Positions 1 through 64,000 of a stretch of 64,000 nucleotides of DNA are shown here, one piece after another. A program made the translations under genes and the position numbers. Source of the stretch: Cyclobacterium plantarum. Its GTDB lineage: Bacteria; Bacteroidota; Bacteroidia; Cytophagales; Cyclobacteriaceae. The notes beneath the pieces are model-generated. The model searched no databases. It saw nothing but the letters and a program-made list of their open reading frames with translations, and was not told the origin of the DNA. Position 1 is the first letter of the stretch; every line of letters begins with the position of its first letter. The DNA is taken from the NCBI RefSeq assembly GCF_011290685.1, contig NZ_JAANYN010000001.1, positions 124,001 to 188,000 on the forward strand. Reading direction: 5' to 3'.

Positions 1-188
1 TTATTGAGGTGAATCCGGAAGAGGCGCTGGAACGAACCAACAGAAAATTTATCCATCGCTTTCAGTATCTTGAAAAAGCGGCAAAAGCAACTGGAAAATC
101 CCTGGCTGATATGACCCTGGCCGAAATGGATGTCCATTGGGAAAAAGCAAAAAGCGAACCGTTTGAAAGAAATAGATCTGGTTCATAA
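1..188 (+). CDS. mazG: MazG nucleoside triphosphate pyrophosphohydrolase, C-terminal end only
   Basis: The window opens inside this gene; about 61 codons are visible, ending in TAA at 186-188. The residues NPEEALERTNRKFIHRFQYL match the conserved last helix region of MazG, which hydrolyses NTPs to NMP and pyrophosphate in the cytoplasm and helps clear non-canonical or surplus nucleotides. The catalytic EExxE helices lie upstream of the window. It converges on the GH3 gene across an AT-rich gap. The family call rests on this C-terminal motif alone. Confidence 0.8.
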   Translation, partial: IEVNPEEALERTNRKFIHRFQYLEKAAKATGKSLADMTLAEMDVHWEKAKSEPFERNRSGS

Positions 189-262
189 ATTAACAACCTA
201 TTGCCAAAAAAGGCTGGTAATTTACCTGTAGCAGAGGGTGTTACAAATATCCTTTTTTGACT

Positions 263-367
263 TTGTCCACAAATTGTATTTTTTTAAGTTTTTATAAACG
301 TTTAACAATCAATAAAATAAGCCTTTACGGGAAGCCTGTGTGGATAAGTTTGGGTAAATGTGGATAA
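263..367. promoter_or_regulatory. Cluster of DnaA-box-like sites in an AT-rich convergent gap
   Basis: The 330-base gap between mazG and the GH3 gene holds two exact TGTGGATAA sites (339-347 and 359-367), the complement of the consensus DnaA box TTATCCACA, spaced 20 bp apart (about two helical turns). A one-mismatch box, TTGTCCACA, lies at 263-271 in the opposite orientation, with A/T-rich sequence between. No dnaA gene is in the window and both flanking genes point into the gap. It could be a replication-origin element, a DnaA-titrating site, or chance. Confidence 0.4.
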
Positions 368-518
368 AAAACGTTTGCTTTTTTCATTCCTTGATTTAAG
401 TCAAATTAAACCACTTTGCTGCCACCTGGCCAAGGCAATCCTTAGCCATTCTGGTGAAATATGCATAAAGAGGAAGCCGGGTTTGTGGGGACAGCGGACG
501 TGGTATATGGAACTTCCG

Positions 519-2036
519 CTACAGTAATTTTAAGATTTCTTCCAGATATTCCCGGTCATTGGATAGTCTGGGTACCTTATTTTGTCCCCCCAATTTACCT
601 TTTGATTTCAGCCATTTTTCAAATAATCCCTGAGCAGCAAAGTGGACGATGGGTATTTTGAGTACCATATCACGGTAGCGTTTGGCATCATAATCTGAAT
701 TTTCCATACGCAACTCTTCATCCAATACGCTGGTGAAAAAAGCATTATCCTTAGGTAATTCAACGAACTCTATGATCCATTCATGGGTACCTTGTTCCTG
801 GTTTTCACCAAAATATACCGGGGCCGCCGTAAAATTGCTGATACTTGTGCCTGTGCGTTTGCAGGTGTTTTCAATGGCTTTTTCTGCATTTTCCACAATC
901 AGCTCTTCCCCAAATGCATTGATAAAATGCTTGGTTCTTCCGGAAATTTTAAAACGGTATGGACGGGTGGAGGTGAATTTTACCGTATCTCCAATCTTAT
1001 AGCGCCATAATCCTGCATTGGTGGTAATTAAAATGGCGTAATTTTTACCAGTTTCCACCTGATCAAGCGGAATGATTTCCGGATCGTTGTTTTGGAAGTC
1101 TTCCATGGGGATAAATTCATAAAAGATGCCATAATCTAACATCAACAACAATTCCTCACTGTTTTTCTGATCCTGTATGCCAAAGAAGCCTTCAGAAGCA
1201 TTATAGGTTTCCATATAATGCATGTTTTTTGAGGGGATAAGGTTTTGGAAAAGATTTCTGTACGGTCCAAATGCTACTGCCCCATGAAAAAAGACCTCCA
1301 AATTTGGCCAGATTTCGAGAATATTGTCACTATGGGTTATTTCCAAGACCTTCTTGATCAATACCAGTGTCCAGGTGGGCACCCCGGTAAGGCTGGTAAC
1401 ATTCTCCTTTATGGTCTCCTGGGCCATTTTGGCTATTTTCTCTTCCCATTCACTCATTAAGGCCACTTCCAGACTTGGTGTCCGGGCAAGTTGAGCCCAT
1501 TTGGGCAAATTGCGCATGATCACTGCGGATATGTCTCCGGAGGAGCTGTTTTTGTTGACGTCCAAGGGGTTGGTTTGCAGGCTTCCTCCTATAGAAAGGC
1601 TTTTTCCGGTAAATAATTTCGTTTCGGGATAATTGTTGACATATAAAGAAAGCATGTCTTTTCCACCTTTAAAATGGCAATCCTCCAGGCTTTCAGGAGA
1701 GACGGGTATAAATTTACTTCGCGACCCGGTGGTGCCTGAAGATTTGGAAAACCAATTAATGGGTGTAGGCCAAATAACATTTTGTCTGCCTTTCATGGTT
1801 TGTTGTATATAAGGCATGATGGCCTCATAATCGTGTACAGGAATCCATTGATTAAAATCCTTGTAAGATGAAATTTGTCTGAAATGGTGTTTTTTGCCAA
1901 ATTCTGTATCTTTGGCGGTATGGATAAGTTTAAACAAAATTTCCCTTTGTATTTCCAGCGGATTATTCTTAAACTTTTCAATTTGACCTATCCGGTTTTT
2001 AAATATCCAGGTCATAAAAGTATTGATCACTTCCAT
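519..2036 (-). CDS. GH3 auxin-responsive promoter family protein (acyl-adenylate-forming enzyme)
   Basis: A 505-residue protein of normal length for the bacterial GH3 family, which belongs to the ANL acyl-adenylating superfamily. Visible features are the nucleotide-binding loop FSKSSGTTGSRSKFIP near residue 95, the METYNASEGFFG segment near residue 280 and the LWRYKIGDTV segment near residue 345. Plant homologues join amino acids to jasmonate or auxin; the bacterial substrate is unknown. It follows lptB and recJ on the same strand, an order common in Bacteroidota, with 16 bp to lptB. Family assignment is firm; function is not. Confidence 0.88.
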   Translation of the reverse strand: MEVINTFMTWIFKNRIGQIEKFKNNPLEIQREILFKLIHTAKDTEFGKKHHFRQISSYKDFNQWIPVHDYEAIMPYIQQTMKGRQNVIWPTPINWFSKSSGTTGSRSKFIPVSPESLEDCHFKGGKDMLSLYVNNYPETKLFTGKSLSIGGSLQTNPLDVNKNSSSGDISAVIMRNLPKWAQLARTPSLEVALMSEWEEKIAKMAQETIKENVTSLTGVPTWTLVLIKKVLEITHSDNILEIWPNLEVFFHGAVAFGPYRNLFQNLIPSKNMHYMETYNASEGFFGIQDQKNSEELLLMLDYGIFYEFIPMEDFQNNDPEIIPLDQVETGKNYAILITTNAGLWRYKIGDTVKFTSTRPYRFKISGRTKHFINAFGEELIVENAEKAIENTCKRTGTSISNFTAAPVYFGENQEQGTHEWIIEFVELPKDNAFFTSVLDEELRMENSDYDAKRYRDMVLKIPIVHFAAQGLFEKWLKSKGKLGGQNKVPRLSNDREYLEEILKLL

Positions 2037-2052
2037 TATTAAGGGTTTCTGT

Positions 2053-2784
2053 TTAAATTTTTCTTTTCAACTCGAAGTTTTTACCGAGATAAACTTTTCT
2101 TACCTGCTCGTCTGCCGCTAGTTCTTCAGCAGTACCGGCTTTAAGCAACCTTCCTTCAAACATCAGGTAGGCGCGGTCGGTAATGGAAAGGGTTTCATTT
2201 ACATTGTGATCTGTGATTAGAATGCCAATATTTTTATCTTTTAGTTTGGCTACAATGAATTGGATTTCCTCTACAGCAATGGGGTCAACACCCGCAAATG
2301 GTTCATCCAGAAGTACAAACTTTGGGTCTACCGAAAGTGCCCTTGCGATCTCTGTTCTTCGCCGCTCTCCCCCCGAAAGTACCATGCCGAGATTTTTTCT
2401 CACATGGGTAAGACTAAATTCCTCCAGTAACTGGTCCACTTTTTCTTTTTGTTCTTTTTTAGGGGTTTTGCTCATTTCCAAAACGGCCAAAAGGTTTTCT
2501 TCCACTGTGAGTTTCCTGAATACCGATGCCTCCTGTGCCAGATAACCTATCCCCAGTTTAGCCCTTTTGTACATGGGAAGAGGGGTAATGTTGTCATTAT
2601 CCAGGTATACGGTTCCTCCATTGGGTTTGATCAACCCTACTATCATGTAAAATGAGGTCGTCTTACCGGCCCCATTGGGCCCCAGCAAGCCTACTATTTC
2701 CCCTTGTGACACGGATACGGAAATGTCGTTGACTACCTTTTTTTTCTTGTATATTTTTATCAGGTTCTCTGCCCTTAAAATCAT
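2053..2784 (-). CDS. lptB: LPS export ABC transporter ATP-binding protein LptB
   Basis: ATPase of the LptBFGC complex, which powers lipopolysaccharide extraction from the inner membrane towards LptA/LptD. All ABC motifs are present: Walker [13 protein letters not shown], signature LSGGERRR, Walker [14 protein letters not shown] and the switch histidine in ITDHNV. About 243 residues, normal length. I chose the ATG at 2784 rather than a TTG three codons upstream; it begins one base after the recJ stop codon, so the two genes are probably translationally coupled. LptF/G are not in the window. Confidence 0.95.
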
Positions 2785-2785
2785 T

Positions 2786-4486
2786 TTAGTCAAATTTGAT
2801 GTCTTTCACATACAACTGAAGGCTGCTTGTGTTCCTGAAGGTATTTTCTCTGATTTCAAATGCGATATTAAAACGCATTTTGCTATTTAGCAATTCATAG
2901 TATTTTGCAAAGCCAAAACCAATACAAACCGGCCTTGTATTTTGCCCATCTTGGATAATTTCAAATCGGAGGTGCTTTTCTTTTAAAATTCTGACGTTTT
3001 CAGCGTGTACCTGATTGACGCAAAATACCGGCTCTGGGTTGCCGGGTCCGAAGGGAGCCATTTGCCTTAATATATTATAGAATTTATAGTTGATCTGATC
3101 CAATATCAACTCATCATCAATTTCAAGTATGGGCTTCAGGTGAATCTCCCTCACCCGCTCACTGACCACCATTTCAAATTTTTTCTGAAAAGCAGGTACC
3201 TTGTCTACAGGAAGCGTAAGGCCTGCAGCATATTTATGCCCTCCAAATTGTTCCAGTAGCTCACTGCAGGCTTCTATGGCCTCGTAGATGTCAAAATCGA
3301 AAACCGAACGGGCACTTCCAGTGGCCTTGTTGTTGGATTCGGTTAAAATGATGGTAGGCCTGTAGTATTTTTCTATACACCGGGAAGCGACGATGCCTAT
3401 TACTCCCTTGTGCCAGTCTTCTTTAAACAGGACGGTACTTTTAAAAGTCCCCGTTTGTTCCTGGATTTCGATCATCTCCAGTGCTTCCCTTGTAATGTTT
3501 TCATCAAAATTTTTCCGTGCCGCATTGACATCTTCCACCAATTCAGCCCTTCTGACGCCTTCATCAAGATCTTTGGAAATTAATAATTCCACCGAAGCTT
3601 TGGCATGTTCCAATCTTCCGGAAGCATTGATACGGGGTCCAATCTTGAAGACAATATCTGTGATACTGAGATCTTTTTCTATTTTCCCCTTTAAAATGAG
3701 TGCTTTGATACCCGGCCGGGGATTGTTGTTTAGCCGGTCCAGTCCATAGTAGGCTAAAATTCGGTTTTCACCTGATATGGGTACAATATCAGAGGCAATG
3801 CTGATAGCCACCAGGTCCAGGTAGGTGTAGAGGTTGGCTTCACTCCTTTGGGTATATTCCGAAAAAGCCTGTACCAATTTAAATCCTACGCCACATCCAC
3901 TCAACTCTTTGTACGGATAGGGACAGTCTTTTCGCTTTGGGTCCAGTACAGCTACCGCGTCCGGTAATTGCTCTCCCGGTGTGTGGTGATCACAAATGAT
4001 AAAATCAACTCCCAATTCATTGGCCAGGTTAATTTTATCAATGGCCTTTATTCCACAATCCAATGAAACGATCAGGCTGAAACCGTTTTCAGCAGCATAT
4101 CTTACGCCTTTTTCAGATATCCCATAACCTTCTTTATAGCGGTCCGGAATATAAAATGCTACCTTATCATAAAATGCTTTGATGAATCCATAAAACAAGG
4201 CCACCGAAGTGGTCCCATCTACATCGTAATCTCCATAAACCAATATGCTTTCTTTATTTTCAATGGCATCCACCAGCCTTTTAACCGCCTTATCCATGTC
4301 CTTCATGAGCATAGGGTCATGAAGTTTATCCAAATCGGGACGGAAAAAGTCCTTGGCCTGCTGAAAATCGTGTATATCCCTGTTGACCAGCATATTGGCC
4401 AGGGTGGTATTTACATTTATTTCATGACTGAGGTAGGCGACTGATTCGGGTTTTGCTTTGTCCTTAAGCTTCCATCTAAAATCCAT
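2786..4486 (-). CDS. recJ: Single-stranded-DNA-specific exonuclease RecJ
   Basis: 5'-3' single-strand DNA exonuclease used in recombination and mismatch or base-excision repair. Diagnostic motifs of the DHH phosphoesterase fold are present: [23 protein letters not shown], and the DHHA1 and OB region with GPRINASGR and FGGHKYAAG. The ATG at 4486 ([10 protein letters not shown]) is preferred to an upstream TTG because RecJ proteins usually begin with this short basic-aromatic segment. Length (566 residues) is typical. It is followed directly by lptB. Confidence 0.95.
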
Positions 4487-4593
4487 ATGGTGTAAATTAC
4501 AAAACAAACAGGTGTTTAAAGAGAAAAAATTTTGATTCCTTTCGAGAAAAAGTTTCTGATTTACCTATATGTCAGGTTATGAACCTATTGCTA

Positions 4594-5190
4594 TTATTCA
4601 ATAGCCTCCGTCAAAACATCTTTTAGCGGGACCCTTTTTCCGTCTTTGTAAGGGACGATCCAGGCTTCCTTAACCCCAACTTTGCGGAGTTTCTTTTTGA
4701 ATTTATCTGCCATATCATAATCTCTGAACTGACCCAGGATGTATTTGATATAACCGTCCTGATCAATAATTTCCAGGTCACTGCCATTTTCCGTCAGATC
4801 ACGCAAATCAAAATCATCAAAAGCAGCCAATTGAACCTTAAATACCACCCCTCTGTCCCAGTCGTCGGTTTGGACTTGATTTGATGTGGTATTAAGGGAT
4901 TCCATAGAATTTTTTATTTTTGAAATCTGGTCCATCAACCGGTTGATTTCATTGTCTTTTCTTTCAATTACCTGACTGAGATAGGCCTCTTTTTCCGATA
5001 AATCGGACTGCGCCTCTGCCAGCCTTTCTTTTTCTTCAATTAGAGATTTGAAATCCTCAGGATTCATTTCTTTTTTTCTTTGATTCCAGGTGTCGTATTC
5101 TTCCTTGCTTAGCCCACCCATGGTTTTGGGAGAGCAATTAAAAAGGAAACCTGCGATTCCCAATACTAAAAACGTTTTGATTAGAGCCAT
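4594..5190 (-). CDS. Putative lipoprotein with coiled coil and SPOR-like C-terminal domain
   Basis: From the ATG at 5190 the protein is 198 residues. It starts with a lipoprotein signal (LVLGIAGFLFNC, cysteine at about residue 19), then a charged heptad-rich coiled coil at about residues 25-100, then a segment with VFKVQLAAFDDF and YILGQFRDYDMADKFKKKLR that resembles a SPOR or similar small alpha/beta domain (VQxGxF and YxGxF patterns). SPOR domains bind denuded septal peptidoglycan, so an envelope role is plausible. An upstream start would put extra residues before the signal sequence and is unlikely. No exact family is recognised. Confidence 0.7.
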   Translation of the reverse strand: MALIKTFLVLGIAGFLFNCSPKTMGGLSKEEYDTWNQRKKEMNPEDFKSLIEEKERLAEAQSDLSEKEAYLSQVIERKDNEINRLMDQISKIKNSMESLNTTSNQVQTDDWDRGVVFKVQLAAFDDFDLRDLTENGSDLEIIDQDGYIKYILGQFRDYDMADKFKKKLRKVGVKEAWIVPYKDGKRVPLKDVLTEAIE

Positions 5191-5275
5191 TTCGATGCCT
5201 GTTTTAAACTTTGTTTTTATGTAAATCAACGACATCCTTAAATTACGAAAAATAAACCATTATCCTTTTTTTTAA

Positions 5276-5320
5276 CAAAAAAACATGGATGGTGGGCTTC
5301 CAATTATAGAAACCCACCCC
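5276..5320 (-). terminator. Possible intrinsic terminator after lipA
   Basis: GGTGGG (5291-5296) pairs with CCCACC (5313-5318), extended by TTC/GAA after one mismatch. Read on the minus strand, a run of seven T follows about seven bases later. The gap before the T-run makes it imperfect. Confidence 0.4.
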
Positions 5321-5322
5321 AA

Positions 5323-6201
5323 TCATACATTGACATGCCTTTCGGCATGATAGGAAGATCGGACAAGAGGACCGGACTCTACATATTTGAGTCCTCTTTT
5401 TAATCCCTCCTCTCTGTAAATATCGAATTGTTCAGGGTGAACAAATTCAGCCACTTCAATGTGTCTGCGGGTAGGCTGCAAATACTGGCCCAAAGTCAAA
5501 ATATCACAGCCATGTGCCACAAGGTCATCCATGGCTCTGTAAATTTCGTCCTCTTTTTCCCCTAACCCCAGCATGATGCCGGTTTTGGTTCTTTTTCCAT
5601 ATTCCTTGGTAAGCTTAATTTGTTCCAAAGAGCGTTTGTATTTGGCCTGTGGCCTCACTCTTCTGTACAGCCTTTCCACCGTTTCCACGTTATGGGATAC
5701 GACCTCCTGCCCGGCACTGATCATCTTGTATAATGCCTCCCAGTTTCCTTTTACATCGGGAATTAAGGTTTCAATGGTAGTTTCCGGAGAAAGTTTTTTG
5801 GTTTCGGTAACGGTTCTGTACCAAACGTCAGCCCCCCTGTCCTTCAATTCATCCCTATTGACAGAGGTGATTACGGCATGTTTTACACCCATTAGTTGAA
5901 TGGCTTCTGCCACCCGCCGAGGCTCATCCTTATCATATTCGGGAGGTCTGCCAGTAGCCACAGCACAAAATGAACAGGACCGCGTACATACATTTCCCAA
6001 AATCATGAATGTTGCCGTACCAGCACCCCAGCATTCTCCCATATTGGGACAATTGCCACTTTCGCAGATGGTATGAAGCTTGTGTTCATCTACCAACTTG
6101 CGGACTTTAGCATATTCTTTACCTACCGGAAGTTTAACCCTCAACCAGTTAGGCTTTTTTGTTTTCGTTTGTTCCTTAGATATTACCGGTAGTTCTATCA
6201 T
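5323..6201 (-). CDS. lipA: Lipoyl synthase LipA
   Basis: Radical-SAM enzyme that inserts two sulfur atoms into octanoyl groups on lipoyl domains (pyruvate and oxoglutarate dehydrogenases, glycine cleavage H protein). Both iron-sulfur sites are visible: the auxiliary cluster C46-x4-C51-x5-C57 and the radical-SAM cluster C72-x3-C76-x2-C79. The C-terminal RSSYHAER segment supplies the serine ligand of the auxiliary cluster. 292 residues is typical. The glycine decarboxylase gcvP in this window belongs to one of the complexes that need lipoate. Confidence 0.97.
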
Positions 6202-6262
6202 ATCGGTGATTTAATTCCAGTCAAAATTAATGGTTTTTCACGAATAGCTCTATGTTGTCCCC

Positions 6263-6988
6263 CTATTTCCTAAACCCATAAAACAGGGTAAAGTACACAG
6301 ACTGGAATACCTGTCTGTTTTCCGTGGTGGGCATGAGCACGATCTCTTTGGTAAAACCCTCTAGTTGGTATCCTAGTTCCACGCCGGTGACGTTTGATTT
6401 GAAAAATCCGAATTCAAATGCCATGGCTGCTTTTGCATTCGCGCCGAAGGCGATTTCCGAATTTCCTATACCTTCAAAAAGCCTACCCGGCCCTAATGCA
6501 TTGAATCTGGGGCTAGGGTGTAATTCGGGATCATATTGTTCTCTTACTGTTTCAGTACGGTTTAAGGAATATTCTATGTAATAAGGGGCAATAAGACCTA
6601 TAGAAGGACCAATGGCCCCCAAAAGTGAGATTTGCACGCCCTGATGGGGAGCTTTCTTAAAAACCAAAACTTCTCTTCCGTATTGTGGGCGGATGGCATA
6701 AAGATAATTTGATTTGCCGAAGATAAAGCTGTTGCCCAATACGGTGGTATACCTTACTTCTTTTGGATTTTTTACATTGGCCAGTTCAAGGTTGAAGAAT
6801 TGGAATAAATTATCATTTATTCTGGACCCCAACTTAAAGCTGACTCCTCCGATCAATCCCCCATTTGTATTCTTGTTGATCCCAAAAAGGACTTCTTTAT
6901 CGTAATCATAATCGCCTGCATCGCCCCTTTGGCCAAATGAGGTATTGATACCGGCAAAAATCAAAATCAGGAAAATGTAATATTTCAT
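6263..6988 (-). CDS. Conserved hypothetical secreted, probable outer-membrane protein
   Basis: The ATG at 6988 gives a clean signal peptide (MKYYIFLILIFAGINTSFGQ, cleavage after GQ) and a mature protein of about 220 residues with alternating aromatic and polar strands, ending in an aromatic-rich strand (SVYFTLFYGFRK) typical of outer-membrane beta-barrels. An ATG four codons upstream (7000) is also possible; more distant starts would bury the signal peptide. No specific family is recognised. It stands 61 bp upstream of lipA on the same strand. Confidence 0.65.
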   Translation of the reverse strand: MKYYIFLILIFAGINTSFGQRGDAGDYDYDKEVLFGINKNTNGGLIGGVSFKLGSRINDNLFQFFNLELANVKNPKEVRYTTVLGNSFIFGKSNYLYAIRPQYGREVLVFKKAPHQGVQISLLGAIGPSIGLIAPYYIEYSLNRTETVREQYDPELHPSPRFNALGPGRLFEGIGNSEIAFGANAKAAMAFEFGFFKSNVTGVELGYQLEGFTKEIVLMPTTENRQVFQSVYFTLFYGFRK

Positions 6989-7284
6989 ATTCTTTGTCAT
7001 ATATGATCTTGATTTTAACGCTAAATTTGTGTGCATTGTTACCATTGCAGGATTAAAAATAATCAGATTATGCCAACAAACAAAAACATGGGAGCCGGGA
7101 ATTTCTTTTTCTTCGGAGTAATGCCAGAGCCGGAGATATCCAATCGAGATTGGGTATTGACAGGCAGTACCGGTTTTGATGAATTTCCTGTAAATGGTTA
7201 AATCAAAAAAAAATCAGATGCCTTGTAGCGTTTGGGTCAAGTTTATCGTCAGGGTAGAGAACCTACCATATTAAAGAAAGGCTT

Positions 7285-7833
7285 TTGGAGAAAGATCTCA
7301 TACAGGAAGCGCAAAAGCGAGATAAAAAATCGTTGGAAAAGCTTTACAAGCATTTTTATGGCTATGCTATGAGCATTGCTCTGAGGTATTCCGGAAGCAG
7401 GGAGGAAGCTTGCGAGATCGTCAATGACAGTTTTATGAAAGCCTTTGACAAATTGGAGCAGTTTTCTATCGAAAATTCCTTTAAGGGCTGGTTCAGAAGG
7501 ATAATAATCAATACATCGGTGGATTATTACAGGAAGAATTTTAAACATTATTCCGCTATGAATATCGAAAAAGCCGAAACGGAGACATTTGATCCAAATA
7601 TCATTGATGAATTGTCAAAGGAGGATATTTTAAAGTCCCTTGGAGAGTTGCCTGAAATATTGCGGGTAATTTTCAACATGTATGAAATCGAAGGGTATCG
7701 TCACAATGAAATCAGTGAAAAACTTGGCATACCGGCCAGTACCTGCAGGACTTACCTGGCCAGGGCAAAGGAAAAATTGAGAGAGAAAATTATCGCTATT
7801 AATCAAATAAGGAATGAAGGAGCAGTTCGATAA
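7285..7833 (+). CDS. ECF-type sigma-70 family RNA polymerase sigma factor
   Basis: 182 residues with region 2 at about residues 10-80 (SLEKLYKHFYGYAMSIALRY, DSFMKAF) and region 4 at about 110-165 (LPEILRVIFNMYEIEGYRHN, then the helix-turn-helix ISEKLGIPASTCRTYLARAK). The start is TTG at 7285, preceded by an AAAGAAAGG purine run; an in-frame TAG lies ten codons upstream and the next ATG would delete half of region 2. The last 20 bases overlap the next gene, whose product has the layout of a membrane-bound partner. Confidence 0.9.
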   Translation: MEKDLIQEAQKRDKKSLEKLYKHFYGYAMSIALRYSGSREEACEIVNDSFMKAFDKLEQFSIENSFKGWFRRIIINTSVDYYRKNFKHYSAMNIEKAETETFDPNIIDELSKEDILKSLGELPEILRVIFNMYEIEGYRHNEISEKLGIPASTCRTYLARAKEKLREKIIAINQIRNEGAVR

Positions 7834-9142
7834 GAAACTTGCGGAGAAAATAAAAGACTCCTTCAGCAAGCATGAGGAGCCTTTTGACCCACAGGCCTGG
7901 GAGAAGTTTTCCCGTGCCTATTTTAAACCCAAGAAAAAGGCTTGGTTGGTTTACTGGCCATTTCTTACGGCAGGGGTTGCGGCAAGCCTGCTTTTCTTCT
8001 TTATCTATTTTCCGGAGCAGGAAAGGATTGATCAGCAGGTAAAATCATTTTCTGATTCCATTACTATCGGCGACGCTCCCTTTCAAAGCAAAATGGAAGA
8101 AGATACAGCAAATGAAGATGATCAGGCCGAACTGGAGGCTATGGCAGAAGCTGTAGAAAAACCTGCATTGGGTTCCCCTGAGGAAATTGCAGGAATCGAC
8201 ACAGATGCTGAAACCCCAAAGAGCCCTGTCTCCAACAGAAAATCAGAAGTTTTGCCGGAGGTGTCGGCCATGCCTTCTTTAATCAAACCATTTGCTGAAT
8301 CCTGGGAGGACTTCCAGGCGGTAATGGTAGAAAAGCTGAAGCAATTACCTCTTTTTGGAGAGCAGGACATTTTGGATCAGCCGGCAAACCTGAGCATGAC
8401 TGAAAATGATGCGGTAAAGATCATTGAAGAGTGGAAATCTGGTGAAGTGGAGAAGGAGACCAAGGATCTGGATAAAGATAGCAGGCCGTTTAAATTGGGC
8501 GTGATGGTCAGCCCCCAGGCCAATTCAAATCCGGTTTCGGGTATGAATCTTGGGGCGGGTATCATGTCTGAGATTTCTCTTTCAAATAAATTTAAACTGG
8601 ATTTTGGTCTTGCCTATGCCAACCAAAGTCTTTCTCATCAAAACATGCAGCCCATGCCTCAAAATGCCTCACCCGGATTTGATTTGAGGGCAAGCAGTAA
8701 TATCATCGACACGAATTATCAATTGAATTTTGCTTCCCTTGATATTCCGGTAAACCTGAAATACAGGGTCTATGACAAGAAGCAAACGGGCATTTATTTG
8801 ATTACCGGTCTTTCCAGTATGGTGTATCTGGATCAAAATTCAGTTGAAACCATAGAAGCACAGTCTCTTTTCAGTACCAACAGCTTTAGTGGAGATCTGG
8901 AATACGCCCCGAATGTCCAAAAATTCAGCAATGTAATCTCACCCCAATCAGGGCAGAGCAATACGGACATGGCAGGTTTGCTCAATCTTTCAATTGGCTA
9001 TGAATACCAATTGAACAATGAATTTTACCTTTCTTTTGAACCTTTTTATAAATTACCGTTGGGCGGGCTCACGTTTGCAGACCAGCAATTCTCGATCGGA
9101 GGAATAAACCTGCGCATGAATTTTAACCTGAAAAATAAATAA
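7814..9142 (+). CDS. Membrane-anchored sigma-factor partner with outer-membrane beta-barrel-like domain
   Basis: 442 residues in three parts. Residues 1-43 are charged and probably cytoplasmic (KIKDSFSKHEEPFDPQAWEKF). Residues about 44-66 form one hydrophobic segment. An acidic linker (about 70-220) leads to a C-terminal region (about 225-442) of amphipathic strands (KLGVMVSPQANSN, FYLSFEPFYKLPLGG, GGINLRMNFNLK) like the OMP_b-brl/PorT-type barrels. The gene overlaps the sigma gene by 20 bp, the usual arrangement of an anti-sigma factor. Function is inferred; no anti-sigma domain is recognised with certainty. Confidence 0.65.
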   Translation: MKEQFDKKLAEKIKDSFSKHEEPFDPQAWEKFSRAYFKPKKKAWLVYWPFLTAGVAASLLFFFIYFPEQERIDQQVKSFSDSITIGDAPFQSKMEEDTANEDDQAELEAMAEAVEKPALGSPEEIAGIDTDAETPKSPVSNRKSEVLPEVSAMPSLIKPFAESWEDFQAVMVEKLKQLPLFGEQDILDQPANLSMTENDAVKIIEEWKSGEVEKETKDLDKDSRPFKLGVMVSPQANSNPVSGMNLGAGIMSEISLSNKFKLDFGLAYANQSLSHQNMQPMPQNASPGFDLRASSNIIDTNYQLNFASLDIPVNLKYRVYDKKQTGIYLITGLSSMVYLDQNSVETIEAQSLFSTNSFSGDLEYAPNVQKFSNVISPQSGQSNTDMAGLLNLSIGYEYQLNNEFYLSFEPFYKLPLGGLTFADQQFSIGGINLRMNFNLKNK

Positions 9143-9171
9143 ACCAAGTAGTATTAAATTTAAAAATTACC

Positions 9172-10128
9172 ATGATTGAAACGCGTAAAACAGGCTGGCT
9201 CATTGGGCTGGTTATTTTAATGGCTTCCTGCATAGAGGAATCGGAAACAGATTTGGATAGGGCAATTAACAGGGATAACCTCATAATGGAGGATTACATT
9301 GCTTCCAATGACATTCAGGCTACTAAGGCACAGTCCGGCTTTTATTATGAAAAGACCCTTAGTATGCCGGATGCCCCCCAATTTATGAATGCGGATTATA
9401 TTGGCATTTATTATGAAATTAAGACCATAGACGGACAGCTGATCGATTCCTATCTGGATGAGTCCAAAGAGCCTAAATATTTTAAATACAGCCAGGATGG
9501 CTTGTGGCCCATAGCCATCACCTACGCAGCCGGATTGGCCCGGGAAGGAGAGGAAATGACTTTGTATGTCCCATCCTACCTTGCTTTTGGAAATTATGGA
9601 TATGAACAGTTAATTTTGCCAGCCTCAAACCTGGTGATTCAATTGAAATTTGTTGAAAAATTTACTGAAGAGGAGCTTCAGCAAAGGGAGGAAGAAATGA
9701 TACAAAATTTTATAGCTGAAAATAACCTGGAAGGATTTGAAGAAATTTCCGATGGGATATTTTTCCGGACTATAGAGGAAGGTGATGATTCTAAATCTGA
9801 ATCTCAACTGGGAAGTAATGTTTCTATAGATTTTGAGTTATTTGAAATAGGGGCTACTGAGCCTACTTTCGATTCTTATTCTTCGAACCAACCCATTACT
9901 TTTTCCATAGGAAATTCGGGCTTGCTTTTTTTGGATGAAGGGTTAAAAGGGGTTTTACCTGAACAGAAAGTAGAAATTCTGGCGACTTCATTTGCTGCTT
10001 ATGATAATTCCATTCAAATTCTTCCTGAAGACATCAGGTTGGATTTGGTTGAAAAAGGTGAGCAGATAGACTTGATAAGGCCATTTACTCCGGTTTGGTT
10101 TAAAGGAGAGGTGCTGGCCATCCAGTAA
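9172..10128 (+). CDS. FKBP-type peptidyl-prolyl cis-trans isomerase lipoprotein
   Basis: 318 residues with a lipoprotein signal (LVILMASC, cysteine at about residue 20). The first FKBP-like domain (about 75-165) contains DGQLIDSYLDE, WPIAITYAAGLAREGEEMTLYVPSYLAFG and LVIQLKFVE, matching the FKBP flap and active-site order. A second, more divergent FKBP-like half follows (about 185-318: FELFEIGATEPTFDSY, GLKGVLPEQKVEIL). Such proteins help fold exported proteins in the periplasm. It lies 29 bp after the sigma/partner pair and ends at a strong terminator. Confidence 0.8.
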   Translation: MIETRKTGWLIGLVILMASCIEESETDLDRAINRDNLIMEDYIASNDIQATKAQSGFYYEKTLSMPDAPQFMNADYIGIYYEIKTIDGQLIDSYLDESKEPKYFKYSQDGLWPIAITYAAGLAREGEEMTLYVPSYLAFGNYGYEQLILPASNLVIQLKFVEKFTEEELQQREEEMIQNFIAENNLEGFEEISDGIFFRTIEEGDDSKSESQLGSNVSIDFELFEIGATEPTFDSYSSNQPITFSIGNSGLLFLDEGLKGVLPEQKVEILATSFAAYDNSIQILPEDIRLDLVEKGEQIDLIRPFTPVWFKGEVLAIQ

Positions 10129-10133
10129 AGAAG

Positions 10134-10164
10134 GAAAAAAGAGCCCGTTTACGGGCTTTTTTTT
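10134..10164. terminator. Bidirectional intrinsic terminator
   Basis: AGCCCGT (10142-10148), a TT loop and ACGGGCT (10151-10157) are flanked by an A-run before and eight T after, so it can serve the FKBP gene on the plus strand and the membrane-protein gene on the minus strand. The T-run overlaps the stop codon of the latter. Confidence 0.85.
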
Positions 10165-10621
10165 ATGTCCATAAGTTTTTGAACAGTGGTATTTCAAGGA
10201 GTTTTTCAATGCTTATTCCCATAATGATGGACCAGAATAGCCCACTGATCAACATGCTCAAAATAATTTTTCGCTTTTTAATGCCAAATGAAGTTAGTAC
10301 CACAGTGCCGCCAATTGGGGTCAATATTACCGGAGTAAGAAAAGCTATTCCGAACACGCCAAATTTTTGCCATACCTTAATAATGCCCCGGGTTCTTCTG
10401 GTAAACTTCTTTTTCTCCTTTTTGGTGAAACCGGACCAGTTTTTTTTAAACCATTCTCCCAAAAAAGTAAAAAACAAAACGGAAGTCATCATTCCCGAGA
10501 CAGTCACTACTACAATTTCCCATAAGCCATAACCTGCGGCTATGCCCAATAGCGGCCCGGCAATAAACTTAAAAAGACAAAGGAAGTAAATGCCTAAAAA
10601 AGTAATCAGGTAATCACTCAT
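10163..10621 (-). CDS. Small integral membrane protein, possibly small multidrug-export family
   Basis: From the ATG at 10621 the product is 152 residues with about four hydrophobic segments and a basic central loop (KKNWSGFTKKEKKKFTRRTR). The segment FLTPVILTPIGGTVVLTSFG contains a proline-glycine re-entrant-loop pattern seen in small multidrug-export and DedA-like membrane proteins. Its ATG shares one base with the TGA of the upstream antiporter gene, so the two are co-translated. The transported substrate is unknown and the family call is tentative. Confidence 0.55.
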   Translation of the reverse strand: MSDYLITFLGIYFLCLFKFIAGPLLGIAAGYGLWEIVVVTVSGMMTSVLFFTFLGEWFKKNWSGFTKKEKKKFTRRTRGIIKVWQKFGVFGIAFLTPVILTPIGGTVVLTSFGIKKRKIILSMLISGLFWSIIMGISIEKLLEIPLFKNLWT

Positions 10622-11544
10622 CAAATCAGGAAATATAAGTAGAGCAAATATCCAAACAGAAGAACAATCCCATTGAACCTGGTGATCACATAATTAATCC
10701 TCATGAGCGGAAACAAAAGGATGGTGAAGCCCAACATCCAGATGAAGTCTGAATTAATAAATGCTGAGTCCACACCGATGGGCTTGATCAAAGCGGTAAA
10801 ACCTATTATCGAAAAAACATTCATGATATTGCTTCCCAAAATATTTCCCAGGGCCAATTCTGTCTCCTTTTTCAAAGCAGCCAACACGGATGTAACCAGT
10901 TCGGGCAAGCTGGTGCCTATAGCAATAATGGTTACACCTATGATCCTCTCACTTACCCCCAATGCCTGTGCAATGCTAGTTCCATTACCTACTACCAGGT
11001 CGGATCCAAAATACAAGCCGGCCGCACCCCCAATCAACTGTAGTATGGCCAGCCCCACAGGTTGTTTTTTCATTTTGGCAGCATCCTCTTCTGAAAATTC
11101 CACCCGTTCAATGGTCTTAAAAAAATATATGTTTAATGCAACAAAACATATCAATAGAATAATACCTTCCACCAGGGAAATGGAACCATTGAAAGCGAAG
11201 ACATAAAACATCAGAGAACTGATCACCGTAAAGGGGTAATCAAGTTTCAGTGTGGATTTTTGGATATAAATGGGAAATATCACCACACTTATGCCCAGTA
11301 CCAAGGTTATATTGGAAATGTTGCTACCTACAACATTCCCTATGGCAATGTCACTGGAACCTTGTAGTGCGGCAGTAATACTCACCAATAGTTCCGGGGC
11401 TGAAGTGCCAAATGCCACAACCGTTAACCCTATCAAACCAGGACTTAATCCCAGCCTGGCAGCAATAGCTGATGCGCCATCTACCAGGAACTTACCTCCA
11501 AGCAGCAGTACAACCAAACCCAAAATCAATAGCAAATAGCTCAT
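10621..11544 (-). CDS. Calcium/sodium antiporter of the CaCA superfamily (YrbG-like)
   Basis: 307 residues with about ten transmembrane segments and the two inverted alpha-repeats that define the family: GLTVVAFGTSAPELLVSI with GNVVGSNISN in the first half, and GVTIIAIGTSLPELVTSV with GNILGSNIMN in the second. The glutamates in APELL and LPELV are cation ligands. It probably exchanges Ca2+ for Na+ or H+ across the inner membrane. It overlaps the next gene by one base. Confidence 0.92.
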   Translation of the reverse strand: MSYLLLILGLVVLLLGGKFLVDGASAIAARLGLSPGLIGLTVVAFGTSAPELLVSITAALQGSSDIAIGNVVGSNISNITLVLGISVVIFPIYIQKSTLKLDYPFTVISSLMFYVFAFNGSISLVEGIILLICFVALNIYFFKTIERVEFSEEDAAKMKKQPVGLAILQLIGGAAGLYFGSDLVVGNGTSIAQALGVSERIIGVTIIAIGTSLPELVTSVLAALKKETELALGNILGSNIMNVFSIIGFTALIKPIGVDSAFINSDFIWMLGFTILLFPLMRINYVITRFNGIVLLFGYLLYLYFLI

Positions 11545-11558
11545 TTTCTGAAAATGGG

Positions 11559-12209
11559 TTAAATTTTTGGGCCGAAAGCCAGGTCTCCTGCATCGCCCAA
11601 ACCAGGGATAATATAGGAGTTTGAGTTAAGTTTTTCATCCAATGCCCCTGTCCAGATCCTGTGGGGGATCGCAAGATTTTCTGCGATATGGGCAACGCCT
11701 TCGGGAGCGGCAATGGCACTGACAATTTCTATTCGTCTGGGAGTCCCATTGGCCAGGAGATGTTGTATACTTTTCATGAATGATTTGCCGGTAGCCAACA
11801 TGGGGTCTACCAAAATGATGGTTTTATCTGTAATGTCCGGAGCTGCCATATAATTTAGACTAATGGTCACAGGTTCTCCTTTTTCCTGCACTTCTTCCCG
11901 ATAAGCTCCTATAAACCCGCTATCAGCATGATCAAAAAAATTAATAATACCCTGGTAAAAGGGTACAGCAGCCCTCAGCACAGAGATGATAACAGGCTGT
12001 TCCTGCATGAGTGCAGTACTGATTTCTCCAAAAGGCCCTTCAATTTTTCTTTTTGAAAAGGGAAGAGATTTGGAAACTTCATAAGCTAAAATCTCCCCTA
12101 TGCGTTCCAGGTTTTTCCTAAAACGCATCCTGTCATTTTGGACCGTTACATCCCGGAGCTCTGCGAGAAAATGGTTAGCGATTGAGTTTTTTTGGTTTAG
12201 GATAAACAT
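11559..12209 (-). CDS. upp: Uracil phosphoribosyltransferase
   Basis: 216 residues. Converts uracil and PRPP to UMP in pyrimidine salvage. The PRPP-binding loop ILVDPMLATGKSF and the C-terminal uracil-binding segment GLGDAGDLAFG are both present. The antiporter gene follows 14 bp downstream on the same strand. An intrinsic terminator upstream of its start separates it from the OmpA gene. Confidence 0.96.
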   Translation of the reverse strand: MFILNQKNSIANHFLAELRDVTVQNDRMRFRKNLERIGEILAYEVSKSLPFSKRKIEGPFGEISTALMQEQPVIISVLRAAVPFYQGIINFFDHADSGFIGAYREEVQEKGEPVTISLNYMAAPDITDKTIILVDPMLATGKSFMKSIQHLLANGTPRRIEIVSAIAAPEGVAHIAENLAIPHRIWTGALDEKLNSNSYIIPGLGDAGDLAFGPKI

Positions 12210-12230
12210 GGCAAGACAAAGTAAAACAAA

Positions 12231-12258
12231 AAAACCCGATCTTTTGAGATCGGGTTTT
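12231..12258. terminator. Intrinsic terminator after the OmpA gene
   Basis: A 12-bp perfect stem, AAAACCCGATCT paired with AGATCGGGTTTT, with a TTTG loop. It lies between the OmpA stop codon and the upp start; on the minus strand the stem ends in a T-run. Confidence 0.85.
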
Positions 12259-12279
12259 AATATTTATTGCTTGAAAAGC

Positions 12280-13554
12280 TTATTTGATTTCGAAGCTAAC
12301 TCTTCTTGCCATTTGACGGGCATCAGCAGATGATTTGTCTACACTGGTATCTTCACCATATCCTTTGTAGCTTAACCTGGATTCAGAGATGCCAGAAGCT
12401 ATCAGAAGATCATATACTGATTTTGCTCTTCTTTCAGACAACTTCATGTTGTAGTCATCAGGACCCAGCTCATCAGCATAACCTTTAAGTTCCACCTGTA
12501 CTCCTGGATTTCTCTTCATAAAGTTAGAAACATAGTGAGCAGAGGATGCTGAATAACCCAGTGGCTTGGCACTGTCAAATGCGAAATACACATTTACATA
12601 ACCGTCGTTGATGGCTTTTGCCAAGTAATCAATTTCTTCAGTATCGTCAGGTGCGCAGCCATCTAAAGAGGCAGGACCAGGAACGAAAGGACACTTGTCA
12701 ACGTGATCAGGGATGCCATCACCATCAGAATCCATAGTGGTTCCTTGTGAATCAACTCTTGCTCCGGCTGGTGTGTTTGGCTCTTTGTCTAAATAATCCG
12801 GTACACCGTCTCCGTCAGAATCCTTAAGCATGTCTTTGATCTCTCCGATTTGAGTAGCCAATTCTTCTTTGGTAGCGTATTTGTTCTCTCTCAAATACCA
12901 GTCTGCGTGCGAATCTCCGCTTCCAAGGTAGAAGCTTAACCCAACAGTACCTGTCCACCAAACGGAATTTGCACCGTAATATCCATTTTCAGTTGCAGGA
13001 TTAATAGATGAAGCACCGTCAAATGCTACATCTTGTCGGCCTGCTACTATATTGCTGATATCACCGTTAAGTGCGATTCTGTCACTAAGTTTGACTTGAA
13101 GTGTCAACCCGGTAATGATATTGTATTGGTTGTCCTGAAAATCAGCCCATTGGTTTTCCTGAGGGGTAAGTCTTCCGATTCCCCCACCAAAATGTCCCAA
13201 CAAATTGAAAGTTTGAGAGAATGTTTGCCAATCCATGATCCTGCCAAGATTAGCCACTCCCTGTAGGTTCAGGCGGTAGTAGTTTGAGGAGAAATCAGGA
13301 GTGTCACTTGCATTGCTGAAGCCACCAAAACCAAAATCCAACTTGGTCCCAAATTTCTCGTTAAACATGTACCTGACTCCCAGGTCTGCATGGCCCAAGT
13401 TTAGCGTAGGAGAAAAATAACCAGGCGTTATTGGCGCCATTGGTTTATTAAACCCTCCGTTAACTTCGACGGACCATTTGTTGAAATCGTCTTGAGCATT
13501 AGCACCTATAGCTAAAGCACCAACCATTAGTGTTGATAGTATTATTTTTTTCAT
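12280..13554 (-). CDS. OmpA family outer-membrane protein with thrombospondin type 3 repeats
   Basis: 424 residues: signal peptide (MKKIILSTLMVGALAIGANA), an N-terminal beta-barrel (about 25-215), Ca2+-binding thrombospondin type 3 repeats (DSDGDGVPDYLD and DSDGDGIPDHVD, about 245-290), and a C-terminal OmpA peptidoglycan-binding domain (about 310-424) with VYFAFDSAKP, LKGYADELG and LSERRAKSVYDLL. It links the outer membrane to the cell wall and is usually abundant. A good Bacteroidota-type promoter lies about 76 bp upstream and a strong terminator follows. Confidence 0.95.
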   Translation of the reverse strand: MKKIILSTLMVGALAIGANAQDDFNKWSVEVNGGFNKPMAPITPGYFSPTLNLGHADLGVRYMFNEKFGTKLDFGFGGFSNASDTPDFSSNYYRLNLQGVANLGRIMDWQTFSQTFNLLGHFGGGIGRLTPQENQWADFQDNQYNIITGLTLQVKLSDRIALNGDISNIVAGRQDVAFDGASSINPATENGYYGANSVWWTGTVGLSFYLGSGDSHADWYLRENKYATKEELATQIGEIKDMLKDSDGDGVPDYLDKEPNTPAGARVDSQGTTMDSDGDGIPDHVDKCPFVPGPASLDGCAPDDTEEIDYLAKAINDGYVNVYFAFDSAKPLGYSASSAHYVSNFMKRNPGVQVELKGYADELGPDDYNMKLSERRAKSVYDLLIASGISESRLSYKGYGEDTSVDKSSADARQMARRVSFEIK

Positions 13555-13629
13555 GATAAAAAATTTTTTACAACATTCAGTGTTTTAATTGATTTTGATT
13601 GCTATTAGTTATTACTCGGTTATATGATA

Positions 13630-13660
13630 CAAATGTATATTAATTTATGGGAACTTTAAA
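13630..13660 (-). promoter_or_regulatory. Bacteroidota-type promoter of the OmpA gene
   Basis: On the minus strand, TTTA (13657-13660), exactly 19 bp, then TACATTTG (13630-13637). This fits the TTTG-N19-TAnnTTTG consensus with one mismatch and leaves a leader of about 70 bases before the ATG at 13554. Confidence 0.7.
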
Positions 13661-13729
13661 CATCTATCTCAATTGTTTCAATAAAATCGAATTTGAACTC
13701 GAAATTTATAAAATTATTTAACATAAACT

Positions 13730-14647
13730 ATGCCAATGGACATTTTATTAAAAGAAATTCTTGAGATCAATAGCGTTTCCAGTGACGAATCAAGAATGGC
13801 TTCTTTTCTTCTTGACTTAATTCTGAAACGAAGATCCTCCTGGAAGGTTTCACCCCAAATTTATTCTGGAGAAGAATTCCATGATAATATACTACTAGTT
13901 TTCGGTAATCCCAAAACCGCTGCTTTTGCTCATATGGATACGGTAGGTTTTTCTGTGAGGTATGAAAACCAACTTGTACCGATAGGGGGGCCGGAAATAG
14001 GGGATGGGGCCTGGCTTCAGGGAACGGACCTGGTAGGACCCATACGATGCAAAGCCCATGAAAAGGATGGAAATGTGTTTCATGATTTTCCCAGGGGTAT
14101 TCAAAGAGGTACCATGCTTTCATTTGAGCAGCAGATTAAGGCAGACAATGAATTCATCGAGGCAGCCTACCTGGACAATCGGCTTGGTATGTATGCAATG
14201 ATAAGGTTATGTGAAACTTTAACTGACGGTATTATTGTATTCAGTACTTATGAGGAACATGGAGGTGGATCCATGCCCTTTCTGACGCGGTTTATTTTTG
14301 AAAACTGGGGCATTAGACAAGCTTTGGTGGCAGATGTTACCTGGATTACCGAAGGGGTTCATTTTAATAAAGGAGCCGTTATCTCTATGCGCGATAGCTT
14401 CATTCCCAGGAAAAAGTTTCTGGATAGTATTTTGGAGTTGGCAGAAGCATCCGGAGTGCCGTATCAATTGGAAGTAGAGGCATATGGAGGAAGTGATGGC
14501 AGGGAAATTCAAATGAGCCCATATCCGGTTGATTGGTGCTTTATAGGTGTAGCAGAGGAAAACCCTCATACCCCACAGGAAAAAGCCAGTTTAAAAGATG
14601 TGGAGGACTTGATAAAATTGTACCAATATTTGATGCGAAATTTGTAA
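13730..14647 (+). CDS. M42 family metallopeptidase (aminopeptidase-like)
   Basis: 305 residues. Zinc-site residues of the M42/M20-type fold are visible: H in FAHMDTVGF (about residue 67), D in AAYLDNRLG (about 146), EE in TYEEHGGG (about 175), D in LVADVTWI (about 202) and H in EENPHTPQE (about 283). Members are cytoplasmic aminopeptidases, often multimeric. It is transcribed divergently from the OmpA gene. The family is well supported; substrate preference is unknown. Confidence 0.85.
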   Translation: MPMDILLKEILEINSVSSDESRMASFLLDLILKRRSSWKVSPQIYSGEEFHDNILLVFGNPKTAAFAHMDTVGFSVRYENQLVPIGGPEIGDGAWLQGTDLVGPIRCKAHEKDGNVFHDFPRGIQRGTMLSFEQQIKADNEFIEAAYLDNRLGMYAMIRLCETLTDGIIVFSTYEEHGGGSMPFLTRFIFENWGIRQALVADVTWITEGVHFNKGAVISMRDSFIPRKKFLDSILELAEASGVPYQLEVEAYGGSDGREIQMSPYPVDWCFIGVAEENPHTPQEKASLKDVEDLIKLYQYLMRNL

Positions 14648-14723
14648 TGGATTAATAAATGTCTTTTCTTCGAACGAATATAAACTCCGAAATTAATTGT
14701 TTTTGTGAACGTAATATCCTGGT

Positions 14724-15257
14724 ATGATTAAAATTGAGGACTTGGATTTTGAACTTTTTATTCCGGAAGACAAGCTTTTGATCAGGGTAAAAGAGCTTGC
14801 CAAAGCTATCAATCTAGACTATAATGGAAAAAATCCGATTTTATTGGCGGTTTTGAACGGTAGTTTTATGTTTATGTCTGATATTTGCAAGGAAATCAAC
14901 CTGACAGCGGATGTTTCTTTTATTAAATTGGCTTCTTATTCAGGGACAAAAAGTACAGGTAACATTACCCCTTTGCTGGGATTGAGCGAATCTTTGAAAG
15001 ACCGGGATGTGGTCATTATAGAGGACATCGTTGATACTGGCAAAAGTATGGTTTATTTACTGGATTTGATCAATAAGGAAAATCCTAAAAGTGTTGAAAT
15101 TGTCAGTTTGTTGGTAAAACCGGAAGCCTTAACAGAAAGTGTAACCATAAAATACAGGGGTTTTGACATCCCGGACCTTTTTGTCGTTGGGTACGGCCTG
15201 GATTATTGCGGCAAGGGGAGAAATCTCAGACATTTGTATCAAAAAAGAGAAAAATAA
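14724..15257 (+). CDS. hpt: Hypoxanthine phosphoribosyltransferase
   Basis: 177 residues. Purine salvage enzyme making IMP (and often GMP) from the free base and PRPP. The PRPP loop VVIIEDIVDTGKSM and the C-terminal base-binding segment FVVGYGLDYCGKGRNLRHL are typical. It leads the hpt-adk-obgE cluster, a common order in Bacteroidota, with 28 bp to adk. Confidence 0.95.
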   Translation: MIKIEDLDFELFIPEDKLLIRVKELAKAINLDYNGKNPILLAVLNGSFMFMSDICKEINLTADVSFIKLASYSGTKSTGNITPLLGLSESLKDRDVVIIEDIVDTGKSMVYLLDLINKENPKSVEIVSLLVKPEALTESVTIKYRGFDIPDLFVVGYGLDYCGKGRNLRHLYQKREK

Positions 15258-15285
15258 AATTCCATTTCATAAAAAAAATTAATCT

Positions 15286-15858
15286 ATGTTAAATATTGTT
15301 TTGTTTGGCCCTCCCGGAGCAGGCAAAGGGACCCAAAGTGAAAAATTAATTGAAAAATATAAAGTGGATCACATATCCACCGGAGATTTATTCAGAAAGC
15401 ATTTGGGAGAGGGTACTGAACTGGGTAAATTGGCTCAGAAATACATGGATGATGGCAACCTTGTTCCTGATGAGGTAGTGATTGGTATGGTGGATGACAA
15501 GATCAATTCCTCTACCGATCTTAAGGGCTTTATTTTTGATGGGTTCCCTAGAACAGTGGCACAGGCAAGGGCATTGGATGAATTGCTGCTAAAAAAAGGA
15601 ACAAATATCTCCGGAATGATATCTCTGGAAGTTCCTGAAGAGGAATTAAAGCTGCGCATTAAAGATAGGGGAAAAACATCCGGAAGGTCTGATGACCAGG
15701 ATGAAGAAAAAATCAACAACAGGATAAAGGTATATAAAGAAGAAACATTACCGGTGGCTGAATATTATCAAAAGCAGGGTAAATTATCTAAAATCCATGG
15801 TGTAGGAGCCATAGATGAGATTTTCGGAAAGATTTGTGCTGTAATAGATGAATATTAA
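15286..15858 (+). CDS. adk: Adenylate kinase
   Basis: 190 residues. Interconverts ATP + AMP and 2 ADP. The P-loop GPPGAGKGTQS starts at residue 8, the AMP-binding TGDLFR and DGFPRTVAQA follow, and the LID is the short type (DRGKTSGRSDDQDEEKINNR) without zinc-binding cysteines. It lies between hpt and obgE. Confidence 0.97.
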   Translation: MLNIVLFGPPGAGKGTQSEKLIEKYKVDHISTGDLFRKHLGEGTELGKLAQKYMDDGNLVPDEVVIGMVDDKINSSTDLKGFIFDGFPRTVAQARALDELLLKKGTNISGMISLEVPEEELKLRIKDRGKTSGRSDDQDEEKINNRIKVYKEETLPVAEYYQKQGKLSKIHGVGAIDEIFGKICAVIDEY

Positions 15859-15885
15859 TTCGTACCTTTGAGGATGTAGTACTAT

Positions 15886-15916
15886 GGCTAAGCGTAACGG
15901 CTTAGCTATTTTATTT
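15886..15916 (+). terminator. Hairpin with T-rich tail between adk and obgE
   Basis: GCTAAGC (15887-15893) pairs with GCTTAGC (15900-15906) around a 6-base loop, followed by TATTTTATTTTAT. It may terminate adk. A TAnnTTTG box (TACCTTTG, 15863-15870) lies just before it, so it could instead sit in the leader of an obgE transcript. Confidence 0.55.
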
Positions 15917-15971
15917 TATAGGAGAATTCCGGTAAAATAAATATGGAGACCAGAAAAAAACCAAGGATAGA

Positions 15972-16961
15972 GTGGCAGCATCAAATTTTATTGACTATGT
16001 GAAATTTTGCTCCCGTTCGGGGGCAGGAGGAAATGGTTCTGTCCATTTTAGGCGGGAAAAACATGTACCCAAGGGAGGCCCCGACGGTGGTGATGGGGGT
16101 AGAGGCGGCCATGTCATTTTGAGAGGCAATGCACAGCTCTGGACCCTGCTTCATCTTAAATACAAGAAACATGTCATAGCTGAGCGGGGTAAAAATGGAG
16201 AAGGGGGAAGAAGAAAAGGTGCTGATGGACAAGATGTTGTTCTGGAAGTCCCTGTGGGTACAGTAGCCAGGGAGTCCGAAACCGGGGAGTTCAGGTGTGA
16301 GATCACGGAAGACGGGCAGGAATTTGTACTAACGCCCGGAGGAAGGGGAGGTCTGGGCAATGACCATTTCAAAACAGCCACCAATCAGGCCCCTCATTTT
16401 GCCCAGACCGGTGGCGAGGGAACAGAGGAATGGATCATTCTGGAATTAAAACTTTTGGCAGATGTAGGTTTGGTAGGTTTTCCCAACGCCGGAAAATCCA
16501 CCCTACTCGCCAGCTTATCCGCAGCCAGGCCGGAAATTGCAGATTATGCCTTTACCACACTTGTGCCCAACCTGGGAGTGGTCGCCTACAGAGATGGAAA
16601 ATCTTTTGTAATGGCCGATATTCCGGGCATTATTGAAGGTGCAGCAGAAGGTAAAGGACTTGGCCTGCGGTTTTTGCGGCATATTGAGAGAAATTCCATT
16701 TTGCTGTTTTTGGTCCCTGCTGATGCAGCCCATATCGGCGAGCAGTATGCGGTTTTATTGGCAGAACTGGAACGCTATAATCCGGAACTTCTGGATAAGA
16801 GGCGCATTCTGGCCATATCCAAAGCAGATTTGCTGGATGCCGAACTGATGAAAGCACTGGAATCGGAAATTCCAAAGGACATTCCTCATTTGTTTCTGTC
16901 AGCTGTGAGTGGCTTTCAGCTGCCTTTGCTCAAAGACTTGATTTGGAAGTCATTGCAGTAA
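15972..16961 (+). CDS. obgE: Obg GTPase (ribosome assembly and stress)
   Basis: 329 residues. The N-terminal glycine-rich Obg fold (about 1-158) contains [13 protein letters not shown]; the GTPase domain (about 160-329) has G1 [10 protein letters not shown]2 [10 protein letters not shown]3 DIPGIIEGA and G4-like SKAD. Acts in late 50S assembly and the stringent response. The start is GTG at 15972, with AAGGA seven bases upstream; an ATG at 15942 is in another frame. There is no C-terminal OCT extension. Confidence 0.95.
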
Positions 16962-16964
16962 TTG

Positions 16965-16977
16965 TGTCAGAATGGCA
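16965..16977 (+). promoter_or_regulatory. Putative heat-shock motif TGnCA-N3-TGnCA upstream of grpE
   Basis: TGTCAGAATGGCA lies four bases after the obgE stop and about 65 bp before the grpE ATG. The same 13-nt pattern occurs upstream of htpG (55585-55597). It may be an operator or alternative promoter for chaperone genes; this is inference from two sites only. Confidence 0.4.
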
Positions 16978-17041
16978 TACATTGATAAAATGGCAAGTTA
17001 ATTGTTTTCATCAAAAGGATTTTTGAAAAACGGATTTAAAC

Positions 17042-17629
17042 ATGACAGATAAAACAAAAGAAGAAAAGGATCTGGACCTGGAACAAACAGAAACAGCTGA
17101 AAACCCTACAAACGAGGGAGATGTGAACAAGGATGCCGATTTGGATGTTCAGGAAGAAAAAGATCCGGAAGCCAAAACACCTGAAGACAATTTGTCAAAG
17201 GAAAATCAGGAATTGAAGGACAAATATGTCAGGTTGTATTCTGAGTTTGAAAATTTCCGCAGAAGAACTGCCAAAGAAAGGCTTGACCTGGTCAATACGG
17301 CATCTCAGGAGCTGATTCAGGAAATATTGCCTGTTATTGATGATTTTGAAAGGTCGTTTAAGGCCCAGGCAGATGCCGGAGAGGATGATCAAAAACAGGA
17401 AGGGAGCAGGTTAATTTATAACAAATTGTTGAGGGTCCTTACTTCCAAGGGATTGGAACCTATGAAGGACCTGGTGGGCAAAGACTTTGATGCAGAATAC
17501 CACGAGGCAATCACGCAGATCCCAGCCCCGTCAGAAGATTTGAAAGGTAAAATTGTGGATGTGGTTGAAAAAGGCTACACGATGGGAGGTAAAGTGGTTC
17601 GATTTGCTAAAGTGGTAATTGGAAAATAA
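17042..17629 (+). CDS. grpE: Nucleotide exchange factor GrpE
   Basis: 195 residues. Releases ADP from DnaK. An acidic N-terminal tail (about 1-55, rich in E/D/K), a long coiled-coil helix (about 55-105: KDKYVRLYSEFENFRRRTAKE) and the C-terminal beta-domain (about 150-195: DAEYHEAITQIP, VVEKGYTMGGKVVRFAKVVI) are in the usual order. dnaJ follows after 6 bp, so the two are one unit; dnaK is not nearby. Confidence 0.96.
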   Translation: MTDKTKEEKDLDLEQTETAENPTNEGDVNKDADLDVQEEKDPEAKTPEDNLSKENQELKDKYVRLYSEFENFRRRTAKERLDLVNTASQELIQEILPVIDDFERSFKAQADAGEDDQKQEGSRLIYNKLLRVLTSKGLEPMKDLVGKDFDAEYHEAITQIPAPSEDLKGKIVDVVEKGYTMGGKVVRFAKVVIGK

Positions 17630-17635
17630 AGATTT

Positions 17636-18745
17636 ATGGCGAAAAGAGATTATTATGAGGTGTTGGGCATAGATAAAAATGCCAGCCCGGAAGAAATAAA
17701 AAAGGCCTACAGAAAGTTGGCCCTCAAGTATCACCCGGACAAAAATCCCGGCGATCCCTCAGCGGAAGACAAGTTCAAAGAAGCAGCTGAAGCCTATGAG
17801 GTGTTGAGTAATGCGGAGAAAAAGCAAAGATACGACCAATTCGGTCACCAGGGCCTTGGAGGCAATGGTGGCTTCGGAGGAGGTGGCATGAACATGGATG
17901 ACATCTTTTCCCAATTTGGGGACATTTTTGGAGGTGGAGGCTTCGACTCCTTCTTCGGAGGCGGCGGAAGAAGTTCACGAAGAACGAAGAAAGGCACCAA
18001 TCTCAGGGTTAAACTCAAATTGAACCTTAGGGAATTGGCCAACGGTGTCGAAAAGAAGATCAAAGTGAAACGCCACATGATCGCCGACGGCGTTACTTTT
18101 AAAAACTGTTCTACCTGTCAGGGAAGTGGTCAGGTAAAAAAAGTAGTCAACACCATGCTGGGTCAGATGGTTTCTGCCAGTACTTGTCCTGCCTGTGAGG
18201 GAAGTGGACAAATCGTCGACAAAAGGCCTCCAAATGCAGATTCCAGAGGGCTTATCATCAAAGAAGAAATCATCCCTATCAATATCCCCGCCGGAGTAGC
18301 TGATGGTATGCAGTTGAGCCTTTCCAGCAAGGGAAATGAAATTCCCGGAGGAGTTCCCGGAGATCTGTTGATCCTTGTGGAAGAGATACCGGATGAAGTA
18401 TTGGTAAGGGATGGCAATAATGTGGTCTATGACTTGTACCTGAGTTTTGTGGATGTGGCGCTTGGCGCCTCCCTTGAGGTACCAACCATTGATGGAAAGG
18501 TCAAAATTAAAATTGAACCCGGTACTCAGGCGGGTAAAATACTGCGCTTAAAAGGGAAAGGAATAAAGGAATTAAATGGCTACGGCAGAGGCGACCAACT
18601 GATTCATGTCAATGTCTGGACTCCTAAAGAAGTAACCAGAGAGGAAAGGGAAAAGCTGGAATCGCTTAGAGATTCAGAGAACTTTAAGCCTAATCCAGGG
18701 AAATCAGAAAAAAGCATCTTTGATAAAGTCAAGGAATTCTTTTAA
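17636..18745 (+). CDS. dnaJ: Chaperone DnaJ with a reduced zinc-binding domain
   Basis: 369 residues. J-domain (1-70) with the HPD motif (HPDKNP), G/F-rich region (about 72-112), substrate-binding domains and C-terminal dimerisation segment. The cysteine-rich domain normally has four CxxCxGxG motifs; here only CSTCQGSG (from residue 158) and CPACEGSG (from residue 184) remain, the equivalents of motifs 2 and 3 (zinc centre II). The places of motifs 1 and 4 (zinc centre I) are taken by KRHMIADG and PPNADSRG, which have no cysteine. Reading frame and flanking domains are intact, so this is not a frameshift. Confidence 0.95.
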
Positions 18746-18814
18746 AAGAGATAGTCGGCTAACGGCTTTTCTTTTTTAAAAAACCTTTTGATATCCCAAC
18801 CGTATTTAATCGGT

Positions 18815-19702
18815 ATGTTTAAGGAATTGAATTTTGCCACTTGTCTGATCATTTGTCTCGTAATTTCCTCCGAAGCGCAAATTCTAAGGCATTTTGAGGT
18901 GAAAGAAAGGGAGGGAATCAACCTGGTTCACCTTAACTTTTCCAGCTATAAAGGGGTGTCTACCATTCAAAGAGAATACAAAGGCTTTCCATTGATTGCC
19001 GATGCAGAATTGGGAAAGGTAAATATCCTCCCCACATTCACGCACAATTATTCCGAGGGAGTGCTTTATGCCCTTATTGAGCATAAAAACGTAGAGTCTG
19101 AAAGTCTGAGCAAAAACCTCTCTTACAGACTTTTTTCCAGCGGGGATGATGATTTTGATCACAAATGGAAAGTTGGTCTGGATGCCAATTTCCTGTATGA
19201 CCTAAGGCTTCATTTTGGGATTGGAAAAGCCAGGCTTGACCTGTCAAATTTGCCTGTTTCCAATTGTTTTGTAAAGACTGCCTCGGCGGATGTTTTTTTA
19301 AATTACTCCAAACAGGTACCCAATTCGGTCACTATGGACACCTTGTCGGTAGCCATAAATATGGGGTCCTTTTATGCCGAAGATTTGCAAATGTCCAATG
19401 CCAGGCATTTGATGTTTGATGTCAACTACGGCTCAGTAAACTTATCCTTTGGGGATACCATGGCAGCTGCCACTACCGTAAATGCCATGGTTGGGGCCGG
19501 AGCGGTAAATATTAAGTTGCCTTCCGCAAATCTACCCTACGTGGTGAAAATTAAATCCACTGCCATGTGCAGGACCAAAGTGCCCGGCCACCTGAGGGAA
19601 ATTGGCGAAAAAACATATGTAAGTAAGGGATACCAGGCAGATGCCCAAAATCTAATGACTTTCATGATAGATGTTTCTGTGGGTTCAGTATCTTTGGAGT
19701 AA
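18815..19702 (+). CDS. Hypothetical secreted protein with toast-rack-like repeats
   Basis: 295 residues from the ATG at 18815; a TTG nine codons upstream is possible but would precede the signal sequence (ATCLIICLVISSEAQ). The C-terminal half shows short repeating strands (ASADVFLNYSKQV, LSVAINMGSFYAEDL, LMFDVNYGSVNLSFGD, NAMVGAGAVNIKLP) resembling the toast-rack or DUF4097-type beta-solenoid. No catalytic motif is seen. It stands alone between dnaJ and an ABC exporter. Confidence 0.6.
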   Translation: MFKELNFATCLIICLVISSEAQILRHFEVKEREGINLVHLNFSSYKGVSTIQREYKGFPLIADAELGKVNILPTFTHNYSEGVLYALIEHKNVESESLSKNLSYRLFSSGDDDFDHKWKVGLDANFLYDLRLHFGIGKARLDLSNLPVSNCFVKTASADVFLNYSKQVPNSVTMDTLSVAINMGSFYAEDLQMSNARHLMFDVNYGSVNLSFGDTMAAATTVNAMVGAGAVNIKLPSANLPYVVKIKSTAMCRTKVPGHLREIGEKTYVSKGYQADAQNLMTFMIDVSVGSVSLE

Positions 19703-19759
19703 GGGTCCTTTCTGGGGCTTTTTTTGTTTTAGTTGCCTGTATTAAACATAACTAGCTAA

Positions 19760-20662
19760 TTGGAAATATTAAGCGTCCGATCATTGAATAAGTCTTACGG
19801 GACACATGTGGCATTGAAAGATTTCGACCTTTCTGTGGATCAGGGCCTTATTTTCGGGCTTTTGGGCCCCAATGGCGCAGGCAAAACTACTTTTATCAGG
19901 ATTGTAAATCAGATCATTGACCAGGACTCCGGGGAAATATTGATTAAAGGGCAGCCGCTAAAAATGCGGCATGTAAGGAATATTGGTTATTTGCCAGAAG
20001 AGAGGGGCCTGTACAAAACCATGAAAGTTAAGGAGCAGTTGCTTTACTTTGCCCGGATTAAGGGCCTGAGCAAGCAGGATGCAATCGAAAGGATAAGCAA
20101 CTGGCTGGAAAAGTTAAACCTGATCCAATGGAAAGACAATAAGATTCAGGACCTCTCCAAAGGAATGGCCCAAAAGGTGCAGTTTATAGCAACTGTTATT
20201 CACCAACCCGATTTGCTGATTTTGGATGAACCCTTTTCGGGATTTGACCCGGTAAATGCCGAAATCATAAAGAATGAAATTCTTGAACTGAAGCGGAAGG
20301 GTACCACTATAATCCTGTCTACCCATAGAATGGAATCGGTTGAATTGCTTTGCGACCATATCGCCATGATCAACAAGTCCCGGAAAATTCTGGATGGACC
20401 GGTCAAAACCATTAAGAACCAAGCCAAAACCAACCAGTTTAGGGTGAAAATGACGGTAGAAGACCAGACAAATGTGCCCCCCTGGGGAGATGTGGTGGCA
20501 GGTGAAGGGCATGTGGAATTTACCATAAGTCTCAACGGGCAGCAACCCAATGCACTCCTGGCCAATCTCATGCAGTATGGAGAAATACTGGGATTCGAAG
20601 AAATTGTACCCAGTATAGAGGAAATTTTTATCCAAAAAATAAACGAGAGTGATGAAGGGTAA
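19760..20662 (+). CDS. ABC transporter ATP-binding protein (NatA-like)
   Basis: 300 residues. Walker [11 protein letters not shown], signature variant LSKGMAQK, Walker B LLILDEPFSGFDP and switch STHRME are present, with an extra C-terminal domain of about 80 residues as in NatA/CcmA-type exporters. The start is TTG at 19760: an in-frame TAA lies directly upstream and the next ATG falls after the Walker A motif. It overlaps the permease gene by 11 bp, forming an exporter pair of unknown substrate. Confidence 0.9.
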   Translation: MEILSVRSLNKSYGTHVALKDFDLSVDQGLIFGLLGPNGAGKTTFIRIVNQIIDQDSGEILIKGQPLKMRHVRNIGYLPEERGLYKTMKVKEQLLYFARIKGLSKQDAIERISNWLEKLNLIQWKDNKIQDLSKGMAQKVQFIATVIHQPDLLILDEPFSGFDPVNAEIIKNEILELKRKGTTIILSTHRMESVELLCDHIAMINKSRKILDGPVKTIKNQAKTNQFRVKMTVEDQTNVPPWGDVVAGEGHVEFTISLNGQQPNALLANLMQYGEILGFEEIVPSIEEIFIQKINESDEG

Positions 20663-21965
20663 GATTTTTTTAGTCATTAAGAGAGAATACCTGGCCAGGG
20701 TGAAAAAGCGGTCTTTTTTACTGGCAACCATCATTACCCCATTAATTTTTCCCACCATTCTGGGATTGTTCTTGTGGATTGCCATGTCTGATGTTTCCCC
20801 TGAATCCAGAAAATTCATAGAAGTGGTAGACGAGAACAATGCTTATTTTTTAGAAAATAATGAGTCTTTTACTTTTTCTTACGGCGGATTAAACCGCGAA
20901 GAAGCCAGGGAACTGGTGAATGATGGGGATAGATTTGGTTTTTTGTATATCCCTGAATTGAACCTGGACCAACCCACAGGAATTACCTTTTACAGCGAGG
21001 AAATTGCTCCCATTTCCATGATCACAAGTCTGGAGGCGGCACTAAAAAATAAAATTGAGGAATTCAGGCTTTTCGCCTCTGGCATAGACCCCGATGTACT
21101 TTCTTCCCTTAAAACCAACATAAAAATAAGCGCCGTTATCTTAGGCGAGCCCGGTGGTGAACGTGTTTCCAACTCAGTGGTCAATTACGCTGTGGGGTTT
21201 TTGGCCGGAATCCTGATTTATACTTTTATTTTTGTGTACGGCAATCAGATCATGCAGGGAGTCATCGAAGAGAAATCCAGCAGGATCATAGAAATCCTGG
21301 TATCCTCTTTAAAACCCTTCCAGTTAATGATGGGGAAAATAATTGGAATAGGGGCTGTGGGACTGACCCAGTTTTTGATCTGGATACTGCTGATCAGTGC
21401 CATATCCTCATTAGTGGTAGGCTATTTCGGCATGAAAATGCCCCAACAGGAATTGATGGAAATGTCCGGACAGCAGGACCTTCTCCCTGGAGCAGGTCAG
21501 GAGGGTATGGTAGAAATCCTGCAAATGGTGCAGGGAATTGATTTCATTCAGCTTACCCTAACTTTCCTAATCTATTTTGTGGGTGGGTATTTGTTGTATG
21601 GTGCCTTTTTTGCCGCCATAGGTGCGGCAGTAGACAGTCCTTCTGATGCACAACAATTCATGTTTCCGGTAACCATTCCCTTGTTGATTGCCTATATGGG
21701 CCTGTTTATTTTTGTCCTGGATGATCCCAACAGCAATGTTTCCTTTTGGCTTTCAATTATTCCATTTACTTCTCCGGTAGCCATGATGGGCAGGGTGAGT
21801 TTTGGGGTGCCCTGGGAGCAGCTGGCCATTTCCATTGGGTTATTGGTGGCAGGATTTTTATTTACTACCTGGCTGGCAGGAAAAATTTACCGCATCGGCA
21901 TTCTGGTCCATGGTTCTAAAGTGGGGTATAAGGTATTGTGGAAATGGTTGAAGGATAATAGCTAA
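20652..21965 (+). CDS. ABC transporter permease (NatB-like, ABC-2 type)
   Basis: 437 residues from the ATG at 20652 (a GTG one codon earlier is possible). One N-terminal transmembrane segment (about 20-45), a large extracytoplasmic domain (about 50-175), then about five C-terminal segments. The sequence VIEEKSSRIIEILVSSLKPFQLMMGKIIG is the ABC-2 coupling motif. Works with the preceding ATPase; the family exports Na+, antibiotics or lipids, so no substrate is assigned. Confidence 0.88.
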   Translation: MKGKIFLVIKREYLARVKKRSFLLATIITPLIFPTILGLFLWIAMSDVSPESRKFIEVVDENNAYFLENNESFTFSYGGLNREEARELVNDGDRFGFLYIPELNLDQPTGITFYSEEIAPISMITSLEAALKNKIEEFRLFASGIDPDVLSSLKTNIKISAVILGEPGGERVSNSVVNYAVGFLAGILIYTFIFVYGNQIMQGVIEEKSSRIIEILVSSLKPFQLMMGKIIGIGAVGLTQFLIWILLISAISSLVVGYFGMKMPQQELMEMSGQQDLLPGAGQEGMVEILQMVQGIDFIQLTLTFLIYFVGGYLLYGAFFAAIGAAVDSPSDAQQFMFPVTIPLLIAYMGLFIFVLDDPNSNVSFWLSIIPFTSPVAMMGRVSFGVPWEQLAISIGLLVAGFLFTTWLAGKIYRIGILVHGSKVGYKVLWKWLKDNS

Positions 21966-22143
21966 AGTTGTTTTTATCGGGTGTATCTTATGAGCCATCT
22001 CATTGTTGTCTAAAGACTCATACAGCTAGCCCATCGCTTAAATTAACGCCAAAACCCTTTATTCAGGCCATGAAATGGTGTCCGGCCGATTGCTTTGCTC
22101 CAATTTCCCAAACTGATAATCATTTTTTATTTTTCCCGATACA

Positions 22144-22174
22144 ATAATGAGAGTTTAATATTGTTTCTCATTAT
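22144..22174. promoter_or_regulatory. Inverted repeat upstream of the histidine kinase
   Basis: ATAATGAGA (22144-22152) and TCTCATTAT (22166-22174) form a perfect 9-bp inverted repeat with a 13-bp spacer, 33 bp before the kinase ATG. It could be an operator or a leader hairpin. The rest of 21966-22207 shows no gene. Confidence 0.4.
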
Positions 22175-22207
22175 GAACTTCCTTAAGTTCGGAATCATTA
22201 TTTTGCA

Positions 22208-23410
22208 ATGAATAAAAAATTTCAAGACCTGACATCTTTGGACCTCTACCAAAACAGGGGAAAAGTGAAATGGGGCGTGTTCGCTTTTTCTGTTATCATT
22301 GGACTCGGATCCATTTATTATACCAACACCCTGGTGGAGGAACTCAAAATCCGGGAAAAGCGGCAGGTGGATCTTTATGCAGAAGCATTGGAATATGCTT
22401 CTGTCAATTCTGATAACCTGACCTTTGTTTTTCAGGTGATCATTCAGGAAAATAAATCCATACCGGTAATCACCGTTAATGCTGAGGGAGAGCCCATTGA
22501 GTATAAAAACATAAATTTCAGGAAAAACAGCACCGAAGAGGAACAAAGGCTGCAATTGCTGGAGGAGCTGGAAACGATGAAAGCCTTGTATGATCCCATA
22601 CGGCTTTCTGACGATGCTTTTATTTTTTATAGAAATTCTGACCTCCTGACCCGCCTGCAATATTATCCTTATGTGCAGCTGTCTGTTATTTTGGTGTTTG
22701 GAATACTTGCCTATGCTTTTTTCAACCAAAGTAAGGTGGCCGAGCAGAACAGGCTGTGGGCAGGCCTTACCAAAGAGACTGCCCATCAGTTGGGTACCCC
22801 GCTGGCTTCTTTGATGGCCTGGATTGATTACCTGAAAAACTCCCCTGTTTTCGATGAAAATCAGGAAGTCATCATCGAAATAGAAAAGGACATCAAAAAA
22901 CTAAGCATGGTGACCGAGAGGTTTAGCAACATTGGCAGCAGCCCCGTCATCAAACCCGAAAATGTACATCAGGTGATTGGTGATGCGATCAATTACCTGA
23001 GACCCCGTATATCCAGTAAGGTATCCATTGAGCTCAACTCCCATGCAGAATATATTTATGCCCAGATGAACCGCTCATTGTTTGAATGGGTGATCGAAAA
23101 TATTTGTAAAAATGCCGTGGATGCCATGAAAGGGCAGGGTGCCATTAGGATAAATATTGTCAAAGAAAGTGAAAAATATGTCCTGATAGATATCAATGAT
23201 ACAGGCAAAGGGATAGAGAAAAAAATGTTTGCCAAGGTTTTCAATCCAGGCTTTACCACCCGACAACGGGGATGGGGCCTTGGGCTTACCCTTGCCAAAC
23301 GCATTATTGAAGGCTATCACAAGGGAAGGATTTTTGTAAATGCCTCAGAGTTGGGAAAAGGGACTACCTTTAGAATTGTGTTGTTGGGCGTAAGGGACAG
23401 TAGTGAATAA
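22208..23410 (+). CDS. Sensor histidine kinase (orphan)
   Basis: 400 residues. Transmembrane segments at about 21-40 and 155-177 enclose a periplasmic sensor region of about 115 residues. The phospho-acceptor box is KETAHQLGTPLASL (histidine at about 197), and the ATPase domain has an N-box (ENICKNAVDAM), G1 (DTGKGI) and G2 (GWGLGLTLAKRI). No response-regulator gene is adjacent; the GH32 gene follows after 18 bp. The signal is unknown. Confidence 0.9.
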   Translation: MNKKFQDLTSLDLYQNRGKVKWGVFAFSVIIGLGSIYYTNTLVEELKIREKRQVDLYAEALEYASVNSDNLTFVFQVIIQENKSIPVITVNAEGEPIEYKNINFRKNSTEEEQRLQLLEELETMKALYDPIRLSDDAFIFYRNSDLLTRLQYYPYVQLSVILVFGILAYAFFNQSKVAEQNRLWAGLTKETAHQLGTPLASLMAWIDYLKNSPVFDENQEVIIEIEKDIKKLSMVTERFSNIGSSPVIKPENVHQVIGDAINYLRPRISSKVSIELNSHAEYIYAQMNRSLFEWVIENICKNAVDAMKGQGAIRINIVKESEKYVLIDINDTGKGIEKKMFAKVFNPGFTTRQRGWGLGLTLAKRIIEGYHKGRIFVNASELGKGTTFRIVLLGVRDSSE

Positions 23411-23428
23411 TCCATTAAAAAAATCATT

Positions 23429-24928
23429 ATGAACAGATACATCATTTGGAGCCTGTTATTCATCACCACCATGGTTGCTTCATGCGATTCTGGCGTACCC
23501 CTTGAATCTGAAGACACCAATGATTCAAGAATTTATAATGAACCACATCGGCCTCAGTATCATTTCAGCCCCGAAGCCAACTGGATGAATGACCCAAATG
23601 GAATGGTTTTTCATGAAGGCGAATACCATTTGTTTTACCAATATTATCCGGATAGCAATGTTTGGGGCCCCATGCATTGGGGACATGCCGTTTCAAAGGA
23701 CCTGGTCCGCTGGGAACATTTGCCTGTGGCCATTGAACCAGATAGCCTGGGATGGATATTTTCAGGATCGGCAGTTTTTGATGCTGCCAATAGCAGTGGT
23801 CTAGGATCTCCGGAAAACCCTCCTTTGGTGGCCCTTTACACCTATCATGATCCGGTTGGAGCTGAAGCGGGAAAGGATGATTATCAAACACAGGGACTTG
23901 CTTTCAGCCTGGATAATGGCCGTACCTGGGAGAAATACCAAAACAATCCGGTTCTGGAAAACCCCGGTATCAAAGACTTTCGCGATCCGAAAGTGACCCA
24001 AATCGATCAGGGGAAGTGGATCATGTCCCTGGCGGTAAAGGACAAAATCAGCTTTTATGCTTCGGATAATTTGCTTGGATGGGAGCATTTAAGTGATTTT
24101 AACCCGGATTGGGCCGCTTATGGTGGAGTTTGGGAATGTCCTGATTTGTTTCCTTTGACAACACCTGAAGGGGAGCAAAAATGGGTTTTACTGGTCAGCA
24201 TCAATCCCGGAGGACCTAATGGGGGCTCAGCCACACAATACTTTATCGGAGATTTTGATGGTAAAAAGTTTACTACCGAACAAAGGGCCGTGAAATGGCT
24301 GGATTATGGAGCGGACAATTATGCAGGTGTCACCTGGTCCAATGTCCCGGCTACTGATGGACGAAAGTTGTTTATAGGCTGGATGAGTAACTGGATGTAT
24401 GCCAATGTAGTGCCCACGCAGGTCTGGCGCTCCGCCAATACCTTGCCCAGGAGTCTTGAGTTGTATTCCATCGATCAGGAATACCATCTGGCTTCCCGGC
24501 CGGTAAAGGAATTGGAAATGCTCAGGGAAGAAAGTCAGGTAATTTCCGGGCAAAACATTATACTGGAGCAGGAGCTGATAGAACTACAGCTTCAGAGCAG
24601 TGCTGCCGATTTCAGTATTGAATTCAGCAACTCGGCCGGAGAGCGGGTAATCATTGAAAAGGAGGGAGAAACATTGTTTGTGGACAGAACCGAATCGGGT
24701 CTGGTAGATTTCAATGAGGGATTTCCTGCCAGACACGGTGCACCTGTCGATGGCCTGGAAATAGAGGAACTCCGCATTTTTCTGGACCGGTCATCCATTG
24801 AAATTTTCATCAATAATGGGGAGCTGGTGATGACGGATCTGGTTTTTCCCAGGGAAAGGTATACCCGGCTATACCTGGAGGGATTTGAAAACGAAAATCA
24901 GCTACATTATCTAAGGTCCGTTTGGTAA
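23429..24928 (+). CDS. Glycoside hydrolase family 32 lipoprotein (fructan hydrolase)
   Basis: 499 residues with a lipoprotein signal (LLFITTMVASC, cysteine at 19). All three GH32 catalytic motifs are present: WMNDPNG (nucleophile Asp), FRDPKV (transition-state Asp) and WECPDLF (acid/base Glu). A C-terminal beta-sandwich follows (about 360-499, ending EELRIFLDRSSIEIFINNGE). It probably cleaves beta-fructosides (levan, inulin or sucrose) at the cell surface or in the periplasm. No SusC/SusD pair or fructokinase is nearby. Confidence 0.93.
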   Translation: MNRYIIWSLLFITTMVASCDSGVPLESEDTNDSRIYNEPHRPQYHFSPEANWMNDPNGMVFHEGEYHLFYQYYPDSNVWGPMHWGHAVSKDLVRWEHLPVAIEPDSLGWIFSGSAVFDAANSSGLGSPENPPLVALYTYHDPVGAEAGKDDYQTQGLAFSLDNGRTWEKYQNNPVLENPGIKDFRDPKVTQIDQGKWIMSLAVKDKISFYASDNLLGWEHLSDFNPDWAAYGGVWECPDLFPLTTPEGEQKWVLLVSINPGGPNGGSATQYFIGDFDGKKFTTEQRAVKWLDYGADNYAGVTWSNVPATDGRKLFIGWMSNWMYANVVPTQVWRSANTLPRSLELYSIDQEYHLASRPVKELEMLREESQVISGQNIILEQELIELQLQSSAADFSIEFSNSAGERVIIEKEGETLFVDRTESGLVDFNEGFPARHGAPVDGLEIEELRIFLDRSSIEIFINNGELVMTDLVFPRERYTRLYLEGFENENQLHYLRSVW

Positions 24929-25310
24929 CCTGAGTTCGACCAATAAAAAGTACTTAATATGGGTTCTGATCCTTTCCTAAGAAAACGGATAATTTCCTGA
25001 TAATGTAAAGCGTCAAATAATCAACCCAAATCTTAATTTTCAGCAACTCCTCCTTTAAAACGCCCCAGATCACAGAAGTGGTGAGGGATTTCAACTCATT
25101 GGACATTGATTTTTGGTGCGTTTGCGAAAAAATCTCCCTCTCCCCCTTAAAAAGGGGGATTCAACTGATCTGCTTTTTCTGTGTCTTTTTTAAAATGCGT
25201 AAAGATTAATCAAATGAACGCCACCGAAAACTGAATTCAGGTTAGACGGCGATTGACTTATAAAACAAGTGGAATCACCAAAAAAATTTAAACCGAACTT
25301 AGATGATTGG
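24929..25310. other. Intergenic stretch without a recognisable gene
   Basis: About 380 bases between the convergent GH32 and P5C dehydrogenase genes. It contains a short hairpin, CCCCCTT-AA-AAGGGGG (around 25142-25158), and nothing with good coding character. No gene or RNA is recognised. Confidence 0.6.
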
Positions 25311-25351
25311 TAAAAAATCAAAGCACTGCCAATCCAGACAGTGCTTTGATT
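25311..25351 (-). terminator. Intrinsic terminator after the P5C dehydrogenase gene
   Basis: AATCAAAGCACTG (25316-25328) and CAGTGCTTTGATT (25339-25351) form a perfect 13-bp stem with a 10-base loop; on the minus strand it runs into a T-tract. Confidence 0.85.
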
Positions 25352-25380
25352 CAGGATAATATCAGGATAATATCAGGATT
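25351..25380. repeat. Short tandem repeat at the stop codon of the P5C dehydrogenase gene
   Basis: An 11-nt unit TCAGGATAATA is present about 2.7 times. On the minus strand each unit carries TGA after TCC, so the stop codon of the dehydrogenase gene lies in the repeat and is echoed downstream. Probably slippage at the 3' end. Confidence 0.8.
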
Positions 25381-27007
25381 CTCCCAGGAAAGGATATCGG
25401 TAATCAGTCGCACTGACGAAGGTCTCCTTGATGGTTCTCGGAGAAACCCAACGCAGCAGGTTGATCATAGACCCGGCCTTATCGTTGGTTCCGGAAGCCC
25501 TGGAGCCTCCAAAGGGCTGCTGCCCCACTACCGCACCGGTGGGCTTGTCGTTGATGTAGAAGTTTCCTGCCGCATGGCGCAATTTGGCGGTAGCCATCTC
25601 TATGGCATAACGATCCCTTGAAAACACTCCTCCTGTAAGGGCATAGGGAGAGGTCTGGTCTACCAGTTCCAGGGCCTCTTCAAAATGGTCCCCCTGATAG
25701 ACGTAAATGGTCAATACCGGTCCGAAAATTTCCTCCACCATGGTTTTATAAAGTGGGTCTTCGACCAATATGACCGTAGGCTCAATAAAGTAACCCTTTG
25801 ATTTATCCACATTTCCTCCCGCGATTATCTCCACATTGGAGGCTTTTCTGGCTGCGTCTATATATCCGCTTATTTTATCGAAAGCTTTCTCATCAATTAC
25901 CGCATTGATAAAATTTCCAAAGTCCTCGGTTCCCCCCATTTTCATGGAAGCCAGGTCCTGCAACAAATATTCTTTTACCTCTTCCCAGATATTTGAGGGA
26001 ATATAGGCCCGGGATGCTGCACTGCATTTTTGTCCCTGGTATTCAAAGGCTCCTCTGCTGAGTGCCGTGGCAACGGCCTTTGGATGGGCAGATTTATGGG
26101 CAATGACAAAATCCTTTCCTCCTGTTTCACCTACTATTCTGGGGTAAGTTTTGTACCGTGAAATATTGTTCCCTATGGTTTTCCACAAATGTTGGAAAAC
26201 ACCAGTAGAACCGGTAAAATGTAATCCGGCAAAATCGGGATGAGAAAAGATCACTTCACCTGCTTCCGGTCCATCCACATAGATCAGATTGATTACTCCA
26301 TCAGGAAGTCCGGCCTCTTTAAAAACCTGCATCAATACATGGGCTGCATAAATCTGGGTATGTGCTGGCTTCCAGATAACCGTATTTCCCATCAGGGCAG
26401 GAGCTGTAGGAAGGTTTCCGGCAATGGCTGTGAAATTAAAAGGAGTAATGGCAAATATAAAGCCTTCCAATGGTCTTTGCTCGAGTCGATTCCAGACACC
26501 CTCTCCACTGATAGGAGGTTGCTGGGCATAGATCTCCGTCATGAATTTCACATTGAATCGCAAAAAATCAATTAACTCGCAGGCGGCATCAATTTCCGCC
26601 TGGAAGGCATTTTTGGATTGCCCCAACATGGTGGCGGCATTGATTTTATCCCTGTATGGGCCTGACAACAGATCGGCGATCTTCAAAAAGATGGCAGCTC
26701 TTTGTTCCCATTGCATGTTTTCCCATGCAGGCTTAGCTCCCAAAGCTGAATTGATGGCTTGTGTTACATGACCCTTATCACCTTCATGATAATGGCCCAA
26801 CAGATGTTGATGGTCATGCGGTGGATGAAGGGAAGATGTATTACCCGTTCTTATCTCTTCACTTCCTATATACATGGGAATATCTGCTACCTGGGATCTC
26901 GCAGAGGCAATGGCTTCCTGGAGGGAGGCCCGTTCCTTTGATCCTGGTGCATAGTTCCTGACTGGTTCATTCTTTGGTTCCGGTACATTAAAAAAGCCTT
27001 TTAGCAT
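25373..27007 (-). CDS. pruA: L-glutamate gamma-semialdehyde (1-pyrroline-5-carboxylate) dehydrogenase
   Basis: 544 residues, normal for the stand-alone P5C dehydrogenase. Oxidises glutamate semialdehyde to glutamate with NAD+, the second step of proline breakdown. Visible: the ITPFNFTAIAGNLP cofactor region, FTGSTGVFQHLW, the catalytic glutamate in VGETGGKDF and the catalytic cysteine in YQGQKCSAASRAYIP, plus the C-terminal QQPFGGSRASGTNDKAG. A proline dehydrogenase gene is not in the window. Confidence 0.95.
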   Translation of the reverse strand: MLKGFFNVPEPKNEPVRNYAPGSKERASLQEAIASARSQVADIPMYIGSEEIRTGNTSSLHPPHDHQHLLGHYHEGDKGHVTQAINSALGAKPAWENMQWEQRAAIFLKIADLLSGPYRDKINAATMLGQSKNAFQAEIDAACELIDFLRFNVKFMTEIYAQQPPISGEGVWNRLEQRPLEGFIFAITPFNFTAIAGNLPTAPALMGNTVIWKPAHTQIYAAHVLMQVFKEAGLPDGVINLIYVDGPEAGEVIFSHPDFAGLHFTGSTGVFQHLWKTIGNNISRYKTYPRIVGETGGKDFVIAHKSAHPKAVATALSRGAFEYQGQKCSAASRAYIPSNIWEEVKEYLLQDLASMKMGGTEDFGNFINAVIDEKAFDKISGYIDAARKASNVEIIAGGNVDKSKGYFIEPTVILVEDPLYKTMVEEIFGPVLTIYVYQGDHFEEALELVDQTSPYALTGGVFSRDRYAIEMATAKLRHAAGNFYINDKPTGAVVGQQPFGGSRASGTNDKAGSMINLLRWVSPRTIKETFVSATDYRYPFLGES

Positions 27008-27083
27008 ACAATTGTGTTGTTTACCTGGTTAGTTTATTTATAACAAATATACAAATAAACAACGGCTTAGCCGAAAGGAGGGT

Positions 27084-27779
27084 TCACAGGATGGCTCTTA
27101 GTTCGGATAGGTGTCTGATGGTAAAGGTAGATTGTACCGGATCAGTTATTCCCCGGGGGTTATAATAAACCTGATCGATGGCTGCGTTCCTGGCACCCAG
27201 TATATCGGAGTTTGGATTGTCCCCAATCATCAGACAATCATCAGGCTTGCTGCCAAGCTTTTCAAGTGCATGGACAAAAATTCTTTTGTCCGGTTTTCTG
27301 AATCCGGAGCTTTCAGAAGTCACAATTAATTTAAAGTATGGCGCCAATCCGGAATATTTTAATTTGGCGTATTGACTGTCATTGAAGCCGTTGGTGATGA
27401 TGTGCAGGGCATATGCATTACTCAGGTAGTCCAGAATTTCGAAAGTATGGTCCATGACTTTGGATCTGGAAGATGTTTGGGAGACAAAATCCTTCTCGAA
27501 GGTGCTGGGAATATGGTCGGTTGACAACTTTGCCCTGGAAAAAACCTTGATAAAGCGGATTTTTCGCATATCGGATTGATTTACCTTGCCCCGGTTAAAC
27601 AGGTCCCAAAGTTCATAATTGGTGGTAAGAAAGGCCTCAAAAAAGGATTCAAACGTGATTTCCCCCAACTCTGCTAACCGGTGACGGGCAAATAGTTCCA
27701 GAAGCGTGTCTCTGACATTGCTGTCATAATCCCATAAAGTATGGTCCAGGTCAAAAAAAATATGTTGGTACTTTTTCAC
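27084..27779 (-). CDS. HAD family hydrolase, YjjG-like nucleotidase
   Basis: About 231 residues from a GTG at 27779. Motif I FFDLDHTLWDYD, motif II TNGF, motif III lysine in GFRKPDKRIF and motif IV MIGDNPNSDILGA identify a haloacid-dehalogenase-type phosphatase, closest in layout to YjjG pyrimidine 5'-nucleotidase. A longer reading (ATG 27857) would add 26 residues overlapping the regulator gene; the GTG places the DLD motif at the usual distance from the N-terminus and starts 10 bp after the ArsR stop. Confidence 0.85.
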   Translation of the reverse strand: MKKYQHIFFDLDHTLWDYDSNVRDTLLELFARHRLAELGEITFESFFEAFLTTNYELWDLFNRGKVNQSDMRKIRFIKVFSRAKLSTDHIPSTFEKDFVSQTSSRSKVMDHTFEILDYLSNAYALHIITNGFNDSQYAKLKYSGLAPYFKLIVTSESSGFRKPDKRIFVHALEKLGSKPDDCLMIGDNPNSDILGARNAAIDQVYYNPRGITDPVQSTFTIRHLSELRAIL

Positions 27780-27789
27780 ACTGATTATT

Positions 27790-28173
27790 TTATTTTCTAT
27801 ATGGATTGTTTTGAATTTTATTTTTGGCCAGTTCCCTGTTGGAGTAGAGAATTTCATAAATCTCCTGATCTCTCAAGAGGTTCTGGTCTTTTTGGATGAA
27901 TTTTAAAATCTGACCTAGTATTTCCTGGGCTTCTTCCAATACATAATAAAATGTCCACTGATCCTTTTTTCTACTGCCTATTAAACCCGCATGCTTTAAA
28001 TAGGTTACGTGCCTGCTGGTTTTTGTTTGGGTAAAATCCAGGATATGCTCCAGATCCGATATACACAATTCCTGATTTTGCATCAACAAGTGCAGGATTC
28101 TCACCCTTGCTTCCTCAGAAAGGGCTTTAAATACCCGCATCCCATAATTTAAACTTATGTTTTTTAAGCGCAT
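27790..28173 (-). CDS. ArsR family transcriptional regulator
   Basis: 127 residues with a winged helix at about 8-85: FKALSEEARVRILHLLMQNQ, CISDLEHILDFTQTKTSRHVTYLKHAGLI, then the wing SRKKDQWTFYYVL. The single Cys in ELCISDLE occupies the place of the arsenic-sensor ELCVCD motif but there is no second Cys, so metal sensing of that type is unlikely. It is directly upstream of the HAD hydrolase gene and probably co-transcribed. Confidence 0.85.
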   Translation of the reverse strand: MRLKNISLNYGMRVFKALSEEARVRILHLLMQNQELCISDLEHILDFTQTKTSRHVTYLKHAGLIGSRKKDQWTFYYVLEEAQEILGQILKFIQKDQNLLRDQEIYEILYSNRELAKNKIQNNPYRK

Positions 28174-28320
28174 TTAATTAACTTTAACAAATAAAACATG
28201 TTGAAGTTAATGAATTCAGCTGTATTTCACTTATTATCGTGAAATCATTGGCTTTGTAACCAAACAGGCTTGATTATCTCCCGTAAATGAAAAGGAAAGG
28301 CCTACTGAAAAATAAAAGAA

Positions 28321-28965
28321 GTGAAAAAGTTTATCGCAATACTAGCCGTTTTTGTAGTGGGGTTTTTAGGAATTCACCAGTCTGCCACAGCTCAGGACAC
28401 CCCTGATCGAAAAGTAGTGCAGTTATCTGGTGTGATCCTGAATGCTGACAGTACCACTGCGATTCCGGGTGTAAATATTTACGTTCCCAAAAAGGGTCGC
28501 GGCACCAGCAGTAATCGGTTTGGGTATTTTTCCATGCCGGTGGTGGCCGGGGACAGTGTGGTTTTTTCCTACATAGGACTTAAAAGACAGACCCTCAAAA
28601 TTCCTGCGGATATAACCGAAGACAAGGTCAGCTATATACTGACCATGATACAGGATGAAATAGCGCTTCAGGAGGTGAAAGTGATGCCCTATCCCACCGA
28701 GGAAGAATTTAAAAATGCCATTCTGGCTGTAAATGTAGATGCAGAACCACCCCTTAACAGGGGCAACCTCAGCCCGCAATTACTTTTAAAGTGGGCTGAA
28801 GAAATGCCTGCTTCGGGAAATGAGAATTTCAGGCAATTTACCAACCAGCAAACCCAACAAACCCTGGACAGGTATGGTCCAAGGCCTTTGCCGCTACTTA
28901 ACCCCTTTGCCTGGGCCCAGTTTATCAAATCGATAAAAAACGGAGACCTGAAAAACAGGGACTGA
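28321..28965 (+). CDS. Secreted protein with carboxypeptidase-like regulatory domain
   Basis: 214 residues starting at GTG 28321, with a signal peptide (KKFIAILAVFVVGFLGIHQSATAQ). Residues about 35-120 form a CarboxypepD_reg-like beta-sandwich (LSGVILNADSTTAIPGVNIYVPKKGRGTSSN split over strands, then FGYFSMPVVAGDSVVFSYIG). In Bacteroidota this domain precedes TonB-dependent receptors or stands alone in surface proteins; here it is stand-alone, followed by a proline- and asparagine-rich tail. Function unknown. Confidence 0.75.
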   Translation: MKKFIAILAVFVVGFLGIHQSATAQDTPDRKVVQLSGVILNADSTTAIPGVNIYVPKKGRGTSSNRFGYFSMPVVAGDSVVFSYIGLKRQTLKIPADITEDKVSYILTMIQDEIALQEVKVMPYPTEEEFKNAILAVNVDAEPPLNRGNLSPQLLLKWAEEMPASGNENFRQFTNQQTQQTLDRYGPRPLPLLNPFAWAQFIKSIKNGDLKNRD

Positions 28966-28985
28966 AATCAGGCAAGGCGAAAGCG

Positions 28986-29046
28986 TCACACAGTGATATG
29001 ATTATTCTGGCGAGATTCTCCCGAGAGTAGCGACAGCTATGTGACC
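28986..29046. repeat. Possible extragenic structured element
   Basis: GTCACA (28986-28991) and TGTGAC (29041-29046) enclose about 50 bases with only short internal pairing, in the gap before the PafA gene. It may be a copy of an interspersed element, but no second copy is in the window. Confidence 0.25.
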
Positions 29047-29143
29047 GTTCAAAAAAAAGGTATAAACACATCAAATGAACTGTGTAAAGCTCCGCTTAAA
29101 ATTTTTCCGCTCATCACTTTTCAGATGAGATGGTCATCATCTA

Positions 29144-29175
29144 TTTATTTCAAATAAATCAAAAAGGTATATTTG
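29144..29175 (+). promoter_or_regulatory. Bacteroidota-type promoter of the PafA-like gene
   Basis: TATATTTG (29168-29175) matches the -7 box TAnnTTTG; TTTA (29144-29147) lies 20 bp upstream. The start codon follows 22 bases later. Confidence 0.5.
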
Positions 29176-29197
29176 CCGAAATAAGAAATCTAAAAAC

Positions 29198-30838
29198 ATG
29201 AAAAATTTATTTGTTCTGGCCTTCCTGATCTTGTCTCATTCAGTTTTTTCACAAGACAGTAAATCCATAAGCCAGGAAAGACCAAAACTGGTTATTGGCA
29301 TAGTAGTAGACCAAATGAGGCAGGAATATTTTTACCGCTATCAGGACAGGTTTGTGGAGGGTGGTTTCAAGCGCCTGATGAATGAGGGTTTTATGATGAA
29401 AAACGGGCATTATAACTACATCCCCACTTATACCGGCCCGGGCCATGCTTCGGTATATACAGGTACTACACCTGCTACCCATGGGATCATCGGTAACGAT
29501 TGGTATGTGCGGTCATTGGGACGAACCATTTACTGTGCAGAAGACAGTACTGTTTCCGGGGTGGCCGGTAGCCCCTCCGGTGGAGAAATTTCCCCCAGAA
29601 ACCTATTGAGCAGTACCATTACGGACGAACTCATGTTCGCTACCGGAAAGCGCTCAAAAGTCGTTGGCGTTGCCATCAAAGACCGGGGAGCTGCCTTACC
29701 GGCAGGACACCTGGGTGATGCTTATTGGTATGATGCCAAAACCGGGGAATTCATGACATCTACTTATTATTATGATGAATTGCCTGATTGGGCAAAAGCC
29801 TTTAATTCCAGAAAACTTCCGGAAAAATACCTGTCTGAGACCTGGGAAACCCTCTTCCCTCTGGAAAGCTACGTACAAGGAGCTCCTGATAATAATGAAT
29901 TTGAATCCCCTTTTATAGGCATGGAAACGCCCACCTTCCCCTATGATTTGGCTGCTTTGAAAGAAAATAACGGCGGATTGGGCCTGATCAGTACTACTCC
30001 ATATGGTAATACCCTAACCCTGGACCTGGCCTATGCGGCACTTGAAGGAGAGCAGTTGGGCAAAAGGGGAGAAACAGACTTTCTGGCGGTAAGTTTTTCT
30101 TCTACCGATTATATCGGACACAGGTTTGGACCTTCATCGGTGGAGGTAGAAGACAATTACCTCCGGCTGGACAGGGGACTGGCTGATTTTTTTGATCACC
30201 TGGATAAGGAAATTGGCGAGGGCGAGTACCTGGTTTTTTTGACCGCAGATCATGGTGTAGCGGATGTGGTGCGATACATGCAAAGTGAAAGAGTAGCTGC
30301 CGGAAGCCTGGATACCCGCTTTGTGCTGACGCAACTCCGGGGTTTCACCAATCAGCATTTTGGAGAAGGAAACTGGATTTTAAACTATTCCAATGAACAG
30401 GTATTCTTAAACCGCTACCTGGCAGAGGAAAAAGGTTTGTCATTTGGGGAGCTGCAAAAAGCAGTGGCGGATTTTATGTTGCGTTTTGATGGCATCAAGG
30501 AAACTTATACCGGTGAAGATCTCAGGCGCCTGGAATACACCAAAGGAAGGAAAAGCCTTTTGCAGATGGGTTTCAATCACAAGGCATCGGGTGATGTGAT
30601 GGTGATTCTGGAGCCCGCCTGGCTAAGCAACTCGGTAAGAGGGACCACCCATGGCACAGGTTATACTTATGATACCCATGTACCTATAGTGTTTTATGGT
30701 TGGGGTATCAAGCCAGGAAGCAGCAGCCGTTATGCCACCATTACCGATATTGCACCTACCTTATCCATGTTGTTGCATACCCGATTGCCAAATGGAGCTT
30801 CCGGACAGCCTATTGGTGAGGTTCTGGATGTGGAATAA
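29198..30838 (+). CDS. PafA-like alkaline phosphatase (phosphate monoesterase)
   Basis: 546 residues with a signal peptide (MKNLFVLAFLILSHSVFS). Residues align by position with the PafA alkaline phosphatase: D38 (VVDQM), nucleophile T79 (TYTGPGHAS), N100 (GIIGNDWY) and the K161-x-R163 pair in AIKDRGAALPAGH, which marks monoesterases against diesterases of this superfamily. Later zinc ligands are in SSTDYIGHRF, TADHGVA and DTHVPIVFYG. It releases phosphate from organic esters in the periplasm. A terminator follows directly. Confidence 0.9.
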   Translation: MKNLFVLAFLILSHSVFSQDSKSISQERPKLVIGIVVDQMRQEYFYRYQDRFVEGGFKRLMNEGFMMKNGHYNYIPTYTGPGHASVYTGTTPATHGIIGNDWYVRSLGRTIYCAEDSTVSGVAGSPSGGEISPRNLLSSTITDELMFATGKRSKVVGVAIKDRGAALPAGHLGDAYWYDAKTGEFMTSTYYYDELPDWAKAFNSRKLPEKYLSETWETLFPLESYVQGAPDNNEFESPFIGMETPTFPYDLAALKENNGGLGLISTTPYGNTLTLDLAYAALEGEQLGKRGETDFLAVSFSSTDYIGHRFGPSSVEVEDNYLRLDRGLADFFDHLDKEIGEGEYLVFLTADHGVADVVRYMQSERVAAGSLDTRFVLTQLRGFTNQHFGEGNWILNYSNEQVFLNRYLAEEKGLSFGELQKAVADFMLRFDGIKETYTGEDLRRLEYTKGRKSLLQMGFNHKASGDVMVILEPAWLSNSVRGTTHGTGYTYDTHVPIVFYGWGIKPGSSSRYATITDIAPTLSMLLHTRLPNGASGQPIGEVLDVE

Positions 30839-30864
30839 TATACTTTAAGCGAAATGAAAAAATA

Positions 30865-30892
30865 AAATGCCAGACTGGTCAGTCTGGCATTT
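30865..30892. terminator. Intrinsic terminator after the PafA-like gene
   Basis: A perfect 13-bp stem (AAATGCCAGACTG with CAGTCTGGCATTT) around a two-base loop, 26 bases after the stop codon. T-rich tails exist on both strands but are short. Confidence 0.8.
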
Positions 30893-30925
30893 GATGTTTA
30901 ATCCCTTGCCTGGCTTGGGTTACAG

Positions 30926-31339
30926 CTAGTCCCATACAAATTCCCCCAGCTCCATACTCCAGTCATTCCCAAAGAAACCGGCTCCTGCAACGGCCTCGTA
31001 TTCCTTTTCAACTACTTCAGCTGCTTTGGGGCGTTCATGATTTTTCAAAAAATCAAACAGCGGCGGCCAGTCAGCAGAAATATTTCCAAACCAATGTCCT
31101 CCTCCCGGATATTCGTGATAGGCAAAATCCGGGTGAGAATCTGCCAGCAAGCGGGCCACCACAGGGTCAGCAGGAATTTAGTTGCGGGCATAGCGGGGAT
31201 ATTTTACAGAGACACCATAAGTGGTTACCCATCCTGTTTTGAAGATAATTTGATCGGGATTGCTTTGTGCCCAGGTGCTGGAAAATAATCCGGATAACAA
31301 AATGAGAGCCGGAAAAAAGGCTGCTAATTGCTTGTGCAT
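30926..31339 (-). pseudogene. Remnant of a secreted alpha/beta-hydrolase or esterase
   Basis: From the ATG at 31339 a signal peptide (QLAAFFPALILLSGLFSSTWAQ) and 27 mature residues (GWVTTYGVSVKYPRYARN) end at TAA (31178-31180). The same frame reopens at once and runs to 30926 with YHEYPGGGHWFGNISADW and PPLFDFLKNH, which looks like the C-terminal catalytic-His region of an alpha/beta-hydrolase. The middle, including the nucleophile Ser, is absent. So this is an internal deletion with a nonsense codon at or near the junction. The parent family is inferred from the GGGH segment only. Confidence 0.7.
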
Positions 31340-31449
31340 ATTTATTGGTTAGTGGTTAAATTTAAGCAGGTAATCGGTATTTGCTTCCTAATTGCTTTTC
31401 ACTGGTTCCATTGGCTCAAAGAAAAGGCTTTTTGGATGGGTTTTTAAAC

Positions 31450-32415
31450 CTAATTCTGAAATATATTTTCTCTATGCCAAATTAAATTATTTTTTAAAGG
31501 CCAATAAGCTTTCCTTAAAGGAAGGTTTATTGGTCTGTTCTCAAACTCCCTGATCCCATAGTTCGATTGATATTCACTAAAGCGTTCTGATACCAGGACC
31601 CGATAATCATTATCAATTGCAATCAACCCCCTGTCAAATGCGCGATGAAGGTTTGGACATAAAGCTATTCCATTCTTTATTGTATCATCAAAACTTTTGC
31701 TAAATGGTACAATGTGACAAGCATCAATCATGGATAAGTTTAAGGTAGCATCTATCCGCATCCCAGAAATGGCACAAGCGTGATCGTATATTTTTGGAAC
31801 TTCTCTTTTAAAAAGATTTCCTCTAATGAATATTTCCTCCTCATCTTGTTGCTGAATCAGACTTTGAATTTCAATCTTATATTGTCCGGCAGATTCATTT
31901 AAAATCTTACTTTCAATCTCAACAAAAAGCTGTTCTTGCTTTTCTAAAGACAAATAGAAATCACTACTCCTGGTGGGGAAATATTCATCCAATAAAAACT
32001 GTTGTAATAAAAAGTTCTTTTTGGGATCTTTCATTAATGAATATAAATCCTCATTCAAAATAGCACAATCAACCGCTACATTTAAATTGGAAAAACTTCG
32101 CATGGAAGCTGATAAATGAATGATTTTTTCGAATCCCAATTTCGGAACCAGCTTCCAAAATTTTTCGCTTTTTAAATGATAAAAGGGTAAAGCAAATTGG
32201 CTATGGTGATTTGTGGTAACCAACGATGACCAGTTCGTCTTGAAAAATGCAACCAATTCAGGAGTTATCCTGATTTCGTTGGAATCGTTGACACCGTATT
32301 GAAACGTTTGTAATAAAGAGATTAATAAAATAGGTTTATGAGGTGCAATACCATGCGCCCTGTCTATTCTTAGTTTCTTAAAAGCAAGAAGATATTTTTT
32401 AAGTGTTTTATCCAC
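31450..32415 (-). CDS. HNH endonuclease, probable restriction-type nuclease
   Basis: 321 residues, GTG start at 32415 (no ATG in frame upstream). The N-terminal region (about 1-150, with GIAPHKPILLISLLQTF) is the head region often found before HNH domains in putative restriction endonucleases. The C-terminal HNH domain (about 215-285) has CAISG, the metal/catalytic IDACHIVPF, NGIALCPNLHRAFDRGLI and the following strand. It is visibly more AT-rich than its neighbours and stands alone between a pseudogene and a secreted-protein gene, which suggests horizontal acquisition. No methyltransferase is present, so modified-DNA cleavage is possible but unproven. Confidence 0.8.
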   Translation of the reverse strand: MDKTLKKYLLAFKKLRIDRAHGIAPHKPILLISLLQTFQYGVNDSNEIRITPELVAFFKTNWSSLVTTNHHSQFALPFYHLKSEKFWKLVPKLGFEKIIHLSASMRSFSNLNVAVDCAILNEDLYSLMKDPKKNFLLQQFLLDEYFPTRSSDFYLSLEKQEQLFVEIESKILNESAGQYKIEIQSLIQQQDEEEIFIRGNLFKREVPKIYDHACAISGMRIDATLNLSMIDACHIVPFSKSFDDTIKNGIALCPNLHRAFDRGLIAIDNDYRVLVSERFSEYQSNYGIREFENRPINLPLRKAYWPLKNNLIWHRENIFQN

Positions 32416-32562
32416 TCTACCGGGATTGATTGAAATGAAAAAGTTAAATTATTAATTTAAAATCATTCAAAGTGAAATCTTTCAAGAAATTCCACCAACC
32501 CATTTTCACCAAAGCCAGTCTCTCAAGATAACCATGGCAAAGGTGGAAATAAATTAAAATAC

Positions 32563-33150
32563 CTATTCCTTCGGAGGATTGATCATGATATGGGCGCGGT
32601 GGGTGCCGGGATCCATGATCCAGGGCATACCTGGGGCCTCCGGCTTGAGTGCCAGACCGGTACTTTCCTGGGTGGCCCAGGGGATATACACCACATAACG
32701 CAGGTAGGTGTTTTTGACCTCTCCTTGCATGGCATCATAATCCTCTGCCGCTGCAGTCAGGGCATACAGGGTAGCTCCTTCTTTGGGCATTTTGAGCGTG
32801 CCTGCCTTCGCCTCATTCTCCCGTGTGTCAAATATTTCCTTGAAATTTTTGCCCTCCTTTTTCAGTTCCCGGCCCCGTTCCATAAAGGGCTCCAGGTCCT
32901 TGTGGTAGCAAGCCACGTTAAAACCCTCCGCCTGGGGATCATCTGCAATGCAGACCAGCTCATTGCTGCCTTCCCGCAGTACGGTCCAGGTGCCCCCCGC
33001 ATCATAACCGTATACCATGGCTCCATCCCTCAAATCCTCGGGAGCGGCCAGAACGGCAGTTTTTATTTGCATCGCTTTGGAAGGGATTTGCTGAGCTTCG
33101 GCATGAAAAAAAAGCATCAGGGCAAAAAGGGGTAAACAAAGGTTTTTCAT
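32563..33150 (-). CDS. Conserved hypothetical secreted protein
   Basis: 195 residues from the ATG at 33150 (a TTG two codons upstream is less likely). Signal peptide MKNLCLPLFALMLFFHAEA, then a compact domain with GAMVYGYDAGGTWTVLREGS, LVCIADDPQAEGFNVACYHKDL, and a C-terminal WIMDPGTHRAHIMI. Two cysteines (about 70 and 81) could form a disulfide. No family with known function is recognised. It reads in the same direction as the M28 peptidase gene upstream, but a terminator separates them. Confidence 0.65.
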   Translation of the reverse strand: MKNLCLPLFALMLFFHAEAQQIPSKAMQIKTAVLAAPEDLRDGAMVYGYDAGGTWTVLREGSNELVCIADDPQAEGFNVACYHKDLEPFMERGRELKKEGKNFKEIFDTRENEAKAGTLKMPKEGATLYALTAAAEDYDAMQGEVKNTYLRYVVYIPWATQESTGLALKPEAPGMPWIMDPGTHRAHIMINPPKE

Positions 33151-33274
33151 GGTCAAGTAGCGTTTGTTTATTGGTTGTCTATAAGTCTTTAATATAAGGG
33201 CAATTTTTATAAAAATGAAGAAAAAGTAAAAAAGATAGATCTATCATTTGGCTTTCCTGGCAGATAAATGGAAT

Positions 33275-33303
33275 AAAAAAGCCGCCGAAGGTAATCCGGC
33301 GGC
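33275..33303 (-). terminator. Intrinsic terminator after the M28 peptidase gene
   Basis: GCCGCCG (33281-33287) pairs with CGGCGGC (33297-33303); on the minus strand the stem is followed by six T. Confidence 0.85.
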
Positions 33304-33329
33304 AATTGAATTTTTTCCACTTACAGGCT

Positions 33330-34829
33330 TTACCTGTCCAAACGGGTGTTGGTACCATCCACGGGAGTCCTGTGCTCCCGGTTGGCCAGGTCCCAGGCAG
33401 TATGGAAGATCAACCGGGCCCGCTTCTCCATCAGGTCAAACTCGATTTTGTCTACCGTATCCGTTGGCTGGTGGTAATCGTCATGGACGCCGTTGAAAAA
33501 GAAGATCACCGGGATATTGTGCTTGGCGAAATTGTAATGGTCGGAGCGGTAATAAAACCGGTTGGGATCATCTTCCGCATCGTAACGGTAATCCAGGATC
33601 AGGTTGGTGTAGGTGATATTATTGTATTCATTAATGATTTTAAGCTGGGAAGAAAGCATTTCAGAGCCAATCACATAGACGTAGTCCTGATTTTCTGCAT
33701 TCTGGTATTCATAATCAATGCGTCCGACCATATCTATATTCAGGTTGTTCACTGTATTTTCCAGGGGAAACACCGGGTTGTCCGCATAATATTCCGAACC
33801 CAACAGTCCTTTTTCCTCTCCGGTTACATTCAGGAACAAAATGCTGCGCCGGGGTTTGTTGCCTTCTTTGGCGGCATTGGCAAAAGCCTCAGCTATTTCC
33901 ATCACTGACACAGTTCCGGAACCATCATCGTCCGCACCATTATTGATTTCTCCCTTGCTATTGATTCCTACATGGTCATAATGTGAAGAGATGACAAGCA
34001 CTTCTTCTTTTTTATCCGTTCCTTCCAGGTAAGCCAGCACATTTTCCGTACCTACAATTTGCTTGTCTTTTTGTACCCGATACCTGACTTTCCGGGATGC
34101 AATGGATTCCGGGTTGTTTTTTGCGGCCTCCTTCAGTTCTTCTACTGGGGTTTCGAACAACTGGCCCATCTGTTCGGAGCTGACCATAAATACCGGTTTG
34201 TGTTCGGTAGGGCGATCAAATCCCAAACGGCCCCGGCCCGAAAGATTTTTGTATCGGTTGGCCATCCGGTCAAAATTGGCCTGGCCTTCCATGGTCACAA
34301 TAATTACTCCCTCAGCTCCTGCATCCATCACCTTTTTGACGGCATCTGCAGAACGTGCACCAATGGCCCAAAGGCCTACCAGCTTTCCTTCCACAGCTAC
34401 TTTTTCCAGGTTTTCTTCAGAGGCCAGGCCCAAAAACACCAAATCGGTTCTGATTCTTTTTTTCATATCCCCGTCACCAATAAACACAAAATCCTCATTC
34501 AGGATCAGATCCCTTTTCCCCACTCTTAATTCCACTTTCTCCCAACGCACACTGGAGAGTTCAAAAGATTGCAGGAAACTTCCGGACAATGGGCCGGTCA
34601 GGCCCTTTTTCCGGTAAAAATCCACCAGGTATTCGGCTGCCAATTTTTGCCCCTTTTCCCCGGTATCCCTTCCCTCCAGCTCATCAGAGGCCAGGTAAGT
34701 CAGGTGGTTTTCCAAATCCCCTGCCTGTATGGTAGCGGCATATTTTAAAGAAAGGTCTTCCTGTCCCAAAAGGGAAAAAGAAAGCCCGGTAAACAGCAAA
34801 ATTGCTGCAATCATCGGTCTATTTTTCAT
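33330..34829 (-). CDS. M28 family zinc peptidase, secreted
   Basis: 499 residues with a signal peptide (MIAAILLFTGLSFSLLG). A PA-like insert (about 120-200) precedes the catalytic domain. Zinc ligands and catalytic residues are visible: ISSHYDHVG (His, Asp), NGADDDGSG (bridging Asp), NVTGEEKGLLGS (Glu-Glu), LNIDMVGRI (Asp) and the last His in HDDYHQPTDTVDKI. Members are aminopeptidases acting in the periplasm or outside the cell. It is divergent from gcvP. Confidence 0.92.
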   Translation of the reverse strand: MKNRPMIAAILLFTGLSFSLLGQEDLSLKYAATIQAGDLENHLTYLASDELEGRDTGEKGQKLAAEYLVDFYRKKGLTGPLSGSFLQSFELSSVRWEKVELRVGKRDLILNEDFVFIGDGDMKKRIRTDLVFLGLASEENLEKVAVEGKLVGLWAIGARSADAVKKVMDAGAEGVIIVTMEGQANFDRMANRYKNLSGRGRLGFDRPTEHKPVFMVSSEQMGQLFETPVEELKEAAKNNPESIASRKVRYRVQKDKQIVGTENVLAYLEGTDKKEEVLVISSHYDHVGINSKGEINNGADDDGSGTVSVMEIAEAFANAAKEGNKPRRSILFLNVTGEEKGLLGSEYYADNPVFPLENTVNNLNIDMVGRIDYEYQNAENQDYVYVIGSEMLSSQLKIINEYNNITYTNLILDYRYDAEDDPNRFYYRSDHYNFAKHNIPVIFFFNGVHDDYHQPTDTVDKIEFDLMEKRARLIFHTAWDLANREHRTPVDGTNTRLDR

Positions 34830-34942
34830 TATGACTGTTTAAACGATTATAAATATGGTAAACTGTAAACCTATTCCTGGCCCAAACGGTTTATAAGAAG
34901 ATATTTAAGGTTAAAATAAACACCTAAATTAGCTAATATTTC

Positions 34943-34950
34943 TACCTTTG
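34943..34950 (+). promoter_or_regulatory. Possible -7 box upstream of gcvP
   Basis: TACCTTTG matches the Bacteroidota -7 element TAnnTTTG, 56 bp before the gcvP ATG. No good -33 TTTG is seen at the usual distance. No glycine riboswitch is recognisable in the 176-base gap. Confidence 0.35.
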
Positions 34951-35005
34951 CGGTTCGATTCAGGATAATTTGGTTCGGCCAAAAATAATCATATTTTATC
35001 TTTAT

Positions 35006-37903
35006 ATGAAAATCAACCTCGCTTCTTCGGAAAAATTTAAAAACAGGCACATTGCTCCTTCGGATAACGATATTAAATCCATGTTAGAAACCATAGGTGT
35101 TTCTTCATTGGATTCTTTAATCGACGAAAGCATCCCTCAGAGCATACGCCTGAAAAAACCACTTCAACTGCCAAAAGCCCTTTCAGAAACGGCTTTCCTT
35201 AAGAAATTTAAAAAAACAGCAGGAAAAAACACCCTATACAAATCGTATATCGGACTGGGCTACTATGACACCCTTGTCCCTGGTGTGATTCAGCGCAATA
35301 TCCTGGAAAACCCCGGTTGGTACACCGCCTACACCCCTTATCAGGCTGAAATAGCCCAGGGCAGGCTGGAGGCCCTGATCAATTTTCAAACCATGGTCAG
35401 CGAACTGACGGGTATGGAGCTGGCCAATGCCTCCCTGCTGGATGAAGGCACCGCTGCAGGTGAAGCCATGACCATGTTGCATGCGAGCAAGCCAAGGTCA
35501 AAAAAGGAGGCCAATCGTTTTTTTGTGGATGAGAAAGTTTTTGGCCAAACCCGGGAAATCCTTAAGACCCGGGCCATTCCCGTGGGCATAGAACTCGTTT
35601 TTGGTTCTCTGAAGGACCTGGATCTGACGGATCCGGAACTCTTTGGCCTGCTCCTGCAATATCCCAATGCAGATGGGGAAGTCATTGATTACAGCAAACT
35701 GGTAGAAGCCGCCAATGAAAACAGTATTTTTACCGCTTTCAGCACCGACCTGTTGAGTCTGACTTTGCTGAAGCCTCCGGGAGAGATGGGCGCTGATGTG
35801 GTGATCGGCAGTAGTCAGCGTTTTGGCGTTCCTATGGGTTTTGGTGGTCCTCATGCAGCTTTCTTCGCTACAAAGGAATCATTCAAAAGGCAAATCCCTG
35901 GCAGGATTATCGGCGTTTCTGTAGACAAATCGGGCAAAAATGCCTACCGCATGGCCCTGCAGACCCGCGAACAACATATCAAAAGAGAAAAGGCCACTTC
36001 CAATATTTGCACCGCTCAGGTACTTTTGGCCGTGATGGCCGGCATGTATGCCGTTTACCATGGCCCGAAAGGACTTAAAGCCATTGCCTCCCGCACCCAT
36101 GGTCTGGCTGTCATGACCGCAGACTGGTTGTCCCGGCTGGGTTACGAACAGGTTAACGAAACCTTCTTCGACACCATCCGCATCAAGGTAGATGAGGTGC
36201 AAAAGGAAAAAATACGGGCATTTGCCTTGTCAAAAAAGTTAAATTTCCGGTATGAAAAAGACTACATTCTCCTCAGCTTTGATCAGGTAAAAAACAGGGC
36301 TGACGTAGTGGAGATCTATGAGGTTTTTGCCAAATCCACCAATCGCCTTCAGGTAGAAATTCCTGATGTACCTGATCAGATAGATGCCATCATCCCTGAG
36401 ACCCTGCAACGTGCTTCTTCCTTTTTACAGCATGAGGTGTTTCAGCGGTATCATTCGGAACACGAAATGTTGCGTTACCTCAAAAGGTTGGAAAACAAAG
36501 ACCTTTCCCTGGTGCATTCCATGATTTCCCTGGGTTCTTGTACCATGAAACTCAATGCAACCGCAGAAATGATCCCTGTTACCTGGCCGGAAATCGGTCA
36601 GTTGCACCCCTTTGTGCCTCAGGACCAGGCGGCTGGATACTATGAGATGTTTCAGGAATTGAGAAACTGGCTCAGTGAAATCACTGGTTTTGCGGATACC
36701 TCCCTGCAGCCCAATTCCGGAGCGCAAGGAGAGTATGCGGGCCTGATGGTAATCCGGGCCTACCACCAAAGCCGGGGAGAGGATTTCAGAAATATTGTAT
36801 TGATTCCTTCCTCTGCTCATGGCACAAATCCGGCTTCTGCAGTGATGGCTGGCATGAAGGTAGTCATCATCCCCTGTGATGATAAAGGCAACATAGATGT
36901 GCTGGCATTCAAAGCCAAAGCTGCCGAATACAAAGAGCAGCTTGCTGCATTGATGGTAACGTATCCATCCACACACGGGGTTTTTGAAGAATCCATCCAG
37001 GAAATATGTGGTATTGTTCACGAATACGGTGGTCAGGTTTACATGGACGGGGCCAATATGAACGCACAAGTTGGATTGACCAGTCCTGGTATGATCGGAG
37101 CCGATGTGTGTCACCTGAATCTGCACAAAACCTTCTGCATACCCCACGGAGGTGGAGGACCGGGAATGGGCCCCATCTGCGTGGCCAAACACCTGACTTC
37201 ATTCCTGCCTGGCAATCCCTATATCCGCACAGGTGGCACGGAGGCCATCAGTCCGATTTCGGCAGCTCCATTTGGAAGTGCCAGTATACTGCCCATTTCG
37301 TATGCCTATATTGCCATGATGGGAGAGGAGGGACTTTCCAAGGCTACCAAGGTGGCCATTTTGAATACCAATTACATCAAAAAGCGACTGGAAGCGGATT
37401 ACCCCATTCTGTATACAGGAAGCAAGGGCCGGGCAGCCCATGAGATGATCCTGGATTGCAGGGGCTTTAAAGAATGTGGAGTGGAGGTAGAAGACATTGC
37501 CAAAAGGCTGATGGACTATGGCTTCCATGCTCCGACGGTATCCTTTCCGGTCGCAGGAACCCTGATGGTAGAGCCCACCGAGTCCGAATCGAAAGATGAG
37601 TTGGACCGCTTCTGTGAGGCCATGATTTCCATCCGTCAGGAAATCAGGGAAATAGAAGCAGGGACGGCAGATAAATCGTCCAATTTGCTTAAAAACGCAC
37701 CTCATACCGCCGGAACCATCATTTCTGATGACTGGAACTATCCCTATTCCAGAGAAAGGGCAGCCTATCCGCTTCCCTTTGTGAAGGAAAATAAATTCTG
37801 GCCTTCAGTAGGAAGAATAGATGCTGCCTACGGAGACCGAAACCTGATGTGTAGCTGTATTCCTACGGAGGTTTACGAGGAAGAGAAAGAAACAGTTGAA
37901 TAG
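35006..37903 (+). CDS. gcvP: Glycine dehydrogenase (decarboxylating), P protein
   Basis: 965 residues as one fused chain, unlike the split GcvPA/GcvPB form. PLP-dependent P protein of the glycine cleavage system; it decarboxylates glycine and passes the aminomethyl group to lipoylated H protein. The PLP lysine is in [18 protein letters not shown], and [12 protein letters not shown] and [11 protein letters not shown] are typical. I chose the ATG at 35006 ([18 protein letters not shown]) over a TTG twelve codons upstream. gcvT and gcvH are not in the window; lipA is 29 kb away. Confidence 0.97.
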
Positions 37904-37909
37904 TAGGAT

Positions 37910-37946
37910 AAAAGCCCCTTCGCAGGATTTGCTGAAGGGGCTTTTT
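37910..37946. terminator. Bidirectional terminator between gcvP and fumC
   Basis: AAAAGCCCCTTC (37910-37921) pairs with GAAGGGGCTTTT (from 37934) around a 12-base loop, with T-runs available on both strands between convergent genes. Confidence 0.85.
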
Positions 37947-37963
37947 GGTTATATAACCGAAAG

Positions 37964-39364
37964 TTATTTCAGGCTCCCGATCATGTCTTCCGGTTTGACC
38001 CATTGGTCAAATTGCTCACTGGTCAGGAGGTCCAGGGCAATGGCCGCCTCCCGAAGACTTGTTCCCTCTTTATGGGCTTTTTTAGCTATTTTTGCCGCAT
38101 TTTCATAGCCGATATGGGTATTTAAGGCCGTCACCAGCATGAGACTGTTTTCAAGGTGGCGCTGAATAAAAGGCTTATTCGGTTCTATCCCGATGGCACA
38201 ATTGTCATTGAAAGACACACAGGCATCTCCCAGCAGGCGGGCAGAGTTAAGCAGGTTATTGACCATCATGGGCTTGAATACATTCAGCTCAAAATGACCG
38301 TTGGAGCCGCCAATGGATACCGCAGTGTCGTTTCCAATCACCTGGGCACATACCATGGTCATGGCTTCGGCCTGCGTGGGGTTGACTTTTCCTGGCATGA
38401 TAGAAGAGCCCGGCTCATTCTCCGGAATCAATATTTCGCCTATGCCTGATCTGGGGCCAGAGGAAAGCATGCGGATATCATTGGCTATTTTCATCAGGCT
38501 GACTGCGAGTTGCTTCAATGCACCATGGGTTTCTACAATGGCATCGTGGGCTGCCAGGGATTCAAATTTATTGGGAGCAGTTACAAATGGATTGCCGGAA
38601 AAATGGGCGATTTTTTCTGCCACTTTTTCAGCATAACCGGCCGGCGTATTTAATCCGGTACCGACAGCCGTGCCACCCAAGGCCAGTTCTGAGAGGTGTT
38701 CCAGCGTATTCTTTATCGCCCTCATGGCATGGTCAAGCTGGGCTACATATCCGGAAAATTCCTGTCCAAGGGTTAGTGGGGTAGCGTCCATAAAATGGGT
38801 TCGGCCGATTTTGACCACCTCCATAAATGAATCGGATTTTGCCTTAAGGGTATTCCTGAGTTTTTGCACACCCGGAAGGGTAGTTCCCACCACCATTTTG
38901 TAGGCCGCAATGTGCATGGCGGTGGGGAAGGTATCGTTGGAGGACTGGGATTTATTTACATCGTCATTGGGGTGAATTTTCTTTTTTTCATCCTGAAGGC
39001 TACCCCCCAAAAGCACATGAGAGCGGTAGGCTACCACTTCGTTGACATTCATGTTGGACTGGGTCCCGGAACCGGTCTGCCAAACCACCAGCGGAAACTG
39101 GTCATCCAATTTGCCCGCTAGAATTTCATCACAAGCCCTGGCAATAATATCGGCCTTTTCCTGGTCCATTACTCCGAGATCCGCATTGGTCAGGGCAGCT
39201 GATTTTTTCAATATGGCAAAAGCATGCACTATTTCTATCGGCATCTGGTGTTTTACCCCTCCAATTTTAAAATTGTTGACAGATCGCTGGGTCTGGGCTC
39301 CCCAGTATTTGTCGGCGGGAACCTCTACGGGTCCCATGGTATCCTTTTCTATCCTGAAATCCAT
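37964..39364 (-). CDS. fumC: Class II fumarate hydratase
   Basis: 466 residues. Converts fumarate and malate in the TCA cycle; iron-independent tetramer. The superfamily signature [15 protein letters not shown] carries the catalytic serine, and [13 protein letters not shown] and [17 protein letters not shown] supply active-site residues. It is the last gene of a same-strand run after the two-component genes, ridA and a small membrane protein. Confidence 0.96.
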
Positions 39365-39478
39365 GTATGGTTGATTTGATTTTTAAAACGATTGAACTGC
39401 TAAAATACGACAGACAGGGCATAATCCATAAATCCTTCTGGAATACTTCCCATTAATCTGTCCGGGTTTTATCCTTGT

Positions 39479-39979
39479 TCAGGGAGCTCCTCTGCCTGCT
39501 TTCAGGTCCATCATGCTATGAAAAAGCAACTGACTTTCTTTGACCTTCCGCCGGAAATGCCAAAAGGCAAATCCATAATTTGCCATTCCAGCCATGGTAC
39601 TTAATGCCGCCAGCTTCCAATCCTGAAATACTGCCAGAAACAAAACGGTAAGTACAAAGGTAATCACACCCCAAAAACTCAGGAAAAAAACCGTGGAGGG
39701 AAAAAACGAGTAATCGAGAGATATAAGGGACCCTTTTGCCAGAGGAGATACCTCTCCTTTGATCCTTGGAAGAAAGCTGTCGGCTTTATCAATTTTTTTT
39801 GAAATTGTGAATTGATGGGTTTTCAGTTCTCCATTAAAGAGGATGGATTCCTCTGGCTGATCTATAACAGCATCCAGGAAATTTACCTTTTTGGTAACCC
39901 TGTTCAATCGCTCCATCACCTGATGTTGATCCATCACGGACACGAATGTTTCGCTGTATGTAGGTGCCAATCTCACCAT
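39479..39979 (-). CDS. Hypothetical membrane protein with two transmembrane segments
   Basis: 166 residues. A soluble N-terminal part (about 1-92) is followed by two hydrophobic segments (about 95-117, STVFFLSFWGVITFVLTVLF, and about 120-138) and a basic tail (FRRKVKESQLLF). No family is recognised. It starts 27 bp after the ridA stop and probably shares its transcript. Confidence 0.55.
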   Translation of the reverse strand: MVRLAPTYSETFVSVMDQHQVMERLNRVTKKVNFLDAVIDQPEESILFNGELKTHQFTISKKIDKADSFLPRIKGEVSPLAKGSLISLDYSFFPSTVFFLSFWGVITFVLTVLFLAVFQDWKLAALSTMAGMANYGFAFWHFRRKVKESQLLFHSMMDLKAGRGAP

Positions 39980-40006
39980 TTCAAAACAAAGGGGAAAGGA
40001 GAAAGT

Positions 40007-40387
40007 TCAAGCCACGGCAATGCAGGAAATTTCAACGTTCACATTTTTGGGAAGTCGGCTTACTTCCACCGTTTCCCGTGCGGGGGGAGCGGTCTTGAAA
40101 TACCTGCCATAGGCTTCGTTAACCGTTCCAAAATCATCCATATTTTTTACGAAAATACTGCATTTGACCACATGGGCAAAAGTCAGGCCCGCAGCTCTCA
40201 ATATGGCTTCCAGATTTTTCATTACCGCATGGGTTTCTTCGGTAATGTTTTCGTTGATCAAGTCTCCGGTAGCCGCATCCAATGCAATCTGTCCGGAAAC
40301 ATAGAGAACACCATTTATCTTTACCGCCTGGCTGTAAGGGCCAATAGGCTCAGGTGCTTCTGAAGACTGTATGATTTCTTTACCCAT
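40007..40387 (-). CDS. ridA: RidA family reactive-intermediate deaminase
   Basis: 126 residues. Hydrolyses reactive enamine/imine intermediates from PLP enzymes. The signature region AILRAAGLTFAHVVKCSIFV and the catalytic-pocket arginine in PARETVEVSRLPKNVNVEIS are present, with GPYSQAVKINGVLYVSGQI at the N-terminus. Family length is normal. Confidence 0.93.
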   Translation of the reverse strand: MGKEIIQSSEAPEPIGPYSQAVKINGVLYVSGQIALDAATGDLINENITEETHAVMKNLEAILRAAGLTFAHVVKCSIFVKNMDDFGTVNEAYGRYFKTAPPARETVEVSRLPKNVNVEISCIAVA

Positions 40388-40460
40388 GGTATCTACACAT
40401 TAGAATGAACCACAAAGTAAAACTTTATCTCCGGATTTATCAATTTACAGGAAAAAGTTC

Positions 40461-41150
40461 CTAATTGGCCACCAATTTGAACCCTTCTCCATGCAGGGTA
40501 ATGATTTGCACCGTTTCATCTGATTTCAGCAATTTTCGTATTTTACTGAGGTACACATCCATGCTACGGGCATTGAAATAGCTGTCATCGCCCCAAATCT
40601 GTTTAAGGGCATAGGATCTGCTGACATTTTCATTCTGGGCCGCTGCCAACAGCCGTAAAAGTTCATTTTCCTTGGAGGTCAGTTTGTGCAAACCATCTGG
40701 CCCTTCCAGTTGCTGCTTGTCATAATGCAGGGTAAAATTGCCAAAAGAGTACGTTTTCAAGGCTACTTTTTCACCCTGGTGGTGGGTTCTCCTTAAAATG
40801 GCCCCAATTCTCATGAGCAATTCTTCCATGCTAAAGGGCTTGGTGATATAATCATCCGCACCAATTCTAAAACCCTGGATCACATCTTCCTTCAGGTTTT
40901 TGGCTGTCAGGTAAATGATGGGAATATTTTCCTCTACTTTCCTGATTTCCTTGCCCAAAGTAAAGCCATCCTTTTTGGGCATCATCACATCCAGTATACA
41001 AAGCTGGTAGTAATCCTTTTTGTATTTGTTCCAGCCCTGCTCTCCATCCCGGCACAAGGTGACATCAAATCCTTTTACACCGAGGTATTCCTGCAAAATA
41101 TCACCCAGATTGGGATCGTCTTCTACCAGTAAAATTTTGGTCTTGCTCAT
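40461..41150 (-). CDS. OmpR-family response regulator
   Basis: 229 residues. Receiver domain (1-120) with acidic pocket EDD, phospho-acceptor Asp in LCILDVMMPKKDG and K in YITKPFS; winged-helix DNA-binding domain (about 130-229) with LTSKENELLRLLAA and SMDVYLSKIRKLL. Its ATG overlaps the kinase stop by four bases (ATGA), so the pair is a co-translated two-component system resembling RprXY of Bacteroides. Confidence 0.94.
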   Translation of the reverse strand: MSKTKILLVEDDPNLGDILQEYLGVKGFDVTLCRDGEQGWNKYKKDYYQLCILDVMMPKKDGFTLGKEIRKVEENIPIIYLTAKNLKEDVIQGFRIGADDYITKPFSMEELLMRIGAILRRTHHQGEKVALKTYSFGNFTLHYDKQQLEGPDGLHKLTSKENELLRLLAAAQNENVSRSYALKQIWGDDSYFNARSMDVYLSKIRKLLKSDETVQIITLHGEGFKLVAN

Positions 41151-42862
41151 TGTTTTGAAGGTAAGTTGATGGTAAAAATACTGCCTTGTCCCGGTTCACT
41201 TTCCACCATAATATTTCCGTGGTGAGCTTCCACCATGGTTTTTACATAGGATAGCCCAAGACCAAAGCCTTTGACGTCATGGATGTTTCCTGTTGGGACC
41301 CGGTAGAATTTATCAAATATCTTTTTCTGGACTTCCTTGTTCATTCCTATCCCTGCGTCCTGAATGGTCAATGTAAACTGCCCCCTGCTTTCCCGGATAG
41401 AAATAATGATTCTGGGTGCATCTTTGGAATATTTATTCGCATTATCCAGTAAGTTATTGATAATATTATTCAAGTGGAAAGGATCTGCGGCTATTTCTTC
41501 ATTTTTCACCTGGTAATCGGTAGAGATAAGGCCTCCTCTTTTTTCGACCAACAACTCAAAGTGTCGTTTGGCTTCTTCCACCGCATCGATCAGATTGATG
41601 GTTTCTATTTCCAGTTTAAAGTCCTTTTTATCCAGGGTAGCGGCTTGCAGTACCTGCTCCACCTGTTTACCCAATCTGGAATTTTCATCTTTGATAATGC
41701 CAAGATACCTGTGCCGGATTGAGGTCTGATCAAAAAGGTCAGGGTCCTGTAGTGCCTCTATAGCCAGGCTTACGGTAGAAATGGGAGTTTTGAATTCATG
41801 GGTCATGTTATTGATAAAGTCATTTTTGACTTCAGAGATCTTCTTTTGCCTGATGATGACCCTGATGGCATAAATGAAGCAAATGATGATAATCGCCATA
41901 AATAACAAAGAACTGGACAAGGGTAAAAACACCTGCTGCATCAGGTAATTTTCCTTGTCCGGGAAGTGGATCACCAGAAAGTTTTCCAGGCCCAAAAGAT
42001 CACTGGGAAAAAGCTCTGCCCTGATCCCTTTTGTTTTAAGAAAATCCAGGTCAGTCACTTCACCTATGCCAAAGATATTGTCCTGCCCATTGATGATACC
42101 CAGTTCAAAGGGCTGGTCGATATTTCTATTGACCAATTGATCCCTTACTTCCCTTCTCACACGGGCAGTGTCAATTCGATTCAAAATATTTTGATTCCCC
42201 TGAGAGAGCAATTGGTGAATCACCACTTCAACCAACTCAATTTTCATGTTGGCCTGTACAATGCTTTCTGCTACATTTCTGGAAACATTGAATTCCTCAA
42301 TGATATAATTCTGTCGGTTATGGGCATATTGACGCTTGCTGATATAATTGTCTTGTTTGCTGAGAAATTCCAGATAACGCTCTTTTTCCTGGAGTAAAAT
42401 GGCCAATTCATCAGGGGTAAAAAGGGTGGATGCCACGGAGGGAGACATGTAAAAATACTTTTCTATCTGGCTGAAACTTTTGGGCTCTCCCTCCTTGGAA
42501 GCAATCAGCTTTTTAAACGTGGACGAAATTTGTGGTATGTTTAGCTCAAATAATGAATCCACCATCGATGGCCGATTGATAGCCACCTGCCGGTGTCTTA
42601 CCTGTACCTGAATGGGTTCTATGGGTTCAAGCAGTGCTTTTTGGAACAAGGTATCCCGGGCCAGGGAACTCAGCAGAATATCGCTGGTCTCACTTTTCTC
42701 CAATCGTTCTGAGGTGGAGGCAAGGGCCTGAAATACATTTTGTTCAAACCGTTCTTCGTTGATCTTTAGCACATTTCCCACCCAGTAAAACTGAAAGGCA
42801 ATCAGTCCCAAGCTGGCCAAAGACATCAGGAAGACAATGATTTTAATGCTGGCTTTTGACAT
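41147..42862 (-). CDS. Sensor histidine kinase paired with the OmpR regulator
   Basis: 571 residues. Transmembrane segments at about 7-27 and 318-340 flank a periplasmic region of about 290 residues. The H-box is MTHEFKTPISTVSLAIEAL, with N-box NNIINNLLDNANKYS, G1 DAGIGM, F-box FDKFYRVPTGN and G2 GFGLGLSYVK. No known ligand domain is recognised in the periplasmic part. Confidence 0.94.
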   Translation of the reverse strand: MSKASIKIIVFLMSLASLGLIAFQFYWVGNVLKINEERFEQNVFQALASTSERLEKSETSDILLSSLARDTLFQKALLEPIEPIQVQVRHRQVAINRPSMVDSLFELNIPQISSTFKKLIASKEGEPKSFSQIEKYFYMSPSVASTLFTPDELAILLQEKERYLEFLSKQDNYISKRQYAHNRQNYIIEEFNVSRNVAESIVQANMKIELVEVVIHQLLSQGNQNILNRIDTARVRREVRDQLVNRNIDQPFELGIINGQDNIFGIGEVTDLDFLKTKGIRAELFPSDLLGLENFLVIHFPDKENYLMQQVFLPLSSSLLFMAIIIICFIYAIRVIIRQKKISEVKNDFINNMTHEFKTPISTVSLAIEALQDPDLFDQTSIRHRYLGIIKDENSRLGKQVEQVLQAATLDKKDFKLEIETINLIDAVEEAKRHFELLVEKRGGLISTDYQVKNEEIAADPFHLNNIINNLLDNANKYSKDAPRIIISIRESRGQFTLTIQDAGIGMNKEVQKKIFDKFYRVPTGNIHDVKGFGLGLSYVKTMVEAHHGNIMVESEPGQGSIFTINLPSKQ

Positions 42863-43011
42863 GGTACAAATCTAAATGATATCCTGCTCTAAATCATTTC
42901 CTTAACTTTTTTTAACACAATACAGCAGGAAAGAGCAAATTTTCTCCTTTTGGGTAATAACCCATTTTACCAGCCCAAAATTCCCCGCCCAAAGCTGCAG
43001 TCGAATTTGAT

Positions 43012-43041
43012 TTTAAGTTTAACCTGCTTTATCTATATTTG
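43012..43041 (+). promoter_or_regulatory. Bacteroidota-type promoter of lysA
   Basis: TTTA (43012-43015), 18 bp, TATATTTG (43034-43041), followed by the ATG 18 bases later. A TTTG at 43006-43009 is an alternative -33 box at 24 bp. Confidence 0.5.
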
Positions 43042-43059
43042 CCTGCTAAATAAAATCCT

Positions 43060-44292
43060 ATGGAAATCAAAAACCAGCAGTACAGCATTCAGGGGATTTC
43101 CCTCCTGGATCTGGCCCGTAAATACGATACACCTGTTTATATTTATGACGGGCAGAAAATCCTCCAGCAGGTAGCAGCACTAAAAAATGCATTTTCCACT
43201 GTGAATATGAAAATCAAATACGCTACCAAAGCTTTATCCAATATCAGTATTTTACAATTGATGCGAAAAGCTGGTACAGGGGTGGATGCTGTCTCCATTG
43301 AGGAGGTTAAAATTTGCCTGCATGCCGGCTTCCTTCCCAGCGATATCATGTTTACACCCAATTGTGTGGATTTTGAGGAAATCAAAGCGGCAGTAGATCT
43401 GGGCGTGATGGTAAACGTGGACAATATACCCATGCTGGAACATTTTGGAACGGAATACGGAAATAGCGTACCTATCTGTATTCGGCTCAACCCGCATATT
43501 CTGGCTGGAGGCAATTCTAAAATTTCGGTAGGACACATTGACAGTAAGTTTGGTATTTCAATTTTGCAACTAAAGCATGTACTTAAAATCGTACAGGCCT
43601 ATGAGCTGAATGTAGTGGGTTTGCATGTACATACCGGTTCTGATATACTGGATGCAGAAGTCTTTTTAAAGGGCGCAGAAATCCTGTTTGATGCAGCAAG
43701 GGAATTTGCCCATCTGGAATTTTTAGATTTTGGTGGGGGATTTAAAGTTGGTTATAAGGAAGGTGATATCACCACAGACATAGCAGAGGTTGGCAAGAAG
43801 GTATCTCTGGCATTTAAAGAGTTTTGTAAGGAATACGGGAAGGAACTCGAAATCTGGTTTGAGCCTGGTAAATTCCTGGTCAGCGAGTGTGGTTACCTCC
43901 TGGTAAAGGCCAATGTGGTAAAGCCTACTCCGGCCACCACTTTCGTAGGCGTGGATTCGGGATTGAATCACCTGCTGCGTCCCATGATGTACGATGCTTA
44001 TCATGGAGTGGTGAATATTTCCAAACTGGATGGCCCTGAGCGGGTGTATACCATCGTGGGCTATATTTGTGAAACAGACACCATTGCTGCGGACCGAAAA
44101 CTCAAAGAGGTAAAAGAAGGTGATATTCTGGCCATCAAAAATGCCGGCGCTTATGGCTACAGCATGGCCTCCAACTACAATTCAAGATTCAGACCGGCTG
44201 AGGTGCTGCTGCTCGACGGCAAAGATCACCTGATACGGCGAAGGGAAAAGTTTGAAGACCTGCTCAGGAATCAGGAATCAATTAATCTGTAA
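43060..44292 (+). CDS. lysA: Diaminopimelate decarboxylase
   Basis: 410 residues. PLP enzyme of fold type III that makes L-lysine from meso-diaminopimelate. The PLP lysine is in MKIKYATKALSN, the phosphate-binding glycines in FLDFGGGFKVGY, and the HVHTGSDI and GYICETDTIAADRKL segments contribute to the active site. It is a single gene between a promoter and a strong terminator. Confidence 0.94.
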   Translation: MEIKNQQYSIQGISLLDLARKYDTPVYIYDGQKILQQVAALKNAFSTVNMKIKYATKALSNISILQLMRKAGTGVDAVSIEEVKICLHAGFLPSDIMFTPNCVDFEEIKAAVDLGVMVNVDNIPMLEHFGTEYGNSVPICIRLNPHILAGGNSKISVGHIDSKFGISILQLKHVLKIVQAYELNVVGLHVHTGSDILDAEVFLKGAEILFDAAREFAHLEFLDFGGGFKVGYKEGDITTDIAEVGKKVSLAFKEFCKEYGKELEIWFEPGKFLVSECGYLLVKANVVKPTPATTFVGVDSGLNHLLRPMMYDAYHGVVNISKLDGPERVYTIVGYICETDTIAADRKLKEVKEGDILAIKNAGAYGYSMASNYNSRFRPAEVLLLDGKDHLIRRREKFEDLLRNQESINL

Positions 44293-44294
44293 AA

Positions 44295-44325
44295 CAAAAA
44301 AGGGCGAAAATTTTTCGCCTTTTTT
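44295..44325 (+). terminator. Intrinsic terminator after lysA
   Basis: GGCGAAAA (44303-44310) pairs with TTTTCGCC (44312-44319), flanked by an A-run and six T. Confidence 0.85.
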
Positions 44326-44693
44326 ATGGGCTACTTTTTGGTATTTAGTTCAAAATTTAAGGGAGAAAGTTCATTTTTGCATCCACCAAATAAAGGATGG
44401 TTTTTTACTATTAAATCACAAGAAAATTATTTTTTTAAACAATTTGCAAATTCAAATTTTATTCTATTATTTATCAAAATAAAACATGTTTTAAGCATTT
44501 CATAAATATGTATTCTAATCGCATAAAATAATATTTCAAAAAGTCAATTGCAAAAAAAGTTTTATATAAAACAATAATTAGCGTTTAAAGTAAAAAAACC
44601 ATCAATTTTTTGATTGGTAGATTTTGGTTTGGGTAGGCATTGCCCGAGAGGTGAGATAATAACAAATAATTTAACTTTCAACAAAGCGAAGAA
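44326..44693. other. AT-rich intergenic stretch upstream of the small-protein gene
   Basis: About 370 bases, very AT-rich, with no convincing gene. It holds an imperfect hairpin, ACCATCAA with TTGATTGGT (around 44599-44622), and a GGGTAG/TTGCCC partial dyad near 44632. Either could act in the leader of the following gene; no known riboswitch is recognised. Confidence 0.5.
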
Positions 44694-44933
44694 ATGATGG
44701 CGTCCAAAACAAAGGCAATCATGCAGATCCATCTTGACCAAAAAGATGTAAGTATTATTGGGGAAGACCTGCTGGAGTATGCTGAAACATTAAGTGATGC
44801 GTTGGGAATGGATACCTTAAGCATCCAGCAAGAAATGAGATCCGGTGATCTGAATCACCTGATCATCACTTTCAATCACTATTTCAGTGACTACATTGAG
44901 CTACTTGATTCTGATCACAGGATGAGCTCCTGA
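44694..44933 (+). CDS. Small hypothetical protein
   Basis: 79 residues (a second ATG follows at once). Acidic, predicted mostly helical (EDLLEYAETLSDALGMDTLS, IQQEMRSGDLNHLIITFNHYF), without signal peptide or transmembrane segment. Periodicity and composition look coding, and a purine-rich AGCGAAGAA precedes the start. It lies 92 bp upstream of the photolyase gene in the same direction, so a shared transcript is possible. No family is recognised. Confidence 0.6.
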   Translation: MMASKTKAIMQIHLDQKDVSIIGEDLLEYAETLSDALGMDTLSIQQEMRSGDLNHLIITFNHYFSDYIELLDSDHRMSS

Positions 44934-45025
44934 TTTTTAGTAATTATCCAAATGCGCTAAAACCCAATTTTATGTAAACATTTGAGTAGAAACACTGCTT
45001 TATTGGTGAAACAATAAATGCAACT

Positions 45026-46555
45026 ATGGGAAAAACCTTAAGACTCATTTTAGGTGATCAGCTCAACCAGCAACACTCCTGGTTTGGAAAGAAGGAGGGG
45101 TCGGTGGTTTACCTGATGATGGAAATAAGGCAGGAAACAGATTATGTACAACACCATATACAGAAAGTGTTGGCCTTTTTTCAATCCATGCGGATGTTTG
45201 CTCAATGGCTTGAAAAGGAGGGACATCAGGTGATTTACCTGAGCATAGATCACAAAGAAAACCGGCAGGAGCTGGGGGAAAATATCCGTTTTTTAATCAA
45301 AAAGTATAATTTCAAACATTTTAATTATATCCTCCCTGATGAATACAGGCTGGATACGCAACTCAGGAATATCTGTAAACAGCTGGAAATCGAAACCAAG
45401 AGTTACGATGCAGAACATTTTTTAAGCGACAGGCTAGCGGTAAAATCTTTCTTTTCGGGTAAAAAAACATTCCTGATGGAATCATTTTACCGGTCTATGC
45501 GTGAAAAATATAACATTTTGATGGATGGCAAAAGGCCGGCGGAGGGGAAATGGAATTTTGATCATGAAAACAGGAACAAATTCCGGGAAGAGACCAAAAT
45601 CCCCCCGCCACCCGTTTTTAATAGGGACATTGGTCCTCTGTTAGAAACCATCAAAAAAGCAGGTATCAAAACCATTGGAGAGGTGGACCCTAAAAACTTT
45701 CAATGGCCCTGTAGCAGGGAAGAAGCCCTGGAATTGCTGGCGCATTTTTGCGATAAGGTATTGCCACATTTTGGCCGGTACCAGGATGCCATGCATTCCC
45801 AAAACCCATTCCTGTTCCACAGCAGGCTCAGTTTTGCTTTAAACAGCAAAATGCTGCATCCCCTGGAAGTGATCCAAAATGCTGCTGCCTGCCAAAAGCA
45901 GGCACCGGGAAAATATGGCATTGCCCAGGTCGAAGGCTTTATTCGTCAAATTCTGGGATGGAGGGAGTTTATGCGGGGAATCTATTGGGCAAAGATGCCG
46001 GATTATGCCCTCACGAATTTCTTTGGCCATAAGAGGGCCTTGCCCGCATTTTTCTGGGATGGAAATACCAAAATGAATTGCCTGCACCATGCCATCAAAC
46101 AATCCCTGGATCATGCCTATGCCCACCACATTCAGCGCCTGATGGTGACCGGAAATTTTGCCTTGCTGGCTGGTGTGGATCCGGATGAGGTGGATCAGTG
46201 GTACCTGGGAATTTATATTGATGCCATCGAATGGGTTGAAATCACCAATACCCGTGGGATGAGCCAGTTTGCTGATGGAGGCATAGTGGGCACCAAGCCC
46301 TATGTATCTTCGGCCAACTATATCGACAAAATGAGTGACTATTGTGGTAGCTGCCATTATTCGAAAACCAAAAAGACCGGTGATAAGGCCTGTCCCTTCA
46401 ACAGTTTGTATTGGGCCTTTTACGAGCGAAATCGGGAAAAACTGCAAAATAACCCCCGCATCGGATTCGTGTACAATACGCTATCGAAAATGAAGCAAAA
46501 GGACGAAATCCTGGAGCAGGCGGAAAGGTATCTGGAAAAGTTGGATGAGCTTTAA
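45026..46555 (+). CDS. Iron-sulfur photolyase/cryptochrome (FeS-BCP, (6-4)-type)
   Basis: 509 residues, matching the deoxyribodipyrimidine-photolyase-related (DPRP) family. The N-terminal alpha/beta domain (LRLILGDQLNQQHSWF) binds the antenna cofactor; the C-terminal helical FAD domain includes GWREFMRGIYWAKMP and RGMSQFADGG. Four cysteines match the [4Fe-4S] ligands of this group in spacing: C352 (MNCLHH), C440-x2-C443 and C456 (KACPF). Family members repair (6-4) photoproducts by blue light; a signalling role is also possible. Confidence 0.93.
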   Translation: MGKTLRLILGDQLNQQHSWFGKKEGSVVYLMMEIRQETDYVQHHIQKVLAFFQSMRMFAQWLEKEGHQVIYLSIDHKENRQELGENIRFLIKKYNFKHFNYILPDEYRLDTQLRNICKQLEIETKSYDAEHFLSDRLAVKSFFSGKKTFLMESFYRSMREKYNILMDGKRPAEGKWNFDHENRNKFREETKIPPPPVFNRDIGPLLETIKKAGIKTIGEVDPKNFQWPCSREEALELLAHFCDKVLPHFGRYQDAMHSQNPFLFHSRLSFALNSKMLHPLEVIQNAAACQKQAPGKYGIAQVEGFIRQILGWREFMRGIYWAKMPDYALTNFFGHKRALPAFFWDGNTKMNCLHHAIKQSLDHAYAHHIQRLMVTGNFALLAGVDPDEVDQWYLGIYIDAIEWVEITNTRGMSQFADGGIVGTKPYVSSANYIDKMSDYCGSCHYSKTKKTGDKACPFNSLYWAFYERNREKLQNNPRIGFVYNTLSKMKQKDEILEQAERYLEKLDEL

Positions 46556-47108
46556 GGGTTTCTAAACTTATTTTTGGTTAAAAGTTTGAAACCATATAAG
46601 GAATATAAGAACATTTAAGGGGCCATTCTACCGCCATCATTCAGTTTACAAACACAGAGGACCTGTGGTGTACCTTTTTGACAGGTCCAAGTGGTATTTT
46701 GGCGGGTTTTACTTGTTTATGATTGAGATGAAGTGGCCCACTTCACTCGGTACTAAGCATTTCAAAAGGATGGGTGGCTTCATAAAAATTTCCGGACTGG
46801 GTGTAGGTGCATCTACATCCCAGTTATCCGATGAGTTACGTGAACGAGGCATTTGTAATGCCGGAAACCAAAAACCAGCCGTAAAATAAACGTTGTTTAA
46901 AACGTACACATTTAGCAATACAAGCGGCATTTTACAAGTTTTATCTCTTTATAACTCCGGAAATAACGAGGTGATTGGCATAGGCACCCGGTAGCATTTT
47001 ATTTATCTGAGTTAATCCGTGTAATCTGTTCTGTAATTTTTTTTCGGTTTTTTAAACAAATAAATCTAAAAATAGTTTATATTAGGTGTTAATTAAACAT
47101 TTAAAAAG
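46556..47108. other. Intergenic stretch of about 550 bases, no gene recognised
   Basis: Overlapping short ORFs on both strands exist at about 46665-46930, but they have no start context, no domain and no clear codon bias. The minus-strand reading is rich in proline and aromatic residues, as often seen in translated structured or repeated DNA, so an interspersed repeat is possible. The rest is AT-rich. Confidence 0.5.
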
Positions 47109-47228
47109 ATGTATTGGAGTCTAGATACGTTTTTTCAGCAGAATCTAAGGCTGAATGAAAACGAAAAATTAAAATTGATAAAAACATATATCAAAAATTT
47201 AAAAAGTGAGAAACAAAAGAGGGGCTAA
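47109..47228 (+). CDS. Possible small basic protein of 39 residues
   Basis: An ATG at 47109, preceded by TTAAAAAG, opens 39 codons: an aromatic N-terminus (MYWSLDTFFQQNLRLN) and a lysine-rich helix (LKLIKTYIKNLKSEKQKRG). The stop codon lies in the loop of a strong intrinsic terminator, and the upstream 60 bases are AT-rich and promoter-like. This suggests a short transcript encoding a small protein, or a small RNA. No homologue is known to me. Confidence 0.4.
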   Translation: MYWSLDTFFQQNLRLNENEKLKLIKTYIKNLKSEKQKRG

Positions 47229-47243
47229 ATGCCCCTTTTTTGT
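47216..47243. terminator. Intrinsic terminator
   Basis: GGGGC (47221-47225), loop TAAAT, GCCCC (47231-47235), then TTTTTTG. The loop contains the stop codon of the 39-residue ORF. It may also serve the minus-strand siroheme operon, with a weaker T-run (CTCTTTTG). Confidence 0.8.
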
Positions 47244-47255
47244 TTCTTTTTTTAT

Positions 47256-47831
47256 TTAATCTTTTTTGATCAATCCTTCTGTCAACTTATTCAGCGCCTC
47301 CACCTTGTATTCAAAGTCTCCTTTCAGGGTATCCCTGTACCTGTTGATGTTCTCCACCATTTCGTTGATGTCCTCCGGAATGGTTTCTTCCAGCAATTGC
47401 CTTAAACGTTTGGCAGTAGTTGGGCTTTTGCCATTGGTACTGATGGCAATTTTCACATTTCCCTTAGTCACGATGCCTCCCAAATAGAAGTCGCAATATT
47501 CAGGCGTATCTGCCACATTGACCAGCAAATACCTGCTCTTGGCATCCTGGTATATGGTCTTGTTGACCGCTTTGTCATCGGTAGCAGCAATCACCATGTG
47601 CTTGCGCTCCAGGTAGTCGGGGTGGTATGCTGCCTGAACCAGCTGAATATTGGGGTTTTTCTCAGCTATATCCCTGATTTCATCGGATATTTCTATGGAA
47701 ACGACGGTCACTTTGGCCTGAGGGCTTGACTTGAGCAGAAAGGTTAATTTTTCCAGGCCCACAAAACCTGCACCTACAAGTAAGGTTTCCAGCTGATGTA
47801 CTTTCAGAAAGATCGGATACAATTCATTCAT
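47256..47831 (-). CDS. Precorrin-2 dehydrogenase / sirohydrochlorin ferrochelatase (CysG N-terminal type)
   Basis: 191 residues. NAD-dependent oxidation of precorrin-2 and Fe2+ insertion to give siroheme. The Rossmann segment LLVGAGFVGLEKLTFLL, then VIAATDDKAVNKTIYQDAK, VNVADTPEYCDFYLGG and KIAISTNGKSPTTAKRLRQ match the CysG-N/MET8 family. It is 4 bp from cobA and is the last gene of the sulfate-assimilation run, supplying the cofactor of the sulfite reductase. Confidence 0.92.
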   Translation of the reverse strand: MNELYPIFLKVHQLETLLVGAGFVGLEKLTFLLKSSPQAKVTVVSIEISDEIRDIAEKNPNIQLVQAAYHPDYLERKHMVIAATDDKAVNKTIYQDAKSRYLLVNVADTPEYCDFYLGGIVTKGNVKIAISTNGKSPTTAKRLRQLLEETIPEDINEMVENINRYRDTLKGDFEYKVEALNKLTEGLIKKD

Positions 47832-47835
47832 ACGT

Positions 47836-48615
47836 TCAGGAAATCATTTTGTGGTCGCACACCAGCTCTTCAAATATCGCTTTTAATTGGGGACTTTCCT
47901 TTACTACTTCACCAATAATAATTATGGCCGGAGCACCTATTTTGCTTTCTCTTGCTTTCTTTTGAATATTCGTGATGGTACCGGCTACCACCCTTTCCTC
48001 ACGGGTAGTGCCCCTTTCTATGATGGCAATGGCTTTGTCGGACAGGCCCTCATCCTCATAAACACCTACAATTTCATCCAGCTTTCTGGTGCCCATCAAT
48101 AATACCACCGTGGCTTTGGACCTGCTGGCCAATTTCAAATCATCCGATAAGGCTCCACTTGAAGTAGTACCGGTAATCACCCAGTAACTTTCCGAAACTC
48201 CTCTTTTGGTCACGGGAATTCCTGCAGATGCAGGCACCGCAACCGTAGATGATATGCCCGGCACTACATCCGTAGCAATTCCAAACTGCTGGATATAATC
48301 CAACTCCTCTGCCCCTCTTCCGAAAACAAAAGGGTCTCCTCCTTTCAGCCGCACCACATGACCATATTTTTGGGCATAATACACGCATTGCTTATTGGTA
48401 TCCTCCTGGGGATGTTGCCGGCTGCCATGCCTTTTTCCTACAAAAACCTTGATGGCTTTATCCGGAGCATGGTTGAGCAGTGCCCTGTCAATCAGCGCAT
48501 CATACAGTACCACATCGGCCTTGTTCAATGCGAGGACTCCCTTCAATGTTATTAATTCCGGGTCTCCCGGACCCGCACCTACCAATGTCACCCTTGGTCT
48601 GATCTCATTCATCAT
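47836..48615 (-). CDS. cobA: Uroporphyrinogen-III C-methyltransferase
   Basis: 259 residues. Adds two methyl groups from SAM to uroporphyrinogen III, giving precorrin-2. VTLVGAGPGDPELITLKG, VVRLKGGDPFVFGRGAEE, VVPGISSTVAVPASAGIPVTKR and GAPAIIIIGEVV are family signatures. Two ATGs stand in tandem; the first overlaps the sulfite reductase stop by four bases (ATGA). Together with the next gene it does the work of a full CysG. Confidence 0.96.
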   Translation of the reverse strand: MMNEIRPRVTLVGAGPGDPELITLKGVLALNKADVVLYDALIDRALLNHAPDKAIKVFVGKRHGSRQHPQEDTNKQCVYYAQKYGHVVRLKGGDPFVFGRGAEELDYIQQFGIATDVVPGISSTVAVPASAGIPVTKRGVSESYWVITGTTSSGALSDDLKLASRSKATVVLLMGTRKLDEIVGVYEDEGLSDKAIAIIERGTTREERVVAGTITNIQKKARESKIGAPAIIIIGEVVKESPQLKAIFEELVCDHKMIS

Positions 48616-50714
48616 GCATGTACTTCTTTTGACCTGAATTCGCTGATCGCTTCAAATACCTTTTCTGCGGTTTTATAATATTCACCTGCAAATGATGCGG
48701 TAGGTGGATTTTGTTTGATTTGATATACCAGCTCTGAAAAGGTAGCACCCAGGTTGATTTTACCGCTCTCGATAAAATGGTTTTCGAATTCAGTGACGAT
48801 ATTGGCGTAGCTGTTGGTATTTACTCCCTCAGCCGTTAAGATGGCTTTGGCGGCATTCACCATCCCTGTGTAGGACTGGTAGATTCCGTCCGCCCATTTC
48901 TCTGCTTTCAGGCTATCTTCCGCATCAGCCAGCTTTTCCCGGGCTTCCAGTAGCAAGGTGGACACCAAATCGATCACTACACCGGCACATTCTCCTACGC
49001 CGATGGCTTTCACATAAGGTTCATCATTGCCCCAATCTATGAAATCCGAATCCGTAATGTTATCGGTTCCGGCCAGTGGCTTGAGCATTTCGTAAAAATA
49101 CATCTGCCCTTTCCTTTCGTAATAGAAGGCATAATTCTCCCCTTTTTCTGCCTGGGATTTATAATCATCCAATAACAACCTCAGGGCCTGAGGTCCTCTT
49201 TTGCTTGGGACTTTGATGACTTTATCGGCAAACCTGCCCTGCCCATCACCCATAGTAGCTCCGCCGAGCAGTACCTGTAGTGCTGGCAATACTGCCTTGC
49301 CCACCTTCATGGACATGCCCTGAAATCCTATAGAGGCCATGTTGTGCTGCCCGCAGGCATTCATACATCCCGAGATCTTAATGGTAAGGTCCTTATCCAG
49401 TAAAAATTCCGGGTACTCATCGATGATAAGCTTGCCCATCACGTCTGCTGCTCCGGTACTGCTGGCAATACCCAGGTTACAGGTATCAGTTCCAGGGCAA
49501 GCTGTGATATCCCCTATGGAATTGTATCCGTAATCGGCCAGGCCGAGTTTTTTAAGTTCCTGATAGAAGTAGGGGATCAATTCTTCTTTTACGTCGCGAA
49601 TCAAAAAGTTTTGCCTGAGCGTAAACCGCAATTCATCATTCGCAAAATCTTTGATCAATTTTGCCAGTTGCCGTGCTTCTTTGGTATAGAAATCACCCAG
49701 ATGAATTTTTACCCCTACAGCAAAATAACCAGGCTGCTTTTGGGGCAACACATTAGTCAGTTTCCATCGCCTGTAATTTTCATCCGTGGGAACAGAGAAA
49801 TCAGGCAGCGCCGGATCAGGCAATGATTTTGATGCTTCAAAATCCGTTACATCTATCGGGTAGGATTGGTGCTGCAGGGCAGCTTGTTCTTCTTTAACCA
49901 ATTGCAAGAATTCTTCCACTCCCAATTTGGTGATAAGAAACTTCATCCGGGCTTTCATTCGCTTGGCCCTTTCACCATGGCGGTCAAATACACGAACTAC
50001 CCCTTCAATAAAAGGAATCAACTGATCGGTGGGTAGAAATTCATGCACCACATCTCCATGTCGGGGTTGAGAACCCAGGCCACCACCCAAAAGTACTTTA
50101 AAGCCCCTTTCTGCTGCAGCTCCTTCTCCTTTTACCTTGGCAATAAAACCCAGGTCATGCAGGTAGGAAAGTGCTGTATCTTCCTCACTGGAAGAAAAGC
50201 TGATCTTAAACTTTCTACCCATTTCCTGGGAAATGGGATTTCTGAGCATGTATCGGAAAGTAGCATCTGCATAAGGTGTAACGTCAAATGGCTCATGGGG
50301 ATCAATTCCCGCAGTCTCTGAGGCGGTTACATTCCTTACGGTGTTCCCGCAAGCCTCGCGGATGGTGACCTCATCTTTTTCCAGTTCGGACCAAAGTTCG
50401 GGCGTCCTGTCCAGACTTACATAGTGGATCTGAATGTCCTGTCTGGTCGTAATGTGTAACCTTCCGGTAGAATACTTTTCAGAAACATCACAAATCCGAC
50501 TTAACTGGGAGGATGTCACCCGGCCAAAAGGTAGTTTGATCCGGATCATCTGAACGCCTTCCTGCCGCTGTCCGTAGACCCCTCTGGCCAGACGCAGGCT
50601 CCTGAATTTTTCTTCATCTATTTTACCGTTTCGAAAAAGGTCAATTTTGTTCGCCAATTCGACGATATCTTTTTCTACAACCGGGTTTTCTATCTCTGAT
50701 CTGAAACTTTGCAT
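48612..50714 (-). CDS. Assimilatory sulfite (or nitrite) reductase, siroheme type, with C-terminal helical extension
   Basis: 700 residues. Two ferredoxin-like half domains and siroheme-binding parts occupy about 1-540. The [4Fe-4S]/siroheme cysteines are C406-x5-C412 (ACPGTDTCNLG) and C450-x3-C454 (SGCMNACGQHN). Residues about 560-700 are an added all-helical domain (ECAGVVIDLVSTLLLEAREK, YQSYTGMVNAAKAIL) with a HEPN-like layout. Context (CysH, siroheme enzymes) argues for sulfite as substrate. The electron donor is probably ferredoxin, as no flavoprotein subunit is adjacent. Confidence 0.9.
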   Translation of the reverse strand: MQSFRSEIENPVVEKDIVELANKIDLFRNGKIDEEKFRSLRLARGVYGQRQEGVQMIRIKLPFGRVTSSQLSRICDVSEKYSTGRLHITTRQDIQIHYVSLDRTPELWSELEKDEVTIREACGNTVRNVTASETAGIDPHEPFDVTPYADATFRYMLRNPISQEMGRKFKISFSSSEEDTALSYLHDLGFIAKVKGEGAAAERGFKVLLGGGLGSQPRHGDVVHEFLPTDQLIPFIEGVVRVFDRHGERAKRMKARMKFLITKLGVEEFLQLVKEEQAALQHQSYPIDVTDFEASKSLPDPALPDFSVPTDENYRRWKLTNVLPQKQPGYFAVGVKIHLGDFYTKEARQLAKLIKDFANDELRFTLRQNFLIRDVKEELIPYFYQELKKLGLADYGYNSIGDITACPGTDTCNLGIASSTGAADVMGKLIIDEYPEFLLDKDLTIKISGCMNACGQHNMASIGFQGMSMKVGKAVLPALQVLLGGATMGDGQGRFADKVIKVPSKRGPQALRLLLDDYKSQAEKGENYAFYYERKGQMYFYEMLKPLAGTDNITDSDFIDWGNDEPYVKAIGVGECAGVVIDLVSTLLLEAREKLADAEDSLKAEKWADGIYQSYTGMVNAAKAILTAEGVNTNSYANIVTEFENHFIESGKINLGATFSELVYQIKQNPPTASFAGEYYKTAEKVFEAISEFRSKEVHA

Positions 50715-50754
50715 GGTACTGATTTTTCGGTTTTTTTAACCTGTTTTCTGTTGA

Positions 50755-51480
50755 TTAGGATTTGTTGGCTACCTGTGGTTCTTGTTCATGAAGGCCACAT
50801 TCTTTCTGGGAAGTTTCCCACCACCATCTTCCGGCCCGGGGATCTTCACCGGGTTCAATCGCCCGGGTACAGGGAGCACAACCAATGCTGACGAATCCCT
50901 TGTCGTGCAGCGGATTATAGGGGATTTTATTATTATTTATATAGGAGCGCATTTCATCCATGGTCCAGTGCAGCAAGGGATTGTATTTCAGGATTTGGTT
51001 ACCTTCATCCCATTCAAGCAGCTGCATGTTTTCCCGGTTTGGGCTTTGTTCCGCCCGCAATCCGGTAATCCAGACACTATTCCCCTTCAAGGCACGCTTG
51101 AGTGGCTCCACTTTTCTTACGTAGCAGCATGACTTCCTGTTTTCTATGGAATGGTAAAACCCATTGATGCCATTTTTTGTGACCAGGTCCTGAACAGCCT
51201 GTGTCTCCGGATAATAAGGTTTGATGTCCACGCCATATTTGACAATGGTCCTGGCCAGCAGATCATAGGTCTCGTAGAATAAACGACCGGTATCCAAGGT
51301 GAAGATTTCAACTGGCAGGTTATTTCTGGCAATGATTTCCGTGATTACCTGATCCTCCTGTCCCAGTGAAGTGGAGAAACCCACCTTTCCGGGAAAAAGA
51401 TCAGTCAGCAAACCCATGCCCTCCTTTATGGACAGGCTTTCCATTTTATGGGTCAACTCCTTAATTTTATTTGCTTCCAT
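50755..51480 (-). CDS. cysH: CysH, adenylyl-sulfate reductase type
   Basis: 241 residues from the ATG at 51480 (a TTG one codon earlier is possible). Reduces activated sulfate to sulfite. The cysteine pairs CC at 118-119 and C201-x2-C204, which bind [4Fe-4S], are present; these mark the APS-using branch rather than the PAPS enzyme of enterobacteria. The catalytic cysteine is C228 in KECGLHEQ. It lies between the Rrf2 regulator and the sulfite reductase. Sulfate adenylyltransferase genes are not in the window. Confidence 0.94.
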   Translation of the reverse strand: MEANKIKELTHKMESLSIKEGMGLLTDLFPGKVGFSTSLGQEDQVITEIIARNNLPVEIFTLDTGRLFYETYDLLARTIVKYGVDIKPYYPETQAVQDLVTKNGINGFYHSIENRKSCCYVRKVEPLKRALKGNSVWITGLRAEQSPNRENMQLLEWDEGNQILKYNPLLHWTMDEMRSYINNNKIPYNPLHDKGFVSIGCAPCTRAIEPGEDPRAGRWWWETSQKECGLHEQEPQVANKS

Positions 51481-51559
51481 CAAATTTTTCGGTTTTTTGA
51501 TTTACAGAGGACCGTATCCCCTAAGCTATGACCAACCCTTTAATAAGTATACAGGGCTG

Positions 51560-51588
51560 CAAATACAAAAGTACATAAAACCTACAAA
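51560..51588 (-). promoter_or_regulatory. Possible promoter upstream of cysH
   Basis: On the minus strand, TTTG (51585-51588), 17 bp, TGTATTTG (51560-51567), close to the Bacteroidota consensus; an overlapping TACTTTTG (51566-51573) is an exact -7 match but lacks a spaced -33 box. No SAM riboswitch is recognisable in the gap. Confidence 0.35.
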
Positions 51589-51613
51589 TTATATAGAGTA
51601 AATGGAAAAAAAT

Positions 51614-52030
51614 TTATTCGTTGGACAAAATATCCTGCAGGGTCTTCATTTCCAGTATTTTGAGTGTTTCATCCCGCACTTCTATCATCACCTTGTTCAA
51701 GCCACATTGCGCCTGATTTTCGCATTCTTCACAAGGCTCGTAATAATTGAGACTCACGCAGGGAAGCAGGGCTATCGGGCCGTCCAGCAACCGGATAATG
51801 CGGGAAAGGGGGATTTCTTTGGGCTCCTTGATGAGGTAATAGCCACCTCCTTTGCCTTTTTTACTCCCTAAAAAACCAGCTTTCTTCAATTCCAGAAGGA
51901 TATTTTCTAAAAATTTATGGGAAATATTGTGTTTTTCAGAAATTTCGGAAATCAATATGGCTCCTTTATCTTTGTTTTTTCCCAGATAAGTAAGGGCATG
52001 AAAAGCATATTTGGTTTTTTTTGAAAGCAT
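51614..52030 (-). CDS. Rrf2 family transcriptional regulator
   Basis: 138 residues. The N-terminal winged helix (LSKKTKYAFHALTYLG, ISEKHNISHKFLENILLELKKAGFLGSKKG split by a turn, GGGYYLIKEP) is typical of Rrf2. Four cysteines (C91, C100, C103, C109) in LLPCVSLNYYEPCEECENQAQC could bind an iron-sulfur cluster; IscR uses three. It is directly upstream of cysH on the same strand, so it probably controls sulfate assimilation, like CymR-type members. Confidence 0.88.
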   Translation of the reverse strand: MLSKKTKYAFHALTYLGKNKDKGAILISEISEKHNISHKFLENILLELKKAGFLGSKKGKGGGYYLIKEPKEIPLSRIIRLLDGPIALLPCVSLNYYEPCEECENQAQCGLNKVMIEVRDETLKILEMKTLQDILSNE

Positions 52031-52252
52031 GCGTCGTGCAAAAATGGTTGTATTGATTAAAGATAATCACTTTCATTAAAAATGAGCAGTGAATTGGCCG
52101 ATTTATGAAAAAAGAGGAGATCTTATAAATTCAAATTTTTCAGGTATGGGATAAAACCGGATGATTGGTAAATTCCAATGCAGGTAAACCAGTTAGTTTT
52201 CTTTACACAGGATCAGGTAGTTACGGTTTGGTTTTCGGGTTTTAAAAAAGAG

Positions 52253-53176
52253 CTATTCCAGCGCAAATGTGGTTACGACAAACCCATGGTCCGAAGGGTA
52301 GGGTATGTCCTTGCCGTTGATACGTAGGTTTTCGCCAAAATAGGCCATATAAGAAGTGGATTCCAACGGATTTAACCGCCCTTGGTAAAAAATATAATCA
52401 ATGCGGTGGGAATCCTCCTTTCCCTTTACATCCCAGGTAATGCCCGGATGCCAGTTTGGGTTTGGATGTACTTCCCGAAACGAATCCTTTAATCCCAAGT
52501 CGGCCAACACTTTGGTAGCATACCAGGGCACGATCAGTCCGTTGTGGCGAGCCTGACTTTCTTCGTTCCAGTCCAGGTGGGAAGGGGAATTCATGTCACC
52601 GCCTAAAATCATGGGAATGGAATCTGTGGCAGCAGCATATTTTTTAAGGTAGGGCAGCACGTTTTGAATCATTTCGGTTCGCTTGCCGGCGGCTTCCCAA
52701 ACCAGTAGTTCATCGACTGATTTCCCCATCTGCTCCGGTGCATCATCCCAGGGTAAATAGTAAAACCAGTTGGAAAAAACGTTTATTTTCTGCTCATCGA
52801 TCAGCACTTCCCGTCCACCCAGGTAAAACGGATACCCGGTATCGATTCGCTCACCAAAGGGGTATTTGGAATAAATGGAAAGGTTGATGCTTTCGTCATC
52901 TGGATCGGTACCTTCAGGTGCTATCAGGTGAAAATGATAGCCTAAGGTCTCCGCTATACGGGGTCCGGAGCCGTAGGTTTCCACCATGAGCACCACATCT
53001 GGGTCAATTTCCCGGATGATGTCTATTACCCGATCAGGTCCATCGGGAAGGTCATTTCCTCCATGCAAAATGTTCCAGGCCATGACCTTCAGCGCCTTTG
53101 TATCGGATTGTGCCCAGGAATCGGTTTTCAGGAGAAAAAAGATAACAAGGCAGGTGAATAGTATTATTCGTTTCAC
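52253..53176 (-). CDS. Secreted endonuclease/exonuclease/phosphatase family hydrolase
   Basis: 307 residues from a GTG at 53176, which gives a signal peptide (KRIILFTCLVIFFLLKTDSWAQ); a longer reading would add 32 residues ahead of it. EEP-fold motifs: VMAWNILHGG (Asn), VVLMVET (Glu), LGGDMNSPSHLDW (Asp-Met-Asn), HRIDYIFYQG (Asp) and PSDHGFVV (Asp-His). Substrate may be a phosphodiester such as sphingomyelin, nucleotides or DNA; the secreted form argues for nutrient scavenging. Confidence 0.85.
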   Translation of the reverse strand: MKRIILFTCLVIFFLLKTDSWAQSDTKALKVMAWNILHGGNDLPDGPDRVIDIIREIDPDVVLMVETYGSGPRIAETLGYHFHLIAPEGTDPDDESINLSIYSKYPFGERIDTGYPFYLGGREVLIDEQKINVFSNWFYYLPWDDAPEQMGKSVDELLVWEAAGKRTEMIQNVLPYLKKYAAATDSIPMILGGDMNSPSHLDWNEESQARHNGLIVPWYATKVLADLGLKDSFREVHPNPNWHPGITWDVKGKEDSHRIDYIFYQGRLNPLESTSYMAYFGENLRINGKDIPYPSDHGFVVTTFALE

Positions 53177-53419
53177 TGTGTGGAGTCGTTTGGAAATAGG
53201 GGGTGCATTGGGCCGCTTATTTTCATAAAAAGAGACCGCTGGTAAATATACACAGGTTATCTTTTGCGGCAAATCCCAGTTTTATAATTTCATCCCGGTG
53301 GATATAGGGATTGGATATCGCTCAAATTTCCAGGCACGATAATTCCCCTGGCTAACCCTAAATTCCTGAAACAAATCGTCATTGATATACATGAACCTAG
53401 AAGCCCAACTTGAACTAAT

Positions 53420-53527
53420 TCCCTCCGCCGCGGCGGAGGGATTTTGGGTACGTCGGAATTTACGGACACGGTATTACCGTGAGACTTTCTCAGCCCGTTG
53501 AAATGGCACCAATTCAGCTTTAAGCTG
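53420..53527. repeat. Series of palindromes, probable extragenic repeat element
   Basis: Three inverted repeats lie in line: a perfect 22-bp palindrome centred on CCGCGG (53420-53441, flanks TCCCTCCG and CGGAGGGA), CACGGTA-T-TACCGTG (53467-53481) and CAGCTT-T-AAGCTG (53515-53527), with ATGGCA/TGCCAT around the last. The gap 53177-53566 has no other gene; a 99-codon minus-strand ORF across it is taken as spurious. Confidence 0.6.
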
Positions 53528-53566
53528 CCATTCAGCAACTCCAATCTTTCTACGATCGACGTGTAA

Positions 53567-53607
53567 ACAAAAAAGGGAAAGCGAGGCACTGAACCCGCTT
53601 TCCCTTT
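53567..53607 (-). terminator. Intrinsic terminator after htpG
   Basis: AAAGGGAAAGCG (53572-53583) pairs with CGCTTTCCCTTT (53596-53607); on the minus strand five more T follow. It lies 20 bases after the htpG stop. Confidence 0.85.
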
Positions 53608-53626
53608 CTACGAATACATTTTACGC

Positions 53627-55507
53627 TCAAATCAACTCCACGCTTCTTTTCACAAAGGCGGTGAGCTCTTTTCCTTTCAGCAATCCCTGAGAAAGCAGGG
53701 CCAAATCGAAGGCCTGCTTGGCCAATCTTTCCTGTTCTGCAGCATCTTCTGATTTTAAAATCCGATCAACCACAGGATGGTTTCCGTTTACGCCAACTTT
53801 GTAGTTGTCCGGCATGGCTCCATAAAATCCCATGCCGCCATTTTGCGCCATGTCCTTCATCCTTCTCATGAATTCGTCCATGGTCACCGTGACGGGCAAT
53901 TCCTCCGGACTGGAACCTTGCACTTCCACCGAATAGGTTTTGTTGTCGATGGCTTTTTCAAAAATCTCCTTCACCTTGTTGGATTGCTCCTCAGTAAGAA
54001 GGTTTTCATATCCGCCTTCCTTCTCGATCAATTTGTCCACTACATCGGCATCTACGCGCTTCAGGCTGGCATTTTCCAGTTTACCTTCCAAATGCTGGAT
54101 AAAATGACTGTCAATGGGCGAATCCATCAACAACACATCGTAATCCTTTTTATTGGCCGACTGGATAAAGCTGTCCTGCTTATCCGGATCGGTTGCATAC
54201 AAGTATACCAACTTATCGTCTTTACCGGTTTGGAAGGGCTTTACCTTTTCCTTGTATTCTTCCAGGGTGTAATATTCTCCTTTCGTATTGGTAAACAGGG
54301 CAAAATCCTTTCCTTTCTCGTAAAACTTGTCTTCGGAAATCATCCCGTATTTCACAAAAAGACCAATGTCTCCCCACTTGCTTTCATAAACTTTTCGGTC
54401 TTTCTTGAACAATTCACCCAGCTTGTCCGCTACTTTCTTGGTGATGTAGTTGTTGATTTTCTTGACGTTGCTGTCGGCCTGCAGAAAGCTTCGGGAAACG
54501 TTTAGCGGAATGTCCGGAGAATCGATTACCCCGTGCAATAGCATCAGAAATTCCGGTACGATATCTTTTACCTCATCGGTAATGAAAACCTGGCGGCTGA
54601 ACAGTTTGATCTTATTGCGCTGCAGTTCAAAGTCTTTCTTTACTTTGGGAAAGTACAGAACTCCGGTAAGGTTGAATGGATAGTCCACGTTCAGGTGAAT
54701 CCAGAAAAGCGGATCCTCACTCATGGGATACAGTTCCTTGTAAAATTTCAGGTAGTCCTCGTCTTTTAACTCACTTGGTGCCTGTGTCCAGATGGGATCG
54801 GTGGTATTGACTATATTGTCAACTTCTACCGATTTCCATTTCTTCTCTCCCTTGTCATCTACCCCGTCTTCTACACTTTCGGTTTTGGTTTCAAACCTGA
54901 TAGGTACAGGAAGGAACTTGGCGTACTTGTCCAGGATTTCCTGCAGCTTCCATTTGTCCAGAAACTCCTCGGACTCGCTGTTGATGTGTAGGATCACATC
55001 CGTTCCGCGTTCGGTTTTGTCCCCGGGGCTAATTTCAAATTCCGTACTGCCATCACAGACCCATTTGGCCGGCTCAGCGCCTTCCTCTCGGGATAGGGAA
55101 TGGATTTCCACCGTGTCGGCCACCATAAAGGCCGAGTAAAAACCCAAACCGAACTTGCCAATGATCTCATTGGCATCCTTGGCATCTTTGAACTTCTCCA
55201 CGAATTCGGATGCCCCGGAAAAGGCAATCTGGTTGATGTATTTTTTGATTTCTTCGGCGGTCATGCCGATACCCTTATCGGAGACGGTAATGGTCTTTTT
55301 CTCCTTGTCAAAGCTGACATCGATAGTCAGATCACCCAGTTCTCCTTTGTACTCACCCAAAGCGGCCAATCTTTTGATTTTCTGGGTGGCATCCACCGCA
55401 TTGGACACCAATTCCCTGAGAAAAATTTCATTATCCGAATAGAGAAACTTCTTGATAATAGGGAAAATATTTTCGGTATGAATCGAAATGGTACCTTTCT
55501 CCTGCAT
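53627..55507 (-). CDS. htpG: Molecular chaperone HtpG (Hsp90)
   Basis: 626 residues. The N-terminal GHKL ATPase (about 1-230) has LRELVSNAVDATQKI, VSDKGIGMTAEEI and IGKFGLGFYSAFMVAD; the middle domain carries FWIHLNVDYPFNLTGVLYFP and the catalytic-loop NVSRSFLQ; the C-terminal dimerisation domain has DEFMRRMKDMAQNGG. No MEEVD tail, as normal in bacteria. It stands alone with its own terminator and a putative heat-shock motif upstream. Confidence 0.97.
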   Translation of the reverse strand: MQEKGTISIHTENIFPIIKKFLYSDNEIFLRELVSNAVDATQKIKRLAALGEYKGELGDLTIDVSFDKEKKTITVSDKGIGMTAEEIKKYINQIAFSGASEFVEKFKDAKDANEIIGKFGLGFYSAFMVADTVEIHSLSREEGAEPAKWVCDGSTEFEISPGDKTERGTDVILHINSESEEFLDKWKLQEILDKYAKFLPVPIRFETKTESVEDGVDDKGEKKWKSVEVDNIVNTTDPIWTQAPSELKDEDYLKFYKELYPMSEDPLFWIHLNVDYPFNLTGVLYFPKVKKDFELQRNKIKLFSRQVFITDEVKDIVPEFLMLLHGVIDSPDIPLNVSRSFLQADSNVKKINNYITKKVADKLGELFKKDRKVYESKWGDIGLFVKYGMISEDKFYEKGKDFALFTNTKGEYYTLEEYKEKVKPFQTGKDDKLVYLYATDPDKQDSFIQSANKKDYDVLLMDSPIDSHFIQHLEGKLENASLKRVDADVVDKLIEKEGGYENLLTEEQSNKVKEIFEKAIDNKTYSVEVQGSSPEELPVTVTMDEFMRRMKDMAQNGGMGFYGAMPDNYKVGVNGNHPVVDRILKSEDAAEQERLAKQAFDLALLSQGLLKGKELTAFVKRSVELI

Positions 55508-55584
55508 GGTATTATTTATTTTTGTGTTAACTAAGTCTAATATTCTTTCTGCCTATTTCAAGTCTTGTTCCAAATTCATTTTCG

Positions 55585-55597
55585 TGTCAAATTGTCA
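55585..55597 (-). promoter_or_regulatory. Putative heat-shock motif TGnCA-N3-TGnCA upstream of htpG
   Basis: Plus-strand TGTCAAATTGTCA (htpG sense TGACAATTTGACA), 78-90 bp before the htpG ATG. The pattern is its own complement and recurs upstream of grpE (16965-16977). Confidence 0.4.
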
Positions 55598-55739
55598 GTA
55601 CTTGTCTCCGTTTAAAAATATCCCTTATCCGATCCCAGGCGGGGTCGGACGGTTTCCTATGCAAGGATCCTGTTCGGTGATTTCTTGAAATTATTCAGAA
55701 TATTTTGGTATTATGCGATATTATCAAAACCAACCCAAT

Positions 55740-58148
55740 ATGCGACAGCTGCTCCTGCTGCTATTCATCAGCATCACTCCCCTTGCCAGTACCTGCCAAA
55801 TAGCAGGTAATGAAATAAATCCCTCACCAGGGATGGAACTTTGGTATACTTCCCCTGCCGGCGACTGGCTGGAAGCACTTCCCATTGGCAATGGGCGATT
55901 GGGAGCCATGATTTATGGAGGGCTGCAGGAAGAACATATTCAGCTCAATGAGGAAAGCTTATGGGCAGGGATGCCTGAAGACCCCTACCCCGAAAACGTG
56001 CGCCAGCATTACGCTGAATTTCAGCGGTTAAATCTGGAAGGAAACTATCAAGAGGCCCTGGACTACGCCATGGAATACCTGTCCGTCTCCCCCACCTCCA
56101 TACGTTCCTATGAGCCGTTAGGTGAATTGCATATATCATTCGACCATCAAAAATCGGTGGATCACTACCGAAGGTCCCTTGACATGGAGACGGGCCTGGT
56201 CACGGCTACTTATTCCATAGCAGGGAAAAGGTACCGCAGAGAGGCTTTTTCCTCCAATGAATACAATGTCATTTTTTACCGCTTTGAAAGCCTGGATGGA
56301 GCACCGGTAAGCAGCACGATTCGTTTTGAACGGGAGAAGGACATCTTCCAACGCGTTGGAGAAGAAGATATTCTATTCGTGGACGGACAGGTATTTGATG
56401 ATGCCGACGGGTACGATGACAATGTGGGCGGTTCCGGAAAACCCGGGGATCACATGAAGTTTTCTTCCCAAATCACAGCCGTTTTGGATAATGGAACAAT
56501 ACGCGGAAATGAAAAAACCCTTAGCATCGAAAACAGCACCGGCTTTACCCTGATCCTAAGTGCAGCAACGGATTATAATTTAGCTGAATTGAACTTTGAC
56601 CGAAACATTGACGCTAAAGACACCGCGTTGAAATTAATGAGAGAGGCTGCTGAAGCAACTTACGAAACAGCTAAACAGGCGCATATTTCTGAGCACAGTG
56701 ACATGTTTAACCGGGTTAGGCTTTCCTTAGGCAGCCCGCATCGGGACAGCCTTCCCACCGATAAGCGGCTGGAAAAGGTGCGGGAAGGCACGAATGACAA
56801 CCACATCACGGAATTGTTTTTTCAATACGGAAGGTACCTCCTGATGGGAAGTTCGGTCAACAGGGCGGTTCTTCCTGCCAACTTACAGGGCATCTGGAAC
56901 AAGGAAATGTGGGCTCCCTGGGAATCGGATTTTCACCTGAACATCAATTTACAAATGAATTACTGGCCTGCCGACCTGACCAATTTATCCGAGGCCTTTG
57001 TTCCCCTGTGTAATTTTATTGTAAAATTAGCGGAAAACGGAGGTACTACTGCAGAAAACTTCATCGGCTCCTCTGGCTGGATGGCCCATCATGTGAGCAA
57101 TCCGTTTGGACGAACCACCCCCTCCGGGTCAACTAAGGAATCTCAGGTTACCAACGGTTATTCCAACCCCCTGGCAGGTGCCTGGATGTCGCTATCCCTA
57201 TGGCGGCACTATGAATTTACCCAGGATCAGGATTATTTAAAAGAAACGGCCTACCCTGTCATTGCCGGTGCAGCCCGGTTTATTCTGGACTTTCTGAAAG
57301 AAAATGAAAATGGGGAACTGGTCACGTCTCCTTCTTACTCACCGGAGAACGCTTATATCGATCCAACCACCGGAAAGCCAACGAGAAATACCACGGCAGC
57401 CAGCATGGACATCCAAATTATTAATGACATCTTTAACGCCTGCCTGGAAGCAGAGGAAATCCTGGGAGCGCAGCAATTGACAGCGGAAATAGAAAAAGCA
57501 AGCGCTAAATTACCTCCGATTAAAATTGGAAAGGACGGCACCCTTCAGGAATGGTACGAGGACTATGAGGAAGCGGAGCCGGGCCATAGGCACATGTCTC
57601 ACCTTTACGCCTTGTACCCGTCCAATCAAATCACCGCAGCAACACCCGATTTGTTCCAGGCTGCGGAAAAAACCATCGAAAGGCGACTGGCCTTCGGTGG
57701 CGGCGGACAAACCGGCTGGAGCAGGGCATGGATTATCAATTTTTATGCGCGTTTACAGCAGGGAGACGAGGCCCTGGATCATATCCACCAAATGATGGCC
57801 ACCCAACTGGCTCCCAATATGTTTGATTTGCTCGGAAAGATTTTCCAGATTGAGGGCAATTTTGGGGCCACAGCAGGTATTGCAGAAATGCTCCTGCAGT
57901 CGCATGAGGAAGGAATCATCCGCCTATTACCGGCACTGCCCGAGGCATGGGACAGGGGTCAGGTATCCGGCCTGAAAGCACGAGGGAATTTTGAGGTAAG
58001 TATGGAATGGGAAGATGGCAACCTTCAAAAGGCAGCTATTCTGGCGCTGAGCGGGGGGAAAAGCAAGGTGCTTTATAAGGGTAAGGAATGGCTTGTTGAC
58101 TTAAAAAAGGGCGAAGCAAAGTCGCTATTTCCAGGATTGGAGTACTAG
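55740..58148 (+). CDS. Glycoside hydrolase family 95, alpha-L-fucosidase-like
   Basis: 802 residues from the ATG at 55740, which gives a clean signal peptide (MRQLLLLLFISITPLASTC); an ATG nine codons upstream is also possible. GH95 features: N-terminal beta-sandwich with WLEALPIGNGRLGAMIYGG and HIQLNEESLWAG, then an (alpha/alpha)6 barrel with DFHLNINLQMNYWPA (the N-x-N active-site pair), SPSYSPENAY (proposed catalytic Glu region) and PGHRHMSHLYALYP. Releases alpha-1,2-linked fucose or galactose from glycans, probably in the periplasm. No Sus-type transporter is adjacent. Confidence 0.92.
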   Translation: MRQLLLLLFISITPLASTCQIAGNEINPSPGMELWYTSPAGDWLEALPIGNGRLGAMIYGGLQEEHIQLNEESLWAGMPEDPYPENVRQHYAEFQRLNLEGNYQEALDYAMEYLSVSPTSIRSYEPLGELHISFDHQKSVDHYRRSLDMETGLVTATYSIAGKRYRREAFSSNEYNVIFYRFESLDGAPVSSTIRFEREKDIFQRVGEEDILFVDGQVFDDADGYDDNVGGSGKPGDHMKFSSQITAVLDNGTIRGNEKTLSIENSTGFTLILSAATDYNLAELNFDRNIDAKDTALKLMREAAEATYETAKQAHISEHSDMFNRVRLSLGSPHRDSLPTDKRLEKVREGTNDNHITELFFQYGRYLLMGSSVNRAVLPANLQGIWNKEMWAPWESDFHLNINLQMNYWPADLTNLSEAFVPLCNFIVKLAENGGTTAENFIGSSGWMAHHVSNPFGRTTPSGSTKESQVTNGYSNPLAGAWMSLSLWRHYEFTQDQDYLKETAYPVIAGAARFILDFLKENENGELVTSPSYSPENAYIDPTTGKPTRNTTAASMDIQIINDIFNACLEAEEILGAQQLTAEIEKASAKLPPIKIGKDGTLQEWYEDYEEAEPGHRHMSHLYALYPSNQITAATPDLFQAAEKTIERRLAFGGGGQTGWSRAWIINFYARLQQGDEALDHIHQMMATQLAPNMFDLLGKIFQIEGNFGATAGIAEMLLQSHEEGIIRLLPALPEAWDRGQVSGLKARGNFEVSMEWEDGNLQKAAILALSGGKSKVLYKGKEWLVDLKKGEAKSLFPGLEY

Positions 58149-58180
58149 CGAAAGGCAAGGTACTATTCCTTTTCATCCAT

Positions 58181-58480
58181 TTACAAGAAAGTTAATCCAA
58201 TCTTCTTATTTAGCCCCTGTTCAAAAATTCGTATCAAGGTCGATAATTGTATATTCCCTTTTCCATTTTCAAGTTTAGAAATATAGCTTTTCTTCGTCCC
58301 TGCCTTTTCTGCCAACTGTTCCTGTGTCAGATTGGCGGCCTTCCTTGCTGCCTTCAACATTTCGCTTACAATAAACATTTGGGCACTTTCTTCATATTTA
58401 ATACGGCTTGCACTCCCGATTTTTCCATGCTCAAATTCAATCAGTTCATCAAATGTTTTTACATCCCTATAATCTTTCAT
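58181..58480 (-). CDS. higA: HigA-like antitoxin, XRE helix-turn-helix
   Basis: 99 residues. A charged N-terminal part (about 1-42) precedes an XRE helix-turn-helix (about 43-95: ARKAANLTQEQLAEKAGTKKSYISKLENGK). The gene follows a HigB-type toxin gene; its ATG overlaps the original toxin stop by four bases (ATGA), the classic higBA order. It appears intact while the toxin is broken, so it may persist as an orphan regulator. Confidence 0.82.
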   Translation of the reverse strand: MKDYRDVKTFDELIEFEHGKIGSASRIKYEESAQMFIVSEMLKAARKAANLTQEQLAEKAGTKKSYISKLENGKGNIQLSTLIRIFEQGLNKKIGLTFL

Positions 58481-58767
58481 GGTTTTGGTTTTTTTGATTC
58501 AAAATATGCTTTCATTATTCTTTTGGCTTTTTCTAATTCTTTTTTTGGCGTCTTTTGAGTTTTCTTCTAGAAACCATTGAAAAGAACGACCAACCTTCCC
58601 TCATCAAAACAGCAGAAAATCCTGTAAATATTCGATTGGAATTCCACCCTTACCTCGTACAGCCCATCAGTTCCATCAAGATGCTCCAAGAACTTCTTAG
58701 GAACCCTTTCCACTTGCTTGATCAGTTCAAATCGTTGGTACCTCGTTTCGTAGATTAAATTTATCAT
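58477..58767 (-). pseudogene. higB: Decayed HigB/RelE-type toxin with an in-frame amber codon
   Basis: From the ATG at 58767 the frame reads 66 codons (VPKKFLEHLDGTDGLYEVRV, SNIYRIFCCFDEGRLVVLFNGF), then TAG at 58567-58569, then continues in the same frame with KKTQKTPKKELEKAKRIMKAYF to a TGA overlapping higA. Family members read NGFQKKTQKTPKKE at this point, so CAG to TAG is the likely change. About 25-30 N-terminal residues of the family are also missing, with a TAG just upstream of the ATG. So the toxin is probably inactive. A truncated product of 66 residues cannot be excluded. Confidence 0.78.
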
Positions 58768-58839
58768 AGATGGTGACTAGATTTTTTGAATCCTAGAGGC
58801 AGTAGCCTACCCTCTTAGTAGATCAGAATTGGCAAACAA

Positions 58840-59108
58840 AGGGGCGAAGCCCTGAATTCTTTGTCCTGCGGGATCCCAACCAAAAACCAAATAGCTTTTG
58901 TCTCAAACAGTTGTAGATCGTAGTTAGTATCACGACCCACAGGGGCGTAGCCCTGATATCTTAGTAGTAAAGAATTAAAGTCGGGAATCAGAGGGGCATG
59001 GCCCTGAAATCTTTTTACTGCGGAAATGTAAAACAAGTTGCAAAAGCTTTGGTACTTAATCTTTGTAGAACTAAATTAGCTTTAAGGATCCAAAGTGGCT
59101 CAGCCCTG
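58840..59108 (-). repeat. Left REP-like hairpin array flanking the transposase gene
   Basis: Four related hairpins: AGGGGCGAAGCCCTG (58840-58854), AGGGGCGTAGCCCTG (58941-58955), AGGGGCATGGCCCTG (58992-59006) and a decayed TGGCTCAGCCCTG (59096-59108). Each has a GGGC/GCCC-type stem with a three-base loop and one bulge, and most are followed by an ATCTT-like tail. Confidence 0.8.
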
Positions 59109-59118
59109 TTATCATACA

Positions 59119-59580
59119 ATGGCAAATACATACACACAACTATACGTCCAATTCGTTTTCTCTGTCCAGGGCAGGGGAAACTTTATCAGGGAGTCTTACC
59201 GTGACGAATTGGAGAAGGTCATGTGTGGAATCGTTTCCAACCATAAATGTAAAACGTATGCTATCTATTGTAACCCAGATCATACACACCTTTTTGCGAG
59301 TATACACCCTACTATTTCCCCCTCCAAACTAATGGAACAGGTCAAGTCAGGTTCAACAACATGGCTGAACCAAAAAAAGCTTGTTCCTGGTAAATTCGCA
59401 TGGCAGGACGGATTTGGGGCGTTTTCCTATTCCAGGTCCCACATTGATAGGGTCGTAAAATATGTCTTGAACCAACCCGAACACCATAAGAAGCAATCGT
59501 TTAGGGATGAGTATTTGAAGTTGCTTGACAAATTCGGTGTTGAATATGATCCCAAATATCTTTTTGAATGGTACGACTGA
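59119..59580 (+). CDS. REP-associated tyrosine transposase (IS200/IS605 Y1 family)
   Basis: 153 residues from the ATG at 59119; the longer GTG reading would run through a flanking hairpin. HUH motif H55-T56-H57 (NPDHTHLFASI) and catalytic tyrosine Y115 in RVVKYVLNQPEHHKKQ, followed by the acidic-basic tail FRDEYLKLLDKFGVEYD. All key residues are present, so the enzyme may be active. No IS605-type TnpB partner is present. Confidence 0.9.
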   Translation: MANTYTQLYVQFVFSVQGRGNFIRESYRDELEKVMCGIVSNHKCKTYAIYCNPDHTHLFASIHPTISPSKLMEQVKSGSTTWLNQKKLVPGKFAWQDGFGAFSYSRSHIDRVVKYVLNQPEHHKKQSFRDEYLKLLDKFGVEYDPKYLFEWYD

Positions 59581-59589
59581 CTTAGGTCT

Positions 59590-59808
59590 CAGGGATACGT
59601 CCCTGGATTTCGGCTGGATATAGATTTATGCTAACTAGGAAATGACAACCGTTCAATGATAAATGTGGGTTACTGCCTGAACAATTCTGTGAGGGCTTTG
59701 ACTCCAAATTGTTGTCTTGACGGAAGGACGGAATAGATTTCAGGGCTAACGCCCCTCATTTTCGTCGGCACAGGTTGCTTCTACTAAGATTACAGGGCTA
59801 CGCCCCTG
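59590..59808 (+). repeat. Right REP-like hairpin array flanking the transposase gene
   Basis: Three hairpins: CAGGGATACGTCCCTG (59590-59605), CAGGGCTAACGCCCCT (59742-59757) and CAGGGCTACGCCCCTG (59793-59808), each preceded by AGAT- or GTCT-like sequence. Their orientation is opposite to the left array. In the first, a loop-stem compensation (GGGA/TCCC) keeps the pairing. Confidence 0.8.
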
Positions 59809-60288
59809 GTTTTAGTCACAAAATTAATGGGTGGGACTTTTTACTCAAGTTTCACAAGATGTGCTCTATTGAGCAAATAGGACGATTGTAGTTGCTGCTA
59901 AAACAGATTTTCACCCCACTTTATTCAAAGTGAGGTGAAAAATTACCAAGAATTTCCCGTTCACAGTCCAACAAATCCGCATTTGTGGCAACTGCATTGC
60001 TGTTATGAGGAAAATGAGTTATCTACGAATTGGACCCATATTGGTATAATTCAAAAGAAGGATTAACTGGTTCCAATACTAAATTCCAGTAAATTAAAAT
60101 GATTCAATTGGCTTGTCACAAACGGGCCTGGAGCCTGTGTAGCTATGAAATGTTTATTTGAAATATATAAATTTCTGTAAACTATTCGAGCAAAAAATTT
60201 CTCTTTCACACCATTTATTTCTCCGACAGTCGGTTTACCAACAAAACGAGTCCGGTTTGCTAATGGATTAACCGTTTGGTTTACCCCA
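59809..60288. other. Gene-free stretch with one strong inverted repeat
   Basis: About 480 bases without a recognisable gene on either strand. A 15-bp stem with a single mismatch occupies 59908-59941 (left arm starting TTTTCACC, right arm ending GGTGAAAA, loop ATTC). It has no clear T-run, so it is not an obvious terminator. Confidence 0.6.
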
Positions 60289-60789
60289 TTATTCTTTGGT
60301 CAAAGCCTCAAGTCTCTCTTGAAAGTTGGGGAACGAGGGATTTCCCATTTCTACTTTGCGATCATCTTTTAGCAAAAACGAAATAAAGGATACCTCCCCG
60401 ATACCGTTCGCTTTATAAAATTCCTTATTCGGGTCGTGAATTACAGGGTGCGAAAAATTGTTCTCTTTCAATTGCCGGATCAATTTGGAAGGGTCTTTTT
60501 CTGAGATATAGAAAAGGAAGGCCACCTCCTTGTTGTTTGATATCGAAGGTTGCCAGTCCAGGGTTGTTATGGAACGGCCAACTTTATTCATATATACTGC
60601 CACCTTGTATTTACTGTCAAACCAACTGGTATCAAATTGAACGGAATCGCTTGGCTCAATTACCGTTAAATCGGTAGGGAAAACCACCTGTTGTCCATCC
60701 TTGCCGGATTTGTTTGAATTACAACTCATAGTTATGATCAAAAGAAAGCAAAAACAGGCGCGGTATACGATCAAATAGTTGGTTTTCAT
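60289..60789 (-). CDS. Hypothetical lipoprotein, thioredoxin-like fold without active-site cysteines
   Basis: 166 residues with a lipoprotein-type N-terminus (ACFCFLLIITMSC, cysteine at 23; the lipobox is poor). The rest (about 60-166: EVAFLFYISEKDPSKLIRQL, FSHPVIHDPNKEFYKANGIG, FISFLLKDDRKVEMGNPSFP) looks like a redoxin/thioredoxin fold in which the CxxC site is absent, so a redox role is unlikely. Function unknown. It lies inside the island between the transposase and the HipBA remnant. Confidence 0.6.
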   Translation of the reverse strand: MKTNYLIVYRACFCFLLIITMSCNSNKSGKDGQQVVFPTDLTVIEPSDSVQFDTSWFDSKYKVAVYMNKVGRSITTLDWQPSISNNKEVAFLFYISEKDPSKLIRQLKENNFSHPVIHDPNKEFYKANGIGEVSFISFLLKDDRKVEMGNPSFPNFQERLEALTKE

Positions 60790-60891
60790 TGGGTATTGGT
60801 TTTAGTATTGAATTCTAGGTTGGAATAGATTAAAACAGGATTGTCCTGATTTTCAGTATTTTTTGAAGCTGATGTCACAACCTGGTTTCCG

Positions 60892-61234
60892 TCAAAAAAT
60901 ACCGTATTCCGAATCAGATTTAGGCATGGGCTGAAATACTCCTATTTGTTTGGCTTTTTTATCAATCATTACTTGATAGGCTTCCTTCATTTCATCCGGA
61001 AGAAAGCTTATTTCCACAAACTCATGCCATTTAGGAATCGCTTTTTTTAAACGTTGGAAAATGTTATCGAATGCTTTCTGATCGATTTCAAACCTCCCCA
61101 TAGCTGCTTCAAAATCCCTGCGTGTTAGTTTCTTTTTTCAGATAAACATCCCTGTATTGAAAATGATATCCTTCCTCATCTTCTTGCAGGATACCTGCCC
61201 AATCGTTGTGCATAAATACTTTAGCCTTTCTCAT
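60892..61234 (-). pseudogene. hipA: HipA toxin remnant (start and end joined)
   Basis: The ATG at 61234 opens 41 codons that look like the HipA N-terminus (KAKVFMHNDWAGILQEDEEG, YHFQYRDVYLKK) and stop at 61109-61111. In another frame the sequence continues KLTRRDFEAAMGRFEIDQKAF and KAIPKWHEFVEISFLPDEMK, matching the last helices of HipA kinases, and stops at 60892. About 300 residues with the whole kinase active site are missing. The frames change at an A-rich stretch near 61130, so a deletion with frameshift joined the ends. Confidence 0.8.
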
Positions 61235-61325
61235 GGATCAGTTTATTGCGGTTTATTGGCACCGGACCGAGTTCATAACCAAACAAAACCAAAACCTGGT
61301 TGACCTTATCCTTTTGCACGGTAGC
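61221..61325 (-). pseudogene. hipB: HipB antitoxin remnant, C-terminal end
   Basis: About 34 codons in frame (VNQVLVLFGYELGPVPINRN) end in TAA at 61221-61223 and overlap the hipA start, as in complete hipBA operons. The LFGYELGPV segment is typical of the end of HipB-like XRE antitoxins in this phylum. An in-frame TAG lies directly upstream and the helix-turn-helix is gone. Confidence 0.65.
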
Positions 61326-61424
61326 CTATTTAACCCTGATCCACCTGCTTTATGCAAACCATTTAATAAGTAGCTGACTCCAGCAAAAAACCCATCCTAA
61401 CATTTTTTTTATTCCTTAGATGGT

Positions 61425-61461
61425 AAAAAAAAAGCGCTAACCGAAACCGGAAAGCGCTTTT
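61425..61461 (-). terminator. Intrinsic terminator after rpsA
   Basis: AAAAGCGCT (61430-61438) pairs with AGCGCTTTT (61453-61461) around a 14-base loop; on the minus strand a long T-run follows. It lies 21 bases after the rpsA stop. Confidence 0.85.
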
Positions 61462-61482
61462 CATTATAAAATCTATTTTCTT

Positions 61483-63267
61483 TTATTTTTTGGACTGGTC
61501 CATTTTTTCCTTCAGAGCCGTCAAGGCATCTAAATCACCCAAGGTAGACTTCTCTCCTCCGGCACTGCTATCCGATCCGGAAGCTTTCTTCTTGGTACCA
61601 GGAGCTGCGGTTTTCTTGGCAGCAGCTTTAGGCATGGCTTCCTCTTTGAAGGTAGCTGTGTGCGAAAGCACAATGCGCTTGTCCTCTTTGGAAAATTCGA
61701 TTACCCTGAAATCAAGGCTTTCTCCTGCCTCAGCCTGTGTTCCGTCTTCCTTCTCCAGGTTTTTGGCGGTAACAAATCCCTCCAGACCATAGGGAAGCTC
61801 CAATACTGCTCCTTTGTCATTTTTGGAAATGATAGAACATTTGTGCGTAGATCCGATCGGAAACACACTTTCGAAGGTATCCCAGGGGTTTTCCTCCAAT
61901 TGCTTGTGGCCCAATGCCAGTCTCCTGCTATCCAGATCCAGTTCCAGGACGATAACATCCAGTTCGTCGCCTACTTTTACAAACTCGGAAGGATGCTTGA
62001 TCTTTTTGGTCCAGGACAGGTCGGATACGTGTACCAGACCATCGATACCTTCTTCCAGTTCCAGGAACAAGCCAAAGTTGGTCAGGTTTCTGACGATTCC
62101 CTTGTGCTTGGTGCCTATGGCATACTTGGTACCCATTTCGGACTTGGTCCATGGATCTTCGGTCAGTTGCTTGATGCCCAAAGACATTTTCCTTTCGTCT
62201 TTGTCCAGGGTCAATACCACTGCATCGATTTCGTCGCCCACTTTCACAAAGTCGGCGGGATTTCTCAGGTGCTGAGACCAGGACATCTCTGATACGTGAA
62301 TCAGTCCCTCTACACCTGGAGCCAATTCAAGGAATGCGCCATAATCGGCCACATTGACAATTTTTCCTTTGACTTTGGATCCCACTTCAAGGCTGGCAGA
62401 AAGTGAATCCCATGGATGAGCAGTCAGCTGCTTCATGCCCAGAGAAATCCGTTTCTTGTCATCATCGAAATCCAATACCACAATCTGCACCTTATCGTCC
62501 AGGTTAAGCACTTCTTCGGGATGGTTGATCCTGCCCCAGGAAATATCGGTAATGTGCAAAAGTCCGTCTACACCACCCAAATCGATAAATACACCGAAAT
62601 TGGTCATGTTCTTGATTACACCTTCCAATACCTGTCCTTTTTCCAGGTTGTTCAGGATTTCGGCTTTTTGTTTTTCCAGATCTTTTTCGATCAATACTTT
62701 GTGAGAAACGACCACGTTATCGTTGGCGTGGTTGATTTTCACCACTTTCACTTCCATTTTCTTACCTACATAGATATCGAAATCCCGGATAGGTTTCACA
62801 TCGATCTGCGAACCCGGAAGGAAAGCTTCTACCCCGTAAATATCCACAATCAGACCACCTTTGGTCCTTCTCTTCACCAATCCTTCAATGACATTGTCTT
62901 GCTCCAGGGCCTCCTCAATGGTCTGCCAGGCTTTGACCATTTTGGCCTTTTTACGGGAAAGCACCAATTGGCCCAATGAGTTTTCCTGCTCTTCTATGAA
63001 AAGCTCCACCTCGTCGCCAATTTTCAGGTCCTCAACATCACGGAACTCGTTCAAGGGAACCAATCCATCGGATTTGAAACCAATGTTGATGATCACGTCC
63101 TTGTCGTTGATACCCACTACCGTACCGGTAATGACCTCCTTTTCGGTGATCTCCGTAAGCGTTTTGTCATACAGCTTTTCCATTTCGGCTCTTTCAGCCT
63201 TGGTATAGCCTTCTCCAAAACCCTTGGTTTCAAATTTTTCCCAGTTAAAATCTTTTTGATTTGACAT
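61483..63267 (-). CDS. rpsA: 30S ribosomal protein S1
   Basis: 594 residues from the ATG at 63267 (MSNQKDFNWEKFETKGFG); the frame is open 52 codons further up but that part is not conserved-looking. Six S1 RNA-binding repeats can be followed, each with a GxVxxxxxxGxFV/LxL core (GVIKNMTNFGVFIDLGGVDG, KGIVRNLTNFGLFLELEEGI) and a VSxLSW or ITDISW end. A low-complexity tail (AAAKKTAAPGTKKKASGSDS) follows. S1 brings mRNA to the ribosome, which matters in a phylum with weak Shine-Dalgarno signals. Confidence 0.96.
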   Translation of the reverse strand: MSNQKDFNWEKFETKGFGEGYTKAERAEMEKLYDKTLTEITEKEVITGTVVGINDKDVIINIGFKSDGLVPLNEFRDVEDLKIGDEVELFIEEQENSLGQLVLSRKKAKMVKAWQTIEEALEQDNVIEGLVKRRTKGGLIVDIYGVEAFLPGSQIDVKPIRDFDIYVGKKMEVKVVKINHANDNVVVSHKVLIEKDLEKQKAEILNNLEKGQVLEGVIKNMTNFGVFIDLGGVDGLLHITDISWGRINHPEEVLNLDDKVQIVVLDFDDDKKRISLGMKQLTAHPWDSLSASLEVGSKVKGKIVNVADYGAFLELAPGVEGLIHVSEMSWSQHLRNPADFVKVGDEIDAVVLTLDKDERKMSLGIKQLTEDPWTKSEMGTKYAIGTKHKGIVRNLTNFGLFLELEEGIDGLVHVSDLSWTKKIKHPSEFVKVGDELDVIVLELDLDSRRLALGHKQLEENPWDTFESVFPIGSTHKCSIISKNDKGAVLELPYGLEGFVTAKNLEKEDGTQAEAGESLDFRVIEFSKEDKRIVLSHTATFKEEAMPKAAAKKTAAPGTKKKASGSDSSAGGEKSTLGDLDALTALKEKMDQSKK

Positions 63268-63371
63268 ATTAAATGATACAACCCTGATTTTCAACAGCCT
63301 TAGGGTCGTCTGGCTGAGGTTTTTATGAAGAATACCTTCCCTAAGGAAGAACCGTTCACCCGAACGGACTG

Positions 63372-63379
63372 CAAATTTA
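63372..63379 (-). promoter_or_regulatory. Possible -7 box upstream of rpsA
   Basis: Minus-strand TAAATTTG matches TAnnTTTG, about 105 bases before the rpsA ATG. No -33 box is seen at the usual spacing. Confidence 0.3.
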
Positions 63380-63448
63380 CGAAATATTTTAGGAATAGAA
63401 ATGCCTAACCCACAAAAAATCAAGTTCTTTACCGGATTAGCAGACCGC

Positions 63449-63970
63449 TCATCCCACTGTTTTGGCTGCTAAAAATGGCAGCCATTCTTCGGCATGTCTT
63501 TCTGCATATTCGGCTAAAAAGTAAGCAAGCGTCGGCCTGAAGGGCAGTATTTTTAGTTTCATGCCTGCCTGCTCCGGAGTTTTGTCCCCCTTCAGGGTAT
63601 TGCAGCGGTGACAGGCGGTAACCAGATTTTTCCAGCTTGTCTTTCCTCCCTTGGACCGGGGTACCACATGATCCAGGGTCAGGCTCTTCTCGGCACCACA
63701 ATACTGGCAGGCATGCTGGTCCCTTTTGTACAGGTTGTTTCTGTTTAACATGACTCCTTTATAAGGAATGTTTTTGTACTCATGCAGGCGGATCACTGCC
63801 GGATAAGCGAAATTTCTATCTACCGTCCGTATCGTCAGGTAATCAAAATTGGCCAATGGAGCTGCTTTCTCCAGCAGGGTAAGTACCAATGCCTTCTGCA
63901 CATTGACGATGCCGACAGGGGAATGATCCAAATTCAGCACAAGCACTTTTTTTTCCATCCACTCCTTCAT
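63449..63970 (-). CDS. HNH endonuclease family protein (small, chromosomal type)
   Basis: 173 residues (a second ATG four codons in is possible). The N-terminal part KKVLVLNLDHSPVGIVNVQKA is typical of a widespread, mostly single-copy HNH family. The HNH core has CQYCG, LTLDHVVPRSKGG and the second Cys pair CHRCNTLKG, so both structural zinc cysteine pairs and the catalytic His are present. Its role is not established; it is conserved in position rather than mobile in many genomes. Confidence 0.85.
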   Translation of the reverse strand: MKEWMEKKVLVLNLDHSPVGIVNVQKALVLTLLEKAAPLANFDYLTIRTVDRNFAYPAVIRLHEYKNIPYKGVMLNRNNLYKRDQHACQYCGAEKSLTLDHVVPRSKGGKTSWKNLVTACHRCNTLKGDKTPEQAGMKLKILPFRPTLAYFLAEYAERHAEEWLPFLAAKTVG

Positions 63971-64000
63971 GATCCCATTAGATTTTTAACATGAAGAACC

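Follow-up and report, generated by a model that had tools for sequence, protein, structure and literature searches.

REPtrons are among the closest described systems to the locus analysed here. In these elements, a RAYT/TnpA_REP gene, which encodes a Y1 nuclease, lies within inverted short hairpins (REP/REPIN) that carry a conserved motif beside their foot, a layout shared by our locus (PMC2817692, PMC3116915 and PMC8266576). Hairpin families specific to each gene and dispersed pairs are further likenesses. RAYT/TnpA_REP proteins are described as class 2, with the motif Y---NP, and the REP elements in the cited passages are tied to these proteins.

IS200/IS605 insertion sequences such as IS608 and ISDra2 share their catalytic class and fold with the protein studied here, and they likewise have hairpins in single-stranded DNA, which bear a guide sequence on the 5′ side of the foot; stem irregularities or bulges are important in both E. 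coli REP and IS608, according to the corresponding part of PMC8266576. TIRtrons (TIRYT), described by Di Nocera et al. in 2013 (PMC3733652), also place a Y1 gene between inverted repeats without GTAG, some of them repeated in the genome, but in the descriptions given there the proteins are RAYT-like and the terminal inverted repeats long, several with GGGGWSAS, whereas our locus has arrays of tagged hairpins of 11-16 nt.

In 2018, Quentin et al. (PMC6006769) treated subclass 1.2 of TnpA_Y1, which includes Bacteroidota proteins of about 150 residues with the motifs Y---Q--HH and WQ. Their table enters REP as “no” for this subclass, and the accompanying text describes it as generally without typical IS200 terminal structures. 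The section of PMC8040213 that names palindromic candidates in Bacteroidetes names no Y1 gene. Among the matches listed in a search of the open-access literature, a scope outside which most subscription papers lie, we found no report of tagged arrays such as those described below, and a search for the tag string gave only unrelated titles among the matches listed.

The Y1 gene and its hairpin arrays

The window, by which we mean the whole stretch of 64,000 nucleotides analysed from Cyclobacterium plantarum, carries on its plus strand (59119-59580) a gene for a Y1 HUH nuclease, TnpA, of class 1 and subclass 1.2-like, with 153 amino acids plus stop. The open reading frame (59119-59577) matches Pfam Y1_Tnp at 82 bits (cut-off 23), in agreement with a sequence-only reading of this DNA that had recognized a 153-residue HUH/Y1 transposase. 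The same reading had called the protein a RAYT, a label that its motifs contradict: DH55-T-H57, W95 Q96 and Y115---Q119--H122H123 (Y115-VLN-Q119-PE-HH) give the class 1 pattern Y---Q--HH, as in subclass 1.2, and not Y---NP, with Y115, Q119 and H123 invariant in 28 sequences. The protein scores 63 bits against the IS200/IS605 transposase model (cut-off 55) and 29.7 bits (E 5e-7) against NCBIfam REP_Tyr_transpos, below the curated cut-off of 80. Its HuH motif, DHTH, is also the consensus of the 28-sequence set and differs from the DH[IV]H that the MEME consensus of PMC6006769 gives for subclass 1.2; most paralogues have DHVH, DHIH or DHCH.

The solved structures nearest to the predicted window protein are IS200/IS605 transposases, a comparison that leaves room for other families, and of the Y1 structures listed, only TnpA_REP 4ER8 and 2fyx can be aligned as far as residue 153. 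A true REPtron, in which a RAYT (TnpA_REP, class 2) is paired with a REP family as in Gammaproteobacteria, could draw on that alignment, on the weak REP_Tyr_transpos match and on the fact that inverted arrays of hairpins surround a single Y1 gene; it is contradicted by the catalytic motif, and we regard it as extremely improbable. The evidence fits instead an IS200-class Y1 nuclease, which we call subclass 1.2-like rather than a proven member of subclass 1.2, because hairpin arrays are present at the window locus and beside most relatives examined, whereas the subclass is entered as REP-free in the table of PMC6006769. In eight of ten between-species pairs tried, dN/dS was 0.05-0.17; the remaining two, being of unequal length, were left out. 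In the single-chain prediction, alignment with IS608-type chains stops at about residue 111 of the model and that with 4ER8 extends to 153, a hint that the tyrosine helix may sit in cis.

Around the gene, seven sites in 58780-59830 match AGGGGCGTAGCCCTG at up to four mismatches, at 58840, 58941, 58992 and 59094 on the plus strand and at 59590, 59741 and 59793 on the minus strand, compared with 0.12 on average and never more than 2 in 300 dinucleotide-preserving shuffles; the whole window holds 14 such sites, these seven included. At up to two mismatches, five sites remain in this stretch, against none in every shuffle, and no others occur in the 64 kb. All seven hairpins of the sequence-only reading, four in one orientation on the left and three in the opposite one on the right, are thus present where it placed them, as is its outer inverted repeat of 28 nt (58940-58967 and 59781-59808), with 93% complementarity. 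Spacing within the arrays is about 50 bp.

The hairpins are accompanied by another conserved element, the tag CTACTAAGAT, which is intact in the outer pair and altered at the other hairpins. The left array, assigned to the minus strand, has as its hairpin 1 AGGGGCGAAGCCCTG (58840-58854; read on the plus strand, one mismatch to the family 15-mer), whose degenerate tag lies 3′ of the hairpin. It continues with the intact unit CTACTAAGAT-AT-CAGGGCTACGCCCCTG on the minus strand (58940-58967), which is conserved in C. roseum (G006) and present as the exact 15-mer in C. xiamenense (G011), then with a hairpin bearing the degenerate tag GTAAAAAGAT (58992-59018), and with a fourth hairpin whose tag is decayed (59094-59108; AGTGGCTCAGCCCTG on the plus strand, three mismatches), AGGGGCTCAGCCCTG adjoining the gene in G011. 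A scan for tag and hairpin together added a degenerate eighth hairpin, absent from the earlier list, at 58797-58821 on the minus strand (AGGCTACTGCCT on that strand, tag CTACTAAGAG), inside a 595-bp block to which nothing corresponds in G006 and G011.

The right array, on the plus strand, comprises CAGGGATACGTCCCTG (59590-59605; 6-bp stem, decayed tag), CAGGGCTAACGCCCCT (59741-59756; decayed tag, four mismatches), whose tetraloop TAAC is the commonest of the hairpin family, and the unit with intact tag at 59781-59808, the mirror of 58940-58967. At 59590-59605, a paired stem change, GGGA/TCCC, had been proposed. Here, A/T replaces a C/C mismatch of the 5-bp register and lengthens the stem to 6 bp, so we reject covariation as it was put: the stem was extended, and one pair was not exchanged for another. 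Swaps of stem pairs do occur between species.

Tag, geometry and stem type among relatives

Relatives were taken as the best 80 of 483 from a scan of named genomes, which with the window makes 81 loci; some flanks are cut by contig ends, and 12 of the 80 have less than 500 bp on a side. Across these relatives, the tag consensus is CTACNAAGAT. AAGAT within 9 nt of a hairpin foot occurs at 3.35 per kb within 500 bp of the gene (263 of 688 hairpins) and at 0.097 per kb beyond 1.5 kb (32 of 1010), counted over the 81 loci, of which 62 have at least one tagged hairpin and 19 have none. Full tags were also picked irrespective of pairing; of the 200 that lie no more than 700 bp from the gene, 160 precede a hairpin of at least 4 bp, compared with 8% in shuffles. 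Full tags reach 1.85 per kb near the gene versus 0.051 per kb far from it, and at least one such tag is present in 56 of the 81 loci.

The geometry is narrow. Tag, four nucleotides and a 4-bp stem are followed by a 3-nt loop in 97 of the 200 cases and by a 4-nt loop in 48, the loop being TAC in 71 of the 97 triloops and TAAC in 33 of the 48 tetraloops. The loop-closing pair is C-G in all 97 triloops and in 47 of the 48 tetraloops (144/145), and the other three stem pairs vary, with three or four of the types GC, CG, AT and TA at each. On the other strand, TAC and TAAC read GTA and GTTA, that is, GNA and GNNA loops, which are very stable in DNA. Among the papers listed in a search for this stability together with REPs, none visibly addressed the subject. 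In a phylum sample, such loops closed by C-G account for 105 of 178 hairpins near the gene and 2 of 25 far from it; GNA/GNNA loops make up 101 of 237 near and 19 of 330 far hairpins in the 80 loci, and 40 of 135 and 10 of 375, respectively, in Cyclobacterium. In many GGGC hairpins, C outnumbers G by one, so that a bulge is present (AGGGCTACGCCCCT, 21 occurrences, versus AGGGCTACGCCCT, 5). Whereas REP elements have GT[AG]G at their foot, here CTACNAAGAT stands 4 nt from the stem, and the window hairpins lack GT[AG]G at the 5′ foot. If an IS200-class nuclease does fill the role of a RAYT, arrays of subclass 1.2 were probably missed because the automatic search, as set out in PMC6006769, required GTAG or GTGG, and the hairpins here have neither.

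Stem type goes with protein type while the tag stays constant. Among the 53 loci at an identity of at least 62%, a group to which L166, with its frameshifted gene, was assigned by hand, tagged hairpins are present in 48, and GGGC-type stems occur in every one of these. Of the 28 loci at 59% identity or below, 14 have tagged hairpins; these loci retain the tag, yet a GGGC-type stem is found in none of them. Since loci that are related do not count as independent, we attach no probability to this association. The mirrored orientation is no more than a tendency, seen in 187 of the 262 tagged hairpins of the 81 loci.

These features bear on whether the hairpins might be RNA elements (terminators, attenuators or stabilizers of the tnpA transcript) or protein-binding DNA, in either case left unprocessed by the nuclease. 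The hairpins lie close to both gene ends, three of them in the window (58841, 58993 and 59793) look terminator-like in a consensus scan, and the stretch has four terminator-like sites versus 1.5 (sd 1.3) in shuffles. On the tag strand, TTTT follows the stem within 6 nt in 48 of 264 tagged hairpins of the 81 loci, which leaves 216 of the 264 without a T-run. A conserved, unpaired tag at a constant spacing of 4 nt, arrays that contain both orientations, a stem type that tracks the protein and dispersal to sites without the gene are not expected of terminators, and we hold such a role to be highly unlikely. In the reading that we prefer, that of a REPtron-like element, array, tag, geometry and stems that differ between loci yet still pair, together with the link between stem and protein type, are the parts that the sequences themselves bear out.

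Arrays look general in the phylum, and the tag does not. A relative at E≤1e-20 occurs in 105 of the 296 Bacteroidota genomes of the phylum sample, and of its 29 loci with flanks, 26 carry at least two hairpins no more than 450 bp from the gene, and in 18 the two sides share a similar type, with a density of 7.10 per kb within 450 bp versus 1.50 per kb beyond 900 bp. The exact tag is found in 1 of these 29 loci, which places it with the nearer relatives and not with the whole group. Viral contigs gave one partial relative only.

Copies in Cyclobacterium and dispersal in other hosts

The sequence-only reading had proposed a dispersed REP family and a genome search with the family 15-mer at up to two mismatches, and by that measure a strict REP reading fails for the window copy. 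The own genome has 12 matches, five of them at the locus, against 16 for the reversed control; both exact matches lie at the window locus, and only the locus copies stand above the control. The exact 15-mer is present in 4 of 12 Cyclobacterium genomes in 7 copies, two each at the gene in G000, G006 and G011 and one in G003, all at a single syntenic site, and the family is therefore a one-site element here and not a dispersed REP. The lone G003 copy (C20:294533) was considered as a dispersed REP and rejected, since it occupies the same syntenic site, where two right-hand hairpins remain. The REPtron layout proposed for this locus stands for the inverted hairpin arrays around a Y1 gene, and not for the protein, which is class 1, or for a dispersed REP in this genome.

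Several related species lack all or part of the locus. In G003, the counterpart of window positions 58497-59677, gene included, is missing, and G002 is without 58337-60247; we read both states as losses. Between the flanking genes, G009 has 168 bp compared with about 2.1 kb in the window, where the block also contains other sequence. The best reading of the window locus is a one-site copy, wholly or partly lost in some related species. A toxin-antitoxin-like pair (an HTH_3 protein and a Gp49-like protein; 58181-58767, minus strand) lies directly left of the hairpin array. Nothing at the corresponding site of G006 or G011 matches the block 58296-58890 (595 bp) associated with this pair, and G003 keeps the part up to 58496. 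The window gene has a broken orthologue in C. xiamenense (L033), with an in-frame stop and a diverged start region, and two exact hairpins remain beside it.

Relatives of the Y1 gene occur in all 12 Cyclobacterium genomes, with 1-4 matches each (fragments counted), and their loci form syntenic groups. The three other copies in the own genome are 33-41% identical to the window protein, and in the 11 genomes compared that hold more than one copy, paralogues share 28-56% identity with one another, two gene fragments being left out; low copy number and strongly diverged copies are likewise given for subclass 1.2 in the corresponding part of PMC6006769. The 15 mapped Cyclobacterium loci mostly have hairpins of their own type, several with composite units. 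Strong hairpins reach 5.3 per kb on the left and 7.3 per kb on the right within 250 bp of the gene, compared with 0.6-1.0 per kb beyond 2 kb (33 loci), the window locus having three within 750 bp on each side by this strict count. In the most distant Cyclobacterium branch (five loci, L057-L061), 0-1 strong hairpins lie within 750 bp; at a lower G+C threshold, a repeated TTGGCTAAAGCCAA hairpin appears in three of the four loci of this branch looked at.

An ordinary IS200-type insertion sequence, whose ends were duplicated by chance and which transposes as a whole, gene included, would agree with the class 1 protein. It would also suit the proteins of about 80% identity found in Reichenbachiella, Marinifilum, Runella and Labilibaculum: such identities in distant lineages suggest horizontal transfer, with the hairpin type accompanying the gene. 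Compared with IS200/IS605 elements, though, we see no pair of a left and a right end but several hairpins per side, no near-identical second copy (the within-genome paralogues being as diverged as stated above), loci that are syntenic between species, with the gene at one syntenic site, and hairpins dispersed without the gene. An ordinary insertion sequence is hence unlikely, and we return to the REPtron-like element.

Dispersal is found in other hosts. The 22-letter pattern CTACGAAGATNNNAGGGCTACGCCC, at up to three mismatches, has matches in 22 of 23 genomes (that of L145 was left out of the search), and its reversed control has none in all 23. The matches listed lie mostly around the gene, at 0 to 29 copies per genome, versus the 20-100 and up to thousands reported for REP families in the counts of PMC3733652. 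In Alkalitalea saponilacus, 23 of 29 matches lie away from the gene, as do 6 of 11 in Lunatibacter salilacus, and no relative of the gene was found in the flanks examined at the Alkalitalea (13 loci) or Lunatibacter away sites. Seven of the 13 Alkalitalea loci (L210, L211, L213, L214, L216, L218 and L219) have a run of at least two tagged hairpins that starts on the plus and ends on the minus strand, with the tags pointing outward; by this criterion, five have a single tagged hairpin and one has none. Further single or unpaired matches accompany L214, L218 and L219. In Lunatibacter salilacus, about 1.6 kb interrupts tnpA (87-88% identical) after residue 123 (L224 2128-4154).

Two paralogous hairpin families are dispersed within Cyclobacterium itself. 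Copies of the L002 family occur in G000, G009, G008 and G003, on contigs without a protein match except for the family's own locus. Copies of the OG-E unit that are at least 200 nt long are found, among the matches listed best first, in all six genomes with the OG-E gene and in none of the six without it, a co-occurrence that is not independent evidence because the six genomes may be one clade. Some OG-E units of about 420 bp have common inverted ends with AACCTNAGTTCGA; in 4 of the 17 loci scanned, each end carries the exact sequence. The search for empty sites covered six sites in eight genomes, of which four were compared with relatives (L093 and L102 were left out), and no clean empty site appeared among these four. 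Indels between species do not end at unit ends, so that target site and unit ends cannot be read from these sites, and mobility would be historical at best. The pair L094 and L196 shows a deletion inside the OG-E unit, and L086 (G006) has two tandem units versus one in L091 (G007). The idea that the hairpins belong with the transposase is supported; that of a dispersed REP-like family fails in the own genome and holds at the family level, in Alkalitalea, Lunatibacter and the two paralogous families of the genus. Comparison of the genomes supports dispersal in other hosts, synteny, full or partial loss of the locus from view in some species and low dN/dS in related genes.

A probable REPtron-like element on an IS200-class nuclease

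Our preferred and, we think, probable reading is that of a REPtron-like element built on an IS200-class Y1 nuclease (class 1, subclass 1.2-like) with its own hairpin code, and not on a RAYT. By the logic of TnpA_REP and IS608, the hairpins would be substrates of the nuclease, with the tag in place of GTAG or of a guide sequence. An array unit consists of the tag CTACNAAGAT, a 4-nt spacer and a stem with a C-G loop-closing pair and the loop TAC or TAAC. In the mechanism that we propose, when the region becomes single-stranded, for example at a replication fork, TnpA would read tag and hairpin together, nick beside the hairpin through Tyr115 and join the hairpin to another single strand. Nicking and joining would multiply hairpins locally into arrays, and in some hosts the hairpins would be scattered as outward-tagged pairs. 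The gene remains fixed in place within a species and is vertically inherited, with probable passage between Bacteroidota lineages. In the window species, the hairpins are not spread and most tags are decayed. Cleavage of single-stranded DNA, a role of the tag in recognition or guidance, the active strand, mobility and benefit to the cell are what we infer from these patterns, while identities and motifs are what point to horizontal transfer and independent origin.

On a larger scale, we lean slightly toward the view that Bacteroidota have a second, independently evolved REP system, in which IS200-class Y1 nucleases were domesticated in parallel to RAYTs. It would use a modular single-stranded DNA code, with the fixed tag CTACNAAGAT and a C-(GNA/GNNA)-G capped stem that changes with the protein, and would have seeded hairpin families specific to individual genes throughout the phylum. 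Should an IS200-class nuclease do the job of a REP system with a different motif, domestication of Y1 enzymes into repeat makers would have happened at least twice, and REP systems in a subclass published as REP-free were probably overlooked. The natural pairs of protein and hairpin, with clearly different stems and one tag, would make discrimination between own and foreign hairpins by Y1 enzymes testable. The REPtron-like reading would also account for at least two dispersed hairpin families in Cyclobacterium.

Further dispersed Cyclobacterium hairpin families, for example of the CCCCCTTNNNAAGGGGG and GTTCGACATTACAAATGTCGAAC types (L065, L070, L076, L078 and L080), are tied to no gene here. 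Contigs C29 and C13 of G009 (L070 and L071) end inside L002-type arrays, and the matching L002-type gene may therefore be lost in an assembly gap in that genome.

Window positions 59119-59718 are 99.5% identical to C. roseum (3 differences in 600; two within the gene, both synonymous), and the surrounding aligned 100-bp windows are mostly at 75-96%, with one other patch of 98-99% at 57619-57818; this near-identity may reflect recent exchange between the species. No tRNA was found in 50000-64000 of the window. Just right of the array, about 190 bp at 59830-60021 belong to another repeat family, with matches of 79-82% at several further sites of G011 and at a single site in each of G003 and G008, and only one copy in the own genome by the same search.
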